64,000 nt of DNA from NCBI GenBank assembly GCA_016934825.1, contig JAFGSB010000078.1:1-64000 (forward strand). Direction: 5' to 3'. The position numbers were made by a program, and so were the translations under genes. The notes beneath the pieces are model-generated. The model searched no databases, was not told the DNA's origin, and worked only from the letters and a program-made list of their open reading frames with translations. The first letter of the stretch is position 1. Each line of letters starts with the position of its first letter. Source of the stretch: Candidatus Zhuqueibacterota bacterium. GTDB lineage: Bacteria > Zhuqueibacterota > Zhuqueibacteria > Residuimicrobiales > Krinioviventaceae. Positions 1 through 64,000 of this stretch are shown here, one piece after another.

Positions 1-118
1 CCGTTTCCCCAAGTATAATATTATTCATCATAAAAAGGAACAAAACCAGTGAATTGATGACAAGAATTAAAACAATAAACACCTTTATTACTTTTTTATT
101 CATTACTTTCAAAATCAT
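1..118 (-). CDS. N-terminus of a membrane-anchored or exported protein, cut by the window edge
   Basis: Reading leftwards from an ATG at 118, the frame stays open to the edge (39 codons). A second in-frame ATG at 103 begins MNKKVIKVFIVLILVINS, a short basic stretch followed by about 24 hydrophobic residues, so an uncleaved anchor or signal peptide. A GAGGG lies almost against the 118 start and about 16 nt before the 103 start, so the start is undecided. The function cannot be told from this fragment. It is divergent from the fumarase genes. Confidence 0.45.
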   Translation of the reverse strand, partial: MILKVMNKKVIKVFIVLILVINSLVLFLFMMNNIILGET

Positions 119-401
119 TCCCTCTACACTTTTTCAACAATCTTCTCTTTTTTCCAATTCCATTTAACTTAAATACAATATTTATGCCACCTTAAACTTT
201 TTTTATAAGTAAAAATAACTACAATCATATTTTTTTTATTTACATATCATTAAAAAAATCAATCTAATATGAAACATTAAAACAACATTTAATATTAAAA
301 TCATCCCGCGAACATCAAATATTTTATTGTTACCCGTTTTAATCAGTAAATTTTGGACACTGCATATCATTTTGGTACACTTTATTTTTTTACGGTATAA
401 C
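119..401. other. AT-rich intergenic stretch
   Basis: Very AT-rich spacer between the divergent edge gene and the fumarase promoter. No hairpin, tRNA or credible coding frame is seen. The open frame 327-533 begins in the spacer, has phenylalanine/isoleucine/asparagine-rich composition typical of translated AT-rich DNA and lacks a ribosome binding site, so it is not called. Confidence 0.5.
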
Positions 402-430
402 TTGACTTATAATAAAATCTTTTGTATACT
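402..430 (+). promoter_or_regulatory. sigma-70 type promoter for the fumarase genes
   Basis: TTGACT (402-407), a 17-nt spacer and TATACT (425-430). It is followed by a leader of about 100 nt that ends in a GGAGG ribosome binding site before the ATG at 537. The match to the canonical -35/-10 consensus and the exact 17-nt spacing support the call. Confidence 0.6.
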
Positions 431-536
431 AAAATACTCTCATAAATGTAACTTGTTTCATTTTTTAATATCCAAAGGTGTTCTTTATCACAAATTCCTG
501 CTTTTTAATATAAATCAATATTTGGAGGATTAGTCC

Positions 537-1379
537 ATGCGGGAAATATTATACAATGATATTGTCGACAAAGTCGCAGAAATATGTATTAGCGCCAATT
601 ACCAACTTGGGGAGGATGTGATTAACGCCCTGAAAAAAAGTAGACAAAAAGAAGACTCACCAACCGGGCAAGCGATACTGGACCAATTGATCGAAAACGC
701 GACGATCTCAAAAGATGGTATATTCCCACTATGTCAGGACACCGGATTTTCAGTATTTTTTGTCAACATCGGCCAGGATGTTCAAATTAAGGGTGGCTTG
801 CTTAACGACGCAATCAGTGAAGGAGTCAAAAAAGGATATACCGACGGATACCTGAGAAAATCAATTGTTATAGATCCTATCAAACGAGTCAATACCAAGG
901 ATAATACACCCCCGATAATTTGGACTGATATTGTGCCGGGTGATAAACTCCGTATAACCATCGCACCAAAGGGCGGCGGAAGTGAAAACATGAGTGAAGT
1001 TGCCATGTTAAAACCTGCGGACGGCGCCGAAGGGATTAAAAATTTTGTCATCGATAAGGTCAGCCGCTCGGGAGGAAATCCATGCCCGCCTATTGTTGTC
1101 GGTGTGGGTATTGGCGGAACTTTTGAAAAAGTAGCATGGCTTGCCAAAAAATCCCTGTTACGGGATATTGGCGACCGGAACCCCGATCCATATTACGCTG
1201 ATATGGAACTGGAACTGCTGGAAAAAATCAATAAACTTGGTATCGGCCCGCAGGGTTTGGGCGGCCGGACAACCGCTCTTGATGTACATGTGGAAGTTTT
1301 TCCATGCCACATTGCAACAATGCCTGCGGCAGTCAATATTCAATGTCATGCTGCCCGGCATAAAACAGTCACTCTTTAA
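537..1379 (+). CDS. fumA: class I fumarate hydratase, alpha (N-terminal) subunit
   Basis: 280 residues. Forms the Fe-S cluster half of the two-subunit class I hydro-lyase that interconverts fumarate and malate in the TCA cycle. Visible family features are Cys66 in PLCQDTGF, Cys183 in GGNPCPPIVVGVGIGGT and Cys257 in PCHIATMPAAVNIQCHAARH, which match the three ligands of the [4Fe-4S] cluster in this family. The start is fixed by GGAGG 8 nt upstream. The beta subunit follows 24 nt later. The same fold serves L-tartrate dehydratase (TtdA/B), but linkage to succinate dehydrogenase favours fumarase. An oxygen-labile enzyme of this class fits an anaerobic or microaerobic life, which is inference. 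Confidence 0.9.
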   Translation: MREILYNDIVDKVAEICISANYQLGEDVINALKKSRQKEDSPTGQAILDQLIENATISKDGIFPLCQDTGFSVFFVNIGQDVQIKGGLLNDAISEGVKKGYTDGYLRKSIVIDPIKRVNTKDNTPPIIWTDIVPGDKLRITIAPKGGGSENMSEVAMLKPADGAEGIKNFVIDKVSRSGGNPCPPIVVGVGIGGTFEKVAWLAKKSLLRDIGDRNPDPYYADMELELLEKINKLGIGPQGLGGRTTALDVHVEVFPCHIATMPAAVNIQCHAARHKTVTL

Positions 1380-1403
1380 TATTGATTATAAAGGTCATTA
1401 ATT

Positions 1404-1964
1404 ATGTCAGAAATTATAAAACTAACTACACCTTTAGATGATGCTCAGGTGGAAAAATGTCACGCCGGTGATAACGTATTGATTACAGGGCCTATTTATA
1501 CAGCTCGAGACGCAGCGCATAAAAAACTGGTTGATCTGTTAAGTGCGAACAAAGAGCTTCCGATAGATTTAAAGGGTCATCTAGTTTATTATGTCGGCCC
1601 TTCACCGGCGCGCCCGGGGCAGGCGATCGGCTCGGCCGGGCCGACGACCAGCTACCGTATGGACCCCTACGCCCCCGAAATTTTAAAGGCCGGATCTAAA
1701 GGAATGATCGGCAAAGGTGAAATGGGTGCTTCTGTTACTGAAGCTTTGATGAAATATAAAGGCGTGTATTTAGCCGCTGTCGGCGGTGCAGCCGCATTAA
1801 TTGCAAAGTCGATTAAAAACAGCAAAGTTGTCGCCTATGAAGAGTTAGGAGCTGAAGCAATCAGGATTCTCGAAGTTGAAAATTTCCCTGCTATTGTAGC
1901 GCAGGATTGTCATGGAAATAATATTTTTAAAGAAGGGCGGGAAAAATACGAAATAACTGCCTGA
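1404..1964 (+). CDS. fumB: class I fumarate hydratase, beta (C-terminal) subunit
   Basis: 186 residues, matching the C-terminal swivelling domain of class I fumarases. Conserved stretches are GPIYTARDAAHKKL near residue 30, GPTTSYRMDPYAPEIL near residue 80, IGKGEMG near residue 103 and AVGGAAALIAKSI near residue 128. It completes the active site with the upstream alpha subunit and is expected to be co-transcribed with it; AAAGG lies about 9 nt before the ATG. It ends 3 bp from the convergent pentapeptide gene, so there is no room for a dedicated terminator between them. The symbol is used for the subunit role and does not denote the E. coli fumB paralogue. Confidence 0.9.
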   Translation: MSEIIKLTTPLDDAQVEKCHAGDNVLITGPIYTARDAAHKKLVDLLSANKELPIDLKGHLVYYVGPSPARPGQAIGSAGPTTSYRMDPYAPEILKAGSKGMIGKGEMGASVTEALMKYKGVYLAAVGGAAALIAKSIKNSKVVAYEELGAEAIRILEVENFPAIVAQDCHGNNIFKEGREKYEITA

Positions 1965-1967
1965 GAA

Positions 1968-2348
1968 CTATTTTTTAACACCGCTAAGATTCGCTCCGAT
2001 TAAATTCGCGTCCCTGGTATCAGCGCCGGTCATATCGGATTCCCTGAGATCAGCTTGCCATAAATTTGCGCTTTTCAAGTTGGTATTCGAGAGAAATGCC
2101 CCGATGAGATTTGCTTCTCTAAAATCGGCATTCCAGCAGTCTGCTCCTCTGAAATTCGCCTTGCGGAGGTCTGCCTCTCTTAAATCCGCACGTCTCAAAT
2201 CTGCATTGCGAAAATCAACTCCTCTGAGATCTTCTTCCCAAAGGTCAATACCTCGTAAATCGATTTTAACATCCGAATTTTTAGCACGCCACTCATTCCA
2301 AGTTTTAACCCCTTTTTTCAATATTCGAACCTGTTCCTCATTTGCCAT
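1968..2348 (-). CDS. pentapeptide repeat protein
   Basis: 126 residues. After about 30 N-terminal residues (start MANEEQVRILKKGVKTWNEW) the rest is a run of A(D/N)LxX pentapeptides, for example LRRADLREADLRKANFRGAD, about 17 copies, predicting a right-handed quadrilateral beta-helix. The N-terminal helix with KGVKTWNEWR is common to many stand-alone bacterial members whose role is unknown. There is no signal peptide, so it is probably cytoplasmic. Gyrase-protecting (Qnr/MfpA) relatives exist, but nothing here points to that role. Convergent with fumB, 3 bp apart; a possible promoter lies at 2723-2751. Confidence 0.85.
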   Translation of the reverse strand: MANEEQVRILKKGVKTWNEWRAKNSDVKIDLRGIDLWEEDLRGVDFRNADLRRADLREADLRKANFRGADCWNADFREANLIGAFLSNTNLKSANLWQADLRESDMTGADTRDANLIGANLSGVKK

Positions 2349-2495
2349 TATTCTCTTGAACCTTTAATTATCAACTCTTTTTAAGGAATATAAACAAAAA
2401 ACTTGTATGCAACAACAGTTTTTTCTAAATGTGATACTTTTTTATCTTCAGGTGTCGTGAAAAAATAAATTCAGGATATTAATGAATGATTATTT

Positions 2496-2609
2496 TTAAA
2501 TGCGGTTTTTTAATTTATTCAATGTATCAAAGCCGTCCCCAAAAAAGACGCAATCAGTTATAAATTCATTATAAACAGGACGAATTTTGATTAATTGCCA
2601 TCTAATCAT
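2496..2609 (-). pseudogene. possible 37-codon open frame or gene remnant
   Basis: An ATG at 2609 opens 37 codons (begins MIRWQLIKIRPVYNEF, ends KLKNRI) in the gap between the pentapeptide and sdhB genes. The composition looks more protein-like than the surrounding AT-rich DNA, but the only Shine-Dalgarno-like bases (AGGA) touch the ATG. The frame continues only six codons upstream before a stop. It could be a very small gene behind the promoter-like element at 2723-2751 or the tail of a decayed gene. I do not recognise it. Confidence 0.2.
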
Positions 2610-2722
2610 TCCTAAATATTTATGCTTTCAGGTCGATAATTTTCAAAATTTTAGGATATAATATCATTTTTACTAATAAAATATTGTTTACTATGGAAAA
2701 TAAATGTTAAAAATAACCAATA

Positions 2723-2751
2723 ATCTTATATTCAAAATCAATGTATGTCAA
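2723..2751 (-). promoter_or_regulatory. candidate sigma-70 promoter pointing towards the pentapeptide gene
   Basis: On the minus strand TTGACA (2746-2751), a 17-nt spacer and TAAGAT (2723-2728). The -35 box abuts the palindrome at 2752-2772 directly. Transcription would cover the small frame 2496-2609 and the pentapeptide-repeat gene starting at 2348. The -10 is only a 4/6 match. Confidence 0.35.
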
Positions 2752-2772
2752 GGTGTCCGGTATCCGGACACC
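2752..2772. repeat. 9-bp perfect inverted repeat downstream of sdhB
   Basis: GGTGTCCGG (2752-2760), a TAT loop and CCGGACACC (2764-2772). It lies 33 bp after the sdhB stop and is the likely 3' structure of the sdh operon, but no U-run follows it on either strand, so it is not a textbook intrinsic terminator. Because it touches a TTGACA box it might instead be an operator. Confidence 0.6.
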
Positions 2773-2805
2773 CCATAAAAGGTTAAATCATATTTTCGCG
2801 GGATG

Positions 2806-3651
2806 TTATTTTTTCACCGTAGGTTTAGGCGCTTCGGGAATCTTTGGATTTGGCACATATTTCTTTGCCGTGGGTATCACATGAGTTTCTTTTTCATCTT
2901 TCCGCAATTTCAATGTTTTTAAAAAGAAATCCTGCTTTAAAAGTTGAATGGCAAACGAGGGATCCACACCTTTGGGACAAACATCGGAGCACGCGCCGGC
3001 AAAATGACATCGTGACGCGCCGATTTCATCATGCACCGCTTTAATCCTCTCGTCGCTACCTTCATCACGCGAGTCCGAATTATATCGCCACGCCTGGGCC
3101 AGGGCCTGCGGACCCGTAAACCTTTCATCGGTCGCAACTGTTGGGCAGGCGGAAAGACATAACCCGCATTTAATACAATAGGCAAATTGTATGTAATTGG
3201 TCAATTCATCCGGGGATTGAAAATATTCTCCGGTTGGCAGATTTTGTTCCTGAATATCTTTACGAATTAAATACGGTTTCACCGATTTATGTTTTTGAAA
3301 AAATCCCTCCAGATCGGGTACAAGATCACGGATGATATCAAAATTGGGCAACGGTTTGATTTGTAATTTTTTATTACTTATTTTTAATATTTGATTATTA
3401 CATGCCAGACGGGGATATCCGTTTATAAACATACCGCAGGAGCCACAAACGCCCATACGACATGAGGATCTCCATACAAGACTAGGGTCCAGATTCTCTT
3501 TGATCCAGTTTAGTCCGTCCAAAACCGTCATTCCCTTATAAACCTGTACGTTGTATTCCTGCATTTTAGGTTTTTCACCGGTCTCCGGGTTATAACGCAA
3601 AATCTCAAATATGACCGTCGTTGTATTTTTTGTTGAATTATTTTCATTCAT
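2806..3651 (-). CDS. sdhB: succinate dehydrogenase/fumarate reductase iron-sulfur subunit
   Basis: 281 residues. Passes electrons from the flavoprotein to the membrane anchor of complex II. The N-terminal plant-type ferredoxin domain has the [2Fe-2S] ligands in SSCRMGVCGSCGMFINGYP (Cys64, 69, 72) plus Cys84. The C-terminal bacterial ferredoxin domain has CIKCGLCLSACP near residue 159 for [4Fe-4S], and CHFAGACSDVCPKGVDP near residue 215 for the [3Fe-4S]/[4Fe-4S] pair. The start at 3651 (MNENNS) has AGGAG 8 nt upstream; a longer frame would run into sdhD. Last gene of the sdhA-C-D-B operon. Direction (oxidation or fumarate reduction) cannot be told from sequence. Confidence 0.92.
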   Translation of the reverse strand: MNENNSTKNTTTVIFEILRYNPETGEKPKMQEYNVQVYKGMTVLDGLNWIKENLDPSLVWRSSCRMGVCGSCGMFINGYPRLACNNQILKISNKKLQIKPLPNFDIIRDLVPDLEGFFQKHKSVKPYLIRKDIQEQNLPTGEYFQSPDELTNYIQFAYCIKCGLCLSACPTVATDERFTGPQALAQAWRYNSDSRDEGSDERIKAVHDEIGASRCHFAGACSDVCPKGVDPSFAIQLLKQDFFLKTLKLRKDEKETHVIPTAKKYVPNPKIPEAPKPTVKK

Positions 3652-3662
3652 TCCAAAATCTC

Positions 3663-4025
3663 CTATTTCATAAAAACAAAAACAGCTGCAAAAGTACCGT
3701 AAGCAAATAACAAAACACCGCATAAGGTTAAAAAGCCTGAAATGAATTTTTCAGACTTTTGGGCCAATGTCAGTTCCATTAAAATATTTTTAAATCCGTA
3801 CAATCCATGATACAGCGCCGTACCCAATAAAATGATATAGGTGATCATAAAGAACAGTTCTTTGCTGCGGGCAAAAACCACCCCGGAATCAATGGGGTTC
3901 TGAGAGCCGACACCTAAAGAATACAATATCGCGTCAAGGTGCATAATAAACATATGGATGCCTAACAGTACAAGAATGACGGCGCCTGCAATTAAATGGT
4001 ATACCCATAATTTTGATTCACGCAT
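3663..4025 (-). CDS. sdhD: succinate dehydrogenase membrane anchor, second subunit
   Basis: 120 residues with three hydrophobic segments (about 8-27, 55-75 and 95-118). Histidines suitable as haem ligands occur in WVYHLIAG (segment 1) and TALYHGLYGFKNIL (segment 2); the latter is the typical anchor motif of non-classical SdhD proteins. GGAG stands 6 nt before the ATG. It lies between sdhC (9 bp gap) and sdhB (11 bp gap), which is the main support for the assignment, since anchor subunits diverge fast. Confidence 0.8.
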   Translation of the reverse strand: MRESKLWVYHLIAGAVILVLLGIHMFIMHLDAILYSLGVGSQNPIDSGVVFARSKELFFMITYIILLGTALYHGLYGFKNILMELTLAQKSEKFISGFLTLCGVLLFAYGTFAAVFVFMK

Positions 4026-4034
4026 AATAGACTC

Positions 4035-4478
4035 CTAATTTCCTAAAAGGTAAAAATCAAGTCCGCCAAAAACAATTAACACAAAGGCGATAATCATTGC
4101 CACAATAAGTAAAGGCCTTTGACGACGTACAGCATTTTTATAAGGAATAACCGGGCGCTGCGGTTTGCCCATACCGAAACCCAGTTCGGTAATAAATAAA
4201 CGTATCCCGTTTAAAGCGTGGTATGCAAAAGCAACAAAAACCAGATACTCACCAAATTTAAAAACGGGTTTTTCAAACAAATCCATGGTCTTTTCCCAGA
4301 ATTCCGGCCCCCAAATTCGTGAACTTGTGGCAAATATATGCAAAAGAAAATACAATAAAATACCCAGACCGGTTATCCTGTGAAGAGTATAAGCATACCT
4401 TTCAAGGCCATAACGTCCGCCACGGATCCACCCGGCAAGTCCGAGATTATTTTTTCTATGCAGTCTTTCAACCTTCAT
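4035..4478 (-). CDS. sdhC: succinate dehydrogenase cytochrome b-type membrane anchor
   Basis: 147 residues with three membrane segments (about 35-52, 74-96 and 122-145). The motif YTLHRITGLGILLYFLLHIF carries the conserved His-Arg and the distal His found in SdhC cytochrome b proteins, and AYHALNGIRLF is the second conserved anchor motif. It binds haem and quinone together with SdhD and fixes SdhAB to the inner face of the membrane. GGGAG lies 7 nt before the start. The first 30 residues are basic (cytoplasmic). It sits 19 bp after sdhA. Confidence 0.85.
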   Translation of the reverse strand: MKVERLHRKNNLGLAGWIRGGRYGLERYAYTLHRITGLGILLYFLLHIFATSSRIWGPEFWEKTMDLFEKPVFKFGEYLVFVAFAYHALNGIRLFITELGFGMGKPQRPVIPYKNAVRRQRPLLIVAMIIAFVLIVFGGLDFYLLGN

Positions 4479-4497
4479 AATAAAACTCCCAAAATAA

Positions 4498-6216
4498 TTA
4501 ATATTTTCTTTCCACCGGCTTCCACGTTGTGATCGTAACCGGCTTGTAGCTCAATTTGGGTCCATCCGGAGTATAAGCGGCCAGAGTATGTTTAAGCCAT
4601 TTTTTATCGTCGCGTATTTTATAATCTCTTCGGGAATGTGCGCCGCGTGATTCCGTACGCACAACTCCACCCGTCACCATAACTTCCGCCAGATCAATTA
4701 AATTTTTCAATTCAAGTGCGTGTATTAAATTGGTGTTATACGCATGGGATTTGTCGACAATATTAATATCCTCATAACGTTTTTTCAGATCTTTAATTAT
4801 TTTCAGGGCTTCTTCCATTCCCTCTTTGGTTCTGAACACCCCGACGTTTTTATCCATACATGTGCGTAACTCACGTCTTAGTTTGTACATATCTTCCTTG
4901 CCGGACTTGCCTATTATATCATCAAAAACCCGTTTGACCTCATTCTCAAACGCCTTATCCGGCTGCGGCGGGAGGTCCTTGTTCTGCTTGCAATAGTTGG
5001 CGGCGTGTTCGCCGACAATCTTACCCCAGACCAGACATTCGGCAGTCGAATTGGAACCTAACCGGTTAGCGCCATGCAGACTGACGCAGGCGGCTTCTCC
5101 TGCCACCCAAATTCCGGGAATACGGGTTGCGCCTTCAATATCCGTTTCAATTCCACCCATGGAATAATGAGCGACCGGCCGGCAAGGAATGGGTTCAAGG
5201 ATGGGATCAAGATCGATATATTCGATACAAACTTCACGTATAAGCGGCAAACGGTCGTTTATCTTGTCGGCGCCTAAATGACGCAGATCAAGATGAATAT
5301 AATCCAGACCGTTAGGTCCTTTAAAACCGCGGCCTTCCTCAATTTCGGTCATTTCGGAACGGGAAACCAGGTCCCGCGGCGCCAGTTCCATTTTCTCCGG
5401 CGCGTATTTACTCATAAAACGTTCACCCTTATTATTGACAAGATAACCGCCTTCGCCGCGGCAGGCTTCCGTCATCAAAATGCCGGATGGCACCAGACCG
5501 GTCGGATGGAATTGCACAAATTCCATATCCTCAAGATTCAGGCCGGCACGATAAGCCAGCGCCAGGCCATCTCCTGTTACTGTTTGCGAATAGGTGGTAA
5601 AACCGAATAAAGTACCGCTGCCGCCGCTGGCGATGATCAGCGCCTTTGCTCTGATCAATACAAATTTACCGGTGGTCATGCTCACAGCAGCAAGCCCACG
5701 GAATTGATTATTTTCGATTAATATTGATGTGATATAATATTCATTATAATGCGTGATATTTTCATATTTCGCCAGGGTATCATAAAGTGTTTGTAACTCA
5801 AAAAATCCCGTTTTATCAGCGGCACAGACGGCGCGCGGATAACTGTGACCGCCAAACGGACGTTGCGAGATCTTGCCGTCTTCACGTCTGGTCCAGGGGA
5901 TGCCCCAATGGTCCAGTTGGCGGATTTCATTCGGAATTATTCGTACAAACCGGTCAACCACATTCTGGTCGGCCAGAAAATCGCTTCCCTTTACCGTATC
6001 CCACGAATGTAATTCCAGACTATCCCCTTCATCCATATGCAATACAGCGGCTGTTCCACCTTCTGCGCCAACAGAATGTGCACGCATCATCTGATTTTTC
6101 GTCACTACGGCAATATCAATATCACCATTCGAGATTCGCGATGCCTCAATAGCGGAACGTAATCCCGCCAGTCCAGCACCAAATATCACCAGATCATGGC
6201 TCAATATCTCCTGCAT
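4498..6216 (-). CDS. sdhA: succinate dehydrogenase/fumarate reductase flavoprotein subunit
   Basis: 572 residues. Catalytic subunit that oxidises succinate or reduces fumarate with covalently bound FAD. The N-terminal Rossmann motif is VIFGAGLAGLRSAIEAS; HSVGAEGGTAAVLHMDEGDS is the FAD-binding region around the flavinylation histidine; FHPTGLVPSGILMTEACRGE and HYSMGGIETD are the substrate-domain signatures. The start is placed at 6216 (MQEILSHD) because GGAGG lies 5 nt before it; a TTG four codons upstream would overlap this ribosome binding site. First gene of the operon, behind a good promoter at 6367-6395 with a leader of about 145 nt. Confidence 0.95.
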   Translation of the reverse strand: MQEILSHDLVIFGAGLAGLRSAIEASRISNGDIDIAVVTKNQMMRAHSVGAEGGTAAVLHMDEGDSLELHSWDTVKGSDFLADQNVVDRFVRIIPNEIRQLDHWGIPWTRREDGKISQRPFGGHSYPRAVCAADKTGFFELQTLYDTLAKYENITHYNEYYITSILIENNQFRGLAAVSMTTGKFVLIRAKALIIASGGSGTLFGFTTYSQTVTGDGLALAYRAGLNLEDMEFVQFHPTGLVPSGILMTEACRGEGGYLVNNKGERFMSKYAPEKMELAPRDLVSRSEMTEIEEGRGFKGPNGLDYIHLDLRHLGADKINDRLPLIREVCIEYIDLDPILEPIPCRPVAHYSMGGIETDIEGATRIPGIWVAGEAACVSLHGANRLGSNSTAECLVWGKIVGEHAANYCKQNKDLPPQPDKAFENEVKRVFDDIIGKSGKEDMYKLRRELRTCMDKNVGVFRTKEGMEEALKIIKDLKKRYEDINIVDKSHAYNTNLIHALELKNLIDLAEVMVTGGVVRTESRGAHSRRDYKIRDDKKWLKHTLAAYTPDGPKLSYKPVTITTWKPVERKY

Positions 6217-6366
6217 GGAATCCTCCAAACAAAATTTTACATAACATTGATTTTATTATTAAATTTAAGTTTGAAATATAATTTGGAATGTGCATATTGC
6301 CTATACTTCATTACATTATTTGTAATTGAAATAGGAAACATTCATAAAGCGGAATATTTATGTTTA

Positions 6367-6395
6367 AAGATATATTATAAATATATTTATGTCAA
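6367..6395 (-). promoter_or_regulatory. sigma-70 type promoter for the sdh operon
   Basis: On the minus strand TTGACA (6390-6395), a 17-nt spacer and TATCTT (6367-6372). It is the only strong element upstream of sdhA. The leader between it and the ribosome binding site is very AT-rich, without clear structure. Confidence 0.55.
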
Positions 6396-6676
6396 GTAAA
6401 ATTACAAAAAAAAATATTATTTTAAGGCTTTATAAGTAAAATTCGAGAATACTGGCTCCCTTTCACCGGACACCCATATATGATGTTTTGATTTTACTTG
6501 CTTATTCCGCAATTGTTTTTTAAAATATTTTATACTGCAAAATGTTAACCAACTTTTTTTATAATTATAAAGGATTGTAGCCCGATTCCGGATAATTTTA
6601 ATATTCTCAAGACGTGTTAGCACTCTATATCGAACAGTAACGATTCAAGAGTTCATTTTAAAACTGGTACAATATT
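6396..6676. other. intergenic region between sdh and the nucleotidyltransferase-like gene
   Basis: Divergent spacer. No tRNA or clear hairpin. It contains TTAGCACTC (6617-6625), half of a CIRCE element, but the second half is missing. A weak plus-strand promoter candidate is TACAAT at about 6667, immediately before the ATG at 6677, where no Shine-Dalgarno sequence can be seen. The minus-strand frame 6417-6623 is not called, for lack of a start signal. Confidence 0.4.
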
Positions 6677-9600
6677 ATGGATATTTATTTTGAAAGACTG
6701 AAAAAACGTGCCCAGGGTTTGGGAAATCACTATCGAAAATATACATCCATTATTGATATGAACCTCAATGGATTAATGTACCGGCTTGAAAATGCGGGTG
6801 TCATTGAAAGAGTGCATCTGTGGGCCGCCGCACACGATTATATGGAAGAAATGGCCATTATCTCCGAAATCGGTACCACCTTGAAAGAGAAACTGGATGA
6901 CCTGGGATGTTATTTCGCCATTCAGTTTTTACAAATGAATATCAACGCACTGGATGCCTTAATTCTGGAATTAACCCGTAATGAGGATAAACTGACAATC
7001 TACAAAAAATTCATGCTGCGCACCGGACATGATTTCCGTACCTTGACTGCTTCTTACATGAAACAGTTACTTAAATTATATATACCCCCAAAACTAAATT
7101 TGGAATTTGTATTTCTCGGCGTCGGAACCCGTTCCGACCAGGACGATATTGACATCGGAGTTGTGGACAGGGGCGAAGAAAACCGGGATATTTTGAATAA
7201 ATGTATCGGGAAAATGAATTCGGAAATGTTAAAAAAGGCGATCAGCCTGCATTTTCATATTTCCGAGCATGTCGGCAATATCACTTCTTTTTCGGCGTCC
7301 ATCAAGGAATATGCCGAATTATTGGATAATGAGATACACGATTTTGTTATCATAACTGAAATGCTTGGAGCGGCGCGAATTCTGGGAAACAGAAAACTTT
7401 TCTTTGATTTCAGACGTGATATCACCTCAAGATACTATTTTTACAATACCCAGCATGAATATCTCAAATTCCATGAAGGATACCTGCGCGGCATTATCGG
7501 TGAAACCCGTTCTTTTATGTTCAGGGAACTGCCCTACGATATTATTAATCCGAAAGGTGATGGATTAAGAATGATCAAAGGTATGTTATTCGCTGCCAAG
7601 ACCATATTTTGTATGCGCCAGGTCAATGCTTGGGCCATTCTCGACGAATTGAAAATAAAGGATAAAAGCAGAAGCGCAAGCTACAATGTCATTGAAGGAC
7701 CCTTAACATTCCTTGAAATATTCCGTTATCTGTACCAGTTACTTATCGCACAGGAAGAAGAAATTCAATTAGGAGAAAAAAACGCCAAAGAAAACCTTTC
7801 CCTGGTTGCCGAAGCGATGGGATACAGATCGGTTGGCGTCGCTTCTGCCACAGACTTTTTAATTACCGATTATTATCAAAATATTCTTCAGGCAAAAAAA
7901 ACATTAAGAAACCTGTTACCCTATTCCGTGACACACCTTGAATCCATAACCGTATTTGGTAAAGTACTTCGTCATAAAAAAGTGACGGAAAAGGGGGAAA
8001 AAAGGATAGGCAACCTTGCTTTACGATTTCTTAAAGAAACGAGATTTTTCCGCGGTACCCGCTTCTGGGATGATATTATTTCTGTTTTGCAGCGTAAAGA
8101 CGGAAAAATTTTAAAACGGTTGGCAAATGATATATCGTCTCTGCCGCAACAACAGCAGGATGAAATACTGGAAAAATTCATCGATTGGGGATGGAATTCA
8201 TTTATTTCCTTATACTCCCTGATCACATTAATTTATAAATACAAAGACGTACTACCGGACCCGGAACTATATCTAAAATTGAATAATATATTCTTTGATC
8301 GTTTAAAAGCCGATGAAGAAATTGTCAGACGCATAAGTGTTGTATTCACTCATTATCCCGAACTCTTGAACGATTTTATTGTTTTACTTACCGACGAGCA
8401 GCAGTTGAAATTATATAATTTACTGGACTATTACGTTTGGGACCAGAATGTTAAAATTGCCAAAGACAGGTTACAATTTCTTCTTAAACTAAACTATGGA
8501 ACAAGTAATTATTTCAAATTTAGAATGCAACAAGTTCTCAAACAACAACCACAGTACATCAAATATTTAAATAATTTTCAACGTTTGAATTTAATCGGCA
8601 AAGGCAGCCTTGCTGAAGCGGAACGTACAAAAAACGTAAAACAAAAATTACATAATTTAAAATTTTATTACGATTATGAATTTTTCCGTATCGCTATTGA
8701 CGCATTACAGGGCAATTCGGCAATAAGCGTTTCTTTTCAATATACCGAATTTTCGGATAATTATTTAAGACTGGTTTTTGATTCGTGTAAAAAAGAAATT
8801 GACGAAACGGTAAATAACAAAATAATTACTAAAGATTTACTTGGCGTTTATGTTACAGGCGGCCAGGGACAAATGCAGGCCTTTGATGACGATTTTGACC
8901 TCATTATTCTGTTAAATTCCACCAATCATAATATCAAAGAGTATTGCTCGGCAATTATTAAAAAAATGCATAAAGAAATATTAAAATGCGGAATTATGCC
9001 CCATTATCGGCTTGCTGATTTCACCGGGACCTATATTTGTACCTTTAATCAACTCATAAAATTGCTAAAAGACAATTCCTATGAACGATTCATTGATAAA
9101 GCCCAGCTTCTTGGGGCAAGAATGGTCGTGGGCAGCGGCATTTTACAGGAGGCCGTTGAAAAAGAAATATTGAATCCATACATACTCGACAAAAAAGAAG
9201 AATTCATTTTTGATATGGTCAATGAAATCGAATCCAGACATACCCATTTCACAAGGGAAAATACAGAGATAATTAATGTTAAAGAAACAACAGGAGGGTT
9301 GCGGGATATTGAAATGATATTGAGTATCATCCGAACGTTTTATAATATAAGGGAAACATCAAATTTCAAATTATTGATTATTATACAATCCCTGCTCCCG
9401 GAATTTTCTAAAGATTTCCAGAAACTTTTCCATGCTTATGAATTTTTGAGAAAAATCAGAATTTTATACAGACTAACCACAGCGGCTGAGGATAATATCA
9501 ATATTAATTATATAAACAATCTCCTACAAAACCTGAATTGGAATTCTAAAAATGCATTGACCCCGGAATTATTATTTACCCGTTTGAATACCACATTACG

Positions 9601-9679
9601 GGCAGTAAACCGAACCTGTACAAAAATACTATATAAAGCTATTCTGCCCTCTATGGTAGGGCAGAATAACCTTAAATAA
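6677..9679 (+). CDS. GlnD/GlnE-like protein with two nucleotidyltransferase units
   Basis: 1000 residues, predicted cytoplasmic. Two units resembling the nucleotidyltransferase core of PII uridylyltransferase and glutamine synthetase adenylyltransferase are visible. Unit 1 has FLGVGTRSDQDDIDIGVVD (143-164) followed by NPKGDGLRMIKG near 290. Unit 2 has VTGGQGQMQAFDDDFDLIIL (about 726-745) followed by ETTGGLRDIEMI near 870. In GlnE/GlnD the matching motifs are GGxGxxE...SDxDL and GGxRDIE. Both units keep an acidic D-x-D-like pair, but the glycine-rich loops are divergent. The middle (about 400-650) is helical, with no recognisable ACT or HD domain. No glnA or glnB is nearby. No clear ribosome binding site before the ATG. 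Substrate unknown. Confidence 0.7.
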   Translation: MDIYFERLKKRAQGLGNHYRKYTSIIDMNLNGLMYRLENAGVIERVHLWAAAHDYMEEMAIISEIGTTLKEKLDDLGCYFAIQFLQMNINALDALILELTRNEDKLTIYKKFMLRTGHDFRTLTASYMKQLLKLYIPPKLNLEFVFLGVGTRSDQDDIDIGVVDRGEENRDILNKCIGKMNSEMLKKAISLHFHISEHVGNITSFSASIKEYAELLDNEIHDFVIITEMLGAARILGNRKLFFDFRRDITSRYYFYNTQHEYLKFHEGYLRGIIGETRSFMFRELPYDIINPKGDGLRMIKGMLFAAKTIFCMRQVNAWAILDELKIKDKSRSASYNVIEGPLTFLEIFRYLYQLLIAQEEEIQLGEKNAKENLSLVAEAMGYRSVGVASATDFLITDYYQNILQAKKTLRNLLPYSVTHLESITVFGKVLRHKKVTEKGEKRIGNLALRFLKETRFFRGTRFWDDIISVLQRKDGKILKRLANDISSLPQQQQDEILEKFIDWGWNSFISLYSLITLIYKYKDVLPDPELYLKLNNIFFDRLKADEEIVRRISVVFTHYPELLNDFIVLLTDEQQLKLYNLLDYYVWDQNVKIAKDRLQFLLKLNYGTSNYFKFRMQQVLKQQPQYIKYLNNFQRLNLIGKGSLAEAERTKNVKQKLHNLKFYYDYEFFRIAIDALQGNSAISVSFQYTEFSDNYLRLVFDSCKKEIDETVNNKIITKDLLGVYVTGGQGQMQAFDDDFDLIILLNSTNHNIKEYCSAIIKKMHKEILKCGIMPHYRLADFTGTYICTFNQLIKLLKDNSYERFIDKAQLLGARMVVGSGILQEAVEKEILNPYILDKKEEFIFDMVNEIESRHTHFTRENTEIINVKETTGGLRDIEMILSIIRTFYNIRETSNFKLLIIIQSLLPEFSKDFQKLFHAYEFLRKIRILYRLTTAAEDNININYINNLLQNLNWNSKNALTPELLFTRLNTTLRAVNRTCTKILYKAILPSMVGQNNLK
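9641..9667. terminator. hairpin overlapping the end of the nucleotidyltransferase-like gene
   Basis: Perfect 9-bp stem ATTCTGCCC (9641-9649) and GGGCAGAAT (9659-9667) with a 9-nt loop, within the last 13 codons and 12 bp before the stop. It sits between two convergent genes 4 bp apart and could end transcripts from both sides, but the U-tracts on both strands are weak. Confidence 0.5.
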
Positions 9680-9683
9680 TTTA

Positions 9684-10508
9684 TTAAAACGAATATGAAG
9701 CTGTAACGATAAAACCTTCAACCCGGATTCTGGGTTGTGAATCTTCATCACTATCTTCCACTTCTTCACTAAACAAATCAGCGCGGTAACCCGCATTAAT
9801 ACCGAATCCGGATGGGAAGCGATAACCCAATCCCAGATTGATAGCAGCGAGAGTGGCCGAAATATCTTCACCTGTTTCACTTTCACTTTCGCCCAAAAAT
9901 TCAACAGTTGATTCACTTTTTAACGTACCGCCCATACCGGCAATGGACCCAAAAGCATACATTCCACCGGACCCTAACGGTATAACACCGGAGATACCCA
10001 CACCATACAGCATGCCGCTTTCACTTAGCTCAATACTTGCATCAACATAATCATATATCGGATCACCCCAAAAGTCGGTGCCGGTTTCAATTGGAATATC
10101 ATTCATATCTAAATTAATGGCCCATTTTAAGTATTTTGTGCCTGCAAACAAATTAATATTTCGATGTATACGATATCCCAGTGTAAAATTAAGGTCATTT
10201 CTGGACATGTTGATATCCGTATCAAATATGTCTTCACCAAATCCCATGTCAAAAGCATCAACCGGGAAAGTACCAAAAAGCAATGAAGCTCCGAAATTTA
10301 TTTTACCATGATTAATACTGATATAGGGACCAAATGAATTTCCATTTCCTATTTCAGCCAATTCTTCTCCGTCCTCGTCCTCATAAGTATATGCAGCATT
10401 CCACCAACTGCCACCGAGTGTAACAACCGTTCTGGTTTGCGCCAAAACGGTATGTGCAATAAACAGAATAAAGATCGTCAAAAAAATTAATCGTTTTTTG
10501 GCTAACAT
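9684..10508 (-). CDS. outer-membrane beta-barrel protein
   Basis: 274 residues. Signal peptide (about 1-23, cleaved after VLA) followed by alternating hydrophobic strands with many Gly/Asp/Ser turns (FGPYISINHGKINFGASLLF, NFTLGYRIHRNINLFAGTKY, LGLGYRFPSGFGINAGYRAD) and a C-terminal strand ending in ASYSF, the terminal aromatic typical of outer-membrane barrels. GGAGG lies 5 nt upstream of the ATG. It follows the CsgG-like gene by 19 bp, so the two probably form an operon. Substrate unknown; it may be a small porin-like barrel of 8-10 strands. Confidence 0.75.
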   Translation of the reverse strand: MLAKKRLIFLTIFILFIAHTVLAQTRTVVTLGGSWWNAAYTYEDEDGEELAEIGNGNSFGPYISINHGKINFGASLLFGTFPVDAFDMGFGEDIFDTDINMSRNDLNFTLGYRIHRNINLFAGTKYLKWAINLDMNDIPIETGTDFWGDPIYDYVDASIELSESGMLYGVGISGVIPLGSGGMYAFGSIAGMGGTLKSESTVEFLGESESETGEDISATLAAINLGLGYRFPSGFGINAGYRADLFSEEVEDSDEDSQPRIRVEGFIVTASYSF

Positions 10509-10527
10509 ATTGCCCTCCTGATTTTAA

Positions 10528-11382
10528 TTAAAATACGGGTGGTAGTTCTACCGGTTTTTTATCATTTTGTTTTTTTTCTTCTTTAACTTGTTTCTCTTTT
10601 ATTTCCGGTTGAGGCGTTGTCCTGATATCCTGCTTTAATCCGATAACCGTGGTACTTAATCTCACCTTATCGCCGAGACGGACCATTACCTTTGATTGTT
10701 TAATTTGCGCTTCGGAATATTCATTCTTTACGTTAATAACCTTTAATATCCCGATTAAATCCTCAGATGTGCCGATTGCCGCTCCGGAAAGATCGGTAAT
10801 TACATCGCCAATCCGGATAACATCCAGCATTTGATCTTTCTTAATACCGTGGTTTTTACCAAGATCAATCAAGACAACATTTTGATTGACTTTAATAATT
10901 GTTCCTTCAAGTGTAATTTTTTGTGAAATCTTGGATACAAGCTGAGCGATTGCGGTGGGCAATCCATCCTCCCCTCCCTGTGATTTTGTGTTTTCCGCTA
11001 ATTCAAGGGCGCCGGTTTCAACTCCTACCAAACGTGTGTTAATAATATAGGTTTGCCCCAAACGGCTTACACTGCCGATTAAAATTTTCTCCACATTGAG
11101 CATTTTACCAATTTCCGCGGCCTGAGACATATCGGTAATCCCGGTCATTTGTAATTTTTGTTCTTCCAAAATTTTGTTAATCGCCTGTCGTTCAATTACG
11201 TCAAAACGATTTGTATTGAATAATTCGGTACTTAGAATATCAGCAACTGCTTCCGCGGTTTCCTGGTTAACATTTTTTGCTTCAAAACTTAAAACTGCGA
11301 TTCGGGTTTTGTTTTGCGCGTATAATAAAGTGTTTACCATGAAAATAATTAAGAAAAAAGTCAAAACTCTTAAAGTTCTCAT
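10528..11382 (-). CDS. CsgG/FlgT-like exported protein
   Basis: 284 residues. Signal peptide (about 1-22, ending LLYAQ). Residues 25-140 resemble the CsgG/TolB-N-like fold: RIAVLSFEAKNVNQETAEAV, LSTELFNTNRFDVIERQ and EIGKMLNVEKILIGSVSRLG. Residues about 155-250 form a small beta domain with VVLIDLGKNHGIKKDQMLDV, resembling the C-terminal domain of flagellar FlgT, where it binds the outer-membrane collar. The tail is rich in Lys/Glu/Pro. No lipobox cysteine is present. Proteins of this mix are common in FCB genomes without known function. Operon partner of the barrel downstream; promoter at 11436-11464. Confidence 0.75.
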   Translation of the reverse strand: MRTLRVLTFFLIIFMVNTLLYAQNKTRIAVLSFEAKNVNQETAEAVADILSTELFNTNRFDVIERQAINKILEEQKLQMTGITDMSQAAEIGKMLNVEKILIGSVSRLGQTYIINTRLVGVETGALELAENTKSQGGEDGLPTAIAQLVSKISQKITLEGTIIKVNQNVVLIDLGKNHGIKKDQMLDVIRIGDVITDLSGAAIGTSEDLIGILKVINVKNEYSEAQIKQSKVMVRLGDKVRLSTTVIGLKQDIRTTPQPEIKEKQVKEEKKQNDKKPVELPPVF

Positions 11383-11435
11383 TTTTCATCTCTTTGGTTC
11401 GTAATTAAATGCCAATTATTTATATGATAATAAGC

Positions 11436-11464
11436 AATATAAATACCATTAGAATATATGTCAA
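11436..11464 (-). promoter_or_regulatory. sigma-70 promoter for the CsgG-like/barrel operon
   Basis: On the minus strand TTGACA (11459-11464), exactly 17 nt, then TATATT (11436-11441); 6/6 at -35 and 5/6 at -10. The predicted start of transcription lies about 48 nt upstream of the CsgG-like start codon. Confidence 0.7.
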
Positions 11465-11780
11465 GTTGTTTTTAGGAAATGTGATTTAAAACATATTTTC
11501 ACTTGATTTATACACCCTGTAAAATGTCAACATTGCAGTAAATTGACATGAATATTTATAAAATCATATTTAATTGGTGCCCGGTAAACGAATATTTCTA
11601 CACAATATGAATCGCGGCTTTAAATAATTACGATATTTCCATTCCAATCAGGAAACGATATAATTCTACAAAACCTCTCTAACTGAATGAGGGAACCGCG
11701 CCCGGATTTTACGGGACGTCAGGTATTTTAATAACAGATTAAATTGGTTAATCATTCCCTTTACCATCTATTATCTGTTA
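11465..11780. other. intergenic region with a long inverted repeat after the sigma-factor gene
   Basis: About 316 bp. It holds an 11-bp inverted repeat, TAATAACAGAT (11729-11739) and ATCTGTTATTA (11773-11783), separated by 33 nt, whose right arm includes the stop codon of the sigma-factor gene; this could be its 3' end structure, but there is no U-run. The rest shows small GC hairpins (around 11690-11720) and no open frame of note. Confidence 0.4.
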
Positions 11781-12380
11781 TTAATGAGATTTCTTTTCAT
11801 GTTCTACAAATTCGGCCAGTTGATTCCTTAAAATAAGGCGGGCCCGATGAAGATTTGATTTTACAGCGGCAAGACTTAATCCGGTCATTTCCGAAATTTC
11901 CTTTAAAGAAAATCCCTCAATGTCCTTCAAGACGAACACACTGCGAAATTTGGGAGATAACCGTGATATTTCCTTTTCCATTTCCTCCCGTAACTCTGCG
12001 TTAAGCACTGAACTTAACGGATTGGCGTCAACTGATTTATTAAAATTTTCCAGTGTTTCTTTTTTAATATTGTTCTCAACATCATCCAGACCGCTCATTT
12101 GCTTTTTTTTGCCCCGCAGCCGCATCAGGGCAAAATTTGTGGCAATCCGATATATCCATGTTGATAAAGAAGATTGACCCTTAAAATCGGGTAATGCTTG
12201 TATTACTTTTAAAAAAGTTTCCTGTAAAACGCACTCTGCCTCGTCTGCATTCGCCAACAAACGAAGCGCGGTGTTATAAACCATGCTTTCATTTTGAGTT
12301 ATGATCTCGGAAAGGGCGGATTTATCCCCCTTTTTGGCTTTTTCAATGAGAATTAATTCCTGGTTTTCTATATCAAACAT
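11781..12380 (-). CDS. ECF-type RNA polymerase sigma factor
   Basis: 199 residues. Region 2 (about 30-100) shows MVYNTALRLLANADEAECVL and SSLSTWIYRIATNFALMRLR, the core-binding and -10 recognition helices. Region 4 (about 135-185) shows SPKFRSVFVLKDIEGFSLKE and LSLAAVKSNLHRARLILR, the -35 reading helix-turn-helix. The start at 12380 (MFDIENQE) has AAGG 5 nt upstream; an ATG 11 codons earlier has no such site. No anti-sigma factor is adjacent, which is unusual for this class, although C-terminal HEKKSH could reflect a lost partner. Target promoters are unknown. Confidence 0.88.
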   Translation of the reverse strand: MFDIENQELILIEKAKKGDKSALSEIITQNESMVYNTALRLLANADEAECVLQETFLKVIQALPDFKGQSSLSTWIYRIATNFALMRLRGKKKQMSGLDDVENNIKKETLENFNKSVDANPLSSVLNAELREEMEKEISRLSPKFRSVFVLKDIEGFSLKEISEMTGLSLAAVKSNLHRARLILRNQLAEFVEHEKKSH

Positions 12381-12497
12381 CCTGACCTTTTGTTTATAAT
12401 TCAAGATGTCCAAATTATAAAAAATATTTCACATTTTCAAGTTATTTTCATAACATGAAAAAGTTATCGGTAAATCACAATTTGATAACTTAAAAAT

Positions 12498-12914
12498 TTA
12501 ACTTTCCCGGATTTCATAGCTTGTTTCGATATCGACTGCCTTTTTAAGCATTGCCGATGCCGAACAATATGTCGTTTCGGATAACTCTATTGCCCGTTCA
12601 ACAGCTTCCCTGGGAATATCTTTTCCCCAAAAAATAAAATGAATTTTTAATTTGGTGAAAACCTTTGGATGTTCATCCTTTCGCTCGGCTTCAAGGTGAC
12701 ACTCAAAGTTGTCAAGCTTGATCCGTTTTTTACGTATTATCGAGATAACATCCATTGATGTACAGCCGCCAAGCCCCATTAGGAATAATTCCAACGGTCT
12801 CGCACCGGCATCGGCGCCTCCAAGCAGCGCCGGTCCGTCCATGGTAACCCAATGACCGGAATCGCCTTTTCCCGCCAGAGAAAGACCGTTAATTTGTTTG
12901 ATTTCTGCTTTCAT
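12498..12914 (-). CDS. OsmC-family peroxiredoxin-like protein
   Basis: 138 residues, the usual length. OsmC/Ohr proteins reduce organic peroxides with a reactive cysteine pair. Here these are Cys51 in MGLGGCTSMDVI and the cysteine near position 117 in TTYCSASAMLKK. The motif pattern is closer to the YhfA/OsmC-like subgroup than to Ohr. Predicted cytoplasmic. GAGGG lies 9 nt before the ATG. It is 84 bp upstream of the sigma-factor ATG at 12413 and 48 bp from the thioredoxin-like gene, so the three may be linked in a redox/stress unit; that is inference. Confidence 0.85.
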   Translation of the reverse strand: MKAEIKQINGLSLAGKGDSGHWVTMDGPALLGGADAGARPLELFLMGLGGCTSMDVISIIRKKRIKLDNFECHLEAERKDEHPKVFTKLKIHFIFWGKDIPREAVERAIELSETTYCSASAMLKKAVDIETSYEIRES

Positions 12915-12962
12915 TGTGATTTTCCCTCATTAACCTTAACAGTATCTATTAGAAAGTTGGCA

Positions 12963-13499
12963 CTATAATAAGGCTTTGATATCGTTTTCAAAGACACTTT
13001 TATCATTATAACCGACATACTTTTTATAAATCTTTCCATTTTTATCGATCAAAAAAGTAGTCGGAATACCGCTAATCCCTCCGAAACCATACACGATATT
13101 TTGATTTGCAAGGGCATTAATATAATTAATATTATAATCACGAATAAAATTGTTTACAGCATCTTTCCCTTCACGGCCAAATGCCACTCCAAGTATTTCA
13201 AGACCTTTTTCATTGTATATTGTATAAAGATCGACAAAATGGGGAATTTCCGCTTTACAGGGAGGACACCAGGTATCCCAGAAATCAAGTAACAGTACTT
13301 TCCCTTTAAAATCATCAAGAGTAATTTTTTGACCTTCAAGTGTGACCAGTTCAAAGTTATATGCGGATTGCGCGTTTGCGTTCGTGCTTTTATTCATTTC
13401 AGGATTCTCAGTGCTTTTATTCTCCTGATTGCATGATGTAAATAACGCCATCGATACGAAAAATACAAGTATGGTTAAAAACAGTTTAGCGGGTTTCAT
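12963..13499 (-). CDS. TlpA/ResA-like thioredoxin-fold lipoprotein
   Basis: 178 residues. The signal sequence ends in the lipobox LFTSC (Cys near 22), so it is membrane-anchored outside the cytoplasm. The thioredoxin domain (about 45-178) has the catalytic WCPPC in FWDTWCPPCKAEIPHF and the cis-proline segment GGISGIPTTFLID. Such proteins reduce disulfides, often for cytochrome c maturation. The start at 13499 has GGAG 7 nt upstream. It overlaps the preceding small cysteine-rich gene by 14 bp, which suggests translational coupling. Confidence 0.85.
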   Translation of the reverse strand: MKPAKLFLTILVFFVSMALFTSCNQENKSTENPEMNKSTNANAQSAYNFELVTLEGQKITLDDFKGKVLLLDFWDTWCPPCKAEIPHFVDLYTIYNEKGLEILGVAFGREGKDAVNNFIRDYNINYINALANQNIVYGFGGISGIPTTFLIDKNGKIYKKYVGYNDKSVFENDIKALL

Positions 13500-13728
13500 A
13501 ATCAGACTCCAGTGTTTTATTTCTTCCTTTTTTATCAAAAGTATTGTTAATGATTTTATTAACATATTCATGTAAAACGTTAATAACAATTTCACTTTTA
13601 CAATTTTCTCCCAGTTCAAAACATAGCCGGCACCTTAACTGTTCGGCAATATCTCGATTTTTACAGGCTTTAATTCTTTCTTCAATATTACCGCAGTATT
13701 TTTTTATTATTGACAGTTCTGAATCCAT
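13486..13728 (-). CDS. small cysteine-containing protein coupled to the thioredoxin gene
   Basis: 80 residues, no signal peptide. Five cysteines lie within the first half, including IKKYCGNIEE, IKACKNR and LRCRLCFELGENCKS; the spacing could bind a metal or form disulfides. The second half is charged and helical. The start at 13728 has GGAGG 5 nt upstream. The 3' end overlaps the start of the TlpA-like gene. I do not recognise the family; the CxxC and the coupling hint at a redox partner, without proof. Confidence 0.6.
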   Translation of the reverse strand: MDSELSIIKKYCGNIEERIKACKNRDIAEQLRCRLCFELGENCKSEIVINVLHEYVNKIINNTFDKKGRNKTLESDYETR

Positions 13729-13752
13729 TATTACCTCCACACATTTAGATGA

Positions 13753-13782
13753 TGATACAAAAAAAAAGATTCAGATTGTCAA
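13753..13782 (-). promoter_or_regulatory. candidate promoter of the small cysteine protein/TlpA unit
   Basis: On the minus strand TTGACA (13777-13782), with TATCAT (about 13752-13757) at a long 19-nt spacing across a T9 run, or TGTATC at 17 nt. Close to the ribosome binding site at about 13735. The -35 is perfect, the -10 uncertain. Confidence 0.35.
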
Positions 13783-13982
13783 AATTAATATATATTTTTA
13801 AAAATAAAAAACATAGCATTTATTAAGAAAAATTAATAATTTTTATGGATTCTTTTAATTTTCAAGCATAAAATAAAAAGCGGATCGATTCATCTGGAAT
13901 AAGAATCAGATTGTACGTGTTTTGAACTCAAAATCAATTTAAAATCAGAATATGAAACACTAATAATATAAAGAGAGAGAAA

Positions 13983-15194
13983 ATGAAAGCCACGAAGATA
14001 AAATCATTCAGCATATTATTATCTTTTCTGATAATATGCAGTTCGATACCCGTCGTATCTGCGGAAAATGCAATTATATCCGACGAAGAAACAAGAGCTT
14101 CATTATTAAACTATCTTGAAAGTATCTGTCAATGGTCTATTGATGCGGAATTGCGGTCCGGTGAACTAAAAATTACCGCCAAAAGACGTACATCGATTTT
14201 TATCAACAGCAATCTTGCCCGTATTCTTATCGCCGGGTACGAACTGACCGGTAAAAAAGAGTATCTTGAAGAAGCGCTGTTATGGTTTGACCGTCTCGTG
14301 GATTTACAACAGACAACAACAACGCCGGACGGCAAGCAGGCCGGATGGTGGGGGGATTTTACCCCAAATGATAATATTTACCTTGGCGACGCGGGCACAA
14401 GTACGACCGCCCTTGCCGTTGCTGTCCGGTTTGCAGAGGGAGAACGGCGTGACAGATATTTGAACTCTCTTGAATTGTATGCCAATTTTGTTCGCTTTGG
14501 CACAAAGGACGATCCTCAAAATAAAAACCGTGGCGGCAGTGACGGGTGGATTATTTCCGAAGGGAAAGACGCCGGAGCCGTCGGTTGCGGATATTATAAA
14601 GATGAATTATCCGTTGCTCCCTACTCAATTTCCACCAGTGTTACCGGCGCCGCCTTTTTTTCATGTTATTACGCGTTAACAGGTAACCCGGAATACCAGC
14701 AAACAGCTGAAAATGCCGTGAATTGGTTATTCACAACACAGGACCCTTTTGGGGTTTTTCCTTACCTGTTACATAATTTCCAACTGGATGATTGGCCGCT
14801 CGATACGATGAGTTATGTGGCCGACGGAATTATCAGTTGTTATTTACGGTCAGACAATCTACAATTTAAAAAAACAATTGAAAGAAAAATGGCAAAAAGT
14901 GTACAATGGCTGTTAAATACACAGAATTTAAAAGGCGTCTGGGGAAAAATGCGCAGTGAAGATCAGCAGCGGAGCCAGGGTGTGCTCAGTCTACTCGTCT
15001 GGTATTATCACGATGTGGGTAAATATCCACGCATAAAAAAAGCGATTGATGCCAATATAAACTTTTTCCTGGACCCAGAAAATTCAGCCTATTTTGGAGT
15101 TAATGATCTTCCCATTACAACCGGATTTGTCGGTTTGGGAATCGCCGAAGTACTTGAACCGGGTATCACTTATCGTGTAACCATAGATGAATAA
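13983..15194 (+). CDS. secreted alpha/alpha-toroid (six-hairpin glycosidase-like) protein
   Basis: 403 residues. Signal peptide about 1-27 (SIPVVSAEN). The remainder is a series of helical hairpins with repeated patterns such as NLARILIAGYELTGKKEYLE, AVRFAEGERRDRYLNSLELY, CYYALTGNPEYQQTAENAVN and DTMSYVADGIISCYLRSDN, typical of (alpha/alpha)6 or related barrels found in glycoside hydrolases, polysaccharide lyases and epimerases. No catalytic residues can be assigned by eye. GAGAGAG precedes the ATG. It is followed 8 bp later by the DHH gene. Acts outside the cytoplasm, perhaps on a polysaccharide (inference). Confidence 0.6.
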   Translation: MKATKIKSFSILLSFLIICSSIPVVSAENAIISDEETRASLLNYLESICQWSIDAELRSGELKITAKRRTSIFINSNLARILIAGYELTGKKEYLEEALLWFDRLVDLQQTTTTPDGKQAGWWGDFTPNDNIYLGDAGTSTTALAVAVRFAEGERRDRYLNSLELYANFVRFGTKDDPQNKNRGGSDGWIISEGKDAGAVGCGYYKDELSVAPYSISTSVTGAAFFSCYYALTGNPEYQQTAENAVNWLFTTQDPFGVFPYLLHNFQLDDWPLDTMSYVADGIISCYLRSDNLQFKKTIERKMAKSVQWLLNTQNLKGVWGKMRSEDQQRSQGVLSLLVWYYHDVGKYPRIKKAIDANINFFLDPENSAYFGVNDLPITTGFVGLGIAEVLEPGITYRVTIDE

Positions 15195-15202
15195 CAGAAC
15201 CA

Positions 15203-16177
15203 ATGTATAAAAGAATTGTCACACACAGTGATTTTGACGGAGTGGCCAGCGCGGTCATCTGCGCTTATGCGCTGAAAATCAATTTTATTGTATTTACCCA
15301 GCCCAGAACTGTGACTGACGCGCAAATATCCATAACCGGTGAGGATGTAGTTTGTGATTTGCCTTACCCCCTGGAATGCGGTATGTGGTTCGATCACCAC
15401 GAAGGTAATCTGGAAGATCTGGAATACCGGAAAATCGATCCGGCTTCTATTCCGGGTTGTTTTGAAATCAAAAATTCATGCGCCCGTGTCATATATGATT
15501 ATTTCAGGAATAATAAAGAACTGCCCGAATACTATGCGGAGATGGTAGATGAAGCGGATATAATCGATTCCTTTGATTATAAAAATATAGAGGATTGGCG
15601 TAAAGAAACACCGGGGAAAATAATTGATTGCACTATAAAACTCTCCGAACAAAGTTTTCAACAAAAATGGCAATATTTAAAGAGCCTGGTTCTGCTTCTT
15701 AAAGACCGCCCGATACGGGAGGTTGCATTATTACCCGGGGTAAAAAAGCGTTACCATAAATTTCAGGCCGAGGAACAGCAAATGATAGATAAAATACGCG
15801 ATGATATCTATTTTTTGCCGGAAGATAACCAAAAACAATTAATGATTATTGATTTGACAAAATATAAAAAAATCCCTCGGATCATGAAACATTTAGCTTA
15901 TTTAATTTATCCTGACGCGCTTGGAGTACTGCAAGTCGGTAACATGTATCATAATCAAATTAAAACAAATAATCTTTCTTTGTCCATGTCACTGAGTCTA
16001 AATCTTAACAATGTGGAACATAATAAAGATGTCGGGGAAATAATGAGGCAGTTAAATATTGGAAACGGACATGCCGGGGCCGCATCGGGGGTAATTTACT
16101 GTGATTCGAAAAATGAAATGCTGAAAACAAAAGACAGGATACTCAGAGAAGTTTTTTCTCAATTTAAACAGCAGTGA
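15203..16177 (+). CDS. DHH/DHHA1-type phosphoesterase
   Basis: 324 residues, cytoplasmic. The DHH superfamily metal site is visible: THSDFDGVASAVICAYAL at 7-24, DLPYPLECG near 53 and FDHHEGN near 63. The C-terminal DHHA1-like part has IGNGHAGAASGVIYC near 290, equivalent to the GGHxxAxG phosphate-binding loop. Members hydrolyse oligonucleotides, cyclic dinucleotides, pAp or act as RecJ; this short form lacks RecJ's extra domains and CBS/GGDEF modules, so the substrate is open. Follows the secreted protein by 8 bp and is convergent with the DUF4956 gene (6 bp). Confidence 0.8.
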   Translation: MYKRIVTHSDFDGVASAVICAYALKINFIVFTQPRTVTDAQISITGEDVVCDLPYPLECGMWFDHHEGNLEDLEYRKIDPASIPGCFEIKNSCARVIYDYFRNNKELPEYYAEMVDEADIIDSFDYKNIEDWRKETPGKIIDCTIKLSEQSFQQKWQYLKSLVLLLKDRPIREVALLPGVKKRYHKFQAEEQQMIDKIRDDIYFLPEDNQKQLMIIDLTKYKKIPRIMKHLAYLIYPDALGVLQVGNMYHNQIKTNNLSLSMSLSLNLNNVEHNKDVGEIMRQLNIGNGHAGAASGVIYCDSKNEMLKTKDRILREVFSQFKQQ

Positions 16178-16183
16178 AAAAAT

Positions 16184-16876
16184 TTAAAATGTATCACCGC
16201 TCTCTTCGCCCATAATCAGAGATACCCGCTCAATTCCTTCGACAGCGCTCAATTCGCCAATGAACTTGTGTTGTTCTTTTTCATCTTTAAAGCGGATATT
16301 ATATGATACCTCTAAAAACTGTCCCAACCGGGCGGAACGCATATACATTAATACATGCTGTGTCAGATACTTCTTGAATATTTTCAGAAAAGGCTGGTCA
16401 TCGCTGAGATCGGATTGCATCCAAAACCTTAACATCAGCTCTTTGTGGAAAATCTGGCCGTAATTTGAAAAATATAATATTAGAATAATAATACTGATCA
16501 GGATGGTACCGACCGTTCCGATCATAATACTCCCCGCACCGGTAGCCATACCGGCAGACAATGCAAAAAACACAAAGGCGATATCGCGGGTATCCTTGAC
16601 TGCGGTCCTGAATCGAATTATTGACATGGCGCCGACAAGACCGAACGCACGTGCAAGATTATCGCCGATAATCATCATGACAATTGTTGTCACCATAGAA
16701 ATGATGACCAGAGTATTAACAAAGGCTGATGAATAAGAGTATCCTTTATAAGTAATTCGATAAATTGAAGAAATGATAAATCCAAGTATAAATGCGGCAA
16801 GAATATTAATCAGGGCATCAAAAAAAAATACATTTGAGGTATTTATAAAAAGGGAATCAAAAACAGTTTGCGGCAT
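16184..16876 (-). CDS. DUF4956 membrane protein
   Basis: 230 residues. Four hydrophobic segments (about 18-40, 50-72, 95-120 and 122-142) and a soluble C-terminal domain of about 85 residues resembling a small ferredoxin-like fold. The signature FGLVGAMSIIRFRTAVKDTR and the glycine-rich AGMATGAGSIMIGTVG are typical of the DUF4956 family, which is regularly encoded beside bacterial VTC-domain proteins, as here (15-bp gap). It could form the membrane channel through which polyphosphate is moved, in analogy to the membrane part of the yeast VTC complex; this is inference. AAGGA lies 7 nt before the start. Confidence 0.8.
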   Translation of the reverse strand: MPQTVFDSLFINTSNVFFFDALINILAAFILGFIISSIYRITYKGYSYSSAFVNTLVIISMVTTIVMMIIGDNLARAFGLVGAMSIIRFRTAVKDTRDIAFVFFALSAGMATGAGSIMIGTVGTILISIIILILYFSNYGQIFHKELMLRFWMQSDLSDDQPFLKIFKKYLTQHVLMYMRSARLGQFLEVSYNIRFKDEKEQHKFIGELSAVEGIERVSLIMGEESGDTF

Positions 16877-16891
16877 TATTAAATCCTTTGA

Positions 16892-17632
16892 TTAATTTAC
16901 ATTCATTACGCATCTTTCTACACCCATACAATATTTTGAAATTGATTCCGGGGATACCTTAATTTTCTGGATCAATTTACGCATCCACTTTGGCATATAA
17001 TCATCAAACTTGAGTTCCAGTATACACTGCGATTCTGTAACAGGGACCAGGTCCTTTTCATGGTAAATACTGTTCAGTGAATCGCATTTGCATGCTCGCA
17101 CGTTATAATCTATTGTCAATCTTTCCCGATTATCATGTTTGCCGACAAACGCATCACGGTGGTACACGATAAGCACCACGGGTTCCAGATTTAATTTCTC
17201 AATATTATAAATAAATTTACCGAGCACGATTGAGCCGTTTGCCTGTTTCAGAGACAACCAGTTGGTTTCATCACCGTTTATTATATCCTCAATTTGAGGT
17301 ATGGGGTACTTGGCGCGTTCTTTAACAACCGCGTTTGTGTATTTCCGTTTTATTTCTAAAAAACCGTAACTTCCGGGTTGATGATTATCGTTATATGCCC
17401 TGATTCGGAGTTTTTTCCGGATTTGCAATCCATCCATTTTTTGGTAGTAAAAGTCCAGATGCGGAGTATCAAAATACAAACTGCGCACAATGTAGCGATG
17501 ATCTTTCTGTTTTTTTGAATAGGGATCCAGATTTACATACGGTCGAATAAAATGTTTTATTTCTTCTACTTTATCATAAGGGACATAGTATTTAATCTCG
17601 GATCGTCCCTTTTTCATGTTAAAAATATTCAT
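16892..17632 (-). CDS. VTC-domain protein, probable polyphosphate polymerase
   Basis: 246 residues, no membrane segment. Triphosphate-tunnel fold of the VTC/CYTH type: basic tunnel residues in QIRKKLRIRAYN (about 74-85), FLEIKRKYTNAVVKERAKYP (about 96-115) and YHRDAFVG, with the acidic strand ILELKFDDYMPKWM near the C-terminus. The eukaryotic VTC4 domain makes inorganic polyphosphate from ATP; bacterial stand-alone homologues with DUF4956 partners are presumed to do likewise. It stands between a HlyD-like adaptor and DUF4956 in one operon with gaps of 12 and 15 bp. No kinase of the PPK1/2 type is nearby. Confidence 0.78.
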   Translation of the reverse strand: MNIFNMKKGRSEIKYYVPYDKVEEIKHFIRPYVNLDPYSKKQKDHRYIVRSLYFDTPHLDFYYQKMDGLQIRKKLRIRAYNDNHQPGSYGFLEIKRKYTNAVVKERAKYPIPQIEDIINGDETNWLSLKQANGSIVLGKFIYNIEKLNLEPVVLIVYHRDAFVGKHDNRERLTIDYNVRACKCDSLNSIYHEKDLVPVTESQCILELKFDDYMPKWMRKLIQKIKVSPESISKYCMGVERCVMNVN

Positions 17633-17644
17633 TTAAATCTGACT

Positions 17645-18748
17645 TTATCTTTGTAAATATTTTTCCCATTCACGTTTTATAATCTGATAAAAATCCGTCC
17701 TTCCAGTTTTTATTTTCGCTACTCCTGTCATACCCGGTAAAATACTAAAATCGTGATTACTTATTTTTGCCTGTACTATATACATGGGTTTTTCGTATAT
17801 TGTTTCCGCTGTTCTACTAATTTTATCTATCCGGGTCGTATCTACCCGGCCGAGCATACTGTTAAAATGGATATTTACAGGAAATTCTTTTTCAATATAT
17901 TTCAACTGATGTTCCCGAATAATTATTTGAACGACAAGTGTATCAATTTTGTTCACACCAAATAAAATAGTATTATCTAAAAACGATTCCCGTAACACAC
18001 CGGAGATCGGTGCGATTATTGATTGCGCTTTTAATTTTTTCTGTAAAATATTTATTTGATTTTCATAATCCGCCGCAACTGTTTTTATTTTATCAATATC
18101 CGCCTGTTTGGCGCCGGATTCAACAGATTTTAATCTGGCATCTGCTAATGAAACGTTTAATTTATATAATTCGTATGTCGATTCGGCAATCTCAAGTTCC
18201 CGCTCGCTGACTAATTTTTGATTATACAAATTCCTGATACGCTCGACCTGGGGCGAATATGCTGATAATTCAGCTTTTGCCACATTCAGGGCCTGCTCCG
18301 CTTCTTCCCGGACGGCGGGTTTATCACCCGTTAATAATACGGCTAAATCCGCTTTGGTTTGGTTCAATAACCCCTGCAAACCGGATAGTCGTATATTATC
18401 TTCATACGAAAAAATGTTGGCAACAGATTCACCCTGTTCAATATATCCTTTTTTTAATATATCATTATTTAAATTAAAATCAATGAAATCCGGCCGGCTG
18501 ACATGAAGTAAATTAAAATGTTGTATGATATTGGAATCATTATTCCGGATAACAGACATAATTTTGTCGGGCTCATTCTGTACAACCGTCCATTCGGATT
18601 GGGCGACAAAACGACAAGGACATTTTAATACATTATCGAATTTAATTAATACCGATAATACAATTATCGCGCCGATTATAACGACGCAGTATAGAATTAA
18701 ATTTAATTTATTTTTTCCGCTCACAATTTTATTCAATTTATCAATCAA
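17645..18748 (-). CDS. HlyD-like membrane-fusion/adaptor protein
   Basis: About 367 residues. One membrane segment near the N-terminus (residues 15-36), then a periplasmic part with a lipoyl-like half, a long helical hairpin (about 120-235, AEQALNVAKAELSAYSPQVE, ERELEIAESTYELYKLNVSL), the second half with SIIAPISGVLRESFLDNTIL and a beta-barrel domain with LPGMTGVAKIKTGR. This is the layout of HlyD/EmrA adaptors, which join inner-membrane transporters to outer-membrane factors. No transporter or TolC is adjacent; the downstream partners are VTC and DUF4956. The start is uncertain: the first in-frame codon available is TTG at 18748 inside a terminator-like U-run; TTG 18736 or GTG 18724 are alternatives, none with a good ribosome binding site. 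Confidence 0.78.
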   Translation of the reverse strand: MIDKLNKIVSGKNKLNLILYCVVIIGAIIVLSVLIKFDNVLKCPCRFVAQSEWTVVQNEPDKIMSVIRNNDSNIIQHFNLLHVSRPDFIDFNLNNDILKKGYIEQGESVANIFSYEDNIRLSGLQGLLNQTKADLAVLLTGDKPAVREEAEQALNVAKAELSAYSPQVERIRNLYNQKLVSERELEIAESTYELYKLNVSLADARLKSVESGAKQADIDKIKTVAADYENQINILQKKLKAQSIIAPISGVLRESFLDNTILFGVNKIDTLVVQIIIREHQLKYIEKEFPVNIHFNSMLGRVDTTRIDKISRTAETIYEKPMYIVQAKISNHDFSILPGMTGVAKIKTGRTDFYQIIKREWEKYLQR

Positions 18749-18774
18749 AAAAATACCCGGCAGTACTTCCGGGT
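18747..18774 (-). terminator. terminator-like hairpin at the hlyD-like start (attenuator candidate)
   Basis: Minus-strand ACCCGG and CCGGGT (18769-18774 and 18755-18760), 8-nt loop, then A and seven U residues (18747-18753). The U-run overlaps the first possible start codon of the HlyD-like gene. As no gene lies between the tRNA-Asn terminator and this site, it is best read as a leader attenuator or as the end of a short leader RNA. Confidence 0.6.
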
Positions 18775-18822
18775 TTACATTTTTCTTTCAAGGAAAGAAC
18801 AGAACAAAAAAATTTAAACAAG

Positions 18823-18939
18823 TTGTACAATTAAATAAATAAAAATATAAAATTCAAGATAAATCTTTTCCCCCCCCAAAAAAATTCTGAGGCATAGATT
18901 TTACACTTGTACAACGACAATGATTTTTCGTTAGTACAA
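18823..18939. repeat. three TTGTACAA-type palindromes in the hlyD-VTC leader
   Basis: TTGTACAA at 18823-18830 and again at 18907-18914, plus TAGTACAA at 18932-18939. The last overlaps a minus-strand TATAAT (18939-18944). Three near-identical 8-bp palindromes in about 115 bp suggest an operator. The regulator is unknown. A run of eight C followed by seven A (about 18870-18886) lies between them. Confidence 0.4.
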
Positions 18940-18944
18940 TTATA

Positions 18945-19256
18945 TTAATTCTTTTAAAATGTTACTGAATACTACTCGGCAATCTCGTTACTTTGCAGAT
19001 GATTTTTGTATCTAACAATAAATGTATATTAAATTTACCAATAATACAACAGTATTTTACATTCGTTTAACAATAAATTCACTCTCCCCGGATACAAAGA
19101 TGGGGGGTGATTGAGGCGGAGGTCGGATAAATAAAATTTTAGAAATGGGCCGGGAGTGATTTTTTAAAACCATTTATGGATATTACTTTTCACCTTTAAA
19201 CGCGTTATTTTCATGATCGGAGAAAAATAATTGTATATTGAAAATCAAAAACACAT
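18945..19256. other. intergenic region without recognised genes
   Basis: AT-rich, with a G-rich patch on the plus strand around 19085-19160. No open frame with a ribosome binding site, no tRNA and no convincing stem-loop was found. It presumably carries the promoter of the hlyD-VTC-DUF4956 operon. Confidence 0.4.
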
Positions 19257-19283
19257 AAAAAAAGCCCGAAAAATTCGGGCTTT
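19257..19283 (-). terminator. intrinsic terminator of the tRNA-Asn transcript
   Basis: Perfect 10-bp stem AAAGCCCGAA / TTCGGGCTTT (19261-19270 with 19274-19283), 3-nt loop, followed on the minus strand by a run of seven T. It starts 6 nt after the tRNA 3' end. Confidence 0.9.
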
Positions 19284-19288
19284 AAAGC

Positions 19289-19360
19289 TCCGGTGGTAGG
19301 ACTTGAACCTACAACCTAGTGATTAACAGTCACCCGCTCTGCCGATTGAGCTACACCGGA
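19289..19360 (-). tRNA. tRNA-Asn (GTT anticodon)
   Basis: 72 nt on the minus strand. The acceptor arm TCCGGTG pairs with CACCGGA, the D-loop region reads AGCTCAATCGG, the anticodon loop is CTGTTAA with anticodon GTT, and the T-loop is GGTTCAAGTCC. CCA is not encoded. It has its own promoter 12 nt upstream and a strong terminator directly downstream, so it is a single-gene unit below yhaM. Confidence 0.95.
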
Positions 19361-19372
19361 AAATAAAAAATA

Positions 19373-19401
19373 AATATAGGAATTTCTTAAATAAATGTCA
19401 A
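19373..19401 (-). promoter_or_regulatory. sigma-70 promoter of tRNA-Asn
   Basis: Minus strand TTGACA (19396-19401), 17-nt spacer and TATATT (19373-19378). The -10 ends 12 nt before the tRNA 5' end, a suitable distance for a stable-RNA promoter. Together with 11436-11464 it defines the housekeeping promoter type of this genome. Confidence 0.8.
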
Positions 19402-19428
19402 GTTTTTTAAAGCAGTTATCAGTTTAAT

Positions 19429-20412
19429 TTACATTTTATTATGATCTTTTTTTATTAAATGTTCACCCATATTATCCCCGAAATAAAAAAATCGATCCAT
19501 TAACTTTACATAACTGCTCCAGTTTTTATTTTGAGATTTTTCTTTATTGAATATCCGTTCAAAAGCGTCAAGTTTCGAATCCATTTCATCGGCATAATAT
19601 AAAATAAAAGCCTCCCTCGACATCGGTACAACAGGCGAACCATGATCCTGTTGTCCCTGATGAGAAAGTATCAAATGCAGAATTTTATTTTGCAGAGCCG
19701 GCGGGAATTTTTCAATTTTTTCTATAAAGGAAGCAACGATATGATATCCAATGGAAATATGACCACACAAACGGCCTTCATCCGAATATTCGATAAAATT
19801 TCCGGTAATGAATTCATTGATCTTTCCAATATCATGCAGCAGCGCCCCGGTGAGCAACAGGTCTCTGTCAATATGATGAAACAATCCCGCCACACTTTCA
19901 ACGATTCTGCATACATTCAACGTATGTTCAAGCAAACCGCCTTCATAACAATGATGCCATAATTTTCCGGCAGGCGCCCTGAATAAATCATTTTTGATTG
20001 AGTCATCCTGGTAAATATCAGATAACAAAGTACGCAGATTCTTTTCTTCAATTGTATTTATGAGTTCGATCAATTTTTGATAACACAACGCCGGGTTAAC
20101 ATGTGCTTTAGCGACCAGGGTTTCGGTCTCGACTTTATCGTTTTCATTAGCTAAACGGATCCGGTCTATAGACAGATGAGGTTTTCCTTTCCAATCAATT
20201 GTTTTGGCCTTGAGTTTTACAATATCACCTTCTTTTAAAACTTTGGATGTTTTTTTCACATTATGCCACAGTGAACCGAAAATACGACCTGACGCGTCAC
20301 CGAGTTCAAGTGATAAATATACAGTTCCTTTTTCTTTTTGAGTTCGGCATTCTATTTTACGTAATACGAAAAAATCTTCAACAACCTGCCCGGGTTTTAT
20401 CTCGTTAATCAC
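19429..20412 (-). CDS. yhaM: YhaM-like 3'-5' exoribonuclease (OB-fold plus HD domain)
   Basis: 327 residues, cytoplasmic. Residues 1-95 form an OB-fold nucleic-acid binding domain (GTVYLSLELGDASGRIFGSL, GDIVKLKAKTIDWKGKPHL). The HD hydrolase domain follows, with the metal residues in HHCYEGGLLEHTLNVCRI (about 152-169), LLTGALLHDIGKINEF (about 186-201) and HISIGYHIV. This is the order seen in Bacillus YhaM, which removes nucleotides from single-stranded RNA and DNA 3' ends. The start is GTG with AGGGG 6 nt upstream. Its own -10 (TATAAT, 20438-20443) lies just upstream. Precedes tRNA-Asn. Confidence 0.88.
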   Translation of the reverse strand: MINEIKPGQVVEDFFVLRKIECRTQKEKGTVYLSLELGDASGRIFGSLWHNVKKTSKVLKEGDIVKLKAKTIDWKGKPHLSIDRIRLANENDKVETETLVAKAHVNPALCYQKLIELINTIEEKNLRTLLSDIYQDDSIKNDLFRAPAGKLWHHCYEGGLLEHTLNVCRIVESVAGLFHHIDRDLLLTGALLHDIGKINEFITGNFIEYSDEGRLCGHISIGYHIVASFIEKIEKFPPALQNKILHLILSHQGQQDHGSPVVPMSREAFILYYADEMDSKLDAFERIFNKEKSQNKNWSSYVKLMDRFFYFGDNMGEHLIKKDHNKM

Positions 20413-20437
20413 AGAACACCCCTTTCAAATTTAGAAC

Positions 20438-20466
20438 ATTATACAATGACAAAAAAAATATTCTAA
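20438..20466 (-). promoter_or_regulatory. probable promoter of yhaM
   Basis: Minus strand TATAAT (20438-20443), perfect -10, with TTAGAA (20461-20466) 17 nt upstream as a weak -35. Transcription would start about 20 nt before the GTG start codon. Confidence 0.45.
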
Positions 20467-20512
20467 AGGCTTTGAAATAACCAAAACCAACCCCGATTTT
20501 TAAATATTCGAA

Positions 20513-21028
20513 TTATTCTCTGTTAGAGTCGCGAGTGTTCCCCGAGGAATCATCGTCATTTTCCTGTGCCTGCTTACGTCTGTCAAAAGAACGTCTGTTA
20601 TCTTTTTTTTGTGTATCCTTGGGTTCGGAATCAGTATTTGTTTTACCTAAAGAACCGGGAGCAGGTACAGGCAGAGGTGCCGGGATAGGAATGGGATCAT
20701 AAGTATCATCCGACTGGTATCGTGGTAAAGTGGATTCAGGATTTTTCACCACATCGACCGGGTAAAAATCAAAATTATCCTGCCACCAGGCGGATTTGGC
20801 CCAAAACTGCCAGCTATAATCATTCTGAGCCGCTTCAGGTAAAATTGTTCCGCAACTAAATTGTGTAACTTGATGACAATCCGAACAATTATCTATTATA
20901 TAAATATCGGATGTATCAATTCGCTGTCCGTCTGATGTATTAACCGGGTGTGTAAACGAGGTGTAACAAGCGGTTGTAAATAACAACCAGCCTAAAAATA
21001 GACAAAATAGTATTTTATATGTTTTCAT
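20513..21028 (-). CDS. lipoprotein with a CxxCH motif and charged tail
   Basis: 171 residues. The signal sequence ends in LLFTTAC (lipobox, Cys near 21). Three further cysteines form NCSDCHQVTQFSC near residue 48-60; CSDCH is a single CxxCH, which could bind haem c or, with the third cysteine, a metal. The C-terminal half is proline-rich (IPIPAPLPVPAPGS) and then strongly charged (KKDNRRSFDRRKQAQEND), so probably disordered. Not recognised. The barrel gene precedes it by 7 bp, so they are likely co-transcribed. Confidence 0.65.
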   Translation of the reverse strand: MKTYKILFCLFLGWLLFTTACYTSFTHPVNTSDGQRIDTSDIYIIDNCSDCHQVTQFSCGTILPEAAQNDYSWQFWAKSAWWQDNFDFYPVDVVKNPESTLPRYQSDDTYDPIPIPAPLPVPAPGSLGKTNTDSEPKDTQKKDNRRSFDRRKQAQENDDDSSGNTRDSNRE

Positions 21029-21035
21029 ATTTCAT

Positions 21036-21914
21036 CTATTTTATTGATCCGTAATACACAAATTTCAGGATCCGGTTTATTCCCGATTGTCCGTCAATTC
21101 TTTCAGAGAATAAATTTTTAAAATCGAATTCAATAAACATATAATCGGTAAAAGCCCAGCGGATCCCCGCATTTAAAAAACCTCTCTCCTTATTATTTTT
21201 TCTGGCAATATCATCATTTGACGCGAAATCATATTCGGCCACCAGCGCGATATCGCGGCTGATGAGCGCATCAATTGCCAAAAAAACAGTCGGATCTTTA
21301 TCTCCATCGTCGGTTTCAAGACTGTAACTGAGGCCGCCGTGCAATCCCATTTTGATGAATGAAGTATATCCCTTTGATACCCCGATAAAAAATCCGCGGG
21401 ATTTTGTCTCATAACGGTTGGACATAACCGTTTCGGTTTTGTCGAGTTTGTCCTTGTTTTCAACTTTTTTGTAAAAGGGACCATAACCCTGCGAATCGAA
21501 TCCCAATACTATTGCCGGCATTACTAGGCTTTCATCTGTCAGATGGTACATGAAATGTATTCCCGGAATCTGGTTCCATTCCACATTATCACGACCAATA
21601 ACATTTACTCCGCCAAAAGAGACTCCAAACATCATCTTATTCGATATACCGACCGATAATCTGCCCAGTGCACCGCCCTGTTCAAAGAGTCTTATACTGG
21701 TTTTGATGTCCCCGCTTCTCAGGATACCGGCGGTAGGCATATCGACTAATTGTACCGGTCTGGAAAAATATGAATCGGGATTGATGCCGGGTAATCTTTT
21801 ACTTCCCAGCAATGTCCTGTCGTCGAATTGGGCAAATGATATGCCCGAAAAAATTAAGACAAGAATAACAGGATAAAAGAATAAAGAAATTTTTGATCGG
21901 ATCATATTTGTCAT
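21036..21914 (-). CDS. outer-membrane beta-barrel protein (YjbH-like in appearance)
   Basis: 292 residues. Signal peptide about 1-28 (ISFAQ). The segment PTAGILRSGDIKTSIRLFEQ followed by GRLSVGISNKMMFGVSFGG, a histidine/tyrosine-rich IHFMYHLTDESLVMPAIVLG and later strands DALISRDIALVAEYDFA and AFTDYMFIEFDFKNL resembles barrel proteins of the YjbH-like type that go with exopolysaccharide export; this similarity is by eye and weak. No distinct ribosome binding site; an ATG three codons in (21905) is an alternative start. Upstream of the CxxCH lipoprotein. Confidence 0.6.
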   Translation of the reverse strand: MTNMIRSKISLFFYPVILVLIFSGISFAQFDDRTLLGSKRLPGINPDSYFSRPVQLVDMPTAGILRSGDIKTSIRLFEQGGALGRLSVGISNKMMFGVSFGGVNVIGRDNVEWNQIPGIHFMYHLTDESLVMPAIVLGFDSQGYGPFYKKVENKDKLDKTETVMSNRYETKSRGFFIGVSKGYTSFIKMGLHGGLSYSLETDDGDKDPTVFLAIDALISRDIALVAEYDFASNDDIARKNNKERGFLNAGIRWAFTDYMFIEFDFKNLFSERIDGQSGINRILKFVYYGSIK

Positions 21915-22167
21915 TTTTTTATATTTTTTTGATCACCAGTGACCGGTTTATGGGCAACCGACGCTGTTTAACTCATAATACAAGTAATTTTTCAATTTTA
22001 TTCATTTTTATCCTAAAATACAAACAAAAAAATCAAATACTGTTTACTCATCCGTTTACGAATGTTAAAATTTTGTACCCGTGACTTTGTTCACCGGGGG
22101 AAATAAATAAAATTGAAATATCTATATGAATAAATTAAAATTAATGTTATGGCGAATATAATATCCG

Positions 22168-22761
22168 CTAAATAACAATAAATACTGTTAAACCCACACC
22201 AATTTGAAAAATGGTGCGCGGTTCGTCAAATATTGGCCCGTTGGGTAACAAATAAATCATTTGCGCGTTAACGCGCAGCATGGATGTTTTACTGAGCCCG
22301 GAATGTGTTCCCAAACCTAAAGAAAGAGCGGGGCCGGAATATGTTTTTCCTTTTTCCTGATCTTTTTGAGAAAAACCGTCAACCCATAAACCGACTTTTG
22401 CAGATCCATAAATTCCCGGAGTCGTTCCCAGATCCCTCCTTTGACTTCGGCGTCTTAAATAATCATCGGGTACAATATCGAACAAACGATAAGAGATGCC
22501 TCCAAGAAAAATTGATGAAATTCGTACGTCTTCATTTTGAAAATTCATACGTAATATAGGTTCAATTTCCGTAGAAATTTTTTTGCTTAAATAATATCCA
22601 AATATCCATTGAACATCAAGCTCGCTGCCGCTTGTATCCGCTCCCGAAAATGACTTGAATGAAAACATTCCCCCTGTGTCGACAGCTCCTTTTCGTTGTG
22701 CCTGTGCTGCATTTATAGATAAAATTATTAACAATAATATAAAAAATATTTTTTTACACAT
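22168..22761 (-). CDS. small outer-membrane beta-barrel protein
   Basis: 197 residues. Signal peptide MCKKIFFILLLIILSINAAQAQ, then alternating strands (TGGMFSFKSFSGADTSGSEL, VQWIFGYYLSKKISTEIEPI, RISSIFLGGISYRLFDIV, TMLRVNAQ-like strands) and a hydrophobic C-terminus IFQIGVGLTVFIVI. The start at 22761 has AGGAGG 4 nt upstream; a longer reading frame upstream lacks such a site. A loop RRRSQRRDLG near the middle is strongly basic. Single gene by spacing. Resembles OmpA-like 8-strand barrels; role unknown. Confidence 0.65.
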   Translation of the reverse strand: MCKKIFFILLLIILSINAAQAQRKGAVDTGGMFSFKSFSGADTSGSELDVQWIFGYYLSKKISTEIEPILRMNFQNEDVRISSIFLGGISYRLFDIVPDDYLRRRSQRRDLGTTPGIYGSAKVGLWVDGFSQKDQEKGKTYSGPALSLGLGTHSGLSKTSMLRVNAQMIYLLPNGPIFDEPRTIFQIGVGLTVFIVI

Positions 22762-22915
22762 TATTCCTCCTGAATGACCATACTGGCTCGATCGTTTTCG
22801 GTTTATCATACGTCAATTTCATTTAGAGTGTAATTTATTAAATCTTACAGAATTATTCAAGTAATGCAGAAAAGAATCTGGAAGGTAAGAAATCCATATT
22901 ACATTAATTATCGAA

Positions 22916-23743
22916 TCAGGGCTTTTGCAATTCTTCCATTTTTTTTCTTAAAATATCCAAATAAAAGATTAATTTACTGTTATATCGTGATGACTTGAGT
23001 GACTTCATTCTGATTTTATATTCCGCATCGACTAATTGCGCAATCATATCCTCTTTAATTTTCATTTTAAAACTACAATCGGGATAACGAAAAAGCATGT
23101 CATCCAACAGGACAAAAGGCAGCGGTATAACATTCCAGAGATCGGTCCACTGTCTGGCAATATCTTCGGATATAACTGTTTTAATAGATTTATTTATATT
23201 CAAATCATCCGTTTTATCCACATAGTCCTCTACTCCCAGGTATTTCATAAACAGCCGTTGTAAGAATATTCTTCTTTTAGAAGAATCGGGTTCTGCGGAT
23301 ATTTGGGACTGCAATTGTCTGATTTCATATACCCAGTCCGATTCATCAAAATGAACTTTTTGCAAAGTATAACGTAATTCAAGACGGGTCCAGGAACCAA
23401 CGGGCACCCCTTTATAAATTGCCGGTTCATAACTTACACCTTTTGAAAATTCCACGGCGGCGCTGTCCAATTCTTCACTGCCCGAGGACTGCAGGATATT
23501 GACTTCCTGGGGAATTCCCTTCTTGCTGACGAAAATAGCCACCAATACTCTGCCCTCAATTTTATTCAATTGAGCGTCAAGTGGATATTCCAGATTACCC
23601 TCAAAAAGAATTTTCGGTGCTTTATAAACACTGGATGTTCCACAACCGGCAATTATGCCGGTTGTGACAAGCAAGAAAAAAACTAAAAGTCTGACTCTTG
23701 AATTTAGCTTTATATTAATACTCAATCCTGACTTACATTTCAA
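22916..23743 (-). CDS. lipoprotein with a TonB C-terminal-type domain
   Basis: About 275 residues. The hydrophobic segment ends in the lipobox IIAGC, so it is a lipid-anchored protein. Residues 40-130 resemble a TonB C-terminal domain: YPLDAQLNKIEGRVLVAIFV, KKGIPQEVNILQSSGSEELD, AAVEFSKGVSYEPAIYKG, the usual pattern of Y-P...G-x-V...G-x-I...A-A....F-x-P. The remaining 140 residues are charged and helical and not recognised. No ATG start is available; TTG at 23743 is used, another TTG at 23725 gives a better signal peptide. It begins 3 nt after the stop of the FadL/PorV-like gene. Confidence 0.68.
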   Translation of the reverse strand: MKCKSGLSINIKLNSRVRLLVFFLLVTTGIIAGCGTSSVYKAPKILFEGNLEYPLDAQLNKIEGRVLVAIFVSKKGIPQEVNILQSSGSEELDSAAVEFSKGVSYEPAIYKGVPVGSWTRLELRYTLQKVHFDESDWVYEIRQLQSQISAEPDSSKRRIFLQRLFMKYLGVEDYVDKTDDLNINKSIKTVISEDIARQWTDLWNVIPLPFVLLDDMLFRYPDCSFKMKIKEDMIAQLVDAEYKIRMKSLKSSRYNSKLIFYLDILRKKMEELQKP

Positions 23744-23746
23744 AAA

Positions 23747-25144
23747 TTAAAACCGTATTGATAAAGTACCGGTTATTTTATTAAAACCTTTATCTTCTAC
23801 TGATGAAGTATTGGTAAGCGGATCGTATGTCTGTTGTTCCCAACTGCCATGGGTCAATCCGACATCGACCATCACCTGTTTATCCAGCATTATACTTGCA
23901 CCCGCGGTTAAATAATCCTTATCCGGTTTGATTTCAGTATACTTGTATGGAGACGGATTGTTGAAATATCCTGCCCGTACTCGCCCTTTTATCAGCGGGA
24001 CATATACTTCAGCGCCCAGGTGCATCGTGGTCACAGATTTTAATTCCTGTTTGATTCTGACATTCACATCGCCCTTTGTTACCCCGAATATCGGCGGTTC
24101 TGTTTTGAATTTTGCCTGCGACCAATCTTTAAATTCCAAACTTGCCGCCAGCATGATATTTAACAATTTAAAGGAACCGCCAACACCCAGGCTGTACGGT
24201 TCCTGGATCTTATATTCATATTCACCACTATCCGTAAAGGGATCTTCTTTACCCCAATCGTAAGTTTCGTCAAAATTTTCACTCCAGCTTTCTTTAATGG
24301 TATATTGTGTCGGGAAAACGACCGTGGCGCCTATTCTCGTTGCCTTATTAACATGGTAAAGGGCCCCGAGCTTGAAACTGGTCGCGCTAAAATCCGAAAC
24401 TAGTCCCTGGTTATATACCCAATTATCCAGATCGGCTATAACTCCCGTCTGGCTATCGAACGGTTTATCATAGATATTATATACATCCGTTTCCGTCAAC
24501 TTTACACCATAGTCGTCCTTACCGCTTATAAAATTGATCGACGCACCCAGGAAAAAATTTTGCTGAATTTCAACAGCACCGGATAACACAAACTGGTTCA
24601 TGGTCCCTTCCTCGATTAACGATTCCTCCTGGTACAGTGAATCGTTGATCGTCGTTGTCCAGCCCTGATCGTAATAAGTGGGAATGACCAAATCCTGGTA
24701 GGCAGCGTAATCTTTATTAAAACCATCAATTTCCAGAGTATTATCAAAATCACGGATCTTGTTATAACCGGCCGCAAACACCAAACTGCCCTGGTATGTC
24801 GGCACAGGGAAAACAAATCCGATGGAATTTAGCCTGGTAAAACTGATTTCACTATTGAATTTTTCATCCAAAAATGTGGCGTCATTTGAAACAACGTTAT
24901 GAGAGAACCCGATGTTCATTTCCATTCTTCTCAGTTGGCCCAAACCGGAGGGATTCCAGTATACAGCGGAATAATCATCGGCCACACCCAAGAAGGCGCC
25001 TCCCATACTCATCGCCCTGGCGCCAACACCGGTTTCTTCTCCCAGAAAAAATATTTCTTCCTGGGCGGGTGCGCCGGTGAAATGCAACATCAGGATTAAA
25101 ACTGAAAAAATAAAAACACATTCTCTTAATATTTTAATTCGCAT
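23747..25144 (-). CDS. FadL/PorV-type outer-membrane channel-like protein
   Basis: 465 residues. Signal peptide about 1-27 (GAPAQ). The N-terminal block GVGARAMSMGGAFLGVADDY followed by SAVYWNPSGLGQL is the hallmark of the PorV/OmpP1 (FadL superfamily) barrels of FCB bacteria. Many beta strands follow, ending TGTLSIRF with a terminal Phe. FadL barrels admit hydrophobic compounds, whereas PorV is a type IX secretion shuttle; no other type IX gene is here, so a transport role is more likely. GGAG lies 7 nt before the ATG. Next to the TonB-domain lipoprotein and 49 bp after the low-complexity lipoprotein. Confidence 0.8.
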   Translation of the reverse strand: MRIKILRECVFIFSVLILMLHFTGAPAQEEIFFLGEETGVGARAMSMGGAFLGVADDYSAVYWNPSGLGQLRRMEMNIGFSHNVVSNDATFLDEKFNSEISFTRLNSIGFVFPVPTYQGSLVFAAGYNKIRDFDNTLEIDGFNKDYAAYQDLVIPTYYDQGWTTTINDSLYQEESLIEEGTMNQFVLSGAVEIQQNFFLGASINFISGKDDYGVKLTETDVYNIYDKPFDSQTGVIADLDNWVYNQGLVSDFSATSFKLGALYHVNKATRIGATVVFPTQYTIKESWSENFDETYDWGKEDPFTDSGEYEYKIQEPYSLGVGGSFKLLNIMLAASLEFKDWSQAKFKTEPPIFGVTKGDVNVRIKQELKSVTTMHLGAEVYVPLIKGRVRAGYFNNPSPYKYTEIKPDKDYLTAGASIMLDKQVMVDVGLTHGSWEQQTYDPLTNTSSVEDKGFNKITGTLSIRF

Positions 25145-25193
25145 GATTTTTCTCCTTTAATCCTTTACAATAATTCATCTAATTGTCGTTTTA

Positions 25194-26252
25194 TCATTTT
25201 CTGCCGCTGGACCGTTTTGATGAACTACTGCTTGAGGAACTTCTGCTTGATGAACGTCCGCTGCTGGATGAACTGCTGCCGGATGAGCTCGAACTGCCAC
25301 TGCTTCTTCCGGAATAACCCGATGAAGACGAACTGCTGGAATTACCGGAAGAACTGCTGCGTGAAGACCTTGGCGCATACGACGGCGATTTTGTCGTTCG
25401 TGTTTTCCGAGTTACAGTTCTGGACTTTGTCGCACTTGACCCGCTCGAACTCGGCTTTCGTATACGGGAAACACTTGCGGACCTTTCAGTCGTCCGGGTT
25501 GTTGACTGTCGTTGAATCGAAGTCGTCCGTGAAGTGTTATCCTTCGTCCTGGTATTACGCGAAACCGCCTCCGGCCTTGTCGTACGTGTTACGGTACGGC
25601 GGATACTGCCGGTGGTGTTTCGCGGAGTCGTATTCGTTGAATTCCGCTTTATGGCCTCGGTAGTTCTCCTGGTTGTTCTTTGCGCACCGGTTACCGTGGC
25701 ATTTCGTTTTGGCGGTTGCACACCGCTATTGTTGCCGCGTATAGTACTGGGACGCTGCGATATAATACTTCTTCTGGCAAAATCACGTTTAACCTGCGGA
25801 GTAAGAGTGGTGTATGGTGAATAGTTGTTATAATAATGATGGCGGGGATAATAATAATCGTTATAATACCAACCATAACCGCCAAAGAAAGATACGGAGG
25901 GCCAGTAATAAGGATCGTACCAGCCATAATAATTATATCCATACCAGGGATCCCACCTATGATGAAATCTCCACCAGGATGTATAATATGGGTCATACCG
26001 CCATGAATCCCAGAAAAACGGATCATAATAACCGCCGGAAATATAAACATCATGATCATATTGGTGATAGACGACATCATATTGTTCTGCATCTTCATCA
26101 CCGGCATTTTCATTTTCATCATATTCTGTATAATAATCATATTCTGATGTGGTATTTACTTTAGGATTGCCGACACGGGTATAACATCCCGATAATCCGG
26201 CAACAATAATGCTGATTAAAAGCGCCAATGAAAATTTTTTTATATTTAACAT
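25194..26252 (-). CDS. lipoprotein with aromatic-rich and Ser/Arg/Thr-rich low-complexity regions
   Basis: 352 residues in three parts. The signal sequence ends with lipobox LSGC (Cys near 23). Residues 40-145 are extraordinarily rich in Tyr, Trp, Asp and Gly (WRYDPYYTSWWRFHHRWDPW). Residues about 160-352 are Arg/Thr/Ser-rich, first with TTRRTTEAIKRNSTNTTPRN, then long Ser tracts with scattered Arg/Gly to the end. No folded domain is evident. The composition suggests surface exposure, adhesion or matrix association, or binding of polyanions by the basic tail. Good promoter (26315-26343) and AGGAGG ribosome binding site show it is expressed as a real gene. Not recognised. Confidence 0.75.
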   Translation of the reverse strand: MLNIKKFSLALLISIIVAGLSGCYTRVGNPKVNTTSEYDYYTEYDENENAGDEDAEQYDVVYHQYDHDVYISGGYYDPFFWDSWRYDPYYTSWWRFHHRWDPWYGYNYYGWYDPYYWPSVSFFGGYGWYYNDYYYPRHHYYNNYSPYTTLTPQVKRDFARRSIISQRPSTIRGNNSGVQPPKRNATVTGAQRTTRRTTEAIKRNSTNTTPRNTTGSIRRTVTRTTRPEAVSRNTRTKDNTSRTTSIQRQSTTRTTERSASVSRIRKPSSSGSSATKSRTVTRKTRTTKSPSYAPRSSRSSSSGNSSSSSSSGYSGRSSGSSSSSGSSSSSSGRSSSRSSSSSSSSKRSSGRK

Positions 26253-26314
26253 TTTATCGCCTCCTTTGATGAGCCAAAAAGCTCTTTACGAGTGATTGGC
26301 GAATTATTCCTTTT

Positions 26315-26343
26315 AATATACAAAGTAAACCCAATTGAATCAA
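26315..26343 (-). promoter_or_regulatory. sigma-70 promoter of the low-complexity lipoprotein gene
   Basis: Minus strand TTGATT (26338-26343), 17-nt spacer and TATATT (26315-26320), about 60 nt upstream of the start codon at 26252. Confidence 0.6.
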
Positions 26344-26454
26344 TACTCATTTCTACTATTTTCAACTTCCAATTGATTTAACAAACTTTTTCTTCTGTTT
26401 ATTTGACGTATTTTTTTTATTTTCGTTTACAATTCCAATAAAATATACTTTCAT

Positions 26455-27078
26455 TCATTCATTATGCTTAAAACTATATATACACGTGGTCCACATGGAA
26501 ATTTTTTTATTATCCGCTATTGCCGGAGTGTACCTGCTCTTGTAAGCGGCGTCAACAGCCGCATTTTTACATATTTCACTTTGAGTTGTATTTGCTGAAA
26601 CAACCACATCAATCACATTACCGGATTCATCAATTTTGACCAACAATTTAACGTTTCCTTCTATTTTCTTTTTTTGCAGTTCCTTAGAATATTCCGGGAC
26701 GACCTGAACCAGAGGTCTCGGAGGGATCGTATCAATCTTTCCGATAGTAATACCGCTGGTTCCATAAGGTGAATCTCCAAGTTTCCAGTTTATATTGGTT
26801 TCATCTATCGTATCGTCTTCCGGGAATAATGAATCTTCCGATGGAACAGGTAAAACCGGTCTTGTCGGCGCCGGCTGACCCCGGCGTATTTTTTGTTCGG
26901 TGGCCGGTATATCTTCAATCGTTAAACTCAGAACAACACGTTTCGGTTCCTTATATTCAATATCGATTTTTTTAGGAAAAGTTTGAAATAACACAATAAT
27001 CAGCAAAAGAGAGACAATAATTGCTTTTTCAATATGTATACAGTGTGAAAATTGATAAAGTTTATTTATTCTATTCAT
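26455..27078 (-). CDS. TonB-family energy transducer
   Basis: 207 residues. One N-terminal membrane segment (about 20-36), a proline-containing linker (RRGQPAPTRPVLPVPSEDS) and a C-terminal TonB domain (about 120-205): LVQVVPEYSKELQKKKIEGN, VKLLVKIDESGNVIDVVVSA, then A-A-V-D-A-A-Y-K-S-R-Y-T-P. TonB carries proton-motive energy from ExbBD to outer-membrane receptors. No exbB/exbD is beside it. Position 33 bp after batE suggests it is read as the last gene of the Bat operon. The domain has two cysteines (near 170 and 199), unusual for TonB. Confidence 0.8.
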   Translation of the reverse strand: MNRINKLYQFSHCIHIEKAIIVSLLLIIVLFQTFPKKIDIEYKEPKRVVLSLTIEDIPATEQKIRRGQPAPTRPVLPVPSEDSLFPEDDTIDETNINWKLGDSPYGTSGITIGKIDTIPPRPLVQVVPEYSKELQKKKIEGNVKLLVKIDESGNVIDVVVSANTTQSEICKNAAVDAAYKSRYTPAIADNKKISMWTTCIYSFKHNE

Positions 27079-27111
27079 TATTCGAAAATAATGTTGAACA
27101 ACATAAATAAA

Positions 27112-27867
27112 TTATATTATCTCGACTGTGCTTACATTAATCCATCCAATTTTACCGTCAGATAATTCAATTCTTAGAAAATCCCCGGAACGTTCCGATA
27201 TTTTCACCTTTACACCTTCATGGAGCGCGAAAACCTCTGTCGCATCTTTTGATGGTGAACTGGTTACATCAATTCTTTTAGCAATAACGATCGCCTCTTT
27301 CAGATTGATATCTTCATTGATACGTTGAATAAAAATCAAAGCGGAAAACAAAAATAATATAAACACCGGAATGACCGCGATACCGGTCACTTTTTTAAAG
27401 AAATGGTTCCGAATAAAAATCCGGACAATCAACAAAGATATTAAAACAATATATATCGCCAGCGTCAGTATACCAAGATCTTTGGTAACAAAAAAATCTT
27501 TAACATTTTTCCAAAAAAAAATGAGAAAAAGTTGCGGCGGCAAATTAATTTTATCGACAACATACAACCGGGCAATATCCAGGTTAAACAAGATATCTTC
27601 ATCACGGGGCGTCAATTTTTTGGCCCTTTCATAATTCAGAATGGATTTACCAATCTGATTTGATTTGAAATAGGCATTCCCCAGATTATAGTATATTTCC
27701 GCACTCTCATAGCCGGTAGACAGCGCCGTTTCATACATTTCCACGGCCTGCTGATACTCACCCTGCTGATAAAATTCATTACCTTTTTGAAAATCGGTAT
27801 TGGCCTTGCCGATTTCCGCTTTCGGAGCGATCAAAAGAAAAACATATAATAATATCGACATATTCAT
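27112..27867 (-). CDS. batE: BatE-like TPR protein with SH3-like C-terminus
   Basis: 251 residues. N-terminal signal or anchor segment, TPR repeats (about 25-100: GNEFYQQGEYQQAVEMYETA, AEIYYNLGNAYFKSNQIGKS), two hydrophobic segments (about 128-150 and 165-185) and a C-terminal bacterial SH3 domain (VTSSPSKDATEVFALHEGVK, FLRIELSDGKIGWINVS). This matches BatE of the Bacteroides aerotolerance operon, which sits in the inner membrane. The start at 27867 directly follows the batD stop (1 nt), so translation is probably coupled; 27861 is an alternative. Confidence 0.82.
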   Translation of the reverse strand: MNMSILLYVFLLIAPKAEIGKANTDFQKGNEFYQQGEYQQAVEMYETALSTGYESAEIYYNLGNAYFKSNQIGKSILNYERAKKLTPRDEDILFNLDIARLYVVDKINLPPQLFLIFFWKNVKDFFVTKDLGILTLAIYIVLISLLIVRIFIRNHFFKKVTGIAVIPVFILFLFSALIFIQRINEDINLKEAIVIAKRIDVTSSPSKDATEVFALHEGVKVKISERSGDFLRIELSDGKIGWINVSTVEII

Positions 27868-27868
27868 T

Positions 27869-29710
27869 TTATAACGCTTTTTCCAAGTTAACGATTGCTT
27901 CTTTTGCTCTTGAATAGAATTCAAACATTTCGGCTTTTGTTACGGTCGCGGGCGCGAAACGCTGAAAATCACAGGTTTGAATCAATTCAATATATTGATT
28001 CACAACTGAACTGTCAAGATTTCGTTGATTCAAAAGCTCCTCTAATTCCGTGCTGATCATACCCGCAGCGGCTAAATTCAATTTGTCCGCAGCAAATCCC
28101 AACAGGGCCCGCGACACTTCTGCGAAAAATTCCTTCTGTGTGTTTTCTGCAAGTAATCCTCTGGATTTACTTAACCGTTTCATTGCTATTGTATTGGCCC
28201 GCCGGCTTCGGGCATAAGCGACATTTTTACTTAATTTCTCAAGATGTCTGTTATAGCCGACGGAAACGATCAATAATAACATGGGGATAATACATAAAGC
28301 AACATATAAAAAACTTTTATAAATTTTAAAACCCGTGCGGGTAAACGAATTTGTATTCAGTTTGATATAACGGATATCCTGACCGACAAGCCGGACCTCC
28401 TCTTTACTCAGACCGGAACCCATGGATAGCAGTTCATCATTCCCTTTTTCAACCCGGATCAGAAATTCGGGAGTGGATAATGTCTTGTATGTTTTGGCGT
28501 AAGGATCAAAATAATTAAAATTTACGGATTTAATACGCTGTTCACCCGGGAACCGCGGCACCAGGATATATTCGAACGTTTTATTGCCGCTGACGCCGTT
28601 CTCGTTGCGGATGATATTTTCTGTGATCTTTGGTTCATACTGTTGAAAATCCTGCGGGATCAGTACATTCGGTTGAGGGACGATTTTTATGTTCCCGGTA
28701 CCTGAAATTTTAATCTTTAACGTTATCGCTTCATTCGTTTTGACCTGAGATTTATCGATGGACGCATCCAGATCAAAGTTGCCGACAATTCCGGAAAAAT
28801 TTTCCGGTTTATTTGCCGTCGGCAAAGGCAAAACATTGATCTTTACCGGTTGTGAAAAAATGGTTTTGCGAACAGTCCGGGTGAAAAAAGGATCTTCAAA
28901 AAAGCTGTCGAATATATCATTACTGCGTCTTTGTCTCGGGACACGGATATTGCAGTCAATACCAAGCGAACCCACCGATTTTTCCCCGGGTGACGCGGGG
29001 AACAGTATGGTCTTCTTGATGTCGGCCAGCACGAATTTTTGACCGTTAATTACCTCTTCCCAGATTTTTGGCTGATTGCCCACGTCGATCTCCTCAGCCC
29101 AAAATCCGACCGTCTCCGGAAGTTTGTTCACTCCATAATTTGTGAGATTAACCCTGGCGCTTTTATAAATCCGGTATGAAACGACAACCGGTTCATTCTG
29201 ATAAACCGTTTTCTTACTTACGATTGCGCGTAAATAGAGATCTTCTCCGGTATCCGGTATATCTACGGTGGTTTGCTTTTGCGGCTCATCGGGTTGTACG
29301 GCGGATTTTACAATCGTTATGGTTACCGGCTCGGAAACGGCCTGATTGTCTTTATTACTGACCCTGATCTCCGGTATCGTATATGTTCCTTCTTTGGCGG
29401 CAATATAATAAAATGCCTGTGATTTCGTGATCGACATTTTACCGTTTATAAACTGGATATTCTGAGAATTCCCGCCGCTTCCGGCCAGCTTTAAAAATTC
29501 TCCCATTTCCGGCGGCGGGGGATAATCGACTTTGTTTGCGCCTTCCCCGCTTATTTCTATCGTCAGCATCAGGCGCTGATTCAGGGCCAGTGTGGTGCGG
29601 TCAACAACGGCCCGAATTGTTAAAGACTGTTGAGCCATGCTCAAACCGTTGGCCGATATTAACAGAATAAATAAAAATCGCAGGGATATTTTTATATTTG
29701 GCGTAATCAT
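27869..29710 (-). CDS. batD: BatD aerotolerance protein
   Basis: 613 residues. Signal peptide (about 1-26), a large periplasmic part of repeated Ig-like beta domains (SLTIRAVVDRTTLALNQRLM, YPPPPEMGEFLKLAGSGGNS, KTNEAITLKIKISGTGNIKI, typical of the BatD/oxygen-tolerance family), one membrane segment about 475-497 and a helical cytoplasmic tail (RALLGFAADKLNLAAAGMIS). Works with the VWA proteins BatA/BatB and MoxR; the complex is linked to oxidative-stress resistance in Bacteroides and Francisella, with unknown mechanism. Between batC and batE. Confidence 0.9.
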   Translation of the reverse strand: MITPNIKISLRFLFILLISANGLSMAQQSLTIRAVVDRTTLALNQRLMLTIEISGEGANKVDYPPPPEMGEFLKLAGSGGNSQNIQFINGKMSITKSQAFYYIAAKEGTYTIPEIRVSNKDNQAVSEPVTITIVKSAVQPDEPQKQTTVDIPDTGEDLYLRAIVSKKTVYQNEPVVVSYRIYKSARVNLTNYGVNKLPETVGFWAEEIDVGNQPKIWEEVINGQKFVLADIKKTILFPASPGEKSVGSLGIDCNIRVPRQRRSNDIFDSFFEDPFFTRTVRKTIFSQPVKINVLPLPTANKPENFSGIVGNFDLDASIDKSQVKTNEAITLKIKISGTGNIKIVPQPNVLIPQDFQQYEPKITENIIRNENGVSGNKTFEYILVPRFPGEQRIKSVNFNYFDPYAKTYKTLSTPEFLIRVEKGNDELLSMGSGLSKEEVRLVGQDIRYIKLNTNSFTRTGFKIYKSFLYVALCIIPMLLLIVSVGYNRHLEKLSKNVAYARSRRANTIAMKRLSKSRGLLAENTQKEFFAEVSRALLGFAADKLNLAAAGMISTELEELLNQRNLDSSVVNQYIELIQTCDFQRFAPATVTKAEMFEFYSRAKEAIVNLEKAL

Positions 29711-29720
29711 CCTTAATTTT

Positions 29721-30470
29721 TTACCAATCTTTTGAAACCGAAATCCGGCCCCGCACTTTTTGTTTTCGGGCCTCTTTCATTTTTTCTTCATCTTCTTTTA
29801 AAGCGTTTAATATACGTTCCGCGTCCTCTTTGGAAATATCCTGTTGCTGTTCCTGTTGCTGCTGTTGTTGTTCCTGCTCCTGCTGCTGTTCTTCTTCCGG
29901 CGATTGTTGTTCCTGTTGCTGCTGTTGCTCCTGTTGTTGTTCTTGCTGCTGGTCCTGATTCTGTTGTTGTTGTTGTTGATCCTGCTGTTGTTGTTGCTGC
30001 TGTTGAGGATTTTGCTGTTGCTTTTGCGCCTGGTCCTTTAACTTTTTACGGACAAATTCCAGATTATACTTTGCGTCTTCATCATCCGGATTGAGTTCAA
30101 GGGACTGCTTATAAGCCATGATGGCTTCCGGCAGTTTGTTTAACCGGTACAGCGCATTACCAATATTATAATAGGATTGCGCCTGTTTCAGGACATCATC
30201 GCTGTTCAGGGAAGCTTCGAATTCCTTGACCGCTTCTTCATATTTGTTCATTTTATACTGGGCGTCGCCGATATTGAACTTTAGCAAAGGTGATTCAGGA
30301 TCATGCACCTGCGCGTCCCGGTACTTATTCAGGGCGTCATCATATTTTTCTTTATTATAAAGGTTGTTGCCTTCAACGACTTTTTTACGCACCGCCTGCG
30401 CGAAAACGGAATCCAGTGCGCCAAACCAGAGAACAACAATTAAAATAATTTTTAATATCTTCATATCCAT
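29721..30470 (-). CDS. batC: BatC TPR protein with a glutamine-rich tract
   Basis: 249 residues. Signal peptide (about 1-25, DSVFAQ), three to four TPR repeats (about 28-150, including ALYRLNKLPEAIMAYKQSLE), a tract of about 65 residues consisting almost only of Gln with a few Glu/Asp/Pro, and a conserved end (ISKEDAERILNALKEDEEKM...) typical of BatC proteins. The Q-tract is coded by CAG/CAA mixtures, so it is not a single-codon expansion. The start is taken at 30470 (MDMKIL); 30464 is possible. Periplasmic scaffold of the Bat complex (family knowledge). 17 bp after batB. Confidence 0.85.
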   Translation of the reverse strand: MDMKILKIILIVVLWFGALDSVFAQAVRKKVVEGNNLYNKEKYDDALNKYRDAQVHDPESPLLKFNIGDAQYKMNKYEEAVKEFEASLNSDDVLKQAQSYYNIGNALYRLNKLPEAIMAYKQSLELNPDDEDAKYNLEFVRKKLKDQAQKQQQNPQQQQQQQQDQQQQQQNQDQQQEQQQEQQQQQEQQSPEEEQQQEQEQQQQQQEQQQDISKEDAERILNALKEDEEKMKEARKQKVRGRISVSKDW

Positions 30471-30487
30471 CACATTATTTGTTTTGA

Positions 30488-31519
30488 TTACATAAACCGT
30501 CCGCGCCATTCCTGCTTAACCTTACGGCGTTCCGGTAAAGCAAATTCCCACACCAGGAATAAAACGGCAAACGCGATAAAATATTGGAACCGGTCTTCAA
30601 ATTGGGAAAATTTTAAAGAACCCAGTTCTTTTTTTTCCATGTTATCAATTTCATTATAAATTCTATCCAGTTCATCTTCGCCGCTGGTGGACCTGAAATA
30701 TTTGCCGCCTGTTTGCAGCGCCACTTTTTCAAGGGTCACTTCGTCCAGCTTGGAGATAATGACCTGCCCTTTATTATCCTTTTTGAAACCCATCCCCCCT
30801 GAACCGTCGGCAACCGCAGGAATCGGCTCGCCCTTTGGGGAACCGATGCCGACACAATAAATAACGATACCCTGCCGTTCCGCTTCTTCGGCGTATTTCA
30901 TTACATCGCCCTGATGGTCCTCGCCGTCGGTGATCAGGACAAGTACTTTATGTTTTCTTTCTTTTTGATCAAAAGTGTCAATGGCCTTTTCAATCACGCT
31001 GCCTATGGCGGTTCCGGGTGTTGGTATTAATTCGGGTTCCATAATGTCCAGAAAAATTTTGGCGGCTCCATAATCAAGCGTTAAAGGACATTGCACAAAC
31101 GGAACCCCGGAAAACGCGATAAGAGCGATTCGATCGCCGCGCAGCCGGTCGATAAAGCCTTCCACCTCATGCTTGGCCTTTGCCAGCCGGCTCGGCTGAA
31201 TATCCTGCGCCAGCATGGATTTGGACACATCAATCGCGACGATTATATCGATACCTTCACGTTTCACTTCTTCCAGTTTTGTGCCGATCTGCGGCCGCGC
31301 CAGCGCGAAAATCGAAAAAATGAGGGCGCCAAGGATCAACATAATTTTACCGACCTGTCTTCCAACACTGGTGTTTTTACTTAATTTCTCCAGAATGGCC
31401 AGATTGCCGAATTTTTTCATGGCTCTTTTTTTTGCTTTGAAAGCCAAAAAATAAAATATAATGATTACGGGTATAATCCAGAAGAGATATAAAAAATATG
31501 ATAGCGCAAATCGAAACAT
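30488..31519 (-). CDS. batB: BatB, VWA-domain membrane protein
   Basis: 343 residues. Two N-terminal membrane segments (about 7-26 and 57-76), a von Willebrand A domain (about 85-300) with MIDAS motif DVSKSM in VAIDVSKSMLAQDIQPSR, the threonine in PTPGTAIGSVI and the aspartate in LVLITDGEDHQGDV, and a C-terminal membrane helix (about 310-328). VWA domains bind a divalent metal and partner proteins. AAAGG lies close to the ATG. Follows batA by 29 bp. Confidence 0.92.
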   Translation of the reverse strand: MFRFALSYFLYLFWIIPVIIIFYFLAFKAKKRAMKKFGNLAILEKLSKNTSVGRQVGKIMLILGALIFSIFALARPQIGTKLEEVKREGIDIIVAIDVSKSMLAQDIQPSRLAKAKHEVEGFIDRLRGDRIALIAFSGVPFVQCPLTLDYGAAKIFLDIMEPELIPTPGTAIGSVIEKAIDTFDQKERKHKVLVLITDGEDHQGDVMKYAEEAERQGIVIYCVGIGSPKGEPIPAVADGSGGMGFKKDNKGQVIISKLDEVTLEKVALQTGGKYFRSTSGEDELDRIYNEIDNMEKKELGSLKFSQFEDRFQYFIAFAVLFLVWEFALPERRKVKQEWRGRFM

Positions 31520-31548
31520 AACCTTTGCAAACCTTTCGACATCAAAAA

Positions 31549-32541
31549 TTAGGGTATTTTTCTGAACCGTGTCTGCGACAGTACAACTTCCGCCGCCAGC
31601 AATACCAGTGCGAGTAACAGATAATTGATAAACAATTCCTTATACCGGGTGTACTCTTTAACTTCAATTTTGGTTTTTTCCATCTCACCGATTTCGGCAT
31701 ATATTTTTTCAAGACTTGTTTCATCGGTCGCCCGAAAATATTGCCCCCCGGTGATGCTGGCGACCTGTTTTAACAGGGCTTCATCGATTTCCACCGGCAT
31801 TTTTACATACCGCTTGCCGAATATCGGGTCGTCAATAGGATATAACGCGTCGCCCCGCTTCCCGGCGCCGATCGTATAGATACGTATATTATATGCTTTT
31901 CCGACTTTAGCGGCCGTAATCGGGTCCAGTTCACCCCTGTTGTTACGTCCGTCGGTCAGTAATATGACAACTTTACTTTTCGCCTTACTGTCCCGCAAGC
32001 GGTTCACACAATTGGCGAGCGCCATACCGATTGCGGTTCCATCCTCGATCATACCGATATGTATATCTTCCATAAAACGCAGTAAAATACCATAATCAAG
32101 TGTAAGCGGACACTGGGTAAAGCTCTGCGCGGAAAAGACAACCAGCCCGATCCGGTCATTATTCCGGCCTTTGATAAAGTCGGCCGCCACCACTTTTGCC
32201 GCTTCAAGACGGTTTTTGGGTTTAAAATCTTCCGCCAGCATACTGCTGGAAACATCCATCGCCAGAATAATGTCTATCCCTTCCGTGATGATCTCCTCCT
32301 CACTGCGACCGGACTGCGGCCTGGCAAAACAGATAATCAGCAGGCCGATGACAAGCAAACGTAATACAAACAGAATATGTCGATACTTTTTTACGGGCGA
32401 ATTCCTGACCGACTTTATAATTCCAAGATTGGAGTACCGCAATGTTGAACCGGATTTTCGGTTCCGCTTTATATACCAGAATACCAAAACCGGCAGGATA
32501 ACCAATAAAACCAGAAACTCCGGATTCGCAAAACGAAACAT
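31549..32541 (-). CDS. batA: BatA, VWA-domain membrane protein
   Basis: 330 residues, same layout as BatB: two N-terminal membrane helices, VWA domain with MIDAS residues in LAMDVSSSMLAEDFKPKN, IEDGTAIGMALANCV and VILLTDGRNNRGELD, and a C-terminal membrane helix. The start is put at 32541 (MFRFANPE) since GGAGG lies 9 nt upstream; an ATG three codons earlier overlaps that site and the preceding stop codon. It begins 1 nt after the stop of the BatD-like gene, indicating coupling. Confidence 0.92.
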   Translation of the reverse strand: MFRFANPEFLVLLVILPVLVFWYIKRNRKSGSTLRYSNLGIIKSVRNSPVKKYRHILFVLRLLVIGLLIICFARPQSGRSEEEIITEGIDIILAMDVSSSMLAEDFKPKNRLEAAKVVAADFIKGRNNDRIGLVVFSAQSFTQCPLTLDYGILLRFMEDIHIGMIEDGTAIGMALANCVNRLRDSKAKSKVVILLTDGRNNRGELDPITAAKVGKAYNIRIYTIGAGKRGDALYPIDDPIFGKRYVKMPVEIDEALLKQVASITGGQYFRATDETSLEKIYAEIGEMEKTKIEVKEYTRYKELFINYLLLALVLLAAEVVLSQTRFRKIP

Positions 32542-32542
32542 A

Positions 32543-33598
32543 TTAACCATCCTCCCCTTTTTCGATTTTCTCTTCCGTTACCAGATTTTGTTCTGCTTCT
32601 TCCGCAAGCGTTTTCGGTTCATCGTCCTGGATACTTGCAGCCGTTTCCGGTTCCTCGGGTTCCGCAATGACCAGTTTGGATTGGTTAACAAAATCAAAGG
32701 CCAAGCCGGTTATTATGTCTGTTTCTTTCTCTTCCGGTATATATTTTGCGAACTTGACAAGATCGCAACTGTCTAAAAATTCTCTCGTCATATCTATATA
32801 AAGCTTTTCAAGCTTTTCTTGTTCCATTTTTTCCAATAATTGTGTGGTTGTCATCTCTGGCGCGTAAATAAAAAACCGGTTTTCAATATATTCCCGGATA
32901 ATATCCGAAATCTGAATATAATACTCCTTAATTTCCCCGGAAACCAATAAATCACTTTGCACGAGCGTCTCAAGCGCTTCAAGCGCAACCTCGTGCGCCG
33001 GTCGCGGCGGTTTTTGTCTTGTCGGCAACAGGGCTTTGCCCGCTTTTCTTCTTTTTATATAGTAAATCAGCAAAAAAGCAACCGCGATAATTAAAATAAT
33101 TATCAAAACCAATTTTATATATTGAGTATAATCCCAGGGCGGAACCAGCGGAATTTTGATGTCCCGGATATCACCCGCATCCTCGGGATTCAGGCTTTGC
33201 ACCGAAATTTTTAACGGTTCGGTTTTGATGAATTTGATTGTGGTATCCGTTACGGTTGAATACCCGATCTGCAATTCCGGGATCTTAAACTCGCCCGTAT
33301 CAAACGTCGATAAAAAGTAATTGGTCTGTGCGACGATCTTTCCATCCGTTTTTTGCGGCTCTATATTTTTATAGTCCCTTATTTCAAACATTCCCAGATT
33401 GGCCGCCAGCTCCGGCATAATTAATTTCACGTCCGGATCGTGCGTCACAATGACGGAATACTGAAACACATCGCCGATGAGTATGGTATTACGGTCAACT
33501 TTGGACTCTACCGAAATACTGCCCTGTGAAAAAAGAGAAGCGGTAAAAATTAAAACCGTTAAAATTATAGATAAAATTTTATAATTTTTGTTTCGCAT
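32543..33598 (-). CDS. short BatD-like/DUF4381-type membrane protein
   Basis: 351 residues. Signal peptide (about 1-24), one Ig-like domain resembling the first domain of BatD (VESKVDRNTILIGDVFQYSV), one membrane segment (about 163-183) and a cytoplasmic helical domain with YYIQISDIIREYIENRFFIY and LDSCDLVKFAKYIPEE, a pattern shared with BatD and DUF4381 tails (C/S-D-x-x-K/R-F-A). The last 50 residues are Glu-rich. Encoded directly ahead of batA. Expected partner of the VWA proteins. Confidence 0.78.
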   Translation of the reverse strand: MRNKNYKILSIILTVLIFTASLFSQGSISVESKVDRNTILIGDVFQYSVIVTHDPDVKLIMPELAANLGMFEIRDYKNIEPQKTDGKIVAQTNYFLSTFDTGEFKIPELQIGYSTVTDTTIKFIKTEPLKISVQSLNPEDAGDIRDIKIPLVPPWDYTQYIKLVLIIILIIAVAFLLIYYIKRRKAGKALLPTRQKPPRPAHEVALEALETLVQSDLLVSGEIKEYYIQISDIIREYIENRFFIYAPEMTTTQLLEKMEQEKLEKLYIDMTREFLDSCDLVKFAKYIPEEKETDIITGLAFDFVNQSKLVIAEPEEPETAASIQDDEPKTLAEEAEQNLVTEEKIEKGEDG

Positions 33599-33641
33599 AC
33601 TGATATTTGGATTTTTTAGATAATAAAAGTATTAAGTCCTG

Positions 33642-34586
33642 TTACTTGACACGGCTTTCATAAAATGTGACATCCTCGGCGCGGATCATCTTTTCAATTA
33701 GGCTGATGTAAGCCTCCTGGTATTTCTGCTGGGTTAAGGCCTGGGTTACCTGCTGCCTGACCTCGGAAAGCGGTTTTTGCTCGATAACTTTACCGTCCTT
33801 GTCTTTTGTGGCGAAATCGTCTTTATGCGCCTGGTAATACAGTTCAATATCGCTGTCCGTAATATCGACTTTACCTGCAACCCGGTCCTGCAACAGCTTT
33901 CTCACCATCAGGGCTTTTTTGGCCTGAAATGCACCTTCAATCACTTCGGGATCTTTTTCAAAACCGGAACGTTTCGCGGTATCATATAAAAGCTCGGTGG
34001 CCACATATTCGCGCAGAAATTCCATTTTTTTGTTCCGGTCGTTCAATTGTTCGCGAAGACTGGGCGGCAGTTGATTCAACTCAAAATCAAGATCACCCTG
34101 TGTAATTTCCCGGGTTCCAATGCGGGCGACAACTTCTCCCGGCCGTTTTTTCTGGATTCTTGACGGATCAAGCTGCACAGCCTCATCCAGCACCTGCTGC
34201 GCGTCTTCGGTGCGCTCGAGCCGTTCCAGACAGGCAACGATCTTTTTATTCACTTCCGGCATCAAAGTGTTTTCGGCGAACAGATGTTTTATTTTCAAAT
34301 AATAAGTCAGCGCGTTCTCATAATCCTTCAATCTTTCAAAATAGGTGTTGGCAATGATATAATTGACATTCGCACGCTCACGTGTATCAATATTATACTG
34401 GTCAAGATATTTTTGATATTCCTGGATAGCCTGTCTATATAATGCCTTGTTAATCAGATCGCCCGCGTATTCGCGGAGTTTGTCGGCATCCACCGATGCC
34501 TGTTTGCCCTGGTTACAGCCGGTCATCAATACGGCCGCCAGAATAACGGTTAATAAAAAATTGATAGACAAACGAAAATAATTCAT
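33642..34586 (-). CDS. lipoprotein with TPR repeats and SurA N-terminal-like chaperone domain
   Basis: 314 residues. Signal sequence with lipobox VLMTGC (Cys near 24). Residues 35-145 are TPR-like (LINKALYRQAIQEYQKYLDQ, ENALTYYLKIKHLF). Residues about 150-310 resemble the SurA/PrsA N-terminal chaperone region: VVARIGTREITQGDLDFELN, YVATELLYDTAKRSGFEKDP and DITDSDIELYYQAHKDDF. The parvulin rotamase domain that normally follows is absent, so it would be a chaperone and not an isomerase. It lies inside the Bat operon between DUF58 and the short BatD-like gene. GGAGG 5 nt before the ATG. Confidence 0.78.
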   Translation of the reverse strand: MNYFRLSINFLLTVILAAVLMTGCNQGKQASVDADKLREYAGDLINKALYRQAIQEYQKYLDQYNIDTRERANVNYIIANTYFERLKDYENALTYYLKIKHLFAENTLMPEVNKKIVACLERLERTEDAQQVLDEAVQLDPSRIQKKRPGEVVARIGTREITQGDLDFELNQLPPSLREQLNDRNKKMEFLREYVATELLYDTAKRSGFEKDPEVIEGAFQAKKALMVRKLLQDRVAGKVDITDSDIELYYQAHKDDFATKDKDGKVIEQKPLSEVRQQVTQALTQQKYQEAYISLIEKMIRAEDVTFYESRVK

Positions 34587-34612
34587 TTATGCCTCCGGTA
34601 ATATAATTAATA

Positions 34613-35491
34613 TTATCTAAACCTTTTGGCCCTCATGCGGAAAAAACGTATTAACGGCTCAATATAGGATTCATTTGTTTTAATATCTATATGATCGACA
34701 TTCAAATTCCGGAACAGTTTGTCGCGGATTTCAATGGATTCATTGGTTCGGCTCACAAAATCGTCCCGGACATCAACATCGGATGTATCGATCAGAAATG
34801 TTTCACCCGTTTCCGCGTCTTCCAGTTCGATAAAACCGACATTGGGCAATTCAATTTCACGGGGGTCCGTTACGGTTATCGCGACGATATCATGCCTCTT
34901 GTTGGCAATTTGCAGCGCTTTTTCATAACCGCTGCTGATAAAGTCTGAAACCAGGAAAACAACGGACCGGCGTTTTGTGACCCTGGACAGAAATTCAAGC
35001 GCCGCGGATATGTTTGTCTGTTTGCCTTTCGGTTTATGATACAGAATTTCACGCACAACACGGAGTACATGCGCCTTTCCTTTTTTGGGGGCCACATACT
35101 GCTCCACATCATCTGAAAAAATGACCAGCCCGACTTTATCATTATTTTTTATAGCTGAAAAAGCCAACAGGGCGCATATTTCGGCAGCAATCTCGCCCTT
35201 CATTTGCGTATGGGTTCCAAACTCACCGGATGAACTGACGTCGACGAGCAACACAACGGTAAGTTCCCGTTCCTCTTCAAACACCTTGACAAACGGATGT
35301 CCCGCACGGGCCGTTACGTTCCAGTCAATCGTACGGATATCGTCGCCCATTTGATATTCACGCACTTCGGAAAACTCCATACCCCGGCCCTTGAACACGG
35401 AATGATATTCCCCTGAAAAAACATCATTCACAAGACCGCGGGTTTGGATCTCTATCCGTTTTACTTTTTTTAATATTTCCTTTGGGATCAC
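34613..35491 (-). CDS. DUF58 protein of the MoxR-VWA operon
   Basis: 292 residues, cytoplasmic. The DUF58 signature occurs at 28-66: GEYHSVFKGRGMEFSEVREY followed by GDDIRTIDWNVTARAG. A VWA-like domain follows with VVLLVDVSSSGEFGTHTQMK, AFSAIKNNDKVGLVIFSDD and VFLVSDFISSGYEKAL. DUF58 proteins always accompany MoxR AAA+ ATPases and VWA proteins, probably as the substrate or adaptor of the chaperone complex. The start codon is GTG, preceded by only a weak AAAG. Gap to moxR 41 bp. Confidence 0.9.
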   Translation of the reverse strand: MIPKEILKKVKRIEIQTRGLVNDVFSGEYHSVFKGRGMEFSEVREYQMGDDIRTIDWNVTARAGHPFVKVFEEERELTVVLLVDVSSSGEFGTHTQMKGEIAAEICALLAFSAIKNNDKVGLVIFSDDVEQYVAPKKGKAHVLRVVREILYHKPKGKQTNISAALEFLSRVTKRRSVVFLVSDFISSGYEKALQIANKRHDIVAITVTDPREIELPNVGFIELEDAETGETFLIDTSDVDVRDDFVSRTNESIEIRDKLFRNLNVDHIDIKTNESYIEPLIRFFRMRAKRFR

Positions 35492-35532
35492 GGTTCTTTA
35501 TGTAATATTATAAATTAATCATCAATTATTAA

Positions 35533-36522
35533 TTATGGCACTTCAATTTTATTTAACACCTTGCGGACGACATCTTCGGCCGTAATTTCTTCCGCTTCGG
35601 CTTCGTACGTCACGATTACCCGGTGGCGTAAAACATCCAGACCGATGGAACGCACGTCTTCCGGTGTAACATATCCGCGCCTTCTTAAAAACGCATGTGC
35701 ACGGGCGGCCATACTCAAATATATTGAAGCGCGCGGGGATGCGCCGTAGGCAATCAGGTCTTTTAACTCTTCCAGACCGAATTGCTCGGGATTTCTGGTC
35801 GCAAATACTATATCCACTATATAATTCTCTATTTTCGGATCGATATAAACCTCATGCACGACTCTTTTAGCGTTCTCAATATCTTTGGGCGTTACAACAG
35901 GTTGAGCCGTGGGGATATCCAGCCCGGTCATTCGACGCATAATTTCCAGTTCTTCTTCCCTGTTCGGATAGCCGATTGACAGTTTGAGCATAAAACGGTC
36001 GACCTGGGCTTCGGGCAGGGGATACGTGCCTTCCTGCTCAATCGGGTTTTGTGTGGCCAATACCAGAAACGGCGACGGCAGCTTAAAGGTTTCATCGCCA
36101 ATCGTGACCTGTCTTTCCTGCATCGATTCAAGTAAAGCCGACTGCACTTTGGCCGGTGATCGGTTGATTTCGTCGGCCAGTATCAAATTCGCAAATACAG
36201 GACCTTTTTTAACCGAGAACTTGCCCGTTTTCGGCTCAAAAATCATTGTTCCGATCAGGTCGGCCGGCAGCAGGTCCGGTGTGAACTGAATTCTTTGAAA
36301 CTGGGTTTTTATAACAGAGGACAGTGTTTTAACGGCCATCGTTTTTGCCAGGCCGGGAACACCTTCCAATAATACGTGACCATCCGCCAGCAAACCAATG
36401 AGTAAACGTTCAATCATATATTTCTGGCCGACAATCACTTTGCCGACTTGATCCGTAATCTTTTCGACAAAAGCACTTTCTTTCTGGATCTTTTCGTTGA
36501 TCGCTTTGATGTCAAAATCCAT
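35533..36522 (-). CDS. MoxR-family AAA+ ATPase
   Basis: 329 residues. Walker A in LLEGVPGLAKTMAVKTL (about 53-69), Walker B in NLILADEINRSPAKVQSALL (about 110-130), sensor 1 in LVLATQNPIEQEGTYPLPEA and arginine-rich QVDRFMLKL; C-terminal lid domain with IAYGASPRASIYLSMAARAH. MoxR ATPases remodel or mature protein complexes by metal-dependent chaperone activity with VWA partners. GGGAGG lies 4 nt before the ATG. Second gene of the Bat operon. Confidence 0.95.
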   Translation of the reverse strand: MDFDIKAINEKIQKESAFVEKITDQVGKVIVGQKYMIERLLIGLLADGHVLLEGVPGLAKTMAVKTLSSVIKTQFQRIQFTPDLLPADLIGTMIFEPKTGKFSVKKGPVFANLILADEINRSPAKVQSALLESMQERQVTIGDETFKLPSPFLVLATQNPIEQEGTYPLPEAQVDRFMLKLSIGYPNREEELEIMRRMTGLDIPTAQPVVTPKDIENAKRVVHEVYIDPKIENYIVDIVFATRNPEQFGLEELKDLIAYGASPRASIYLSMAARAHAFLRRRGYVTPEDVRSIGLDVLRHRVIVTYEAEAEEITAEDVVRKVLNKIEVP

Positions 36523-36545
36523 TTATCCTCCCAACAAGACGTAAA

Positions 36546-37532
36546 TTAATCAATATTGTTATCGTTTTCTTTATTTATTATTTCACCGCGAAGGCTTTTA
36601 TGTAAACCTGATTCTATCAATCCATATATCCGCACCAACTCATTTTTTTCAGCATGACCGCCGGAAAATTTAAAAATATCGGATGTTGTTAAAACATCTT
36701 TCACTTCTTCGATAAACCGTTCTTCTATTTGCTGTTTATTCAACTCATAGACAACATCTTCTGTTGTGTTCACCTCGGCCGGAACATTAAATTTTTCTTT
36801 CAGAAAATGTCTTAAAAACCGGGATAATTGTGAAAAACTGTTTACGATATCCAGATTGGGATTTTGCAGGTCCACTAATTCTTTTAATTTTTTTAAATAT
36901 TTTTCTTCCAGCGGAACCGCTTTTTCCGCTTCTTCCTGCGCCCTGCGTATTCTTTCGGCTTTACGCTGTCTTGCGCGGGTAATCACGACAAAAGCTGCGC
37001 CTGCCAGCACTAAAAATAATAACAGCCACAAAATCCAGCTCTTGTCGCCGGGTTCGGGTATGGGGTCGATGACTTTAACTTCGATTCGATTGGTGGTTAA
37101 ACTGTACCCGGTATCCGTATCCAGGTCGGTGTATTTTATGATCACGCCTTCAATATAAGACATACCCAGGGATTTCGGTTGAAGGGTAAAAGAGTATTCC
37201 TGTACTGCGATATTCCCGCCATTTTCGGTAGATACTTTATTGGAGGATGAATTTGCGATAATTTCAAGGTTATTCAATATCGGATTATCAAACTGGTGAA
37301 CCTGGTATCGATCAAGATTACCATACCATTTTAATTGGATCAAAAGATTGATAGTACGGTTTAACGGAACTTTATTATTATTGACCTGGGCCGACAGAGT
37401 GATCCCGCTTTCGGGAACGGCAGAATTTATCCGGGAAGAATCAATTCGATTTGAATTTTGAGAAAAACCGGCGGTAACAAACATGATAGCTGCTATCACA
37501 AAACAAGAACACTTTTTACAATAATGTTCCAT
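36546..37532 (-). CDS. BatD-like membrane protein, first gene of the Bat operon
   Basis: 328 residues. Signal peptide (about 1-24), Ig-like N-terminal domain (GITLSAQVNNNKVPLNRTIN, QEYSFTLQPKSLGMSYIEGV), one membrane segment (about 162-182) and a charged helical cytoplasmic part with FSQLSRFLRHFLKEKFNVPA and VLTTSDIFKFSGGHAEK, the DUF4381/BatD-type tail. It is the third BatD-like protein of the operon. CGGAGA lies 4 nt before the ATG. Upstream is a TATACT -10 (37575-37580) without a good -35. Confidence 0.72.
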   Translation of the reverse strand: MEHYCKKCSCFVIAAIMFVTAGFSQNSNRIDSSRINSAVPESGITLSAQVNNNKVPLNRTINLLIQLKWYGNLDRYQVHQFDNPILNNLEIIANSSSNKVSTENGGNIAVQEYSFTLQPKSLGMSYIEGVIIKYTDLDTDTGYSLTTNRIEVKVIDPIPEPGDKSWILWLLLFLVLAGAAFVVITRARQRKAERIRRAQEEAEKAVPLEEKYLKKLKELVDLQNPNLDIVNSFSQLSRFLRHFLKEKFNVPAEVNTTEDVVYELNKQQIEERFIEEVKDVLTTSDIFKFSGGHAEKNELVRIYGLIESGLHKSLRGEIINKENDNNID

Positions 37533-37753
37533 CGATTCTCCGTATTTAAATTAATAGTGCTGTTCTAAAACAAAAGTATAATTTATTAATGTATTCATAA
37601 AAAAGCCGATCCATGGCAAATTTTAAATAAACCAAATCTATCGGCATTTAAATAGTAAAAATCCGTGAGATTTATAAATATTTTGTTTCCCCCCAAAATA
37701 TTCATACTTTATTTTTTTCTGATACTTTTTTAACCCCCGAAAAAAAACGAATA

Positions 37754-38257
37754 TTATTTTTGAGCACTTTCACCACTGCCAAATTGTAATTCAATATCGC
37801 TGATATCCTGACCGAGGTGGTCCAGTTCCCACTTTACGGATGAGGAAAGTTCATGATCCGGATATTTTTCAAGGAATTCATTGTATGCTTCCCTCGCTTT
37901 ATCCATGTCCTTAATGTCATTCGCATAACGGTATCCGATCATAAATTGAGCTTGTACAACAAGGTCGCTTTGCGGATACTTTTCGATTAAACGTTTATAC
38001 GCGTCAATTGATTTATCAAAATCTTTGAAACTGCTCGCGTACAATCCGCCTAATTGATAAAGGCTGACATCGGCTTTCTGCGAATCCGGGAATCTTTTAA
38101 TCAATTCCTCGTAAACCTTAACAACCTGATCCCATTGCTCCTTATTCTCATAATCCATTGCCTGGGCTCGCAATTGTTCCTCAGTTAATTTTTTGCCGCA
38201 ACCCACGATAGACAATAAAATAACGATCGACAAAGCTAAACTGAACCATTTTTTCAT
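37754..38257 (-). CDS. BamD/YbgF-like TPR lipoprotein
   Basis: 167 residues. Lipobox in LLSIVGC (Cys near 19), then three to four TPR repeats with the spacing of BamD/YbgF proteins: QWDQVVKVYEELIKRFPDSQ, DKSIDAYKRLIEKYPQSDLV, KAREAYNEFLEKYPDHELS. Likely attached to the inner leaflet of the outer membrane. It is shorter than BamD (about 240 residues), so an accessory role is more likely. Start at 38257 with GGAGG 8 nt upstream. Separate from the Bat operon by 220 bp and from clpB by 82 bp. Confidence 0.75.
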   Translation of the reverse strand: MKKWFSLALSIVILLSIVGCGKKLTEEQLRAQAMDYENKEQWDQVVKVYEELIKRFPDSQKADVSLYQLGGLYASSFKDFDKSIDAYKRLIEKYPQSDLVVQAQFMIGYRYANDIKDMDKAREAYNEFLEKYPDHELSSSVKWELDHLGQDISDIELQFGSGESAQK

Positions 38258-38339
38258 AAAATAAACCTCCAAAATTTTCATTTATTCTACTTGTAAAAAA
38301 TATTTAAGTTCCATTTTAATAAAAAATGTATTCACTTTT

Positions 38340-40943
38340 TCACTCAAAATCAAGAGAATTCTGCTTTACCACGACCTTGATCGAATCACCGGACTCATAA
38401 CCGCCTTCTAATAATTTTACGGCAAGCGGATTGATAATCGACTTTTGAATCAGCCGTTTTAACGGTCTCGCGCCGAACGCCGGATCATAACCGTTTTCCG
38501 TTAGAAAATCTTCCGCATCGGCTGTCAATTCCAGATGAAGGTTTTTGGGCTTTAACAGTTCGTCCACATGCTTTATCTGTAGTTTGATTATTTTTTTCAC
38601 ATCGGCTTTTGTCAGGGTGCGAAAGACAATAATGTCGTCGATCCGGTTCAAAAATTCAGGACGCAGGTTTGCCTTTAACATCTCGTACATTTTGGCCGCA
38701 ATTTCTTCATGTATCGCTTCCTTATTGGATTCATTGATTTGCTGGGATCGTTCCATGATGTACTGCGCGCCAATATTCGATGTCATAATAATGATCGTAT
38801 TTTTCAGGTTAACCGTGCGGCCTTTATTGTCCGTTAAACGCCCTTCATCCAATACCTGCAGCAATATATTAAATACTTCAGGATGCGCTTTTTCAATTTC
38901 ATCGAGCAAAACCACCGAATAGGGACGACGGCGCACGGCCTCGGTCAATTGCCCGCCTTCATCGTAACCGACATATCCCGGGGGCGCACCGATGAGCCTT
39001 GAAACGGAATGACGTTCCATATACTCGGACATATCAATCCGCACCAGCGCCTGCTCATTGTCGAACAAAAATTCGGCCAGCGCCCGGGCCAGTTCCGTTT
39101 TACCAACGCCTGTTGAACCCAGGAAAATAAACGAGCCGATAGGCCTGGTTGTATCCTGCAGTCCGGCGCGCGAGCGGCGAATGGCATTCGCCACCGCCGT
39201 TACCGCATCCACCTGATTGACCAAACGCTGGTGAATTCGGTCTTCCATACGTAATAATTTGTCCTTTTCGCTTTCCAGCATACGGCTTACCGGAATGCCG
39301 GTCCATTTGGCAACGACTTCGGCGACATCTTCCTCGTCCACCTCTTCCTTGAGCATTTTCTGGTCCTTTTGCAGTTCCACCAGTTTTTCATTGGCCGCCG
39401 CAAGCTGCTTTTCCAATTCCCGTATTTTTCCGTATTTATACTCCGCCGCTTTTGCCAGATCTGCTTCTCGTTCCGCCTTGGCCGCGTCAGCCTTGGCCTG
39501 TTCGATCTGCCCTTTTAAAGTACGTATTTCGGAGATAACCCCTTTTTCCTGCGCCCAGTGGGTCCGCAGTTCATTCCGTTCTCTGTCCAGTTTAACGATT
39601 TCATCGCTCACCTGTGACAATCTTTTTTTAGAGGCGTCATCCTTTTCTTTTTTTAACGCCTGCTTTTCAATTTCAAGCTGTTTTAATTTTCTTTCGACTT
39701 TTTCCAGGTCTTCCGGCAGGCTGTCTATTTCTATGCGCAGTTTGGATGCCGCCTCGTCGATCAGGTCAATCGCCTTGTCCGGCAAAAAACGTTCGGTAAT
39801 ATATCTGTCGGACAACGTTGCGGCCGCGATCAAAGCACCGTCCTGAATCCGAACCCCGTGGTGGACTTCGTACTTTTCTTTCAGGCCGCGCAAAATAGAA
39901 ATGCTGTCCTCAACCGAGGGCTGACTGACCAAAATCTGCTGAAACCGCCGCTCCAGCGCCGCGTCCTTTTCTATATATTTTCGGTACTCGTCAAGGGTTG
40001 TAGCGCCTATGCAGCGCAGTTCACCACGGGCAAGAGCCGGCTTTAACATATTGGATGCGTCCATCGCGCCTTCCGCCGCTCCCGCTCCCACCAGTGTATG
40101 CAATTCGTCAATAAAAAGGATCACTTCGCCCTGCGCCTCGCTGATCTCTTTTAACACAGCTTTTAAACGATCTTCAAATTCCCCCCTGAATTTTGCGCCG
40201 GCGATTAACGCCCCAAGGTCAAGTGATAATATCTTTTTTGTTTTTAAATTTTCCGGTACATCTCCCTGAATGATCCTGTGGGCAATACCTTCGGCAATAG
40301 CCGTTTTACCCACGCCCGGTTCGCCGATGAGAACCGGATTGTTCTTGGTCCTGCGAGACAATACCTGCAGCACACGGCGTATTTCTTCATCCCGCCCGAT
40401 TACCGGATCGAGTTTATCCCGCCTGGCCAGATCATTCAAATCGCGGGCATATCGTTTTAACGCCTGGTATTTTTCCTCGGGATTTTGATCGGTCACACGC
40501 TGCGAACCTCTGACTTCCTGTAATACACGCAGAACGACATCATGGTTCACTCCCGAATTTCTGAGGAGCTGGCCGGCCGGGGTCTTGTCTTCGGTTAAAC
40601 CAAGAAAAATATGTTCAATACTGACAAATTCATCCCGAAGCCGGTTTGCCTCTTTCAGGGCAACATCAAATAATTCATTTACCGCCTGGGACAGATATAT
40701 TTGCCCGATGCCTCCCGAAACTTTGGGCAGTTTTTTTATGGATTCATCCCCCCTGTTCATGATAAGCGAAGGGTCCACACCTGCTTTTTTCAGTATTTCA
40801 CGGGCCATGCTCTCCTGCGGTTCAAGCACGCCTTTTAAAAGATGCAGCGGCTCTATCTGCTGATGGCCGTTTTCAGATGCAACCTGCTGTGCTTTACCCA
40901 GCGCTTCCTGGGATTTTATAGTTAATTTATCATACGATAACAT
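38340..40943 (-). CDS. clpB: ClpB disaggregase (Hsp100)
   Basis: 867 residues, the full family length. N-terminal Clp repeats (5-145), first AAA+ module with [13 protein letters not shown] near 208 and [15 protein letters not shown], the coiled-coil middle domain (about 410-520), and the second AAA+ module with [14 protein letters not shown] near 605 and [15 protein letters not shown]; the C-terminal domain carries [14 protein letters not shown]. Resolves protein aggregates with DnaK/DnaJ/GrpE. Start at 40943 with GAGGG 8 nt upstream. It lies 81 bp downstream of dnaK, behind the dnaK terminator, with no sigma-54 site of its own, so read-through or an unseen promoter must serve it. Confidence 0.97.
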
Positions 40944-40967
40944 TGTCCTCACCCTCAACATTATGAA

Positions 40968-40999
40968 AAAGGCGAGAAAAAGTTAACTTTCTCGCCTTT
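40968..40999 (-). terminator. intrinsic terminator of dnaK
   Basis: 12-bp perfect stem AAAGGCGAGAAA / TTTCTCGCCTTT (40968-40979 with 40988-40999), 8-nt loop, followed on the minus strand by further T residues. It lies between dnaK and clpB and may reduce read-through into clpB. Confidence 0.88.
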
Positions 41000-41024
41000 A
41001 ATATATTATTTATTTATCTATAGT

Positions 41025-42947
41025 TCACTTTTTATCATCATCGACAACTTCAAAATCGGCCTCTTCCGCGTCCTCGTCCTTACTTTCTTTTGCGGAACCC
41101 TCTTCCTGGGCGCCGGGCTGATCTTGTCCGCCCTGTGCCTGCTGTGCGGATGCCGTTTCGTACATTTTGGTTGCGGCGTCGCTCCATAATTTGTTGAGCG
41201 CCTCAACGGAAGATTTGATCTCGTCCACATTATCAGACTTTAAGGATTCTTTAACTCTGCCGACCGCGGCTTCCAATTTATTTTTGGTATCGCCTTCCAG
41301 TTTGTCGGCATTTTCCCTGATATGTTTTTCCGTTTGATAGACAAGCTGGTCGGCCTGATTTCTTGTATCGATCAGTTCCCGCTTCTTTTTGTCTTCGGCA
41401 GAATGTGATTTGGCGTCATTAACCATTTTCTCAATTTCTTCCTTGGATAATCCCGTTGACGCCTCAATATGTATGGATTGTTCCTTGCCGGTCGCTTTGT
41501 CTTTGGCGGAAACATTCAAAATACCGTTTGCGTCAATATCAAATGTCACTTCAATCTGGGGTACACCGCGCGGAGCCGGCGGTATGCCGTCCAGATGGAA
41601 GCGTCCGAGTGTCCGGTTATTGATTGCCATTTCCCGTTCCCCCTGTAATACATGTATTTCAACAGAGGTCTGGCTGTCCGCGGCCGTCGAGAATACTTCA
41701 GATTTTTTCGTCGGTATGGTTGTATTCTTTTCGATCAACTTTGTCGCCACACCGCCGAGCGTTTCGATACCGAGCGAAAGCGGTGTGACATCAAGCAGCA
41801 ACACATCGGAAACATCGCCGGTCAGAACGCCGCCCTGGATTGCTGCGCCCACGGCAACTACTTCATCCGGGTTGACGCCCTTGTGCGGATCTTTACCAAA
41901 AAGAGTCTTGACCAGTTCCTGCACTTTCGGCATTCTGGTTGAACCGCCTACCAATACGATTTCGTCAATGTCTTTTTCCGAAAGAGATGCGTCTTTCATA
42001 GCTATTTTACACGGTCCAATACATCGCTGGAACAAATCATCACATAATTGCTCAAATTTCGCCCGTGTCAGCGTCATATTTAAATGTTTCGGACCGGTGT
42101 CTGTAGCGGTTACAAACGGCAAATTAATCTCTGTTTGCGCCGTTGAAGAAAGTTCACACTTGGCTTTTTCCGCGGCTTCTTTCAATCGCTGCAGCGCCAT
42201 CGGATCTTTAGACAAATCCACACCTTCCAGTTTAATGAATTCATCGACCATCCAGTCAATCACTCTTTGATCGAAATCATCGCCGCCAAGATGTGTATCG
42301 CCGTTTGTGGATTTTACTTCAAAAACACCGTCGCCGATTTCCAGTATGGAAATATCAAAAGTGCCGCCTCCCAAATCGAATACGGCAATCTTTTCATTGG
42401 TTTTCTTGTCCAAACCATAGGCCAGGGATGCCGCTGTCGGTTCATTTATAATTCTGTTTACTTTTAATCCGGCAATTTCACCGGCTTCTTTGGTCGCCTG
42501 GCGTTGACTATCATTAAAATAGGCCGGCACCGTGATGACCGCCTCGGTAACCTTTTCACCCAGGTAATCTTCGGCTGTCTGTTTCATTTTTTGTAAAATC
42601 ATTGCCGAAATTTCCTGCGGTGAATATTCTTTGTCGTCTATTTTTACTTTGGCCACGTCATTCTGGCCCTTCACTACTTTATAAGGCACTTCTTCAATTT
42701 CTGTTTTAACTTCATTAAAACGGCGTCCCATAAATCGTTTTATGGAATAGATAGTTTTTTCTGGATTGGTTATCGCCTGCCGTTTTGCCACCTGACCGAC
42801 CAGTCGTTCACCCGTTTTACTGAAAGCAACAACCGAAGGGGTCGTCCTTGTTCCTTCCGAATTTTGAATAACGGTGGGTTCCCCGCCTTCCATTACGGCA
42901 ACACATGAATTTGTTGTTCCAAGATCAATACCTATTATCTTACCCAT
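41025..42947 (-). CDS. dnaK: DnaK chaperone (Hsp70)
   Basis: 640 residues. ATPase domain with [18 protein letters not shown] at 4-21, [18 protein letters not shown] near 190 and [16 protein letters not shown] near 330; substrate domain with [16 protein letters not shown] near 390, and a lidded C-terminus ending [13 protein letters not shown], the usual DnaK tail. The start at 42947 has AGGAGA 10 nt upstream; another ATG three codons earlier overlaps it. Preceded by a sigma-54-type promoter (43015-43031) and a long inverted repeat (43138-43174). grpE and dnaJ are in a different unit 3 kb away. Confidence 0.98.
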
Positions 42948-43014
42948 TTGTATCATTCTCCTTTTAAAAATTATATGTAAAATTTTCCCATTTTCCCTTT
43001 AATTATTTACTTAT

Positions 43015-43031
43015 TTGCAACATATATGCCA
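43015..43031 (-). promoter_or_regulatory. sigma-54 type (-24/-12) promoter of dnaK
   Basis: Minus strand TGGCATATATGTTGCAA. The GG (43030-43029) and GC (43018-43017) are separated by exactly 10 nt, as sigma-54 requires, and the flanks match TGGCA-N6-TTGCA. The -12 C lies 70 nt before the dnaK start codon; expected transcription start near 43005. Compare the same element before grpE. Confidence 0.7.
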
Positions 43032-43069
43032 TAATGAATAGAAATATTTTTTATGGTTAAATCAAAATA

Positions 43070-43106
43070 AAACAGGCACATACTAAATACTGTTACGTGC
43101 CTGTTT
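43070..43106 (-). terminator. terminator of the degP-fmdB unit
   Basis: 10-bp perfect stem AAACAGGCAC / GTGCCTGTTT (43070-43079 with 43097-43106), 17-nt loop, followed on the minus strand by TATTTT. Located 100 bp after the FmdB-like stop and about 40 bp upstream of the dnaK sigma-54 promoter. Confidence 0.7.
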
Positions 43107-43137
43107 CATAAATTTAATTTTTGTAATTTTATAAATT

Positions 43138-43174
43138 GCTGTCAATCTGTCATAATAACGGACAAATTGACAGC
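43138..43174. promoter_or_regulatory. 37-bp inverted repeat upstream of dnaK, possible activator site
   Basis: GCTGTCAATCTGTC (43138-43151), 9 nt, GACAAATTGACAGC (43161-43174): 13 of 14 positions are complementary. The centre lies about 126 bp upstream of the -24 element and about 150 bp from the predicted dnaK transcription start, in the range used by sigma-54 activators. CAAATTGACAG recurs in the grpE upstream region (46789-46798). It could also be a 3' structure of the fmdB transcript. Confidence 0.5.
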
Positions 43175-43205
43175 CATGATCAAAAAGTTAGACAATTGTA
43201 TCCGT

Positions 43206-43409
43206 TTATACTTTTTCTTTTTGTTTGTTCTTTTTGTAATCGGTTATATAAAAACCGGAACCTTTAAATATTAATCCGCTGCCGCCGCCAATCATTCGCT
43301 GAACCGTTCCGCCGCACCTGGGGCACTTTATTAATTGGTTCTCATTCATGCCCTGAAATACTTCAAACCGGTATCCGCATGACGAGCAGTTGTAATCATA
43401 AGTCGGCAT
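43206..43409 (-). CDS. FmdB-family zinc-ribbon protein
   Basis: 67 residues. Begins MPTYDYNCSSCGYRFEVFQ and has CxxC pairs at NCSSC and KCPRC, forming a small zinc ribbon, followed by a Gly-rich stretch (MIGGGSGLIFKGSGFYITDY) and a basic tail. Widespread family, sometimes called FmdB; proposed regulatory or RNA/protein-binding roles are unproven. AGGAG lies 9 nt before the ATG. 19 bp after degP, so probably in one transcript. Confidence 0.92.
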   Translation of the reverse strand: MPTYDYNCSSCGYRFEVFQGMNENQLIKCPRCGGTVQRMIGGGSGLIFKGSGFYITDYKKNKQKEKV

Positions 43410-43428
43410 GTTATTCGAAACTCCTTAA

Positions 43429-44928
43429 TTATTTTTCTTTCGGTACTCTTAACGCTTTGAAAAAGCTGGTATCACCGCTTTTCAGTCTGAACAATACGAC
43501 TTCATTGGGTTGCAGGTCGTCGACGATTTTGTTAAATTCTTTTACAGATGTTACACTCTGTCTGTTAACCGACAGTATTAAAAATCCTTTGCGAATATTT
43601 TCACGGTCGGCAACCGAACCCGGCGTTACATCTGTAACAATGACCGCGTTTTCGTTTTCATATCCATATTGTTGCGCCAGTTCGGGCGTTAAATTCTGCA
43701 CTTCAAGTCCTAACTGATTTTTGGTACTTTTTTCTTCTTTCGGCGTGCCGGTTAATTTATCAATATCCCTTTCGCCCAGCGTTACCGTGAGCTGCCTTTC
43801 CTTGTTATCGCGCCAGATCGTCAATTTAACTTTAGTGCCCGGGGCCTTTGATCCGATCGTCATGGTGAGGTGATCACTGCTTTCGATTTTTGTATCATCG
43901 ACCTTAATTACGATATCACCCGCTTCAACGCCAGCTTTTTCCGCGGGGCTGTCCTCAACCACATCGGAAACGAGCGCGCCTTTTGAATCTTTAAGACCAA
44001 ATGCTTCCGCCATGTTTTCGTCGACATTACCGATCATAACGCCCAGCCAGCCACGAACCACACGGCCTTCTTTGATCAATTGCTCCATTACGTTCCGGGC
44101 AAGATTTATCGGAATGGCAAATCCAATACCGATATTTGCCTGCCCTACGATGGCCGTATTAATACCGACAAGCTCACCGCGCAAATTCACAAGCGGGCCG
44201 CCGCTGTTACCGGGATTGATCGCGGCGTCCGTTTGAATAAAATCTTCATAAGTAATGCCGGTACCGCGCATCAAACTGGTCCTGCCTTTGGCGCTGACGA
44301 TTCCGGCTGTCACCGTTTTGCTTAAATCGGAAGAGAACGGATTACCGATCGCAAGTACCCACTCGCCCACTTCCAGGTTGTCGGAATCGCCAAGTTTAAT
44401 CGCGACCAGTCCTTCTTTTTCAATCTTGATCACGGCCAGATCGCTTTCCGGATCTTTACCGATAATTTCCGCGTCATACTCTTTGCCTTCAAGAGTTACC
44501 GTGACTGCATCCGCATCCTTGACAACATGATTATTGGTTAAAATATACCCGTCCGAATTTACAATCACTCCCGATCCCAAGCCTCTTCTGATCTGATCCT
44601 CCTGGTCGGGGATACGGAAAAAATATCGGAAAAATTCGTCATCCATTAACGGATTTCTTCTTGATTTTACAACAACTTCACTATTTATAGTAACAACCGA
44701 AGGGCTTACCTCCTTTGAAACCTGAACAAAGGCTTTGCTTAAACTTTCAAGCCCCCTCAGTTCTTCTGATACCGGTGTGGTAGAGCCTAACACCACCGGG
44801 GTAACTTCTTTTTTATCGGCAGCAATACTTTTCAACGTCCAATTGAAATTTGAGGAAATGACAAGCCCAACAACCAGCCCTACAAAAACTCCGAAAATAA
44901 CCAACAGGGAAAGTTTTCTGGATTTCAT
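43429..44928 (-). CDS. degP: DegP/HtrA serine protease with two PDZ domains
   Basis: 499 residues. N-terminal signal anchor (about 8-28). Trypsin-like domain with the catalytic triad His in ILTNNHVVKDAD (about 135), Asp in DPESDLAVIKIE (about 165) and Ser in INPGNSGGPLVNLRGE (about 243). Two PDZ domains follow (about 285-375 and 400-495), with GWLGVMIGNV and LGLEVQNLTP at their carboxylate-binding loops. Acts in the periplasm on misfolded proteins. AAAGG lies 7 nt before the ATG. It sits inside the heat-shock gene block, between dnaJ and fmdB. Confidence 0.95.
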   Translation of the reverse strand: MKSRKLSLLVIFGVFVGLVVGLVISSNFNWTLKSIAADKKEVTPVVLGSTTPVSEELRGLESLSKAFVQVSKEVSPSVVTINSEVVVKSRRNPLMDDEFFRYFFRIPDQEDQIRRGLGSGVIVNSDGYILTNNHVVKDADAVTVTLEGKEYDAEIIGKDPESDLAVIKIEKEGLVAIKLGDSDNLEVGEWVLAIGNPFSSDLSKTVTAGIVSAKGRTSLMRGTGITYEDFIQTDAAINPGNSGGPLVNLRGELVGINTAIVGQANIGIGFAIPINLARNVMEQLIKEGRVVRGWLGVMIGNVDENMAEAFGLKDSKGALVSDVVEDSPAEKAGVEAGDIVIKVDDTKIESSDHLTMTIGSKAPGTKVKLTIWRDNKERQLTVTLGERDIDKLTGTPKEEKSTKNQLGLEVQNLTPELAQQYGYENENAVIVTDVTPGSVADRENIRKGFLILSVNRQSVTSVKEFNKIVDDLQPNEVVLFRLKSGDTSFFKALRVPKEK

Positions 44929-45076
44929 GATTTATCCTTTCATAATTGATTTCTTACTTATTTTCAACATTATTTTTTCTTTTCTAATTTATAACAATCT
45001 TTTATATATCAAGTTCCATTTTTTTTTATCGCTTTATTGTTCTGACCACCGAATCATAACAAATTACCGTATTTTG

Positions 45077-46069
45077 CTACAGCGAAAGTTTTTCCGAACG
45101 CGCAAAAGCCTCCAGATACTCTTTACTTTTTTTACTGATGGATTTGGGAGTTTCTATTTGAATTTCAACAAACTGATCGCCGGTTTTCCCTTTTGCGGTA
45201 ACTCCCAGACTTTTTAACTTAAATTGCTTGCCACTATTGGTCCCGGCCGGTATTTTTAATTCCACTGTATTGCCGTTGAATGTTTTGACTCTGATCTTTG
45301 TTCCCAGCGTCGCCTGTACAATATTGACTGTGGTTTTACAATATAAATCAAGTCCCTTGCGCTCGAATACCGGATGTTTTTCAACATGTATCGTCAACAA
45401 TAAATTCCCCGGCGCACCACCCGAAGCTGAAGGTTCTCCCTGACCGCTTAAACGAATTATTTTACCATCCGCCGTGCCGGCCGGAATCGTTACGGATATT
45501 TTTTTAACTTTTAAAACATATCCTGTTCCGTTGCATTCATAACATAAATGGCCCCTGCCCCCGCACCGTTTACAAATTTCTTTTACATTAACGGTTAAAA
45601 CTTGTTTACCGCCGTTAATGGCCAGGTCAAACGGGATTGTTAGCGAAGCTTTTATATCGTTTCCCGGTTGCCGGGACGCCCTAAAACCAGAAGCGGAACG
45701 GCCAGATCCGCTAAAAATCTGGTTAAATAAATCCCCTAAACCGTCAAAAGAAGTCCCTCTGTTTGTGCTTCTCTTGCCGAACGTCGATCCAAGGTCCTGA
45801 AAATCAAATCCGGAAAAACCTTCAAAACCGCCTTTCCCAAAAGCACCGGATCCCAACCTGCGTAGCTGGTCGTACTTTTTCCTTTTTTCCGCATTACCTA
45901 ATACACCATAAGCCTCGGAAATCTCTTTAAATCGTTCTTCATTTTTTTTATTATTTGGATTTTTATCGGGATGATATTTTTTTGCCAAATCTTTATAAGC
46001 CTTTTTGATCTCTGCGTCAGAGGCATTTCCCGATACACCCAAAATTTTATAAAAATCTTTATCATTCAT
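45077..46069 (-). CDS. dnaJ: DnaJ-type co-chaperone with a reduced zinc-binding domain
   Basis: 330 residues. J-domain (1-70) with the HPD motif in YHPDKNP, Gly/Phe-rich region (about 75-135: [13 protein letters not shown]), and two beta-sandwich substrate domains (about 140-320). In place of the normal four CxxCxGxG repeats there are only CKRCGGRG and CYECNGTG, enough for a single zinc site, so it is intermediate between DnaJ and CbpA. It should stimulate DnaK ATPase. It overlaps the end of grpE by 8 bp (coupled). No strong terminator follows before degP. Confidence 0.88.
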
Positions 46070-46610
46070 CGTTATTTTGACTTTCTCTTACCTCAGCTAC
46101 TTTTACTTTTGCGGGACGAAGCAGTTTACCTCTGAATGTGTAACCTCTTTGCCAGACATCCAGTATCTCTCCGTGTTCTGCATTTTCAATTTGCTCGACT
46201 TTTACCGCTTCATGTAACTCCGGATCGAAAATTTCATTTTGTGTTTTGATATTTTCCAACCCTAATTTTTTCAGACAGTTTATCAATTTGTTATATATTA
46301 ATTTAACTCCTTCCAGGGGTAGTTCTTCATTCTGTTCCTCATTATGCTGGAACAAATAATCAAAATCGTCGACAACGGGGAGTAACTCGGTTATCACTCC
46401 CCGAATGGCATATTCATGCCATTCCTTTTGCTGCCTTTCGACCCTTTTCTTATAATTTATAAATTCCGCCTGTAACCTCTGTAGTTGATCGAGATAATCA
46501 GGTTTTTCCTGTTCTTTAGATTCTTCTACCTCGCCCGAATCCTGGTCAAATTCCGTATTATTTACAGTTTCTTCATTAATGTATTCGTTGCCATTTTTAT
46601 TATATTCCAT
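46062..46610 (-). CDS. grpE: GrpE nucleotide exchange factor
   Basis: 182 residues. Acidic N-terminus (about 1-35), long helix with [20 protein letters not shown] (about 38-57), then a helical bundle and small beta domain with [20 protein letters not shown] and [19 protein letters not shown], the usual GrpE C-terminus. Releases ADP from DnaK. GAGGTG lies 3 nt before the ATG. Preceded by a sigma-54-type promoter whose -12 is 72 nt from the start codon. dnaJ follows with overlap. Confidence 0.95.
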
Positions 46611-46679
46611 TTACACCTCGTATAAATTCTTTAAATGTCCTGTTTATTGCATCCGAATATATGATTGTCTACAATTATC

Positions 46680-46696
46680 ATGCAAGAGACATGCCA
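46680..46696 (-). promoter_or_regulatory. sigma-54 type (-24/-12) promoter of grpE-dnaJ
   Basis: Minus strand TGGCATGTCTCTTGCAT. It fits the consensus TGGCACG-N4-TTGCW with one mismatch and the mandatory 10 nt between GG (46695-46694) and GC (46683-46682). Expected transcription start near 46670, leaving a 60-nt leader, practically identical to the leader of dnaK. Confidence 0.75.
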
Positions 46697-46782
46697 TACT
46701 TGAAAAAATAGTTAAATTCTTATTTTTAATAATCTTAACAAGATAAAATTCTTATCTTTTCCATAAGATAAATTTTATAAAA

Positions 46783-46799
46783 TCTGCCAAATTGACAGA
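46783..46799. promoter_or_regulatory. 17-bp palindrome upstream of grpE, possible activator site
   Basis: TCTGCCAAATTGACAGA, arms TCTGCCAA and TTGACAGA, complementary except one position. Its centre lies about 97 bp upstream of the -24 element and about 120 bp from the predicted transcription start. It shares CAAATTGACAG with the right arm of the repeat before dnaK. Confidence 0.5.
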
Positions 46800-46800
46800 C

Positions 46801-46832
46801 AAAAAAAAAGAGACAGAATGTCCGTCTCTTTT
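46801..46832 (-). terminator. intrinsic terminator of the metallopeptidase gene
   Basis: Stem AAAAGAGAC / GTCTCTTTT (46806-46814 with 46824-46832), 9-nt loop, followed on the minus strand by a T run (46801-46809). Lies 25 bp after the metallopeptidase stop. Confidence 0.9.
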
Positions 46833-46856
46833 AAAATGTTGTTTTAATTTTACGAC

Positions 46857-47534
46857 TCAATCATTTCCGCGTATCAAAATTAAGCGTATCAATTGCAGCA
46901 CGGCCATGGCCGCCGCCGCCACGTATGTTAAAGCGGCAGCATCAAGCACCTTTCTGGCGCCGGTTACTTCGTCCGCCCTTAAATAACCGCCTGAACTCAA
47001 TTGCGACAATGCGCGTTTGCTCGCATTATACTCAACCGGCAGGGTCACAATGTGAAAAAGAACAGCGCCGGTAAATATTATAATACCCAGGTCAAGCAGC
47101 GGACGAATACTAAAAATCAATCCGCCTATGAATAAGGGAATACCCAGACTTGAACCAATATTCGCAACCGGAAAAATACTCTGCCTTATATTCAACGGCG
47201 CGTAAGAAAACTTGTGCTGAATGGCGTGACCGGTTTCATGCGCCGCGACTCCCAGAGCCGCAAGGGAAGTCGAATGATAGACATCACTTGACAACCGAAG
47301 CTTCTTTGCTTTTGAATCGTAATGATCCGTTAAATTTCCCGATACTTCTTCTACCGCAACATCATATATACTGTTTCTTTTCAACAAGCTTTTCGCGACT
47401 TCCGCCCCGGTCAGCCCCGAAGCGGAACTGACCTTACTCATTTTTGTAAAAGTGCTTTTTACCTTATATTGAGCATAAATTGTTAATATCAGCGCCGGTA
47501 TGATCAATATCATCGTTGAATCAAAGAAAAACAT
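46857..47534 (-). CDS. YugP-type membrane zinc metallopeptidase
   Basis: 225 residues. N-terminal membrane helix (about 3-22), zinc site HETGHAIQHKF near 94-104 (HExxH), then two to three further membrane helices (about 118-135, 140-165 and 195-215). The downstream segment LPVEYNASKRALSQLSSGGY contains the acidic residue expected as third ligand. Length and order match the DUF2268/YugP neutral zinc metallopeptidase family of unknown substrate. GGAGG 6 nt before the ATG. It lies upstream of grpE but is separated by a strong terminator. Confidence 0.9.
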   Translation of the reverse strand: MFFFDSTMILIIPALILTIYAQYKVKSTFTKMSKVSSASGLTGAEVAKSLLKRNSIYDVAVEEVSGNLTDHYDSKAKKLRLSSDVYHSTSLAALGVAAHETGHAIQHKFSYAPLNIRQSIFPVANIGSSLGIPLFIGGLIFSIRPLLDLGIIIFTGAVLFHIVTLPVEYNASKRALSQLSSGGYLRADEVTGARKVLDAAALTYVAAAAMAVLQLIRLILIRGND

Positions 47535-47584
47535 TTATAACCTCCATAAAACTTATAAATACATTCGTAAAATATTATTTAATA

Positions 47585-47640
47585 TTTTCCCGTCGATTGA
47601 TGTGCTTTACAGGATAACCATCCTGGTTTCCACGGGAAAA
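47585..47640. repeat. nested inverted repeat between two minus-strand genes
   Basis: Outer arms TTTTCCCGT (47585-47593) and ACGGGAAAA (47632-47640), inner hairpin CAGGAT-AACC-ATCCTG (47610-47625). No U-run adapts it to a simple terminator. On the minus strand the same stretch is an open frame of about 30 codons (from TTG, ending HINRRENIK), probably without meaning. It could be a structured 3' or 5' RNA or a small repeat family member. Confidence 0.45.
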
Positions 47641-47672
47641 TAATAAAAGATAATTTTCGATTAACAAAAAAA

Positions 47673-47852
47673 TCAGGGCATCTTTTTATTCAACGTGGGG
47701 ATCAGGAACATTATTCCATATACAATAAGTAAAATACCGGGAATGACCGGAAGAATCAAACCAACCAGTCCAATAATTATCAAGGGAATCGCGAAAAAAA
47801 TTTTCGTTCTCCTGAATTCTCTTATTTCCTGCCGCAGTTTTTTATGCGTCAT
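47673..47852 (-). CDS. small two-helix membrane protein (PGPGW/DUF454-like)
   Basis: 59 residues, from ATG 47852 to TGA 47673. Basic N-terminus MTHKKLRQEIREFRRTKI, then a helical hairpin with IGLVGLILPVIPGILLIVYG, the G-x-x-G-x-x-L-P-x-x-P-G-x-x-L motif of small inner-membrane PGPGW/YbaN-like proteins. AAAGGGA lies 10 nt before the ATG. The gene begins 19 bp after the preceding membrane-protein stop and is likely its operon partner. Function unknown. Confidence 0.75.
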   Translation of the reverse strand: MTHKKLRQEIREFRRTKIFFAIPLIIIGLVGLILPVIPGILLIVYGIMFLIPTLNKKMP

Positions 47853-47871
47853 TTACGTTGGTCCCTTTAAC

Positions 47872-48522
47872 TCAATTAATCGAAATCTCTTTCAACTCAT
47901 TCATAAAAACGTTGATTCTCTTCTCCCGAACTTTTATAAGCCGGTTATATGTTACTGTTTTAGCTATACGTTCCTGCCGGAGAATGGTTTCCTTAATTTT
48001 TTTATTATCATCAAAAATTCTGTAAAATATAATATACAATGCCAGAGACAATATGATAAATACTGTTAACCAAACGGCAAACTTTATATTGACATTTTTA
48101 AGATAAAAGATGCCGATATACGAACAGCACATGACTAAAAAAAATATAAATATATTGAGTATCCTTGAAATGCTGTTTTTTGATTGTTGTTTTTTCAACA
48201 ATTTTTCATTTTCATTTTTCAAACTGAGCAGCGTTTGAATATTATCCTCCTCAGTAGTTATCATTCTTTTTATTCGATCGCTTTGCGCATCTTTTCGCAT
48301 GGAAATAATATCCCGCATAATTAATGCATTTTCATAATCCGGATGCTTTTTAATGGCAACAGAATTGAAAAAGTGAGCCTGTTTTAAATCACCCTCTTTA
48401 ATTTTTTTTACGGAAAGGCGATGATAAATACTTTTGGGCAGCCATTTCCTGTTTTCGGCGATTTTATAGCCAATTCTGATGAGTCCCGCCGTAAGAATGG
48501 ATGATATCGCGGTCAACGCCAT
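47872..48522 (-). CDS. membrane protein with coiled-coil region, function unknown
   Basis: 216 residues. Short hydrophobic N-terminus (MALTAISSILTAGLIRIGYK), a TPR-like pair of helices (KEGDLKQAHFFNSVAIKKHP), a charged coiled-coil stretch (about 80-112, DNIQTLLSLKNENEKLLKKQ), two membrane helices (about 118-137 and 146-166) and a basic helical C-terminus (KETILRQERIAKTVTYNRLI). No recognised domain. Member of a run of small membrane-associated genes between the STAS-HATPase gene and the metallopeptidase gene. Weak ribosome binding site. Confidence 0.65.
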   Translation of the reverse strand: MALTAISSILTAGLIRIGYKIAENRKWLPKSIYHRLSVKKIKEGDLKQAHFFNSVAIKKHPDYENALIMRDIISMRKDAQSDRIKRMITTEEDNIQTLLSLKNENEKLLKKQQSKNSISRILNIFIFFLVMCCSYIGIFYLKNVNIKFAVWLTVFIILSLALYIIFYRIFDDNKKIKETILRQERIAKTVTYNRLIKVREKRINVFMNELKEISIN

Positions 48523-48536
48523 AATTTATACCCGTT

Positions 48537-48845
48537 TCACTTTAACGCCAGCGCCCTTTCCAGGTACTCCACAGCTTTCGGATATTTTTCCCGTACCTGT
48601 TCCCATTCCGTTTCTGTTAACTCACCGGGTTCCTTGCCGGTTACTTTAACGGCGCTGTCATAGGCCAGTTGGATCAGGTCTTTATTCGCATTCATAATCC
48701 CAAGCGTCGCCCCGGCAATTTCAAACACGCCGTTCACAAAATCAATCCCAACCGCGGATTCAAGTCCGCGTTCAACGATAAAACCCGCCAGGCCGCCCAA
48801 AGCTCCCTGGGTAACGGATTTTTTAAATCTATTTAGATTGATCAT
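48537..48845 (-). CDS. small hypothetical protein with a glycine-zipper-like segment
   Basis: 102 residues. N-terminal GALGGLAGFIVERGLESAVG (about 14-33) and AGATLGIMNANKD form small-residue helices that could insert in or lie on a membrane; the C-terminal half (TGKEPGELTETEWEQVREKY) is acidic and helical. AGGAG lies 10 nt before the ATG. It overlaps the preceding gene by 17 bp, so both are translated from one mRNA. Not recognised. Confidence 0.65.
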   Translation of the reverse strand: MINLNRFKKSVTQGALGGLAGFIVERGLESAVGIDFVNGVFEIAGATLGIMNANKDLIQLAYDSAVKVTGKEPGELTETEWEQVREKYPKAVEYLERALALK

Positions 48846-49056
48846 TATTTTTTTTCTCCTCGCTTTGTATGGTTTTGAGAGACTTTTTTATTAAATCATC
48901 TTTTTTCTGGTTTATGCCTTGTAAACGCCTCACTTCACGTTCAAGTTCCCTCAACCGGCGGTTGCCGAATACTTTTCCGTATACCTTTTCAAATATTATG
49001 ATCACAGCCAGGGCGATGATCACACCAAACAAAAAACTGATGATATCAATATTCAT
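48829..49056 (-). CDS. small single-pass membrane protein with coiled coil
   Basis: 75 residues. One membrane helix (MNIDIISFLFGVIIALAVII) followed by a charged coiled coil (GNRRLRELEREVRRLQGINQ). The start at 49056 has AAGGTG 6 nt upstream; a longer frame from 49065 does not. It precedes the glycine-zipper gene with a 17-bp overlap and follows the STAS-HATPase gene by 21 bp. Unknown function; the layout is that of a membrane-bound adaptor. Confidence 0.65.
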   Translation of the reverse strand: MNIDIISFLFGVIIALAVIIIFEKVYGKVFGNRRLRELEREVRRLQGINQKKDDLIKKSLKTIQSEEKKNNDQSK

Positions 49057-49077
49057 AAATAACACCTTTGGTAGATT

Positions 49078-49962
49078 TTATTTTCCCCTTTCACGACTCA
49101 GTTTTTTTACCATCACAAGCCTGTTATAACTTTTATTATCCCTGATATAACTGACCTCATCCATAGAACGTTTTATGATCGGGATTCCCATCCCGCCTCT
49201 TTTCCGGTTATCGACAGCTTCTTTGGCGTTAAATATTTTTATGTCTTCCACCTTGAAACCACTGCCTTTATCAAATACGGAAATTATCAGCTTGTCCGGG
49301 AATGTTTCCACATTCACCTTTACCTTTTTTGTCGGATCGGAATGATAGGCGTGTTCGATCACATTGATACAGGCCTCGTAAACGGAAATTTTTATTTTAC
49401 TGACTTCCGTGTCATCAAAACCCATATTCCTGGATATTTTTACGACAAAATCACATGCCTTGTACAGCGCACCAACCTTGCTGGGTATTTCTAAAAATTC
49501 CTCGGAAATCCTGTCTGACGGGGTTTGTCTTATTTCCGGTTTTTTAACTTTATGTCCTCGCGTGATGTCCCGGGATGTTTTGAGAACAGATTTTGTAACG
49601 ATTTTATTGATTATGTCCTTTTCGGAGGTCATTTCATTAAGATATTCAAGTGGTTTAAAATGAATAATATCTTGTCGTGCTGTGGGGTTTAAATTTGAGA
49701 TATATACCTCTCCGCCGCGCCTTCTGACATGCGCCGTAATTTCAAACAAAACAACGATAAGACTGGGGGGTAATTCATTAAAATAATAAAGATCAATTAT
49801 AAAATAATTAACATTCTGTTTTAAATAATTTTCAAAACAGGAGAGAACTTCGGGAACAAGCGAGATATCATTCGCGTCACCCCTGGGTGTTATTTTTAAT
49901 ATTTCCGCATAATCGCCGATCCTGGATATTTCAATTAATTCATTTTCCATATTTTTCTTCAT
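49078..49962 (-). CDS. fused STAS-like and serine-kinase-type HATPase regulator
   Basis: 294 residues, cytoplasmic. Residues about 10-115 resemble a STAS (anti-sigma antagonist) domain: DYAEILKITPRGDANDISLV, YFIIDLYYFNELPPSLIVVL and GGEVYISNLNPTARQDIIHF. Residues about 150-290 are a GHKL ATPase of the RsbW/SpoIIAB type with N-box YEACINVIEHAYHSD, G1 box FDKGSGFKVED and G2 box KRGGMGIPIIKRSMDE. Such proteins normally act as partner-switching kinase and antagonist in separate polypeptides. No sigma factor or PP2C phosphatase is beside it. It starts 1 nt after the acyl-CoA ligase stop. Confidence 0.8.
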   Translation of the reverse strand: MKKNMENELIEISRIGDYAEILKITPRGDANDISLVPEVLSCFENYLKQNVNYFIIDLYYFNELPPSLIVVLFEITAHVRRRGGEVYISNLNPTARQDIIHFKPLEYLNEMTSEKDIINKIVTKSVLKTSRDITRGHKVKKPEIRQTPSDRISEEFLEIPSKVGALYKACDFVVKISRNMGFDDTEVSKIKISVYEACINVIEHAYHSDPTKKVKVNVETFPDKLIISVFDKGSGFKVEDIKIFNAKEAVDNRKRGGMGIPIIKRSMDEVSYIRDNKSYNRLVMVKKLSRERGK

Positions 49963-49963
49963 T

Positions 49964-51622
49964 CTATGTTAATGACGCGACAAGCTTTCTTTTTACCACC
50001 TTTCCCAAAAAATTTTTGGGCAAAAATTCGACAAATTCAATGGACCTGGGAATTTTATATTTTGCCAGTCTGTCCTGGCAAAAATCCAAAATTTCTTCCG
50101 ATGTCGCCTGTTTATTCTCTTTTAAAACAATATACGCCTTTACGGTCTGTCCATAATATTCATCCGCTATACCCATAACCGCCGCTTCGGAAACACACGG
50201 ATGTTCCGTTAAAACATGTTCCACTTCACCGGGATAAATATTTTCACCACCGTAAAAAATTATATCTTTCTTCCTGTCTGTGATATAAAAATATCCGTCT
50301 TTGTCATATTTCCCAATATCCCCTGTTTTCAACCACCCGTCCGGTGTGAATACGTCCTTTGTTTCATGATCCATTTCCCAGTATCCCAGCATAACCTGGG
50401 GACCCCGAATCTCAATTTCGCCGATCTTTCCCGGCCCCATAGGTCTGTTTGTTTCCAGCCCCACAACGCGTGCTTCCGTATTTGGCCAGGGGAGTCCTAT
50501 ACTGGACTCTTTATTAACTCCAAAAATGGGATTACAATGGGTGATTGGCGATGCTTCCGTTAAACCATACCCTTCTACTAACCGGCCTTGTGTTACTTTT
50601 TCAAATTCCCTTTTGAGTTTCAAAGGCAACGGCGCAGCACCGCTGATACATACACGAACCGAATATAAATTGATTTTTTCTTTTAACGCCTGGTTCACCA
50701 GTGCAGTATACATTGTCGGCACACCGGGGAATATGGTAACTTTGTACTTTTGAATGTCATTTAGTATTCTGTTGATCCGAAATCGCGGATGCAATATCAT
50801 TGTTGAACAACTTTGAATGGCCAGGTGATGACAAGCGGTCATTCCATAACTATGTATTAACGGTAAAACTGAAAGAATAACTTCCTGTCCGTCCTTAAAA
50901 TCGGTAATCCATGCTTTCGCCTGAATTGTATTGGCCACCAGATTTTTATGACTGAGCAATGCCCCCTTTGGAGTGCCGGTGACTCCGCCGGTATATATCA
51001 TAACTGCCGGATCATGCGGACGTATATCAACTTTGACTGCATCACAAGTTCCTCTATCCAGTAATTCCCGAAACAGGACGGTATTTATCCCGGACTGAAT
51101 TTTGTTTTTTTCAAGTTGGAACTTATTTTTGATCTGGAGAGCAAAATTCAGGAAAAAAGGCATATAGGTTTCCGCCCCGGCAATAATAACATGGTTCAGA
51201 TCAAGCTCGTTATTTATTTTTCTGATCCGGGGTAACATCTTATCATATATTAATACTATATTCGCGCCGCTATTTTTAATCTGATACGACAATTCACGTT
51301 CGGAAAGTATCGGATTTATCAATACATTTATAGCCCCAATACGCAAAGCAGCCCAATAACAAATTAAAAACTGGGGGATATTCGGAAGAGCGATCACAAT
51401 TCTGTCGCCTTTACGGACGTTCAGGGATTGTAATCCGGCGGTAAAACGTAACACCAAATTATACAAATGCCGGAAGGACAGCTTGCGGCTATAATATATT
51501 ACAGCCGTCTTGTCCGGGGAACTTTCTGCGGCTTGCCTGAAAAACTGGTATAAATCCTTTTCCGGAATTTCAATTTGTCCGGGAATACCGGAATCGTAAC
51601 TTTTTAACCAACTTTTTTCCAT
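49964..51622 (-). CDS. fadD: long-chain fatty-acid-CoA ligase (AMP-forming)
   Basis: 552 residues. Adenylating enzyme that activates fatty acids with ATP and CoA. Signature motifs are VMIYTGGVTGTPKGALLSHK near 210 (P-loop-like AMP-binding), VEGYGLTEASPITHCNPIFG near 350, GWLKTGDIGKYDKDGYFYIT near 420 and DRKKDIIFYGGENIYPGEVE near 440, with the catalytic lysine in FLPKNFLGKVVKRKLV near the C-terminus. Specificity is not certain from motifs. First gene of a unit that continues with the STAS-HATPase gene. A TATAAT (51693-51698) lies about 75 nt upstream, overlapped by a palindrome. Confidence 0.88.
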   Translation of the reverse strand: MEKSWLKSYDSGIPGQIEIPEKDLYQFFRQAAESSPDKTAVIYYSRKLSFRHLYNLVLRFTAGLQSLNVRKGDRIVIALPNIPQFLICYWAALRIGAINVLINPILSERELSYQIKNSGANIVLIYDKMLPRIRKINNELDLNHVIIAGAETYMPFFLNFALQIKNKFQLEKNKIQSGINTVLFRELLDRGTCDAVKVDIRPHDPAVMIYTGGVTGTPKGALLSHKNLVANTIQAKAWITDFKDGQEVILSVLPLIHSYGMTACHHLAIQSCSTMILHPRFRINRILNDIQKYKVTIFPGVPTMYTALVNQALKEKINLYSVRVCISGAAPLPLKLKREFEKVTQGRLVEGYGLTEASPITHCNPIFGVNKESSIGLPWPNTEARVVGLETNRPMGPGKIGEIEIRGPQVMLGYWEMDHETKDVFTPDGWLKTGDIGKYDKDGYFYITDRKKDIIFYGGENIYPGEVEHVLTEHPCVSEAAVMGIADEYYGQTVKAYIVLKENKQATSEEILDFCQDRLAKYKIPRSIEFVEFLPKNFLGKVVKRKLVASLT

Positions 51623-51692
51623 TCAATCTTATAAATAAAACCGTTATCGATAAAATATCATTCGTTTTAGGCTCTCATAAATACGAAATAAA

Positions 51693-51717
51693 ATTATATC
51701 CGGTTTCTAAAAACCAG
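51693..51717 (-). promoter_or_regulatory. -10 element with overlapping palindrome before fadD
   Basis: Minus strand TATAAT (51693-51698). Directly upstream, CTGGTTT-TTAG-AAACCGG (51700-51717) forms an inverted repeat with one G-U type mismatch that fills the spacer region, a position suited to a repressor. No clear -35. Confidence 0.35.
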
Positions 51718-51758
51718 AAAAAAAATTCATTATGATATCTAATGCCGATTAATAAAAC

Positions 51759-51782
51759 AAAACCGCTATTCAAAGCGGTTTT
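51759..51782 (-). terminator. intrinsic terminator of the NapH-like gene
   Basis: 9-bp stem AAAACCGCT / AGCGGTTTT (51759-51767 with 51774-51782), 6-nt loop, followed on the minus strand by a T-rich run (TTTTGTTTTATT). Situated 74 bp after the stop of the polyferredoxin gene. Confidence 0.85.
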
Positions 51783-51855
51783 CTATAATAATTCAAACTG
51801 TTGGAATTTAAAAAGAAAATAAAAAAAAACAAATAATTAAAAAATTTTTCGAATA

Positions 51856-53385
51856 TTAAGCAGGTTCGATTCGTTCATTATTTGCCGCTGTGACAAATAT
51901 CCCTTTTTTACCAACAACGGGACATTTATTTTCGCAAATACCACAACCTATACATAATGTTTCATCGACGTAGGGGAATTTCACAACTCGTAAAGAGCCG
52001 TCGGGGGTACGAGCTTCCCGAATATCAAATTTTATTGCTTTATCAGGTAAAGGGCAATGTTCTTCACAAACAAGACAATCCTGTTGGGAATACCAGGGAA
52101 TACATCTCGATTTATCAAAATAGGCTGTCCCCATCCTTAATTTTTGTTTCTTTTCAAGAGTTATGTTTTGAATTGCACCGGTTGGACATACCTGTCCGCA
52201 TAACTTGCAGTTAAATTCACAATAACCGACGGAAGCAACCGCAATGGGAGACCAAATACCCTCCCATCCCGATTCCAGAACGGACGGCTGTAAACATGCG
52301 CCGGTAGATGAACAGATTCGGACGCATTCCTGACAGCGGATACACCGGTCCAGAAATTCGTCCTCCGGAATTGCGCCCGGCGGTCTGATTGCTTTTCCGG
52401 CCTGGGTTTTGTCTTTCGCGGCGGCTTTGATTACAGCCAATAACGAAAGACCTGCAATCCCGGACTGGATCAGTCGTCGTCTTGAAAAATCAATTTCATT
52501 AGCTCCGGTACTTTTCCCGAACCTGTAGGAAACGGCCTTTGGCGGGCAAACGGCGACACATTCGGCGCATTCAATACATTCCACTGTGTTGTTTATGGTA
52601 TAATCATCCTCAATTGCATTCATTTTACAACTGATCCGGCATTTACCGCAGTTTGTACAGCTTTCGGAAACATAACGTTTTGTCAGCCGGTATTTTGAAA
52701 AAATACCCAACAGCGCTCCTAACGGACAAACATTACGGCACCAAAATCGTTTGGAAACCAAACCCAGAACAAGAATTCCGGCAAACAGGAGCAAGACCAG
52801 CATACTCGCAAAAAATTCGGGACGTTGGATGGGTAAGACCGTATTTTGAAAAAAATCATAGGTTGAATACACCTGGTCTTCAAGAAATCCGATTTTAAAT
52901 GCAAAATCAAAAAACCCGGTTAGAAGGAATACAAAAACCGGATAAATCGTGAGCGTCAATACCCGGGTTAATAAAACTATGGGATCAAATAACCAGATGA
53001 ACTGCAGCGAAAAGATCGAGGCTGTCAGGATGGCAAATAATATAAAAAATTTTAAAAAACGTAAACGCCTGTTTTCCAGTTCACTCCGTTTTGGCTTTTT
53101 CCGCTTGATAAAAGAATCGTTTATGTCAATTACCGTACCTAAGGGGCAAATCCATCCGCAGAAAAAACGACCCAATGGTATCGTTAATAATAAAATGATA
53201 AAAGCAGGAATAACCGTTTGAATAAATGATCTGGATGAAATAATAGTGATGAATCCAACCAATGGGCTGGATCTTAAAAAAAGATCGGAAGGCAAATGGA
53301 TTTCATAAGGGTAACGGGCTTGAAAAAATAAAAACAAAAAAAACAGAAAAAAAATCAATTGAGAAATTCGGCGCGCATTTTTCAT
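51856..53385 (-). CDS. NapH-NapG-like membrane polyferredoxin (fusion)
   Basis: 509 residues. N-terminal half NapH-like: about five membrane helices with paired motifs FFCGWICPLGTVIDIN (about 73) and RFWCRNVCPLGALLGI (about 213), then two [4Fe-4S] motifs CTNCGKCRISC and CIECAECVAVCPP. A twin-arginine-like SRRRLIQSGIAGLSLL (about 302) begins the NapG/MauM-like half with four more cluster motifs: CIRCQECVRIC, CKLCGQVCPTGAI, CLVCEEHCPLPDKAI and CIGCGICENKCPV. It would move electrons from the quinone pool to the periplasm. Partner is the DUF362 protein 81 bp upstream; no nitrate reductase is near. Confidence 0.85.
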   Translation of the reverse strand: MKNARRISQLIFFLFFLFLFFQARYPYEIHLPSDLFLRSSPLVGFITIISSRSFIQTVIPAFIILLLTIPLGRFFCGWICPLGTVIDINDSFIKRKKPKRSELENRRLRFLKFFILFAILTASIFSLQFIWLFDPIVLLTRVLTLTIYPVFVFLLTGFFDFAFKIGFLEDQVYSTYDFFQNTVLPIQRPEFFASMLVLLLFAGILVLGLVSKRFWCRNVCPLGALLGIFSKYRLTKRYVSESCTNCGKCRISCKMNAIEDDYTINNTVECIECAECVAVCPPKAVSYRFGKSTGANEIDFSRRRLIQSGIAGLSLLAVIKAAAKDKTQAGKAIRPPGAIPEDEFLDRCIRCQECVRICSSTGACLQPSVLESGWEGIWSPIAVASVGYCEFNCKLCGQVCPTGAIQNITLEKKQKLRMGTAYFDKSRCIPWYSQQDCLVCEEHCPLPDKAIKFDIREARTPDGSLRVVKFPYVDETLCIGCGICENKCPVVGKKGIFVTAANNERIEPA

Positions 53386-53466
53386 TTGAGAATTTCCACT
53401 TTCCTTTCCGGCTAAGATCTATTACACAATTTTTCTAAAATACCAGCCAGCAAACGCTTAAATTCC

Positions 53467-54372
53467 CTAAGCGGACAGGTCAATTTCCTTCATTTTGACC
53501 CTGCTCAGATCAGCTTGTCCCAAACCGCGTTTGTGGGCATTTTGTATATACTCAATATCTTTTGCATCCTTTCCAAACAGAGTTACTGCGTAAGCATCGA
53601 TAGCCACTCTGTCGGTACCTGCAATGACCACTTTTGGTATCTCCACATCATCCAGGTTACCGCCGGTCGGACCGTTCCTGACTAAAATTCGGTAAGCATC
53701 AATTATTGTTAATGTCGGCTTGATTGCAGTATTAATATCAACAATATTCGTATGAAAATTTTTATGAATTTTACCGCGATCATCGCCCATAATACCCATC
53801 ATATTTTTGAAACCAAGTGTAATACCGGAGATGGTATGGTGTTTTGCAATCGGCATGTTGATGAAAACATCAAATTCAAGAACATCACGATATAACGGCC
53901 AGGATTTTAAAAGTTCACCTTCGGGTATGTTTACTTCGCTAAACCGGCTGTCCACTATATGCCGAACCTCAGCACCCGCTTTTTTAGCGGCGCTTTCTAT
54001 CCCGCTGCGTTGATAACATCGACGGGATTGATTACATGTTCTGTCCAATACCCTGACCCGTTTTGCACCGGCATCCAGACACATCTTTACGACTTCGGCA
54101 ACGGCTTCAGGATTCGTATTCGCGGCTTGTTCCGGGGTGCGGTCCCAGCCTATATTGGGTTTTAACAGAACAGCCTGACCTTTACTTACAAATTTCCCCA
54201 TTCCGCCAAGCTCTTCTACCGCTTTCCTGACCAGTTGAGCCGGTGATCCGTTTTTTATCACAACAAAATCCAGGGGTGCTTCTTGCGCCAACAATTTATA
54301 ATTCAACACATCGGCTGCCGATATCAGCAATCCGGTGGCTGCGCTTTTCTTTAAAAACTCACGTCGTTCCAT
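53467..54372 (-). CDS. DUF362 protein with Tat signal
   Basis: 301 residues. Begins MERREFLKKSAATGLLIS, a twin-arginine (RREFLKK) signal, so exported folded. The body shows the DUF362 pattern: VLLKPNIGWDRTPEQAANTN (about 68-87), FINMPIAKHHTISGITLGFK (about 170-189) and TLTIIDAYRILVRNGPTGG. Unlike many DUF362 proteins it has no ferredoxin domain of its own; the clusters are in the adjacent polyferredoxin, with which it is expected to work. AGGT stands 5 nt before the ATG. The redox substrate is unknown. Confidence 0.85.
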   Translation of the reverse strand: MERREFLKKSAATGLLISAADVLNYKLLAQEAPLDFVVIKNGSPAQLVRKAVEELGGMGKFVSKGQAVLLKPNIGWDRTPEQAANTNPEAVAEVVKMCLDAGAKRVRVLDRTCNQSRRCYQRSGIESAAKKAGAEVRHIVDSRFSEVNIPEGELLKSWPLYRDVLEFDVFINMPIAKHHTISGITLGFKNMMGIMGDDRGKIHKNFHTNIVDINTAIKPTLTIIDAYRILVRNGPTGGNLDDVEIPKVVIAGTDRVAIDAYAVTLFGKDAKDIEYIQNAHKRGLGQADLSRVKMKEIDLSA

Positions 54373-54405
54373 AGTTACCTAACAAAACCTTTAAATGATA
54401 AAAAC

Positions 54406-54433
54406 AAAAGCCCGCTTTAAAAAGCAGGCTTTT
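54406..54433 (-). terminator. intrinsic terminator of the TPR gene
   Basis: 13-nt arms AAAAGCCCGCTTT (54406-54418) and AAAGCAGGCTTTT (54421-54433), one mismatch, followed on the minus strand by TGTTTTTATC. Lies 12 bp after the TPR gene stop. Confidence 0.85.
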
Positions 54434-54444
54434 CAGAATAATTT

Positions 54445-55473
54445 TTATTTGCCCTTATTGATCAGATCAAGCTCGTATTGAGCGTTCTTTCTCCATCGAC
54501 TGTCTTTTGAAGCGGCCTCAAAATATGCTTTTGCTTTTTGAATATCACCCAATTGTTTACTGGCAACACCCGCCTCGAAATTTGCTCCGCCTTTATAAGA
54601 ACCCGGCTTTTTTAAACATTCTTCCGCGGCTTTAAGGGCATCGGAGTATTTTTGCAATTTATTATTTATTGTCGCTAATTGAAAATTAGCTCTGTCATAG
54701 TCCGGTTTTATTGCCAGTGCATTTTCCAGGGCCATTATCGCCTGATCGGCATCGCCGTTATTCATAAAGGTTTCGCCAAGCAGGGTAAAAGCCCTGTAAT
54801 AATCCGGTTTCACCTGGGTAGCCATCCTAAAATACTTTATGGCATTCTGATAATCCTTCATGGAAACGTACACCAACGCAAGATTATACATTGTTGAATA
54901 TCCAGTTTGATCGATCTCGATCGCCTTTTGATATGCTTTTACGGATTCCTCATAATTTTTCAAATCCTTATAAGTGGAACCCATTGCCGAATATGCCCTG
55001 TCATATAACGGATCAAGTTCAACAGCTTTACCAAAAGCTTCGACAGCTTCGGTATATTTTCGTTGTTTGTCGTAAGTAAGACCCTTTCCATAATAAGCTT
55101 TTGAGTAATTTGGATCCAGGCTTATCGCTTTATCATAGGCGGCTAAAGCTTCCTCGAATTGGCCTTTCTTATACAAAGTGTTACCGTCGTTATAGGCCCG
55201 TTTTGCGTTATTTAATCTTTCAGTCAGCTCAACATCAGCATTCAGCTTTTCTTTGATCGTATTCAATTCCGCGGTTAAAGCTTCATATTGTTTTAACAGC
55301 TTGTTGTACTCATCTTTGCTGATTCCCTGCTGATTCATCTTTACGTTAATTTCTTTCGCCTGGCGGAGTTTATCGTTGTATTGCTGCTGTAAATCCTGAG
55401 CCAACAATGATCCTGTAAAACATAATAATAAAATAACCAAAACATAACTGAGTGTAATGTTTCTTTTTGCCAT
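54445..55473 (-). CDS. exported TPR protein
   Basis: 342 residues. Signal peptide (about 1-25, SLLAQD), a coiled-coil stretch (about 30-85, KQYEALTAELNTIKEKLNAD), then about seven TPR repeats with regular 34-residue spacing (GNTLYKKGQFEEALAAYDKA, AYYGKGLTYDKQRKYTEAVE, AMGSTYKDLKNYEESVKAYQ). Periplasmic scaffold of unknown partner. AGGGA lies 9 nt before the ATG. Single gene bounded by a terminator, downstream of tRNA-Leu. Confidence 0.8.
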   Translation of the reverse strand: MAKRNITLSYVLVILLLCFTGSLLAQDLQQQYNDKLRQAKEINVKMNQQGISKDEYNKLLKQYEALTAELNTIKEKLNADVELTERLNNAKRAYNDGNTLYKKGQFEEALAAYDKAISLDPNYSKAYYGKGLTYDKQRKYTEAVEAFGKAVELDPLYDRAYSAMGSTYKDLKNYEESVKAYQKAIEIDQTGYSTMYNLALVYVSMKDYQNAIKYFRMATQVKPDYYRAFTLLGETFMNNGDADQAIMALENALAIKPDYDRANFQLATINNKLQKYSDALKAAEECLKKPGSYKGGANFEAGVASKQLGDIQKAKAYFEAASKDSRWRKNAQYELDLINKGK

Positions 55474-55516
55474 TGATTTTATCCCTTTTTTTATGACCCA
55501 AACAATTAATTAAATG

Positions 55517-55599
55517 TGCCGAAGGCGGGATTTGAACCCGCACGCCGGTTAGGCACTACCCCCTCAAGATAGCGTGTCTACCAATTCCACCACTTCGGC
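55517..55599 (-). tRNA. leuU: tRNA-Leu (GAG anticodon)
   Basis: 83 nt on the minus strand including the discriminator A, with the long variable arm of class II tRNAs. Acceptor GCCGAAG / CTTCGGC, D-arm GGTGGAATTGGTAGACAC, anticodon loop in CTATCTTGAGGGGGTAG (anticodon GAG), T-loop GGTTCAAATCC. CCA is not encoded. It begins 9 nt after the secG stop and so is co-transcribed with it; E. coli has the same secG-leuU (GAG) linkage. Confidence 0.94.
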
Positions 55600-55607
55600 T
55601 AAAAACA

Positions 55608-55976
55608 TCACTGTTGAGGAGCCTGTGGCAGTTCCGTACCTTCACCCTGCTCCAATGGTTCCGCTACTTCAGGTAATGTCCTTGCCGGTGACGCCATTCG
55701 TCGTTCACGTTCCTGCTCAACAAGACCCCTGTTTTCCACACTACCGCGCGTGATCATACCGAGTATGAGTGCAATAAACATAAACAAAGTGGCCAAAATT
55801 GTTGTAATACGGGTTAAAAAAGGCGCCGAACCTCTACCGCCAAATAAGGAACCCATAGCATCACCGGTACCGCCAAATGTACCGGCAAGACCGCCTCCCT
55901 TTCCCGACTGGATAAGAATAACAAAAATTAAAAGCAGTGCAACAAGCACAAATAAAAAAATAATTACTGAATACAT
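55608..55976 (-). CDS. secG: SecG subunit of the protein translocon
   Basis: 122 residues. Two membrane helices (about 3-22 and 55-75) around the conserved loop VILIQSGKGGGLAGTFGGTG and GGRGSAPFLTRITTILATLF, the SecG signature. Helps SecYE translocation at the inner membrane. The C-terminal tail of about 45 residues is Glu/Pro-rich (ARTLPEVAEPLEQGEGTELP) and longer than usual. AAAGG lies about 10 nt before the ATG. Follows tpiA by 34 bp, precedes tRNA-Leu by 8 bp. Confidence 0.95.
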   Translation of the reverse strand: MYSVIIFLFVLVALLLIFVILIQSGKGGGLAGTFGGTGDAMGSLFGGRGSAPFLTRITTILATLFMFIALILGMITRGSVENRGLVEQERERRMASPARTLPEVAEPLEQGEGTELPQAPQQ

Positions 55977-56010
55977 TAATTATCTAACCTTTCAAATTAT
56001 TTGACCGTAA

Positions 56011-56757
56011 TCAGGCGTTAATAATTCCGAGAAAAGCATCCGCTTTCAGGGAAGCACCGCCAATCAAGCCGCCGTCAATATCCGGCTGTGACAGTAATTC
56101 GGCGGCATTCTCCGGCTTCATGCTGCCGCCATACTGAATTCGTACACTTTCGGCCAGTTCATTATCATATAATTCAGCTAAAAGTTCTCTTATCATTTTA
56201 TGAACCTGCTGCGCTTGTTCAGGGGTTGCTACTTTTCCGGTTCCTATTGCCCAAACGGGTTCATAAGCGATTATTATTTTTGACGCATTGTCCCGGTTCA
56301 ATCCGGCAAGCGCCCCGCGAACCTGCTTTGCAACAACATCATTCGTCTTTCCGGCTTCTCTCTCGCTCAATACTTCGCCGACACAGATAATGGGTGTAAT
56401 TTCGGCTTCTAAAGCCTTTTTAACTCTTTTATTTACAGTCTCATCGGTTTCATCAAAATACTGACGTCTCTCGGAATGACCGATGATCACAAACTGGCAA
56501 CCAACAGATTTGAGCATCCCGGCACAAATTTCTCCGGTATATGCGCCATATTCTTCCCAATAGATATTTTGTGCGCCCAAACCAATCGGACTGTTTTTAA
56601 TTACCTGGTTTACCGCATATAAATTTGTAAACGGCGGACATATAACCACATCAACATCGTGATTATTATATAATTTTTCAATCTCTTCTGCCAGTTCCAC
56701 CGATTCACTGACAGTCTTGTTCATTTTCCAGTTTCCGGCAATTATTCGTCTTCTCAT
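56011..56757 (-). CDS. tpiA: triosephosphate isomerase
   Basis: 248 residues, the family length. TIM barrel with the N-terminal IIAGNWKMNKTVSESVEL (catalytic Asn/Lys), catalytic His in FVIIGHSERRQYFDETD (about 97), catalytic Glu in AYEPVWAIGTGKVATPEQAQ (about 167) and the phosphate-binding QYGGSMKPENA and GGLIGGASLKA. Interconverts dihydroxyacetone phosphate and glyceraldehyde 3-phosphate. Third gene of fba-gapA-tpiA-secG. AAGG lies shortly before the ATG, after a hairpin. Confidence 0.98.
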   Translation of the reverse strand: MRRRIIAGNWKMNKTVSESVELAEEIEKLYNNHDVDVVICPPFTNLYAVNQVIKNSPIGLGAQNIYWEEYGAYTGEICAGMLKSVGCQFVIIGHSERRQYFDETDETVNKRVKKALEAEITPIICVGEVLSEREAGKTNDVVAKQVRGALAGLNRDNASKIIIAYEPVWAIGTGKVATPEQAQQVHKMIRELLAELYDNELAESVRIQYGGSMKPENAAELLSQPDIDGGLIGGASLKADAFLGIINA

Positions 56758-56775
56758 TTCTACCTTTATATTTCT

Positions 56776-56802
56776 ACGGGACCGAAAATATTCCGGTCCC
56801 GT
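56776..56802 (-). repeat. stem-loop between gapA and tpiA
   Basis: 9-bp perfect stem ACGGGACCG / CGGTCCCGT (56776-56784 with 56794-56802), 9-nt loop, no U-run on the minus strand. It lies in the 83-bp gap, 20 nt before the tpiA start. More likely an mRNA processing or stability element than a terminator. Confidence 0.65.
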
Positions 56803-56840
56803 TTATTTTCAACAAATAAATGTTACAAAAGTTCCATCAA

Positions 56841-57869
<1,029 letters not shown>

Positions 57870-57883
57870 TTATTTAAAAAATC

Positions 57884-58810
<927 letters not shown>

Positions 58811-58881
58811 TTACATTCCCTTCGCAAACAATTGTTTTTTATATTTTTTGTAAATTACGGGTTTGAAAAAATAAACTTATT

Positions 58882-58910
58882 AAAGTAACAATATTAAAAT
58901 AAAATGTCAA
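58882..58910 (-). promoter_or_regulatory. probable sigma-70 promoter of the fba-gapA-tpiA-secG-tRNA-Leu operon
   Basis: Minus strand TTGACA (58905-58910), 17 nt, TACTTT (58882-58887). Perfect -35, weak -10. The leader is about 65 nt long and AT-rich. Confidence 0.5.
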
Positions 58911-58937
58911 GAATTATCTGAGTATATACGGCTCTCT

Positions 58938-59675
58938 TCATTCAATACGCGTAACCGACAGGATAACAACCCTTTTTGCCCCTGCGGCACGCAATACACG
59001 TGCGCATTCGTTTACCGTTGTTCCTGTGGTCATCACATCATCAACGACTGCAACACAGGAATCTTTGATTTTTGTTGAATCCTTGACCGTAAACGCCCCG
59101 AGTAAATTTTTTACACGTTCCTCCCTTTTGAGGCCAGCCTGAGGAGGAGTATAATTGGTTCTTTTTAAAATATTTTTATATACAGGCGCACCCATAATTT
59201 TCGATATTGTTTTGGCCAGTTCAGCTGATTGATTATAACCCCGCTCACGGTATCGTGAAATATGCAGAGGAACGGGCACCAGCATATCCACATCATTTAA
59301 TTCCGGTTGTTGTAATATAGCCTGACCCAGTAATTCCCCGAAATAAAGGGAAAATTTTGGCATATTTTTATATTTACACAGATGAATTAATTTTTGTACG
59401 TCAGAATTGTACTCAAACAGGGCAAGGGTTTTATCAAACCATATCGGAGGATCGGGAGGATGGATCAGTTCTTCTGCGGACAATAACGGTTTTGAAATTC
59501 CGGGCAGTTTTCGGCGGCAGTTTTCACACAGCAGCCTGTTTCCCGAATAAACCGTGCTGTCGCATAAAACACATAACGGAGGGAAAATAAAATCCAGTAT
59601 TTTTTGACCGAAAAAAAGGGCCGCATTTCCTGCCTTTTCCGAAATGCGGCCCGAATGTCCCCAAAAATTTATCAT
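58938..59675 (-). CDS. comF: ComF-family phosphoribosyltransferase-like protein
   Basis: 245 residues from the ATG at 59675. Zinc ribbon near the N-terminus (FPPLCVLCDSTVYSGNRLLC plus ENC), then a type I phosphoribosyltransferase fold with ADLVPVP-like VDMLVPVPLHISRYRERGYN and the PRPP loop CVAVVDDVMTTGTTVNECAR. Associated with natural transformation in several bacteria. The start is doubtful: no ribosome binding site precedes 59675, which is 3 nt from the barrel gene stop, and codons 9-22 overlap a perfect terminator with a T7 run. No other in-frame ATG/GTG/TTG occurs before the zinc ribbon. Confidence 0.82.
   Translation of the reverse strand: MINFWGHSGRISEKAGNAALFFGQKILDFIFPPLCVLCDSTVYSGNRLLCENCRRKLPGISKPLLSAEELIHPPDPPIWFDKTLALFEYNSDVQKLIHLCKYKNMPKFSLYFGELLGQAILQQPELNDVDMLVPVPLHISRYRERGYNQSAELAKTISKIMGAPVYKNILKRTNYTPPQAGLKREERVKNLLGAFTVKDSTKIKDSCVAVVDDVMTTGTTVNECARVLRAAGAKRVVILSVTRIE
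59611..59652 (-). terminator. strong intrinsic terminator inside the 5' part of comF
   Basis: 12-bp perfect stem GGGCCGCATTTC / GAAATGCGGCCC (59618-59629 with 59641-59652), 11-nt loop, followed on the minus strand by seven T (59611-59617). It lies 27 bp after the stop of the upstream barrel gene, where a terminator is expected, but inside the comF reading frame. Confidence 0.85.
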
Positions 59676-59678
59676 TGT

Positions 59679-61013
59679 TTAAAACTGGTATGAAAATACG
59701 AGTTTCGGTTCAATTCGTTCCTGCGGCTTTAAAACCTGGACGCCGGATTCATCCGTCTCATATTTCCAGGTCCATAAATAATCCATATAAAGAATCAAAT
59801 AGGGTTTTATTTTATAACCCAAACCCACACGGGCCACACTATTAATATCCAGAGTAAAAACATCTTCCATCATTTCAATGCCCATTTTATCATAGGTGGC
59901 ATGCGCGGCAATTGCCGGTACGGCATCGGGGGCGTCGGCGGCAAGGTGTAAAATACCGCTGTTTTTCTGTTCATCCAGACGGCTGAACATCCCCAGCAGT
60001 CTCACCTTATTACCCAAAAGACCGCCGTATAATTCGCCGAAAACGCCTTTGGTCTCTTCGGTTACGCCGTAAAGCATATCGGTTTTATGGATGCCGGTAT
60101 CGCCGGTTCTCCTGTAACGGTGTATTTCATAAAACGGATCAAAAAAGGAGGCAATAAATTCTTTACCCAAAAAACGGCGTTCCAGTTTTGCCGAAATATC
60201 GATCAACCCGGCAAGATTACCCAGAGAAGCCATAACACCAACAGCCTGACCGCTGCCGAACGTTTTGTTTCCGTCTTCAATCGAGCTATATCCCGATATT
60301 TGCGCCCAGTCATAATACAACATTGTTGTCAGTATCCCGGTTTTCAGGATAGGCAGTTCGGCATCAAATCCATAAACATTGACGGCGTCATCGCTATCCA
60401 CATACACATCCGGATCAAAGTCCCTGGCATAAGAACCGCCGACGGCAAAATTCTTTATGATCGGGATATCGACAATTCCCAGCAGGGGCCGGTAATACAG
60501 ACGACCGCCTATTAACTCCGCACGGCCAAGGTTACTGGTAACGGTTTCAAATCCGAACCTGCCAAAATCCAAATCAAACGCCAGTCCTATTTTACGGTTA
60601 TCATAGGATGATTCATTTGTATAATAATTAACAATAAAACCATGACCCAGGCGGGCGGCATCGAGCGTACCGACTCTGGCATATACAGGGTCCCATTTAT
60701 GCCCCCATCTCAGGTAACGAAGAACCCGGAAATAATCGTAACTTTCGTTCCAATCTTCCTTGCGAAGTTCCCCGGTTTCCGCATTATATAATAAATTCAG
60801 GTTTAAGCCGATTCCAAGTTTGCCAAATGCCAGTTCCGGTCGAAAATTGATGGTAAAATAAGTTTGATCGTCGATTACCGCCATACCAACACCGCCCATT
60901 AACAAACCGCCTTCCTGGCCCATATAACCCAATCCCCCATCGGAATACTGGGCGCTGCTAACTCCGGATGTGATCAGGATCAACAAACACAAAACAACAA
61001 CATTTTTTTTCAT
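59679..61013 (-). CDS. outer-membrane beta-barrel protein
   Basis: 444 residues. Signal peptide about 1-21 (GVSSAQ). Many amphipathic strands separated by polar turns: YFTINFRPELAFGKLGIGLN, DYFRVLRYLRWGHKWDPVYA, IGLAFDLDFGRFGFETVTSN, VGLGYKIKPYLILYMDYLWT, ending EPKLVFSYQF with a terminal Phe. The pattern DPVYARVGTLDAARLGHGFI followed by a barrel recurs in FCB outer-membrane proteins of unknown function. AGGAG lies 7 nt before the ATG. Transcription ends at the terminator inside comF. Confidence 0.75.
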   Translation of the reverse strand: MKKNVVVLCLLILITSGVSSAQYSDGGLGYMGQEGGLLMGGVGMAVIDDQTYFTINFRPELAFGKLGIGLNLNLLYNAETGELRKEDWNESYDYFRVLRYLRWGHKWDPVYARVGTLDAARLGHGFIVNYYTNESSYDNRKIGLAFDLDFGRFGFETVTSNLGRAELIGGRLYYRPLLGIVDIPIIKNFAVGGSYARDFDPDVYVDSDDAVNVYGFDAELPILKTGILTTMLYYDWAQISGYSSIEDGNKTFGSGQAVGVMASLGNLAGLIDISAKLERRFLGKEFIASFFDPFYEIHRYRRTGDTGIHKTDMLYGVTEETKGVFGELYGGLLGNKVRLLGMFSRLDEQKNSGILHLAADAPDAVPAIAAHATYDKMGIEMMEDVFTLDINSVARVGLGYKIKPYLILYMDYLWTWKYETDESGVQVLKPQERIEPKLVFSYQF

Positions 61014-61136
61014 TTTATGCTCCTTTGCAAAAATCTACCCGTTTTAACCTCTAATACGACTTGTCAGCAAAAAGTTTCGTGCTGCAGGTCACATTTTCAA
61101 TGAATTAAAACAAAATTTGATCAAAACACTAACAAA

Positions 61137-62168
61137 TCACCACAAATCATCCATACCGGGCGGAATATCAAAATGTGTTGCCCACTGGAAATGCCCCTGG
61201 CCTCCCAAAGTTGCCGCTTTATCCAATAATAACAAACGCTTATGTTCCAGTTCTTCCGAAGCCAGGTATTCAAACATATCCCTGCTGTTTTTATTTTTGG
61301 ATTTTAAGGCGGCAGAACGGTAAAAATCATAAGCCTTTTGTTCAGCGTTTATCGCGAGGTCTATCGCTTTTTCCGAAGTTAATTTATCGCTCACTTTTTG
61401 CCTGCTGATTTCTGCTGCATTTATATCCAGTTCCGGTTCCCCGCCCCCGGAAATTTTTTTATACAGATCAGACAACTGTTCAAAATGCTCCACCTCAATC
61501 GTCGCCAAATAGCTGAATTTATTGATCAAAGCATCCCTGGTCATATTTTTAGCCATACCTTCATAAAATTCCTGTGCGCCTTTTTCCCTGCTGATCGCAA
61601 CCCTTAAAGCACTCAGTGCATCCAGCTCCATATCCTCTTTAGAGGCGAATCCCGTTGATAATGCCCTGACAAAGGCCTCGTTAAAAAGTTTGAGATCGGC
61701 AGGGGTTCGGGAGGTGATCAACTGTCCGTCAATACAAACCGGTTCATCAACATATATTGCCCCGGCATTTATAACGTCATCGCGAATACCGGGATAACAG
61801 GTCAGTTTGACACCCTCGATCACTTTTGCGGATATAAATACCTGTGGTCCATGACAAATCGCCCCGATGGGCTTTCCGGTCGCCCAAAAAGATTTTACAA
61901 ATTCCAGGGCATTATGATTTAACCGTATTTGTTCCGGAGCGCCCCCTCCGGGTATATAGATGCCGTCATAATCCGATACTTTAATTTTATCTATAGTCTT
62001 GTCCGGGACAAGCGAGAATTTTCCATATTTCCCGGTAACCGGTCCGGGTTCGAGGCCGACCAGGTCGACCTGCGCTCCCTTGTCAATCAGGACATCACGG
62101 GGATTTGTCGTTTCTTCCTCATGGAACTTTGCGGCTATTAAAATAGCGACTTTTTTATCGGTGAGCAT
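61137..62168 (-). CDS. DJ-1/PfpI domain fused to a ferritin-like (rubrerythrin-type) domain
   Basis: 343 residues, cytoplasmic. Residues 1-175 are a DJ-1/PfpI domain with the nucleophile Cys105 in PIGAICHGPQVFISAK, GIYIPGGGAPEQIRL and a conserved Glu in the FHEEE stretch; closest in look to the general-stress PfpI/YhbO group. Residues about 185-325 form a four-helix ferritin-like domain with two E-x-x-H repeats: IEVEHFEQLSDLYKKI and SEELEHKRLLLLDKAA, paired with SREKGAQEFYEGMAKN and NAEQKAYDFYRSAALK. Likely handles peroxide, iron or glycated molecules. GAGGG 4 nt before the ATG. Confidence 0.85.
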   Translation of the reverse strand: MLTDKKVAILIAAKFHEEETTNPRDVLIDKGAQVDLVGLEPGPVTGKYGKFSLVPDKTIDKIKVSDYDGIYIPGGGAPEQIRLNHNALEFVKSFWATGKPIGAICHGPQVFISAKVIEGVKLTCYPGIRDDVINAGAIYVDEPVCIDGQLITSRTPADLKLFNEAFVRALSTGFASKEDMELDALSALRVAISREKGAQEFYEGMAKNMTRDALINKFSYLATIEVEHFEQLSDLYKKISGGGEPELDINAAEISRQKVSDKLTSEKAIDLAINAEQKAYDFYRSAALKSKNKNSRDMFEYLASEELEHKRLLLLDKAATLGGQGHFQWATHFDIPPGMDDLW

Positions 62169-62265
62169 TTTACCCTCTGTTTATCCGGCAATTTATTTTT
62201 TATGAATCATATTCTTACTTTTGGTATCCGGATTGAACCGGTAACGGTGATAAAACAAAAAAATT

Positions 62266-63018
62266 TTATATCTTTTTGATCTTTTCCTGATTTAAATAAT
62301 TGATTTCATCCCGTATCAACGCGGCGTGCTCATAATCTTCTCTTATTACGGCCATGTTCAACTCTTTTTCCAGCCGTTCATGTTCCGTTAATGGTTTCAC
62401 CTCATTAATTTCTTCCGCCCACTGTTTCAGGAATTCCAGTTCGAATTTTTCATCAAATTCCTTATCGGAATGTTTTTTATAAAACTTTTTAATGGAACTG
62501 ATGCCTTTATCAATATATTCTAAAGCGTCATTATACTTTGTTTCTTTTAAACAAATGGAAGCAAGCGCTCTTGTATTCATCATAATCACATAGGGTCTGT
62601 ATTGCAAAAATGTCCATATTATTTCCTCGTTGTCCGAAAATTTTTCAACAAAATCAAACACGCGTAAATTCCGGGCGGTATCTCTGGAAACCCGTATATA
62701 ATCTTCAAGTTTCATAAGAGCCAGATATCTATGATAATATTGAATTGTCTCCTGCTGTAATTTCAAACATTGGTCGGGTGTAAGAGTAAATATGTCATTT
62801 ACTGTATTACGGGCTTTTTTTTCATAATAACTCAAATAAGAGTCAAATCGTCCGGGCCTTCGTCCATCCGGCCGGCCGTCAAGTTCCATTTGCAGTATAC
62901 CTAAATCGAGTCTTAATTGAAGTTTTGGTTTCCCGTCAAGTCCTTTAATCAGCCTGACGTTTATGTCCTCGGATTTATATTTCCATTTTCTTAATATGGG
63001 ACCAATATCGTCAATCAT
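62266..63018 (-). CDS. UvrB/UvrC-motif protein
   Basis: 250 residues, cytoplasmic. Begins MIDDIGPILRKWKYKSEDIN and has a conserved N-terminal block LQLRLDLGILQMELDGRPDG, a helical middle with TPR-like pairs (about 130-190, KETKYNDALEYIDKGIS) and a C-terminal UvrB/UvrC motif ERLEKELNMAVIREDYEHAA followed by LIRDEI. In UvrB and UvrC this motif pairs the two proteins; in stand-alone proteins its role is unknown, with McsA-like protein-quality partners as one example. Start at 63018 with GGGAG 6 nt upstream. 82 bp downstream of purQ. Confidence 0.8.
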   Translation of the reverse strand: MIDDIGPILRKWKYKSEDINVRLIKGLDGKPKLQLRLDLGILQMELDGRPDGRRPGRFDSYLSYYEKKARNTVNDIFTLTPDQCLKLQQETIQYYHRYLALMKLEDYIRVSRDTARNLRVFDFVEKFSDNEEIIWTFLQYRPYVIMMNTRALASICLKETKYNDALEYIDKGISSIKKFYKKHSDKEFDEKFELEFLKQWAEEINEVKPLTEHERLEKELNMAVIREDYEHAALIRDEINYLNQEKIKKI

Positions 63019-63100
63019 GGTCATCTCCCGAAAAAAAATCCAAAAAATATATGGATTGAAATCTATAATAAAAGTCAAATTTTAAAATCATATATTCTTC

Positions 63101-63877
63101 TCAAGATAAAAAATAGTTAACCGCATTTTTAAACAATTTCAGTCCGTCGCCTTCACCGGACAATCCTTTCCGGGTCCATAATGGATTATTTGTCGGGTCC
63201 AGATGACGTTCCGGGTGCGGCATCAATCCAAGTACCCTGCCGGATGGATCGCAAATACCGGCAATGTTTTCTATTGAACCGTTTGGATTGTCAGGATACT
63301 CCGTTTTCCCGTTATGAGGGGATATATATTGAAAAACTATTTGATTATTTTCTTTTAAAGAATTTAACACCGTCTCATCGTTGGGGACAAATTTACCCTC
63401 CGCGTGAGCAACAGGGAAATATAATATCTTTTTAATATCTCGCGTAAACACACAAGGGCCGTCATTCACGTTTAAATAAATCCAGCGATCTTCAAATTTA
63501 CCGGAATCGTTATTACTTAATGTTATACTTTGTTCTGCCATAAAATCCACAACCGGAAGTAATCCTGCTTTAACCAACACTTGAAACCCATTACAAATTC
63601 CAATTATTAATTTACCATCCCGATAAAATTTGTTTAATTTTTCAGCAAGTTTGTATTTTAACTGATTGGCCAGTATTTTACCGGCGGAAATATCATCACC
63701 GTAGGTAAAACCTCCGGGGATAGCAAGTATCTGATATTGATCAAGTTTGGTATCATCGGATAATAACCTGTTCACATGCACCAAATCAGTCTGTGCGCCG
63801 GCTTTATCAAACGCAAATTTCGTTTCAAAATCACAATTCGAACCAGCGGCCCTTAACACAAGTACTTTGGGAACCAT
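63101..63877 (-). CDS. purQ: phosphoribosylformylglycinamidine synthase, glutaminase subunit
   Basis: 258 residues. Class I glutamine amidotransferase that delivers ammonia to PurL in purine synthesis. GGFTYGDDISAGKILANQ (about 55-72), nucleophile Cys in IGICNGFQVLVKAGL (about 94), FPVAHAEGKFV and the His/Glu pair in LGLMPHPERHLDPTNNP (about 222). Somewhat longer than the 220-230 residues of most small PurQ. AGGTGG lies 4 nt before the ATG. It starts 1 nt after the purL stop, so translation is coupled. Confidence 0.96.
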   Translation of the reverse strand: MVPKVLVLRAAGSNCDFETKFAFDKAGAQTDLVHVNRLLSDDTKLDQYQILAIPGGFTYGDDISAGKILANQLKYKLAEKLNKFYRDGKLIIGICNGFQVLVKAGLLPVVDFMAEQSITLSNNDSGKFEDRWIYLNVNDGPCVFTRDIKKILYFPVAHAEGKFVPNDETVLNSLKENNQIVFQYISPHNGKTEYPDNPNGSIENIAGICDPSGRVLGLMPHPERHLDPTNNPLWTRKGLSGEGDGLKLFKNAVNYFLS

Positions 63878-63878
63878 C

Positions 63879-64000
63879 TTACCACCTTAGAGTTTTTTGC
63901 CAGGATTCTTTAAGAATATAAATATCTTCATTTATCAATATATTCCCGTTACTGCCCTTTATAATAAGTTTTTGTTCACCGGTTACTTTTCCGATTTCTG
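63879..64000 (-). CDS. purL: C-terminal end of phosphoribosylformylglycinamidine synthase II
   Basis: Last 40 codons of a gene entering from the right edge. The translation EIGKVTGEQKLIIKGSNGN and the end ILKESWQKTLRW match the C-terminus of PurL (I-G-x-V-T ... L ... W-x-x-x-L), and the next gene is purQ, separated by 1 nt. PurL uses ATP and the ammonia from PurQ to convert FGAR to FGAM. Confidence 0.8.
   Translation of the reverse strand, partial: EIGKVTGEQKLIIKGSNGNILINEDIYILKESWQKTLRW

Follow-up and report, generated by a model that had tools for sequence, protein, structure and literature searches.

Gene arrangement at the locus

As claimed in the initial annotation, a unit of three genes is present on the minus strand at 16184-18748 of the window (the whole stretch of 64,000 nucleotides that was analysed), with a gap of 12 bp between the first two open reading frames. 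The features of the locus are as follows:

16184-16876, minus strand: DUF4956 gene (PF16316)
16892-17632, minus strand: VTC-domain gene (PF09359), stand-alone, 246 aa
17645-18748, minus strand: adaptor gene, an ORF call assigned to its family by a fold model and sub-threshold profile matches
18206-18241, minus strand: RLS TolC-docking motif R170-x3-L174-x6-S181 at the adaptor hairpin tip (residue numbers count from the TTG)
18755-18774, minus strand: terminator-like hairpin with U-tract, shortly before the adaptor start

The order of transcription is adaptor, VTC, DUF4956, and the second gap measures 15 bp. The 3' neighbour of the trio is a convergent DHH-family gene with its end at 16177; on the 5' side, about 0.5 kb of non-coding DNA is followed by a tRNA at 19288-19360. 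No CotH gene adjoining the operon was found by a Pfam scan of the window genes. The hairpin, CCCGG...CCGGG followed by ATTTTTTTG, is located about 30-50 nt ahead of the adaptor start, and a diverged but equivalent hairpin is seen in the same place at the congener locus L033. It is possibly an attenuator or a protective 5' hairpin. Because the TTG at 18748 lies inside the U-tract of this hairpin, which is common to the congener, the true start of the adaptor is probably the GTG at 18724, giving a protein of 359 aa; this start is also favoured by the alignment of relatives.

Properties of the three proteins

The VTC protein is a member of PF09359 (E=2.8e-49, positions 2-232 of 235), and according to Pfam this is its only domain, with no SPX domain. 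Residue correspondence was obtained by profile alignment to yeast Vtc4 (3g3q), with numbers equal to the chain index plus 185. The catalytic assignments follow the Vtc4 structure. From window to VTC4, the corresponding residues are K14 and K200, R76 and R264, R78 and R266, K95 and K281, K104 and K294, R159 and R361, R171 and R373, E206 and E426, K208 and K428, and K233 and K458. The numbering was checked for R264, R266 and E426 against PMC9911596 and for K458 against PMC4641920. A loss of the catalytic tunnel residues, which the initial annotation had named as evidence against its reading, was not seen: they are invariant in 126 of 126 aligned VTC proteins, except that the R373 site is kept in 125 and is K in one. 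In the hydrolytic TTMs, four glutamates form a second metal site, and Vtc4 has basic residues instead (PMC4641920). By alignment, three of these four acidic-patch positions are basic here, as in VTC4, and the fourth (E12) is acidic. Position 12 is E or D in all 126 sequences, resembling Glu-4 of the hydrolytic TTMs, and is T in VTC4. The acidic-patch pattern leans towards a polymerase without deciding the question. It is fairly likely, judging from the sequence, that the VTC protein makes polyphosphate. No measured activity of any bacterial VTC was found in the open-access literature.

The adaptor falls below every curated family cut-off, with sub-threshold matches to RND_mfp TIGR01730 (5e-14), PF16576 (0.0045) and further MFP models. 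Its AlphaFold model, built with 18 relatives (pLDDT 85), displays one N-terminal TM helix, a long alpha-hairpin and lipoyl/beta-barrel domains, and the best PDB fold matches of the model are MacA, EmrA and AcrA, with E from 1e-12 to 1e-15. On the basis of these matches to the predicted structure, the adaptor is a membrane-fusion (periplasmic adaptor) protein; MFP chains are also matched in a profile search. The earlier description of the adaptor as HlyD-type is valid at the superfamily level, but not for the type I secretion HlyD family TIGR01843, where the score is 19.1 bits against a cut-off of 208.65 and no ABC gene is linked. The hairpin tip carries RxxxLxxxxxxS, known as the TolC-binding motif (PMC3391258). 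It is exact in the window adaptor and in 71 of the 105 aligned adaptors; the first position is R in 103 and the second is L or M in 102.

The DUF4956 protein belongs to PF16316 (E=7e-15, 55.5 bits against a gathering score of 30.6). The four-helix membrane protein of the initial annotation is recognisable in four strongly hydrophobic helices of the model, but a fifth membrane-region helix, amphipathic and containing the invariant R88-F89-R90, and a C-terminal ACT/ferredoxin-like domain are also predicted; G82, G109 and G113 are invariant as well. A PDB fold search of the model returned only ACT/ferredoxin-like folds, all from the C-terminal domain and with no whole-protein match, and a profile search of PDB gave no match. 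MgtC is a regulator, and it appears to be the nearest relative of DUF4956, though a distant one (hhalign probability 74%, E 3e-5; NCBIfam MgtC/SapB 1.4e-4). The weak profile similarity lies in the membrane domain, and a C-terminal ACT-like domain is shared with the MgtC/SapB family; in contrast to that family, DUF4956 is bound in an operon to VTC and remains under the Pfam gathering score of MgtC PF02308 (18.3 vs 31.4 bits). A streptococcal DUF4956 protein has also been described as a distant MgtC relative (PMC12345266).

The initial annotation suggested that the operon could be a bacterial counterpart of the coupled synthesis and translocation of the yeast VTC complex (Vtc1/Vtc3/Vtc4). The trio and the yeast complex share the PF09359 catalytic domain, the tunnel residues and a polymerase placed beside a membrane protein, and, as a proposal, the coupling of synthesis with translocation. 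However, the trio has no SPX domain, a periplasmic adaptor is added, and DUF4956 shows no relation by sequence or fold search to Vtc1, the yeast VTC membrane domain. The likeness is one of analogy; homology does not extend to the complex as a whole.

Conservation of the trio and its outer-membrane partners

A VTC relative was found in 44 of the 82 genomes of the window's phylum, and 20 loci, window included, have the order adaptor, VTC, DUF4956. The same order was present in 75 of the best 80 loci kept from a VTC-profile scan of GTDB species genomes, a scan that favours loci like the query. Four of the 75 repeat contigs already counted, so that the survey of adaptor genes beside VTC-DUF4956 suggested earlier yielded 91 distinct trio loci in many phyla: KSB1, Calditrichota, Krumholzibacteriota, Eisenbacteria, Latescibacterota, Zixibacteria, Neomarinimicrobiota, Fermentibacteria, Ignavibacteria and Bacteroidota, including the isolates Lunatimonas lonarensis, Belliella buryatensis and Echinicola arenosa. 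A 761-aa "VTC fusion" at L176 was rejected, being an artefactual long reading frame that overlies an ordinary trio. Because of the preference of the scan for query-like loci, an evenly spread set of 198 Bacteroidota was also searched, with the Pfam VTC model only. VTC was found in 37 of them; the trio order was seen in 17 of these 37, and VTC, DUF4956, adaptor in 4 more. Strong adaptor-profile matches (E<1e-60) occurred in 21 genomes of the phylum, all VTC-linked except one at a contig end.

A maximum-likelihood tree of 100 VTC proteins covering all architectures (quick search, LG+G4) puts the trio VTCs in one group, with a single change of the trio label (SH-aLRT 94), and all six architecture labels need six changes, compared with about 41 in shuffles. 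Between the three proteins, the correlation of pairwise distances is r 0.86-0.89, a figure taken without species-tree control. A random insertion of the adaptor, absent in relatives, had been raised at the outset. It is ruled out by the recurring order, the linkage within the phylum and the single change on the VTC tree; the adaptor has been kept across many phyla. The three genes form a unit of ancient origin that many outer-membrane bacteria have conserved, and the proteins very probably form one assembly.

The absence of a transporter ATPase and TolC noted in the initial annotation was also borne out: no OEP/TolC gene is present on the window's contig, and no pump ATPase accompanies the trio. 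No ABC signature or Walker motif was seen in the genes directly linked to the trio, apart from an ambiguous 12-TM protein at L109. A TolC-type gene is located directly behind DUF4956 in 4 of the 91 trio loci, all in Cytophagales; it is identified by Pfam OEP (6e-39) at L112 and by similarity at L120, L122 and L141. In a sister architecture of the window's phylum the order is DUF4956, adaptor, OEP, VTC, and a gene for a lamin-tail surface protein often comes next. Among Bacteroidota without the adaptor, VTC and DUF4956 are followed by a DUF2490 outer-membrane-barrel-like protein at six loci (by Pfam at L202, L207 and L214, by resemblance at L209, L212 and L215); in B. thetaiotaomicron, adjoining DUF4956 and DUF2490 genes are listed under a single iron-responsive entry (PMC10434189). 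No adaptor was found in six Gram-positive VTC loci. Because TolC, OEP and DUF2490 forms occur while the Gram-positive loci have no adaptor, an outer-envelope part appears from the gene order to have been joined to the VTC-DUF4956 core in more than one way, and among those seen only in outer-membrane bacteria.

Several minor features were observed in these architectures. The sister loci L063, L064, L065, L066, L070 and L071 encode a long adaptor with a C-terminal beta-propeller-like tail; the adaptor frame is shorter at L066, and the contig starts inside the adaptor at L071. No clear RLS motif was found in the class C adaptor, and the resemblance of its tail to SdiA-regulated/phytase-like proteins is weak (E 0.002 at best), so that no claim is made for it. 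Three distant trio loci have an SdiA-regulated/phytase-like beta-propeller protein immediately after DUF4956 (L081:2356-3117, L109:7464-8213 and L124:7399-8193).

Elsewhere in the window's genome there are 20 OEP matches, none of them on the window's contig, and 11 CotH matches. A second VTC locus of the same genome (L074, G000:C175, 283-4301) has the order DUF4956, CotH-domain protein, VTC, with no adaptor. PPK2, a polyphosphate user or maker, is present, and PPK1 was not found in this genome, which is about 95% complete. VTC as a stand-in for PPK1 is not supported, since PPK1 is also kept in 7 of the 20 trio genomes of the phylum.

The proposed envelope assembly and its alternatives

The VTC/DUF4956 pair was correctly taken as a known bacterial neighbourhood, and the association with CotH has been described as well (PMC7112168, PMC12345266, PMC2879425). 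The VTC-DUF4956 core is shared with this bacterial CotH / polyphosphate polymerase / DUF4956 cassette (pel-linked in streptococci and clostridia, and NELoc-2 of C. perfringens), and CotH adjoins many trio loci. The Gram-positive cassettes examined differ from the trio in having no adaptor, and the window differs from the cassette in having no adjacent CotH. No mention of an adaptor- or TolC-coupled VTC-DUF4956 form was found in the open-access literature; this coupled form appears to be the new part. With the tripartite MFP-TolC exporters (MacAB-TolC, EmrAB-TolC, T1SS), the trio shares the adaptor fold, the N-terminal TM helix, the RLS tip and, in some relatives, the joined TolC. Its inner-membrane unit differs, being a putative polymerase with DUF4956 instead of an ABC, RND or MFS pump.

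A tripartite-like assembly is well supported, and we infer that polyphosphate is its substrate and is exported. As proposed here, a VTC polymerase and a DUF4956 inner-membrane unit would act with the adaptor and a TolC-type channel in the export of polyphosphate, a reading in which confidence falls slightly short of even. The cytoplasmic VTC protein would polymerise phosphate from ATP in its tunnel, as the conserved residues suggest. It would sit on DUF4956, a predicted inner-membrane protein that resembles MgtC and has an ACT-like domain on the cytoplasmic side; DUF4956 may anchor or regulate the VTC protein, or let the chain cross the membrane. Anchored in the inner membrane, the adaptor would span the periplasm and dock by its RLS tip on a TolC-type channel encoded elsewhere in the genome; the docking motif is present in the window adaptor, and the partnership with TolC is seen only as gene linkage in relatives. 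Exit of the product by way of the adaptor and such a channel is likewise judged slightly less likely than not. Export would be driven by synthesis and not by a pump ATPase, as in yeast VTC, and the exported polyanion may act at the cell surface, often with secreted CotH-type kinases that are encoded next door in relatives. Support for an assembly that spans the envelope comes from the docking motif, from the operon TolC of some relatives and from the Gram-positive versions, which have no adaptor.

The chief rival to export is the modification or regulation of a surface polymer together with CotH. According to this rather unlikely alternative, the assembly would act on a surface polysaccharide or surface protein instead of exporting free polyphosphate: VTC would make a phosphate chain or transfer phosphate to a carrier, DUF4956 would sense through its ACT domain, and CotH would attach phosphate outside. 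In streptococci, clostridia and bifidobacteria, VTC-DUF4956-CotH genes are found next to pel loci (PMC7112168). In S. intermedius, which has no adaptor, deletion of DUF4956 raises Pel, deletion of CotH lowers Pel, and deletion of VTC gives no aggregation phenotype (PMC12345266). Many trio loci have CotH or lamin-tail surface proteins as neighbours, and one rumen plasmid VTC locus sits among glycosyltransferases. However, no glycosyltransferase or polysaccharide synthase was found among the window genes scanned around the operon, and the TolC motif of the adaptor points to export of a soluble product.

Several points speak against the export reading: TolC stands in the operon of only those 4 loci and not in that of the window; DUF4956 resembles a regulator, MgtC, and is unrelated by search to Vtc1; position 12 of VTC is acidic; PPK1 occurs in 7 of the 20 trio genomes of the phylum; and, in S. 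intermedius, deletion of VTC gave no aggregation phenotype while that of DUF4956 or CotH altered Pel. Both the scarcity of operon TolC and the MgtC likeness would agree with an intracellular role, as would a genome with PPK2 and no PPK1. In that case VTC would make polyphosphate within the cell under control of the MgtC-like DUF4956, and the adaptor would stabilise the complex or signal envelope stress, moving nothing through TolC. This is considered unlikely: conservation of the RLS tip would be expected only where it contacts a TolC-type channel, three architectures have outer-membrane components joined to them, and the Gram-positive loci seen have no adaptor. The adaptor could also serve an unlinked RND, ABC or MFS pump and merely be co-transcribed with VTC-DUF4956, as MFPs normally partner an inner-membrane pump and OEP genes are many in the genome, but this is very improbable given its one origin, its strict linkage over many phyla and the lack, as a rule, of any pump gene accompanying the trio.

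To our knowledge, no export machinery has been identified for the bacterial placement of polyphosphate outside the cell. An intact VTC active site and a TolC-docking adaptor, sometimes with TolC, are here combined in a conserved set that also exists in culturable Bacteroidota, and therefore the question of polyphosphate export becomes directly testable. DUF4956, an uncharacterised family, gains a concrete set of partners. If the export reading is true, the range of inner-membrane units using MFP-TolC conduits would be wider. In a more speculative and rather unlikely reading, the trio might be a tripartite exporter of a novel type, with the polymerase in the place of the pump. Growth of the VTC chain would then push polyphosphate by way of DUF4956, adaptor and TolC to the cell surface, and secreted CotH-type kinases, which have no ATP outside the cell, would use it there as a matrix or a donor of phosphate.

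In NELoc-2 of C. perfringens, CP4_0461 and CP4_0464 are given as "tubulin/FtsZ GTPase" beside VTC genes (PMC2879425). By size, membrane prediction and position, these genes are probably DUF4956.
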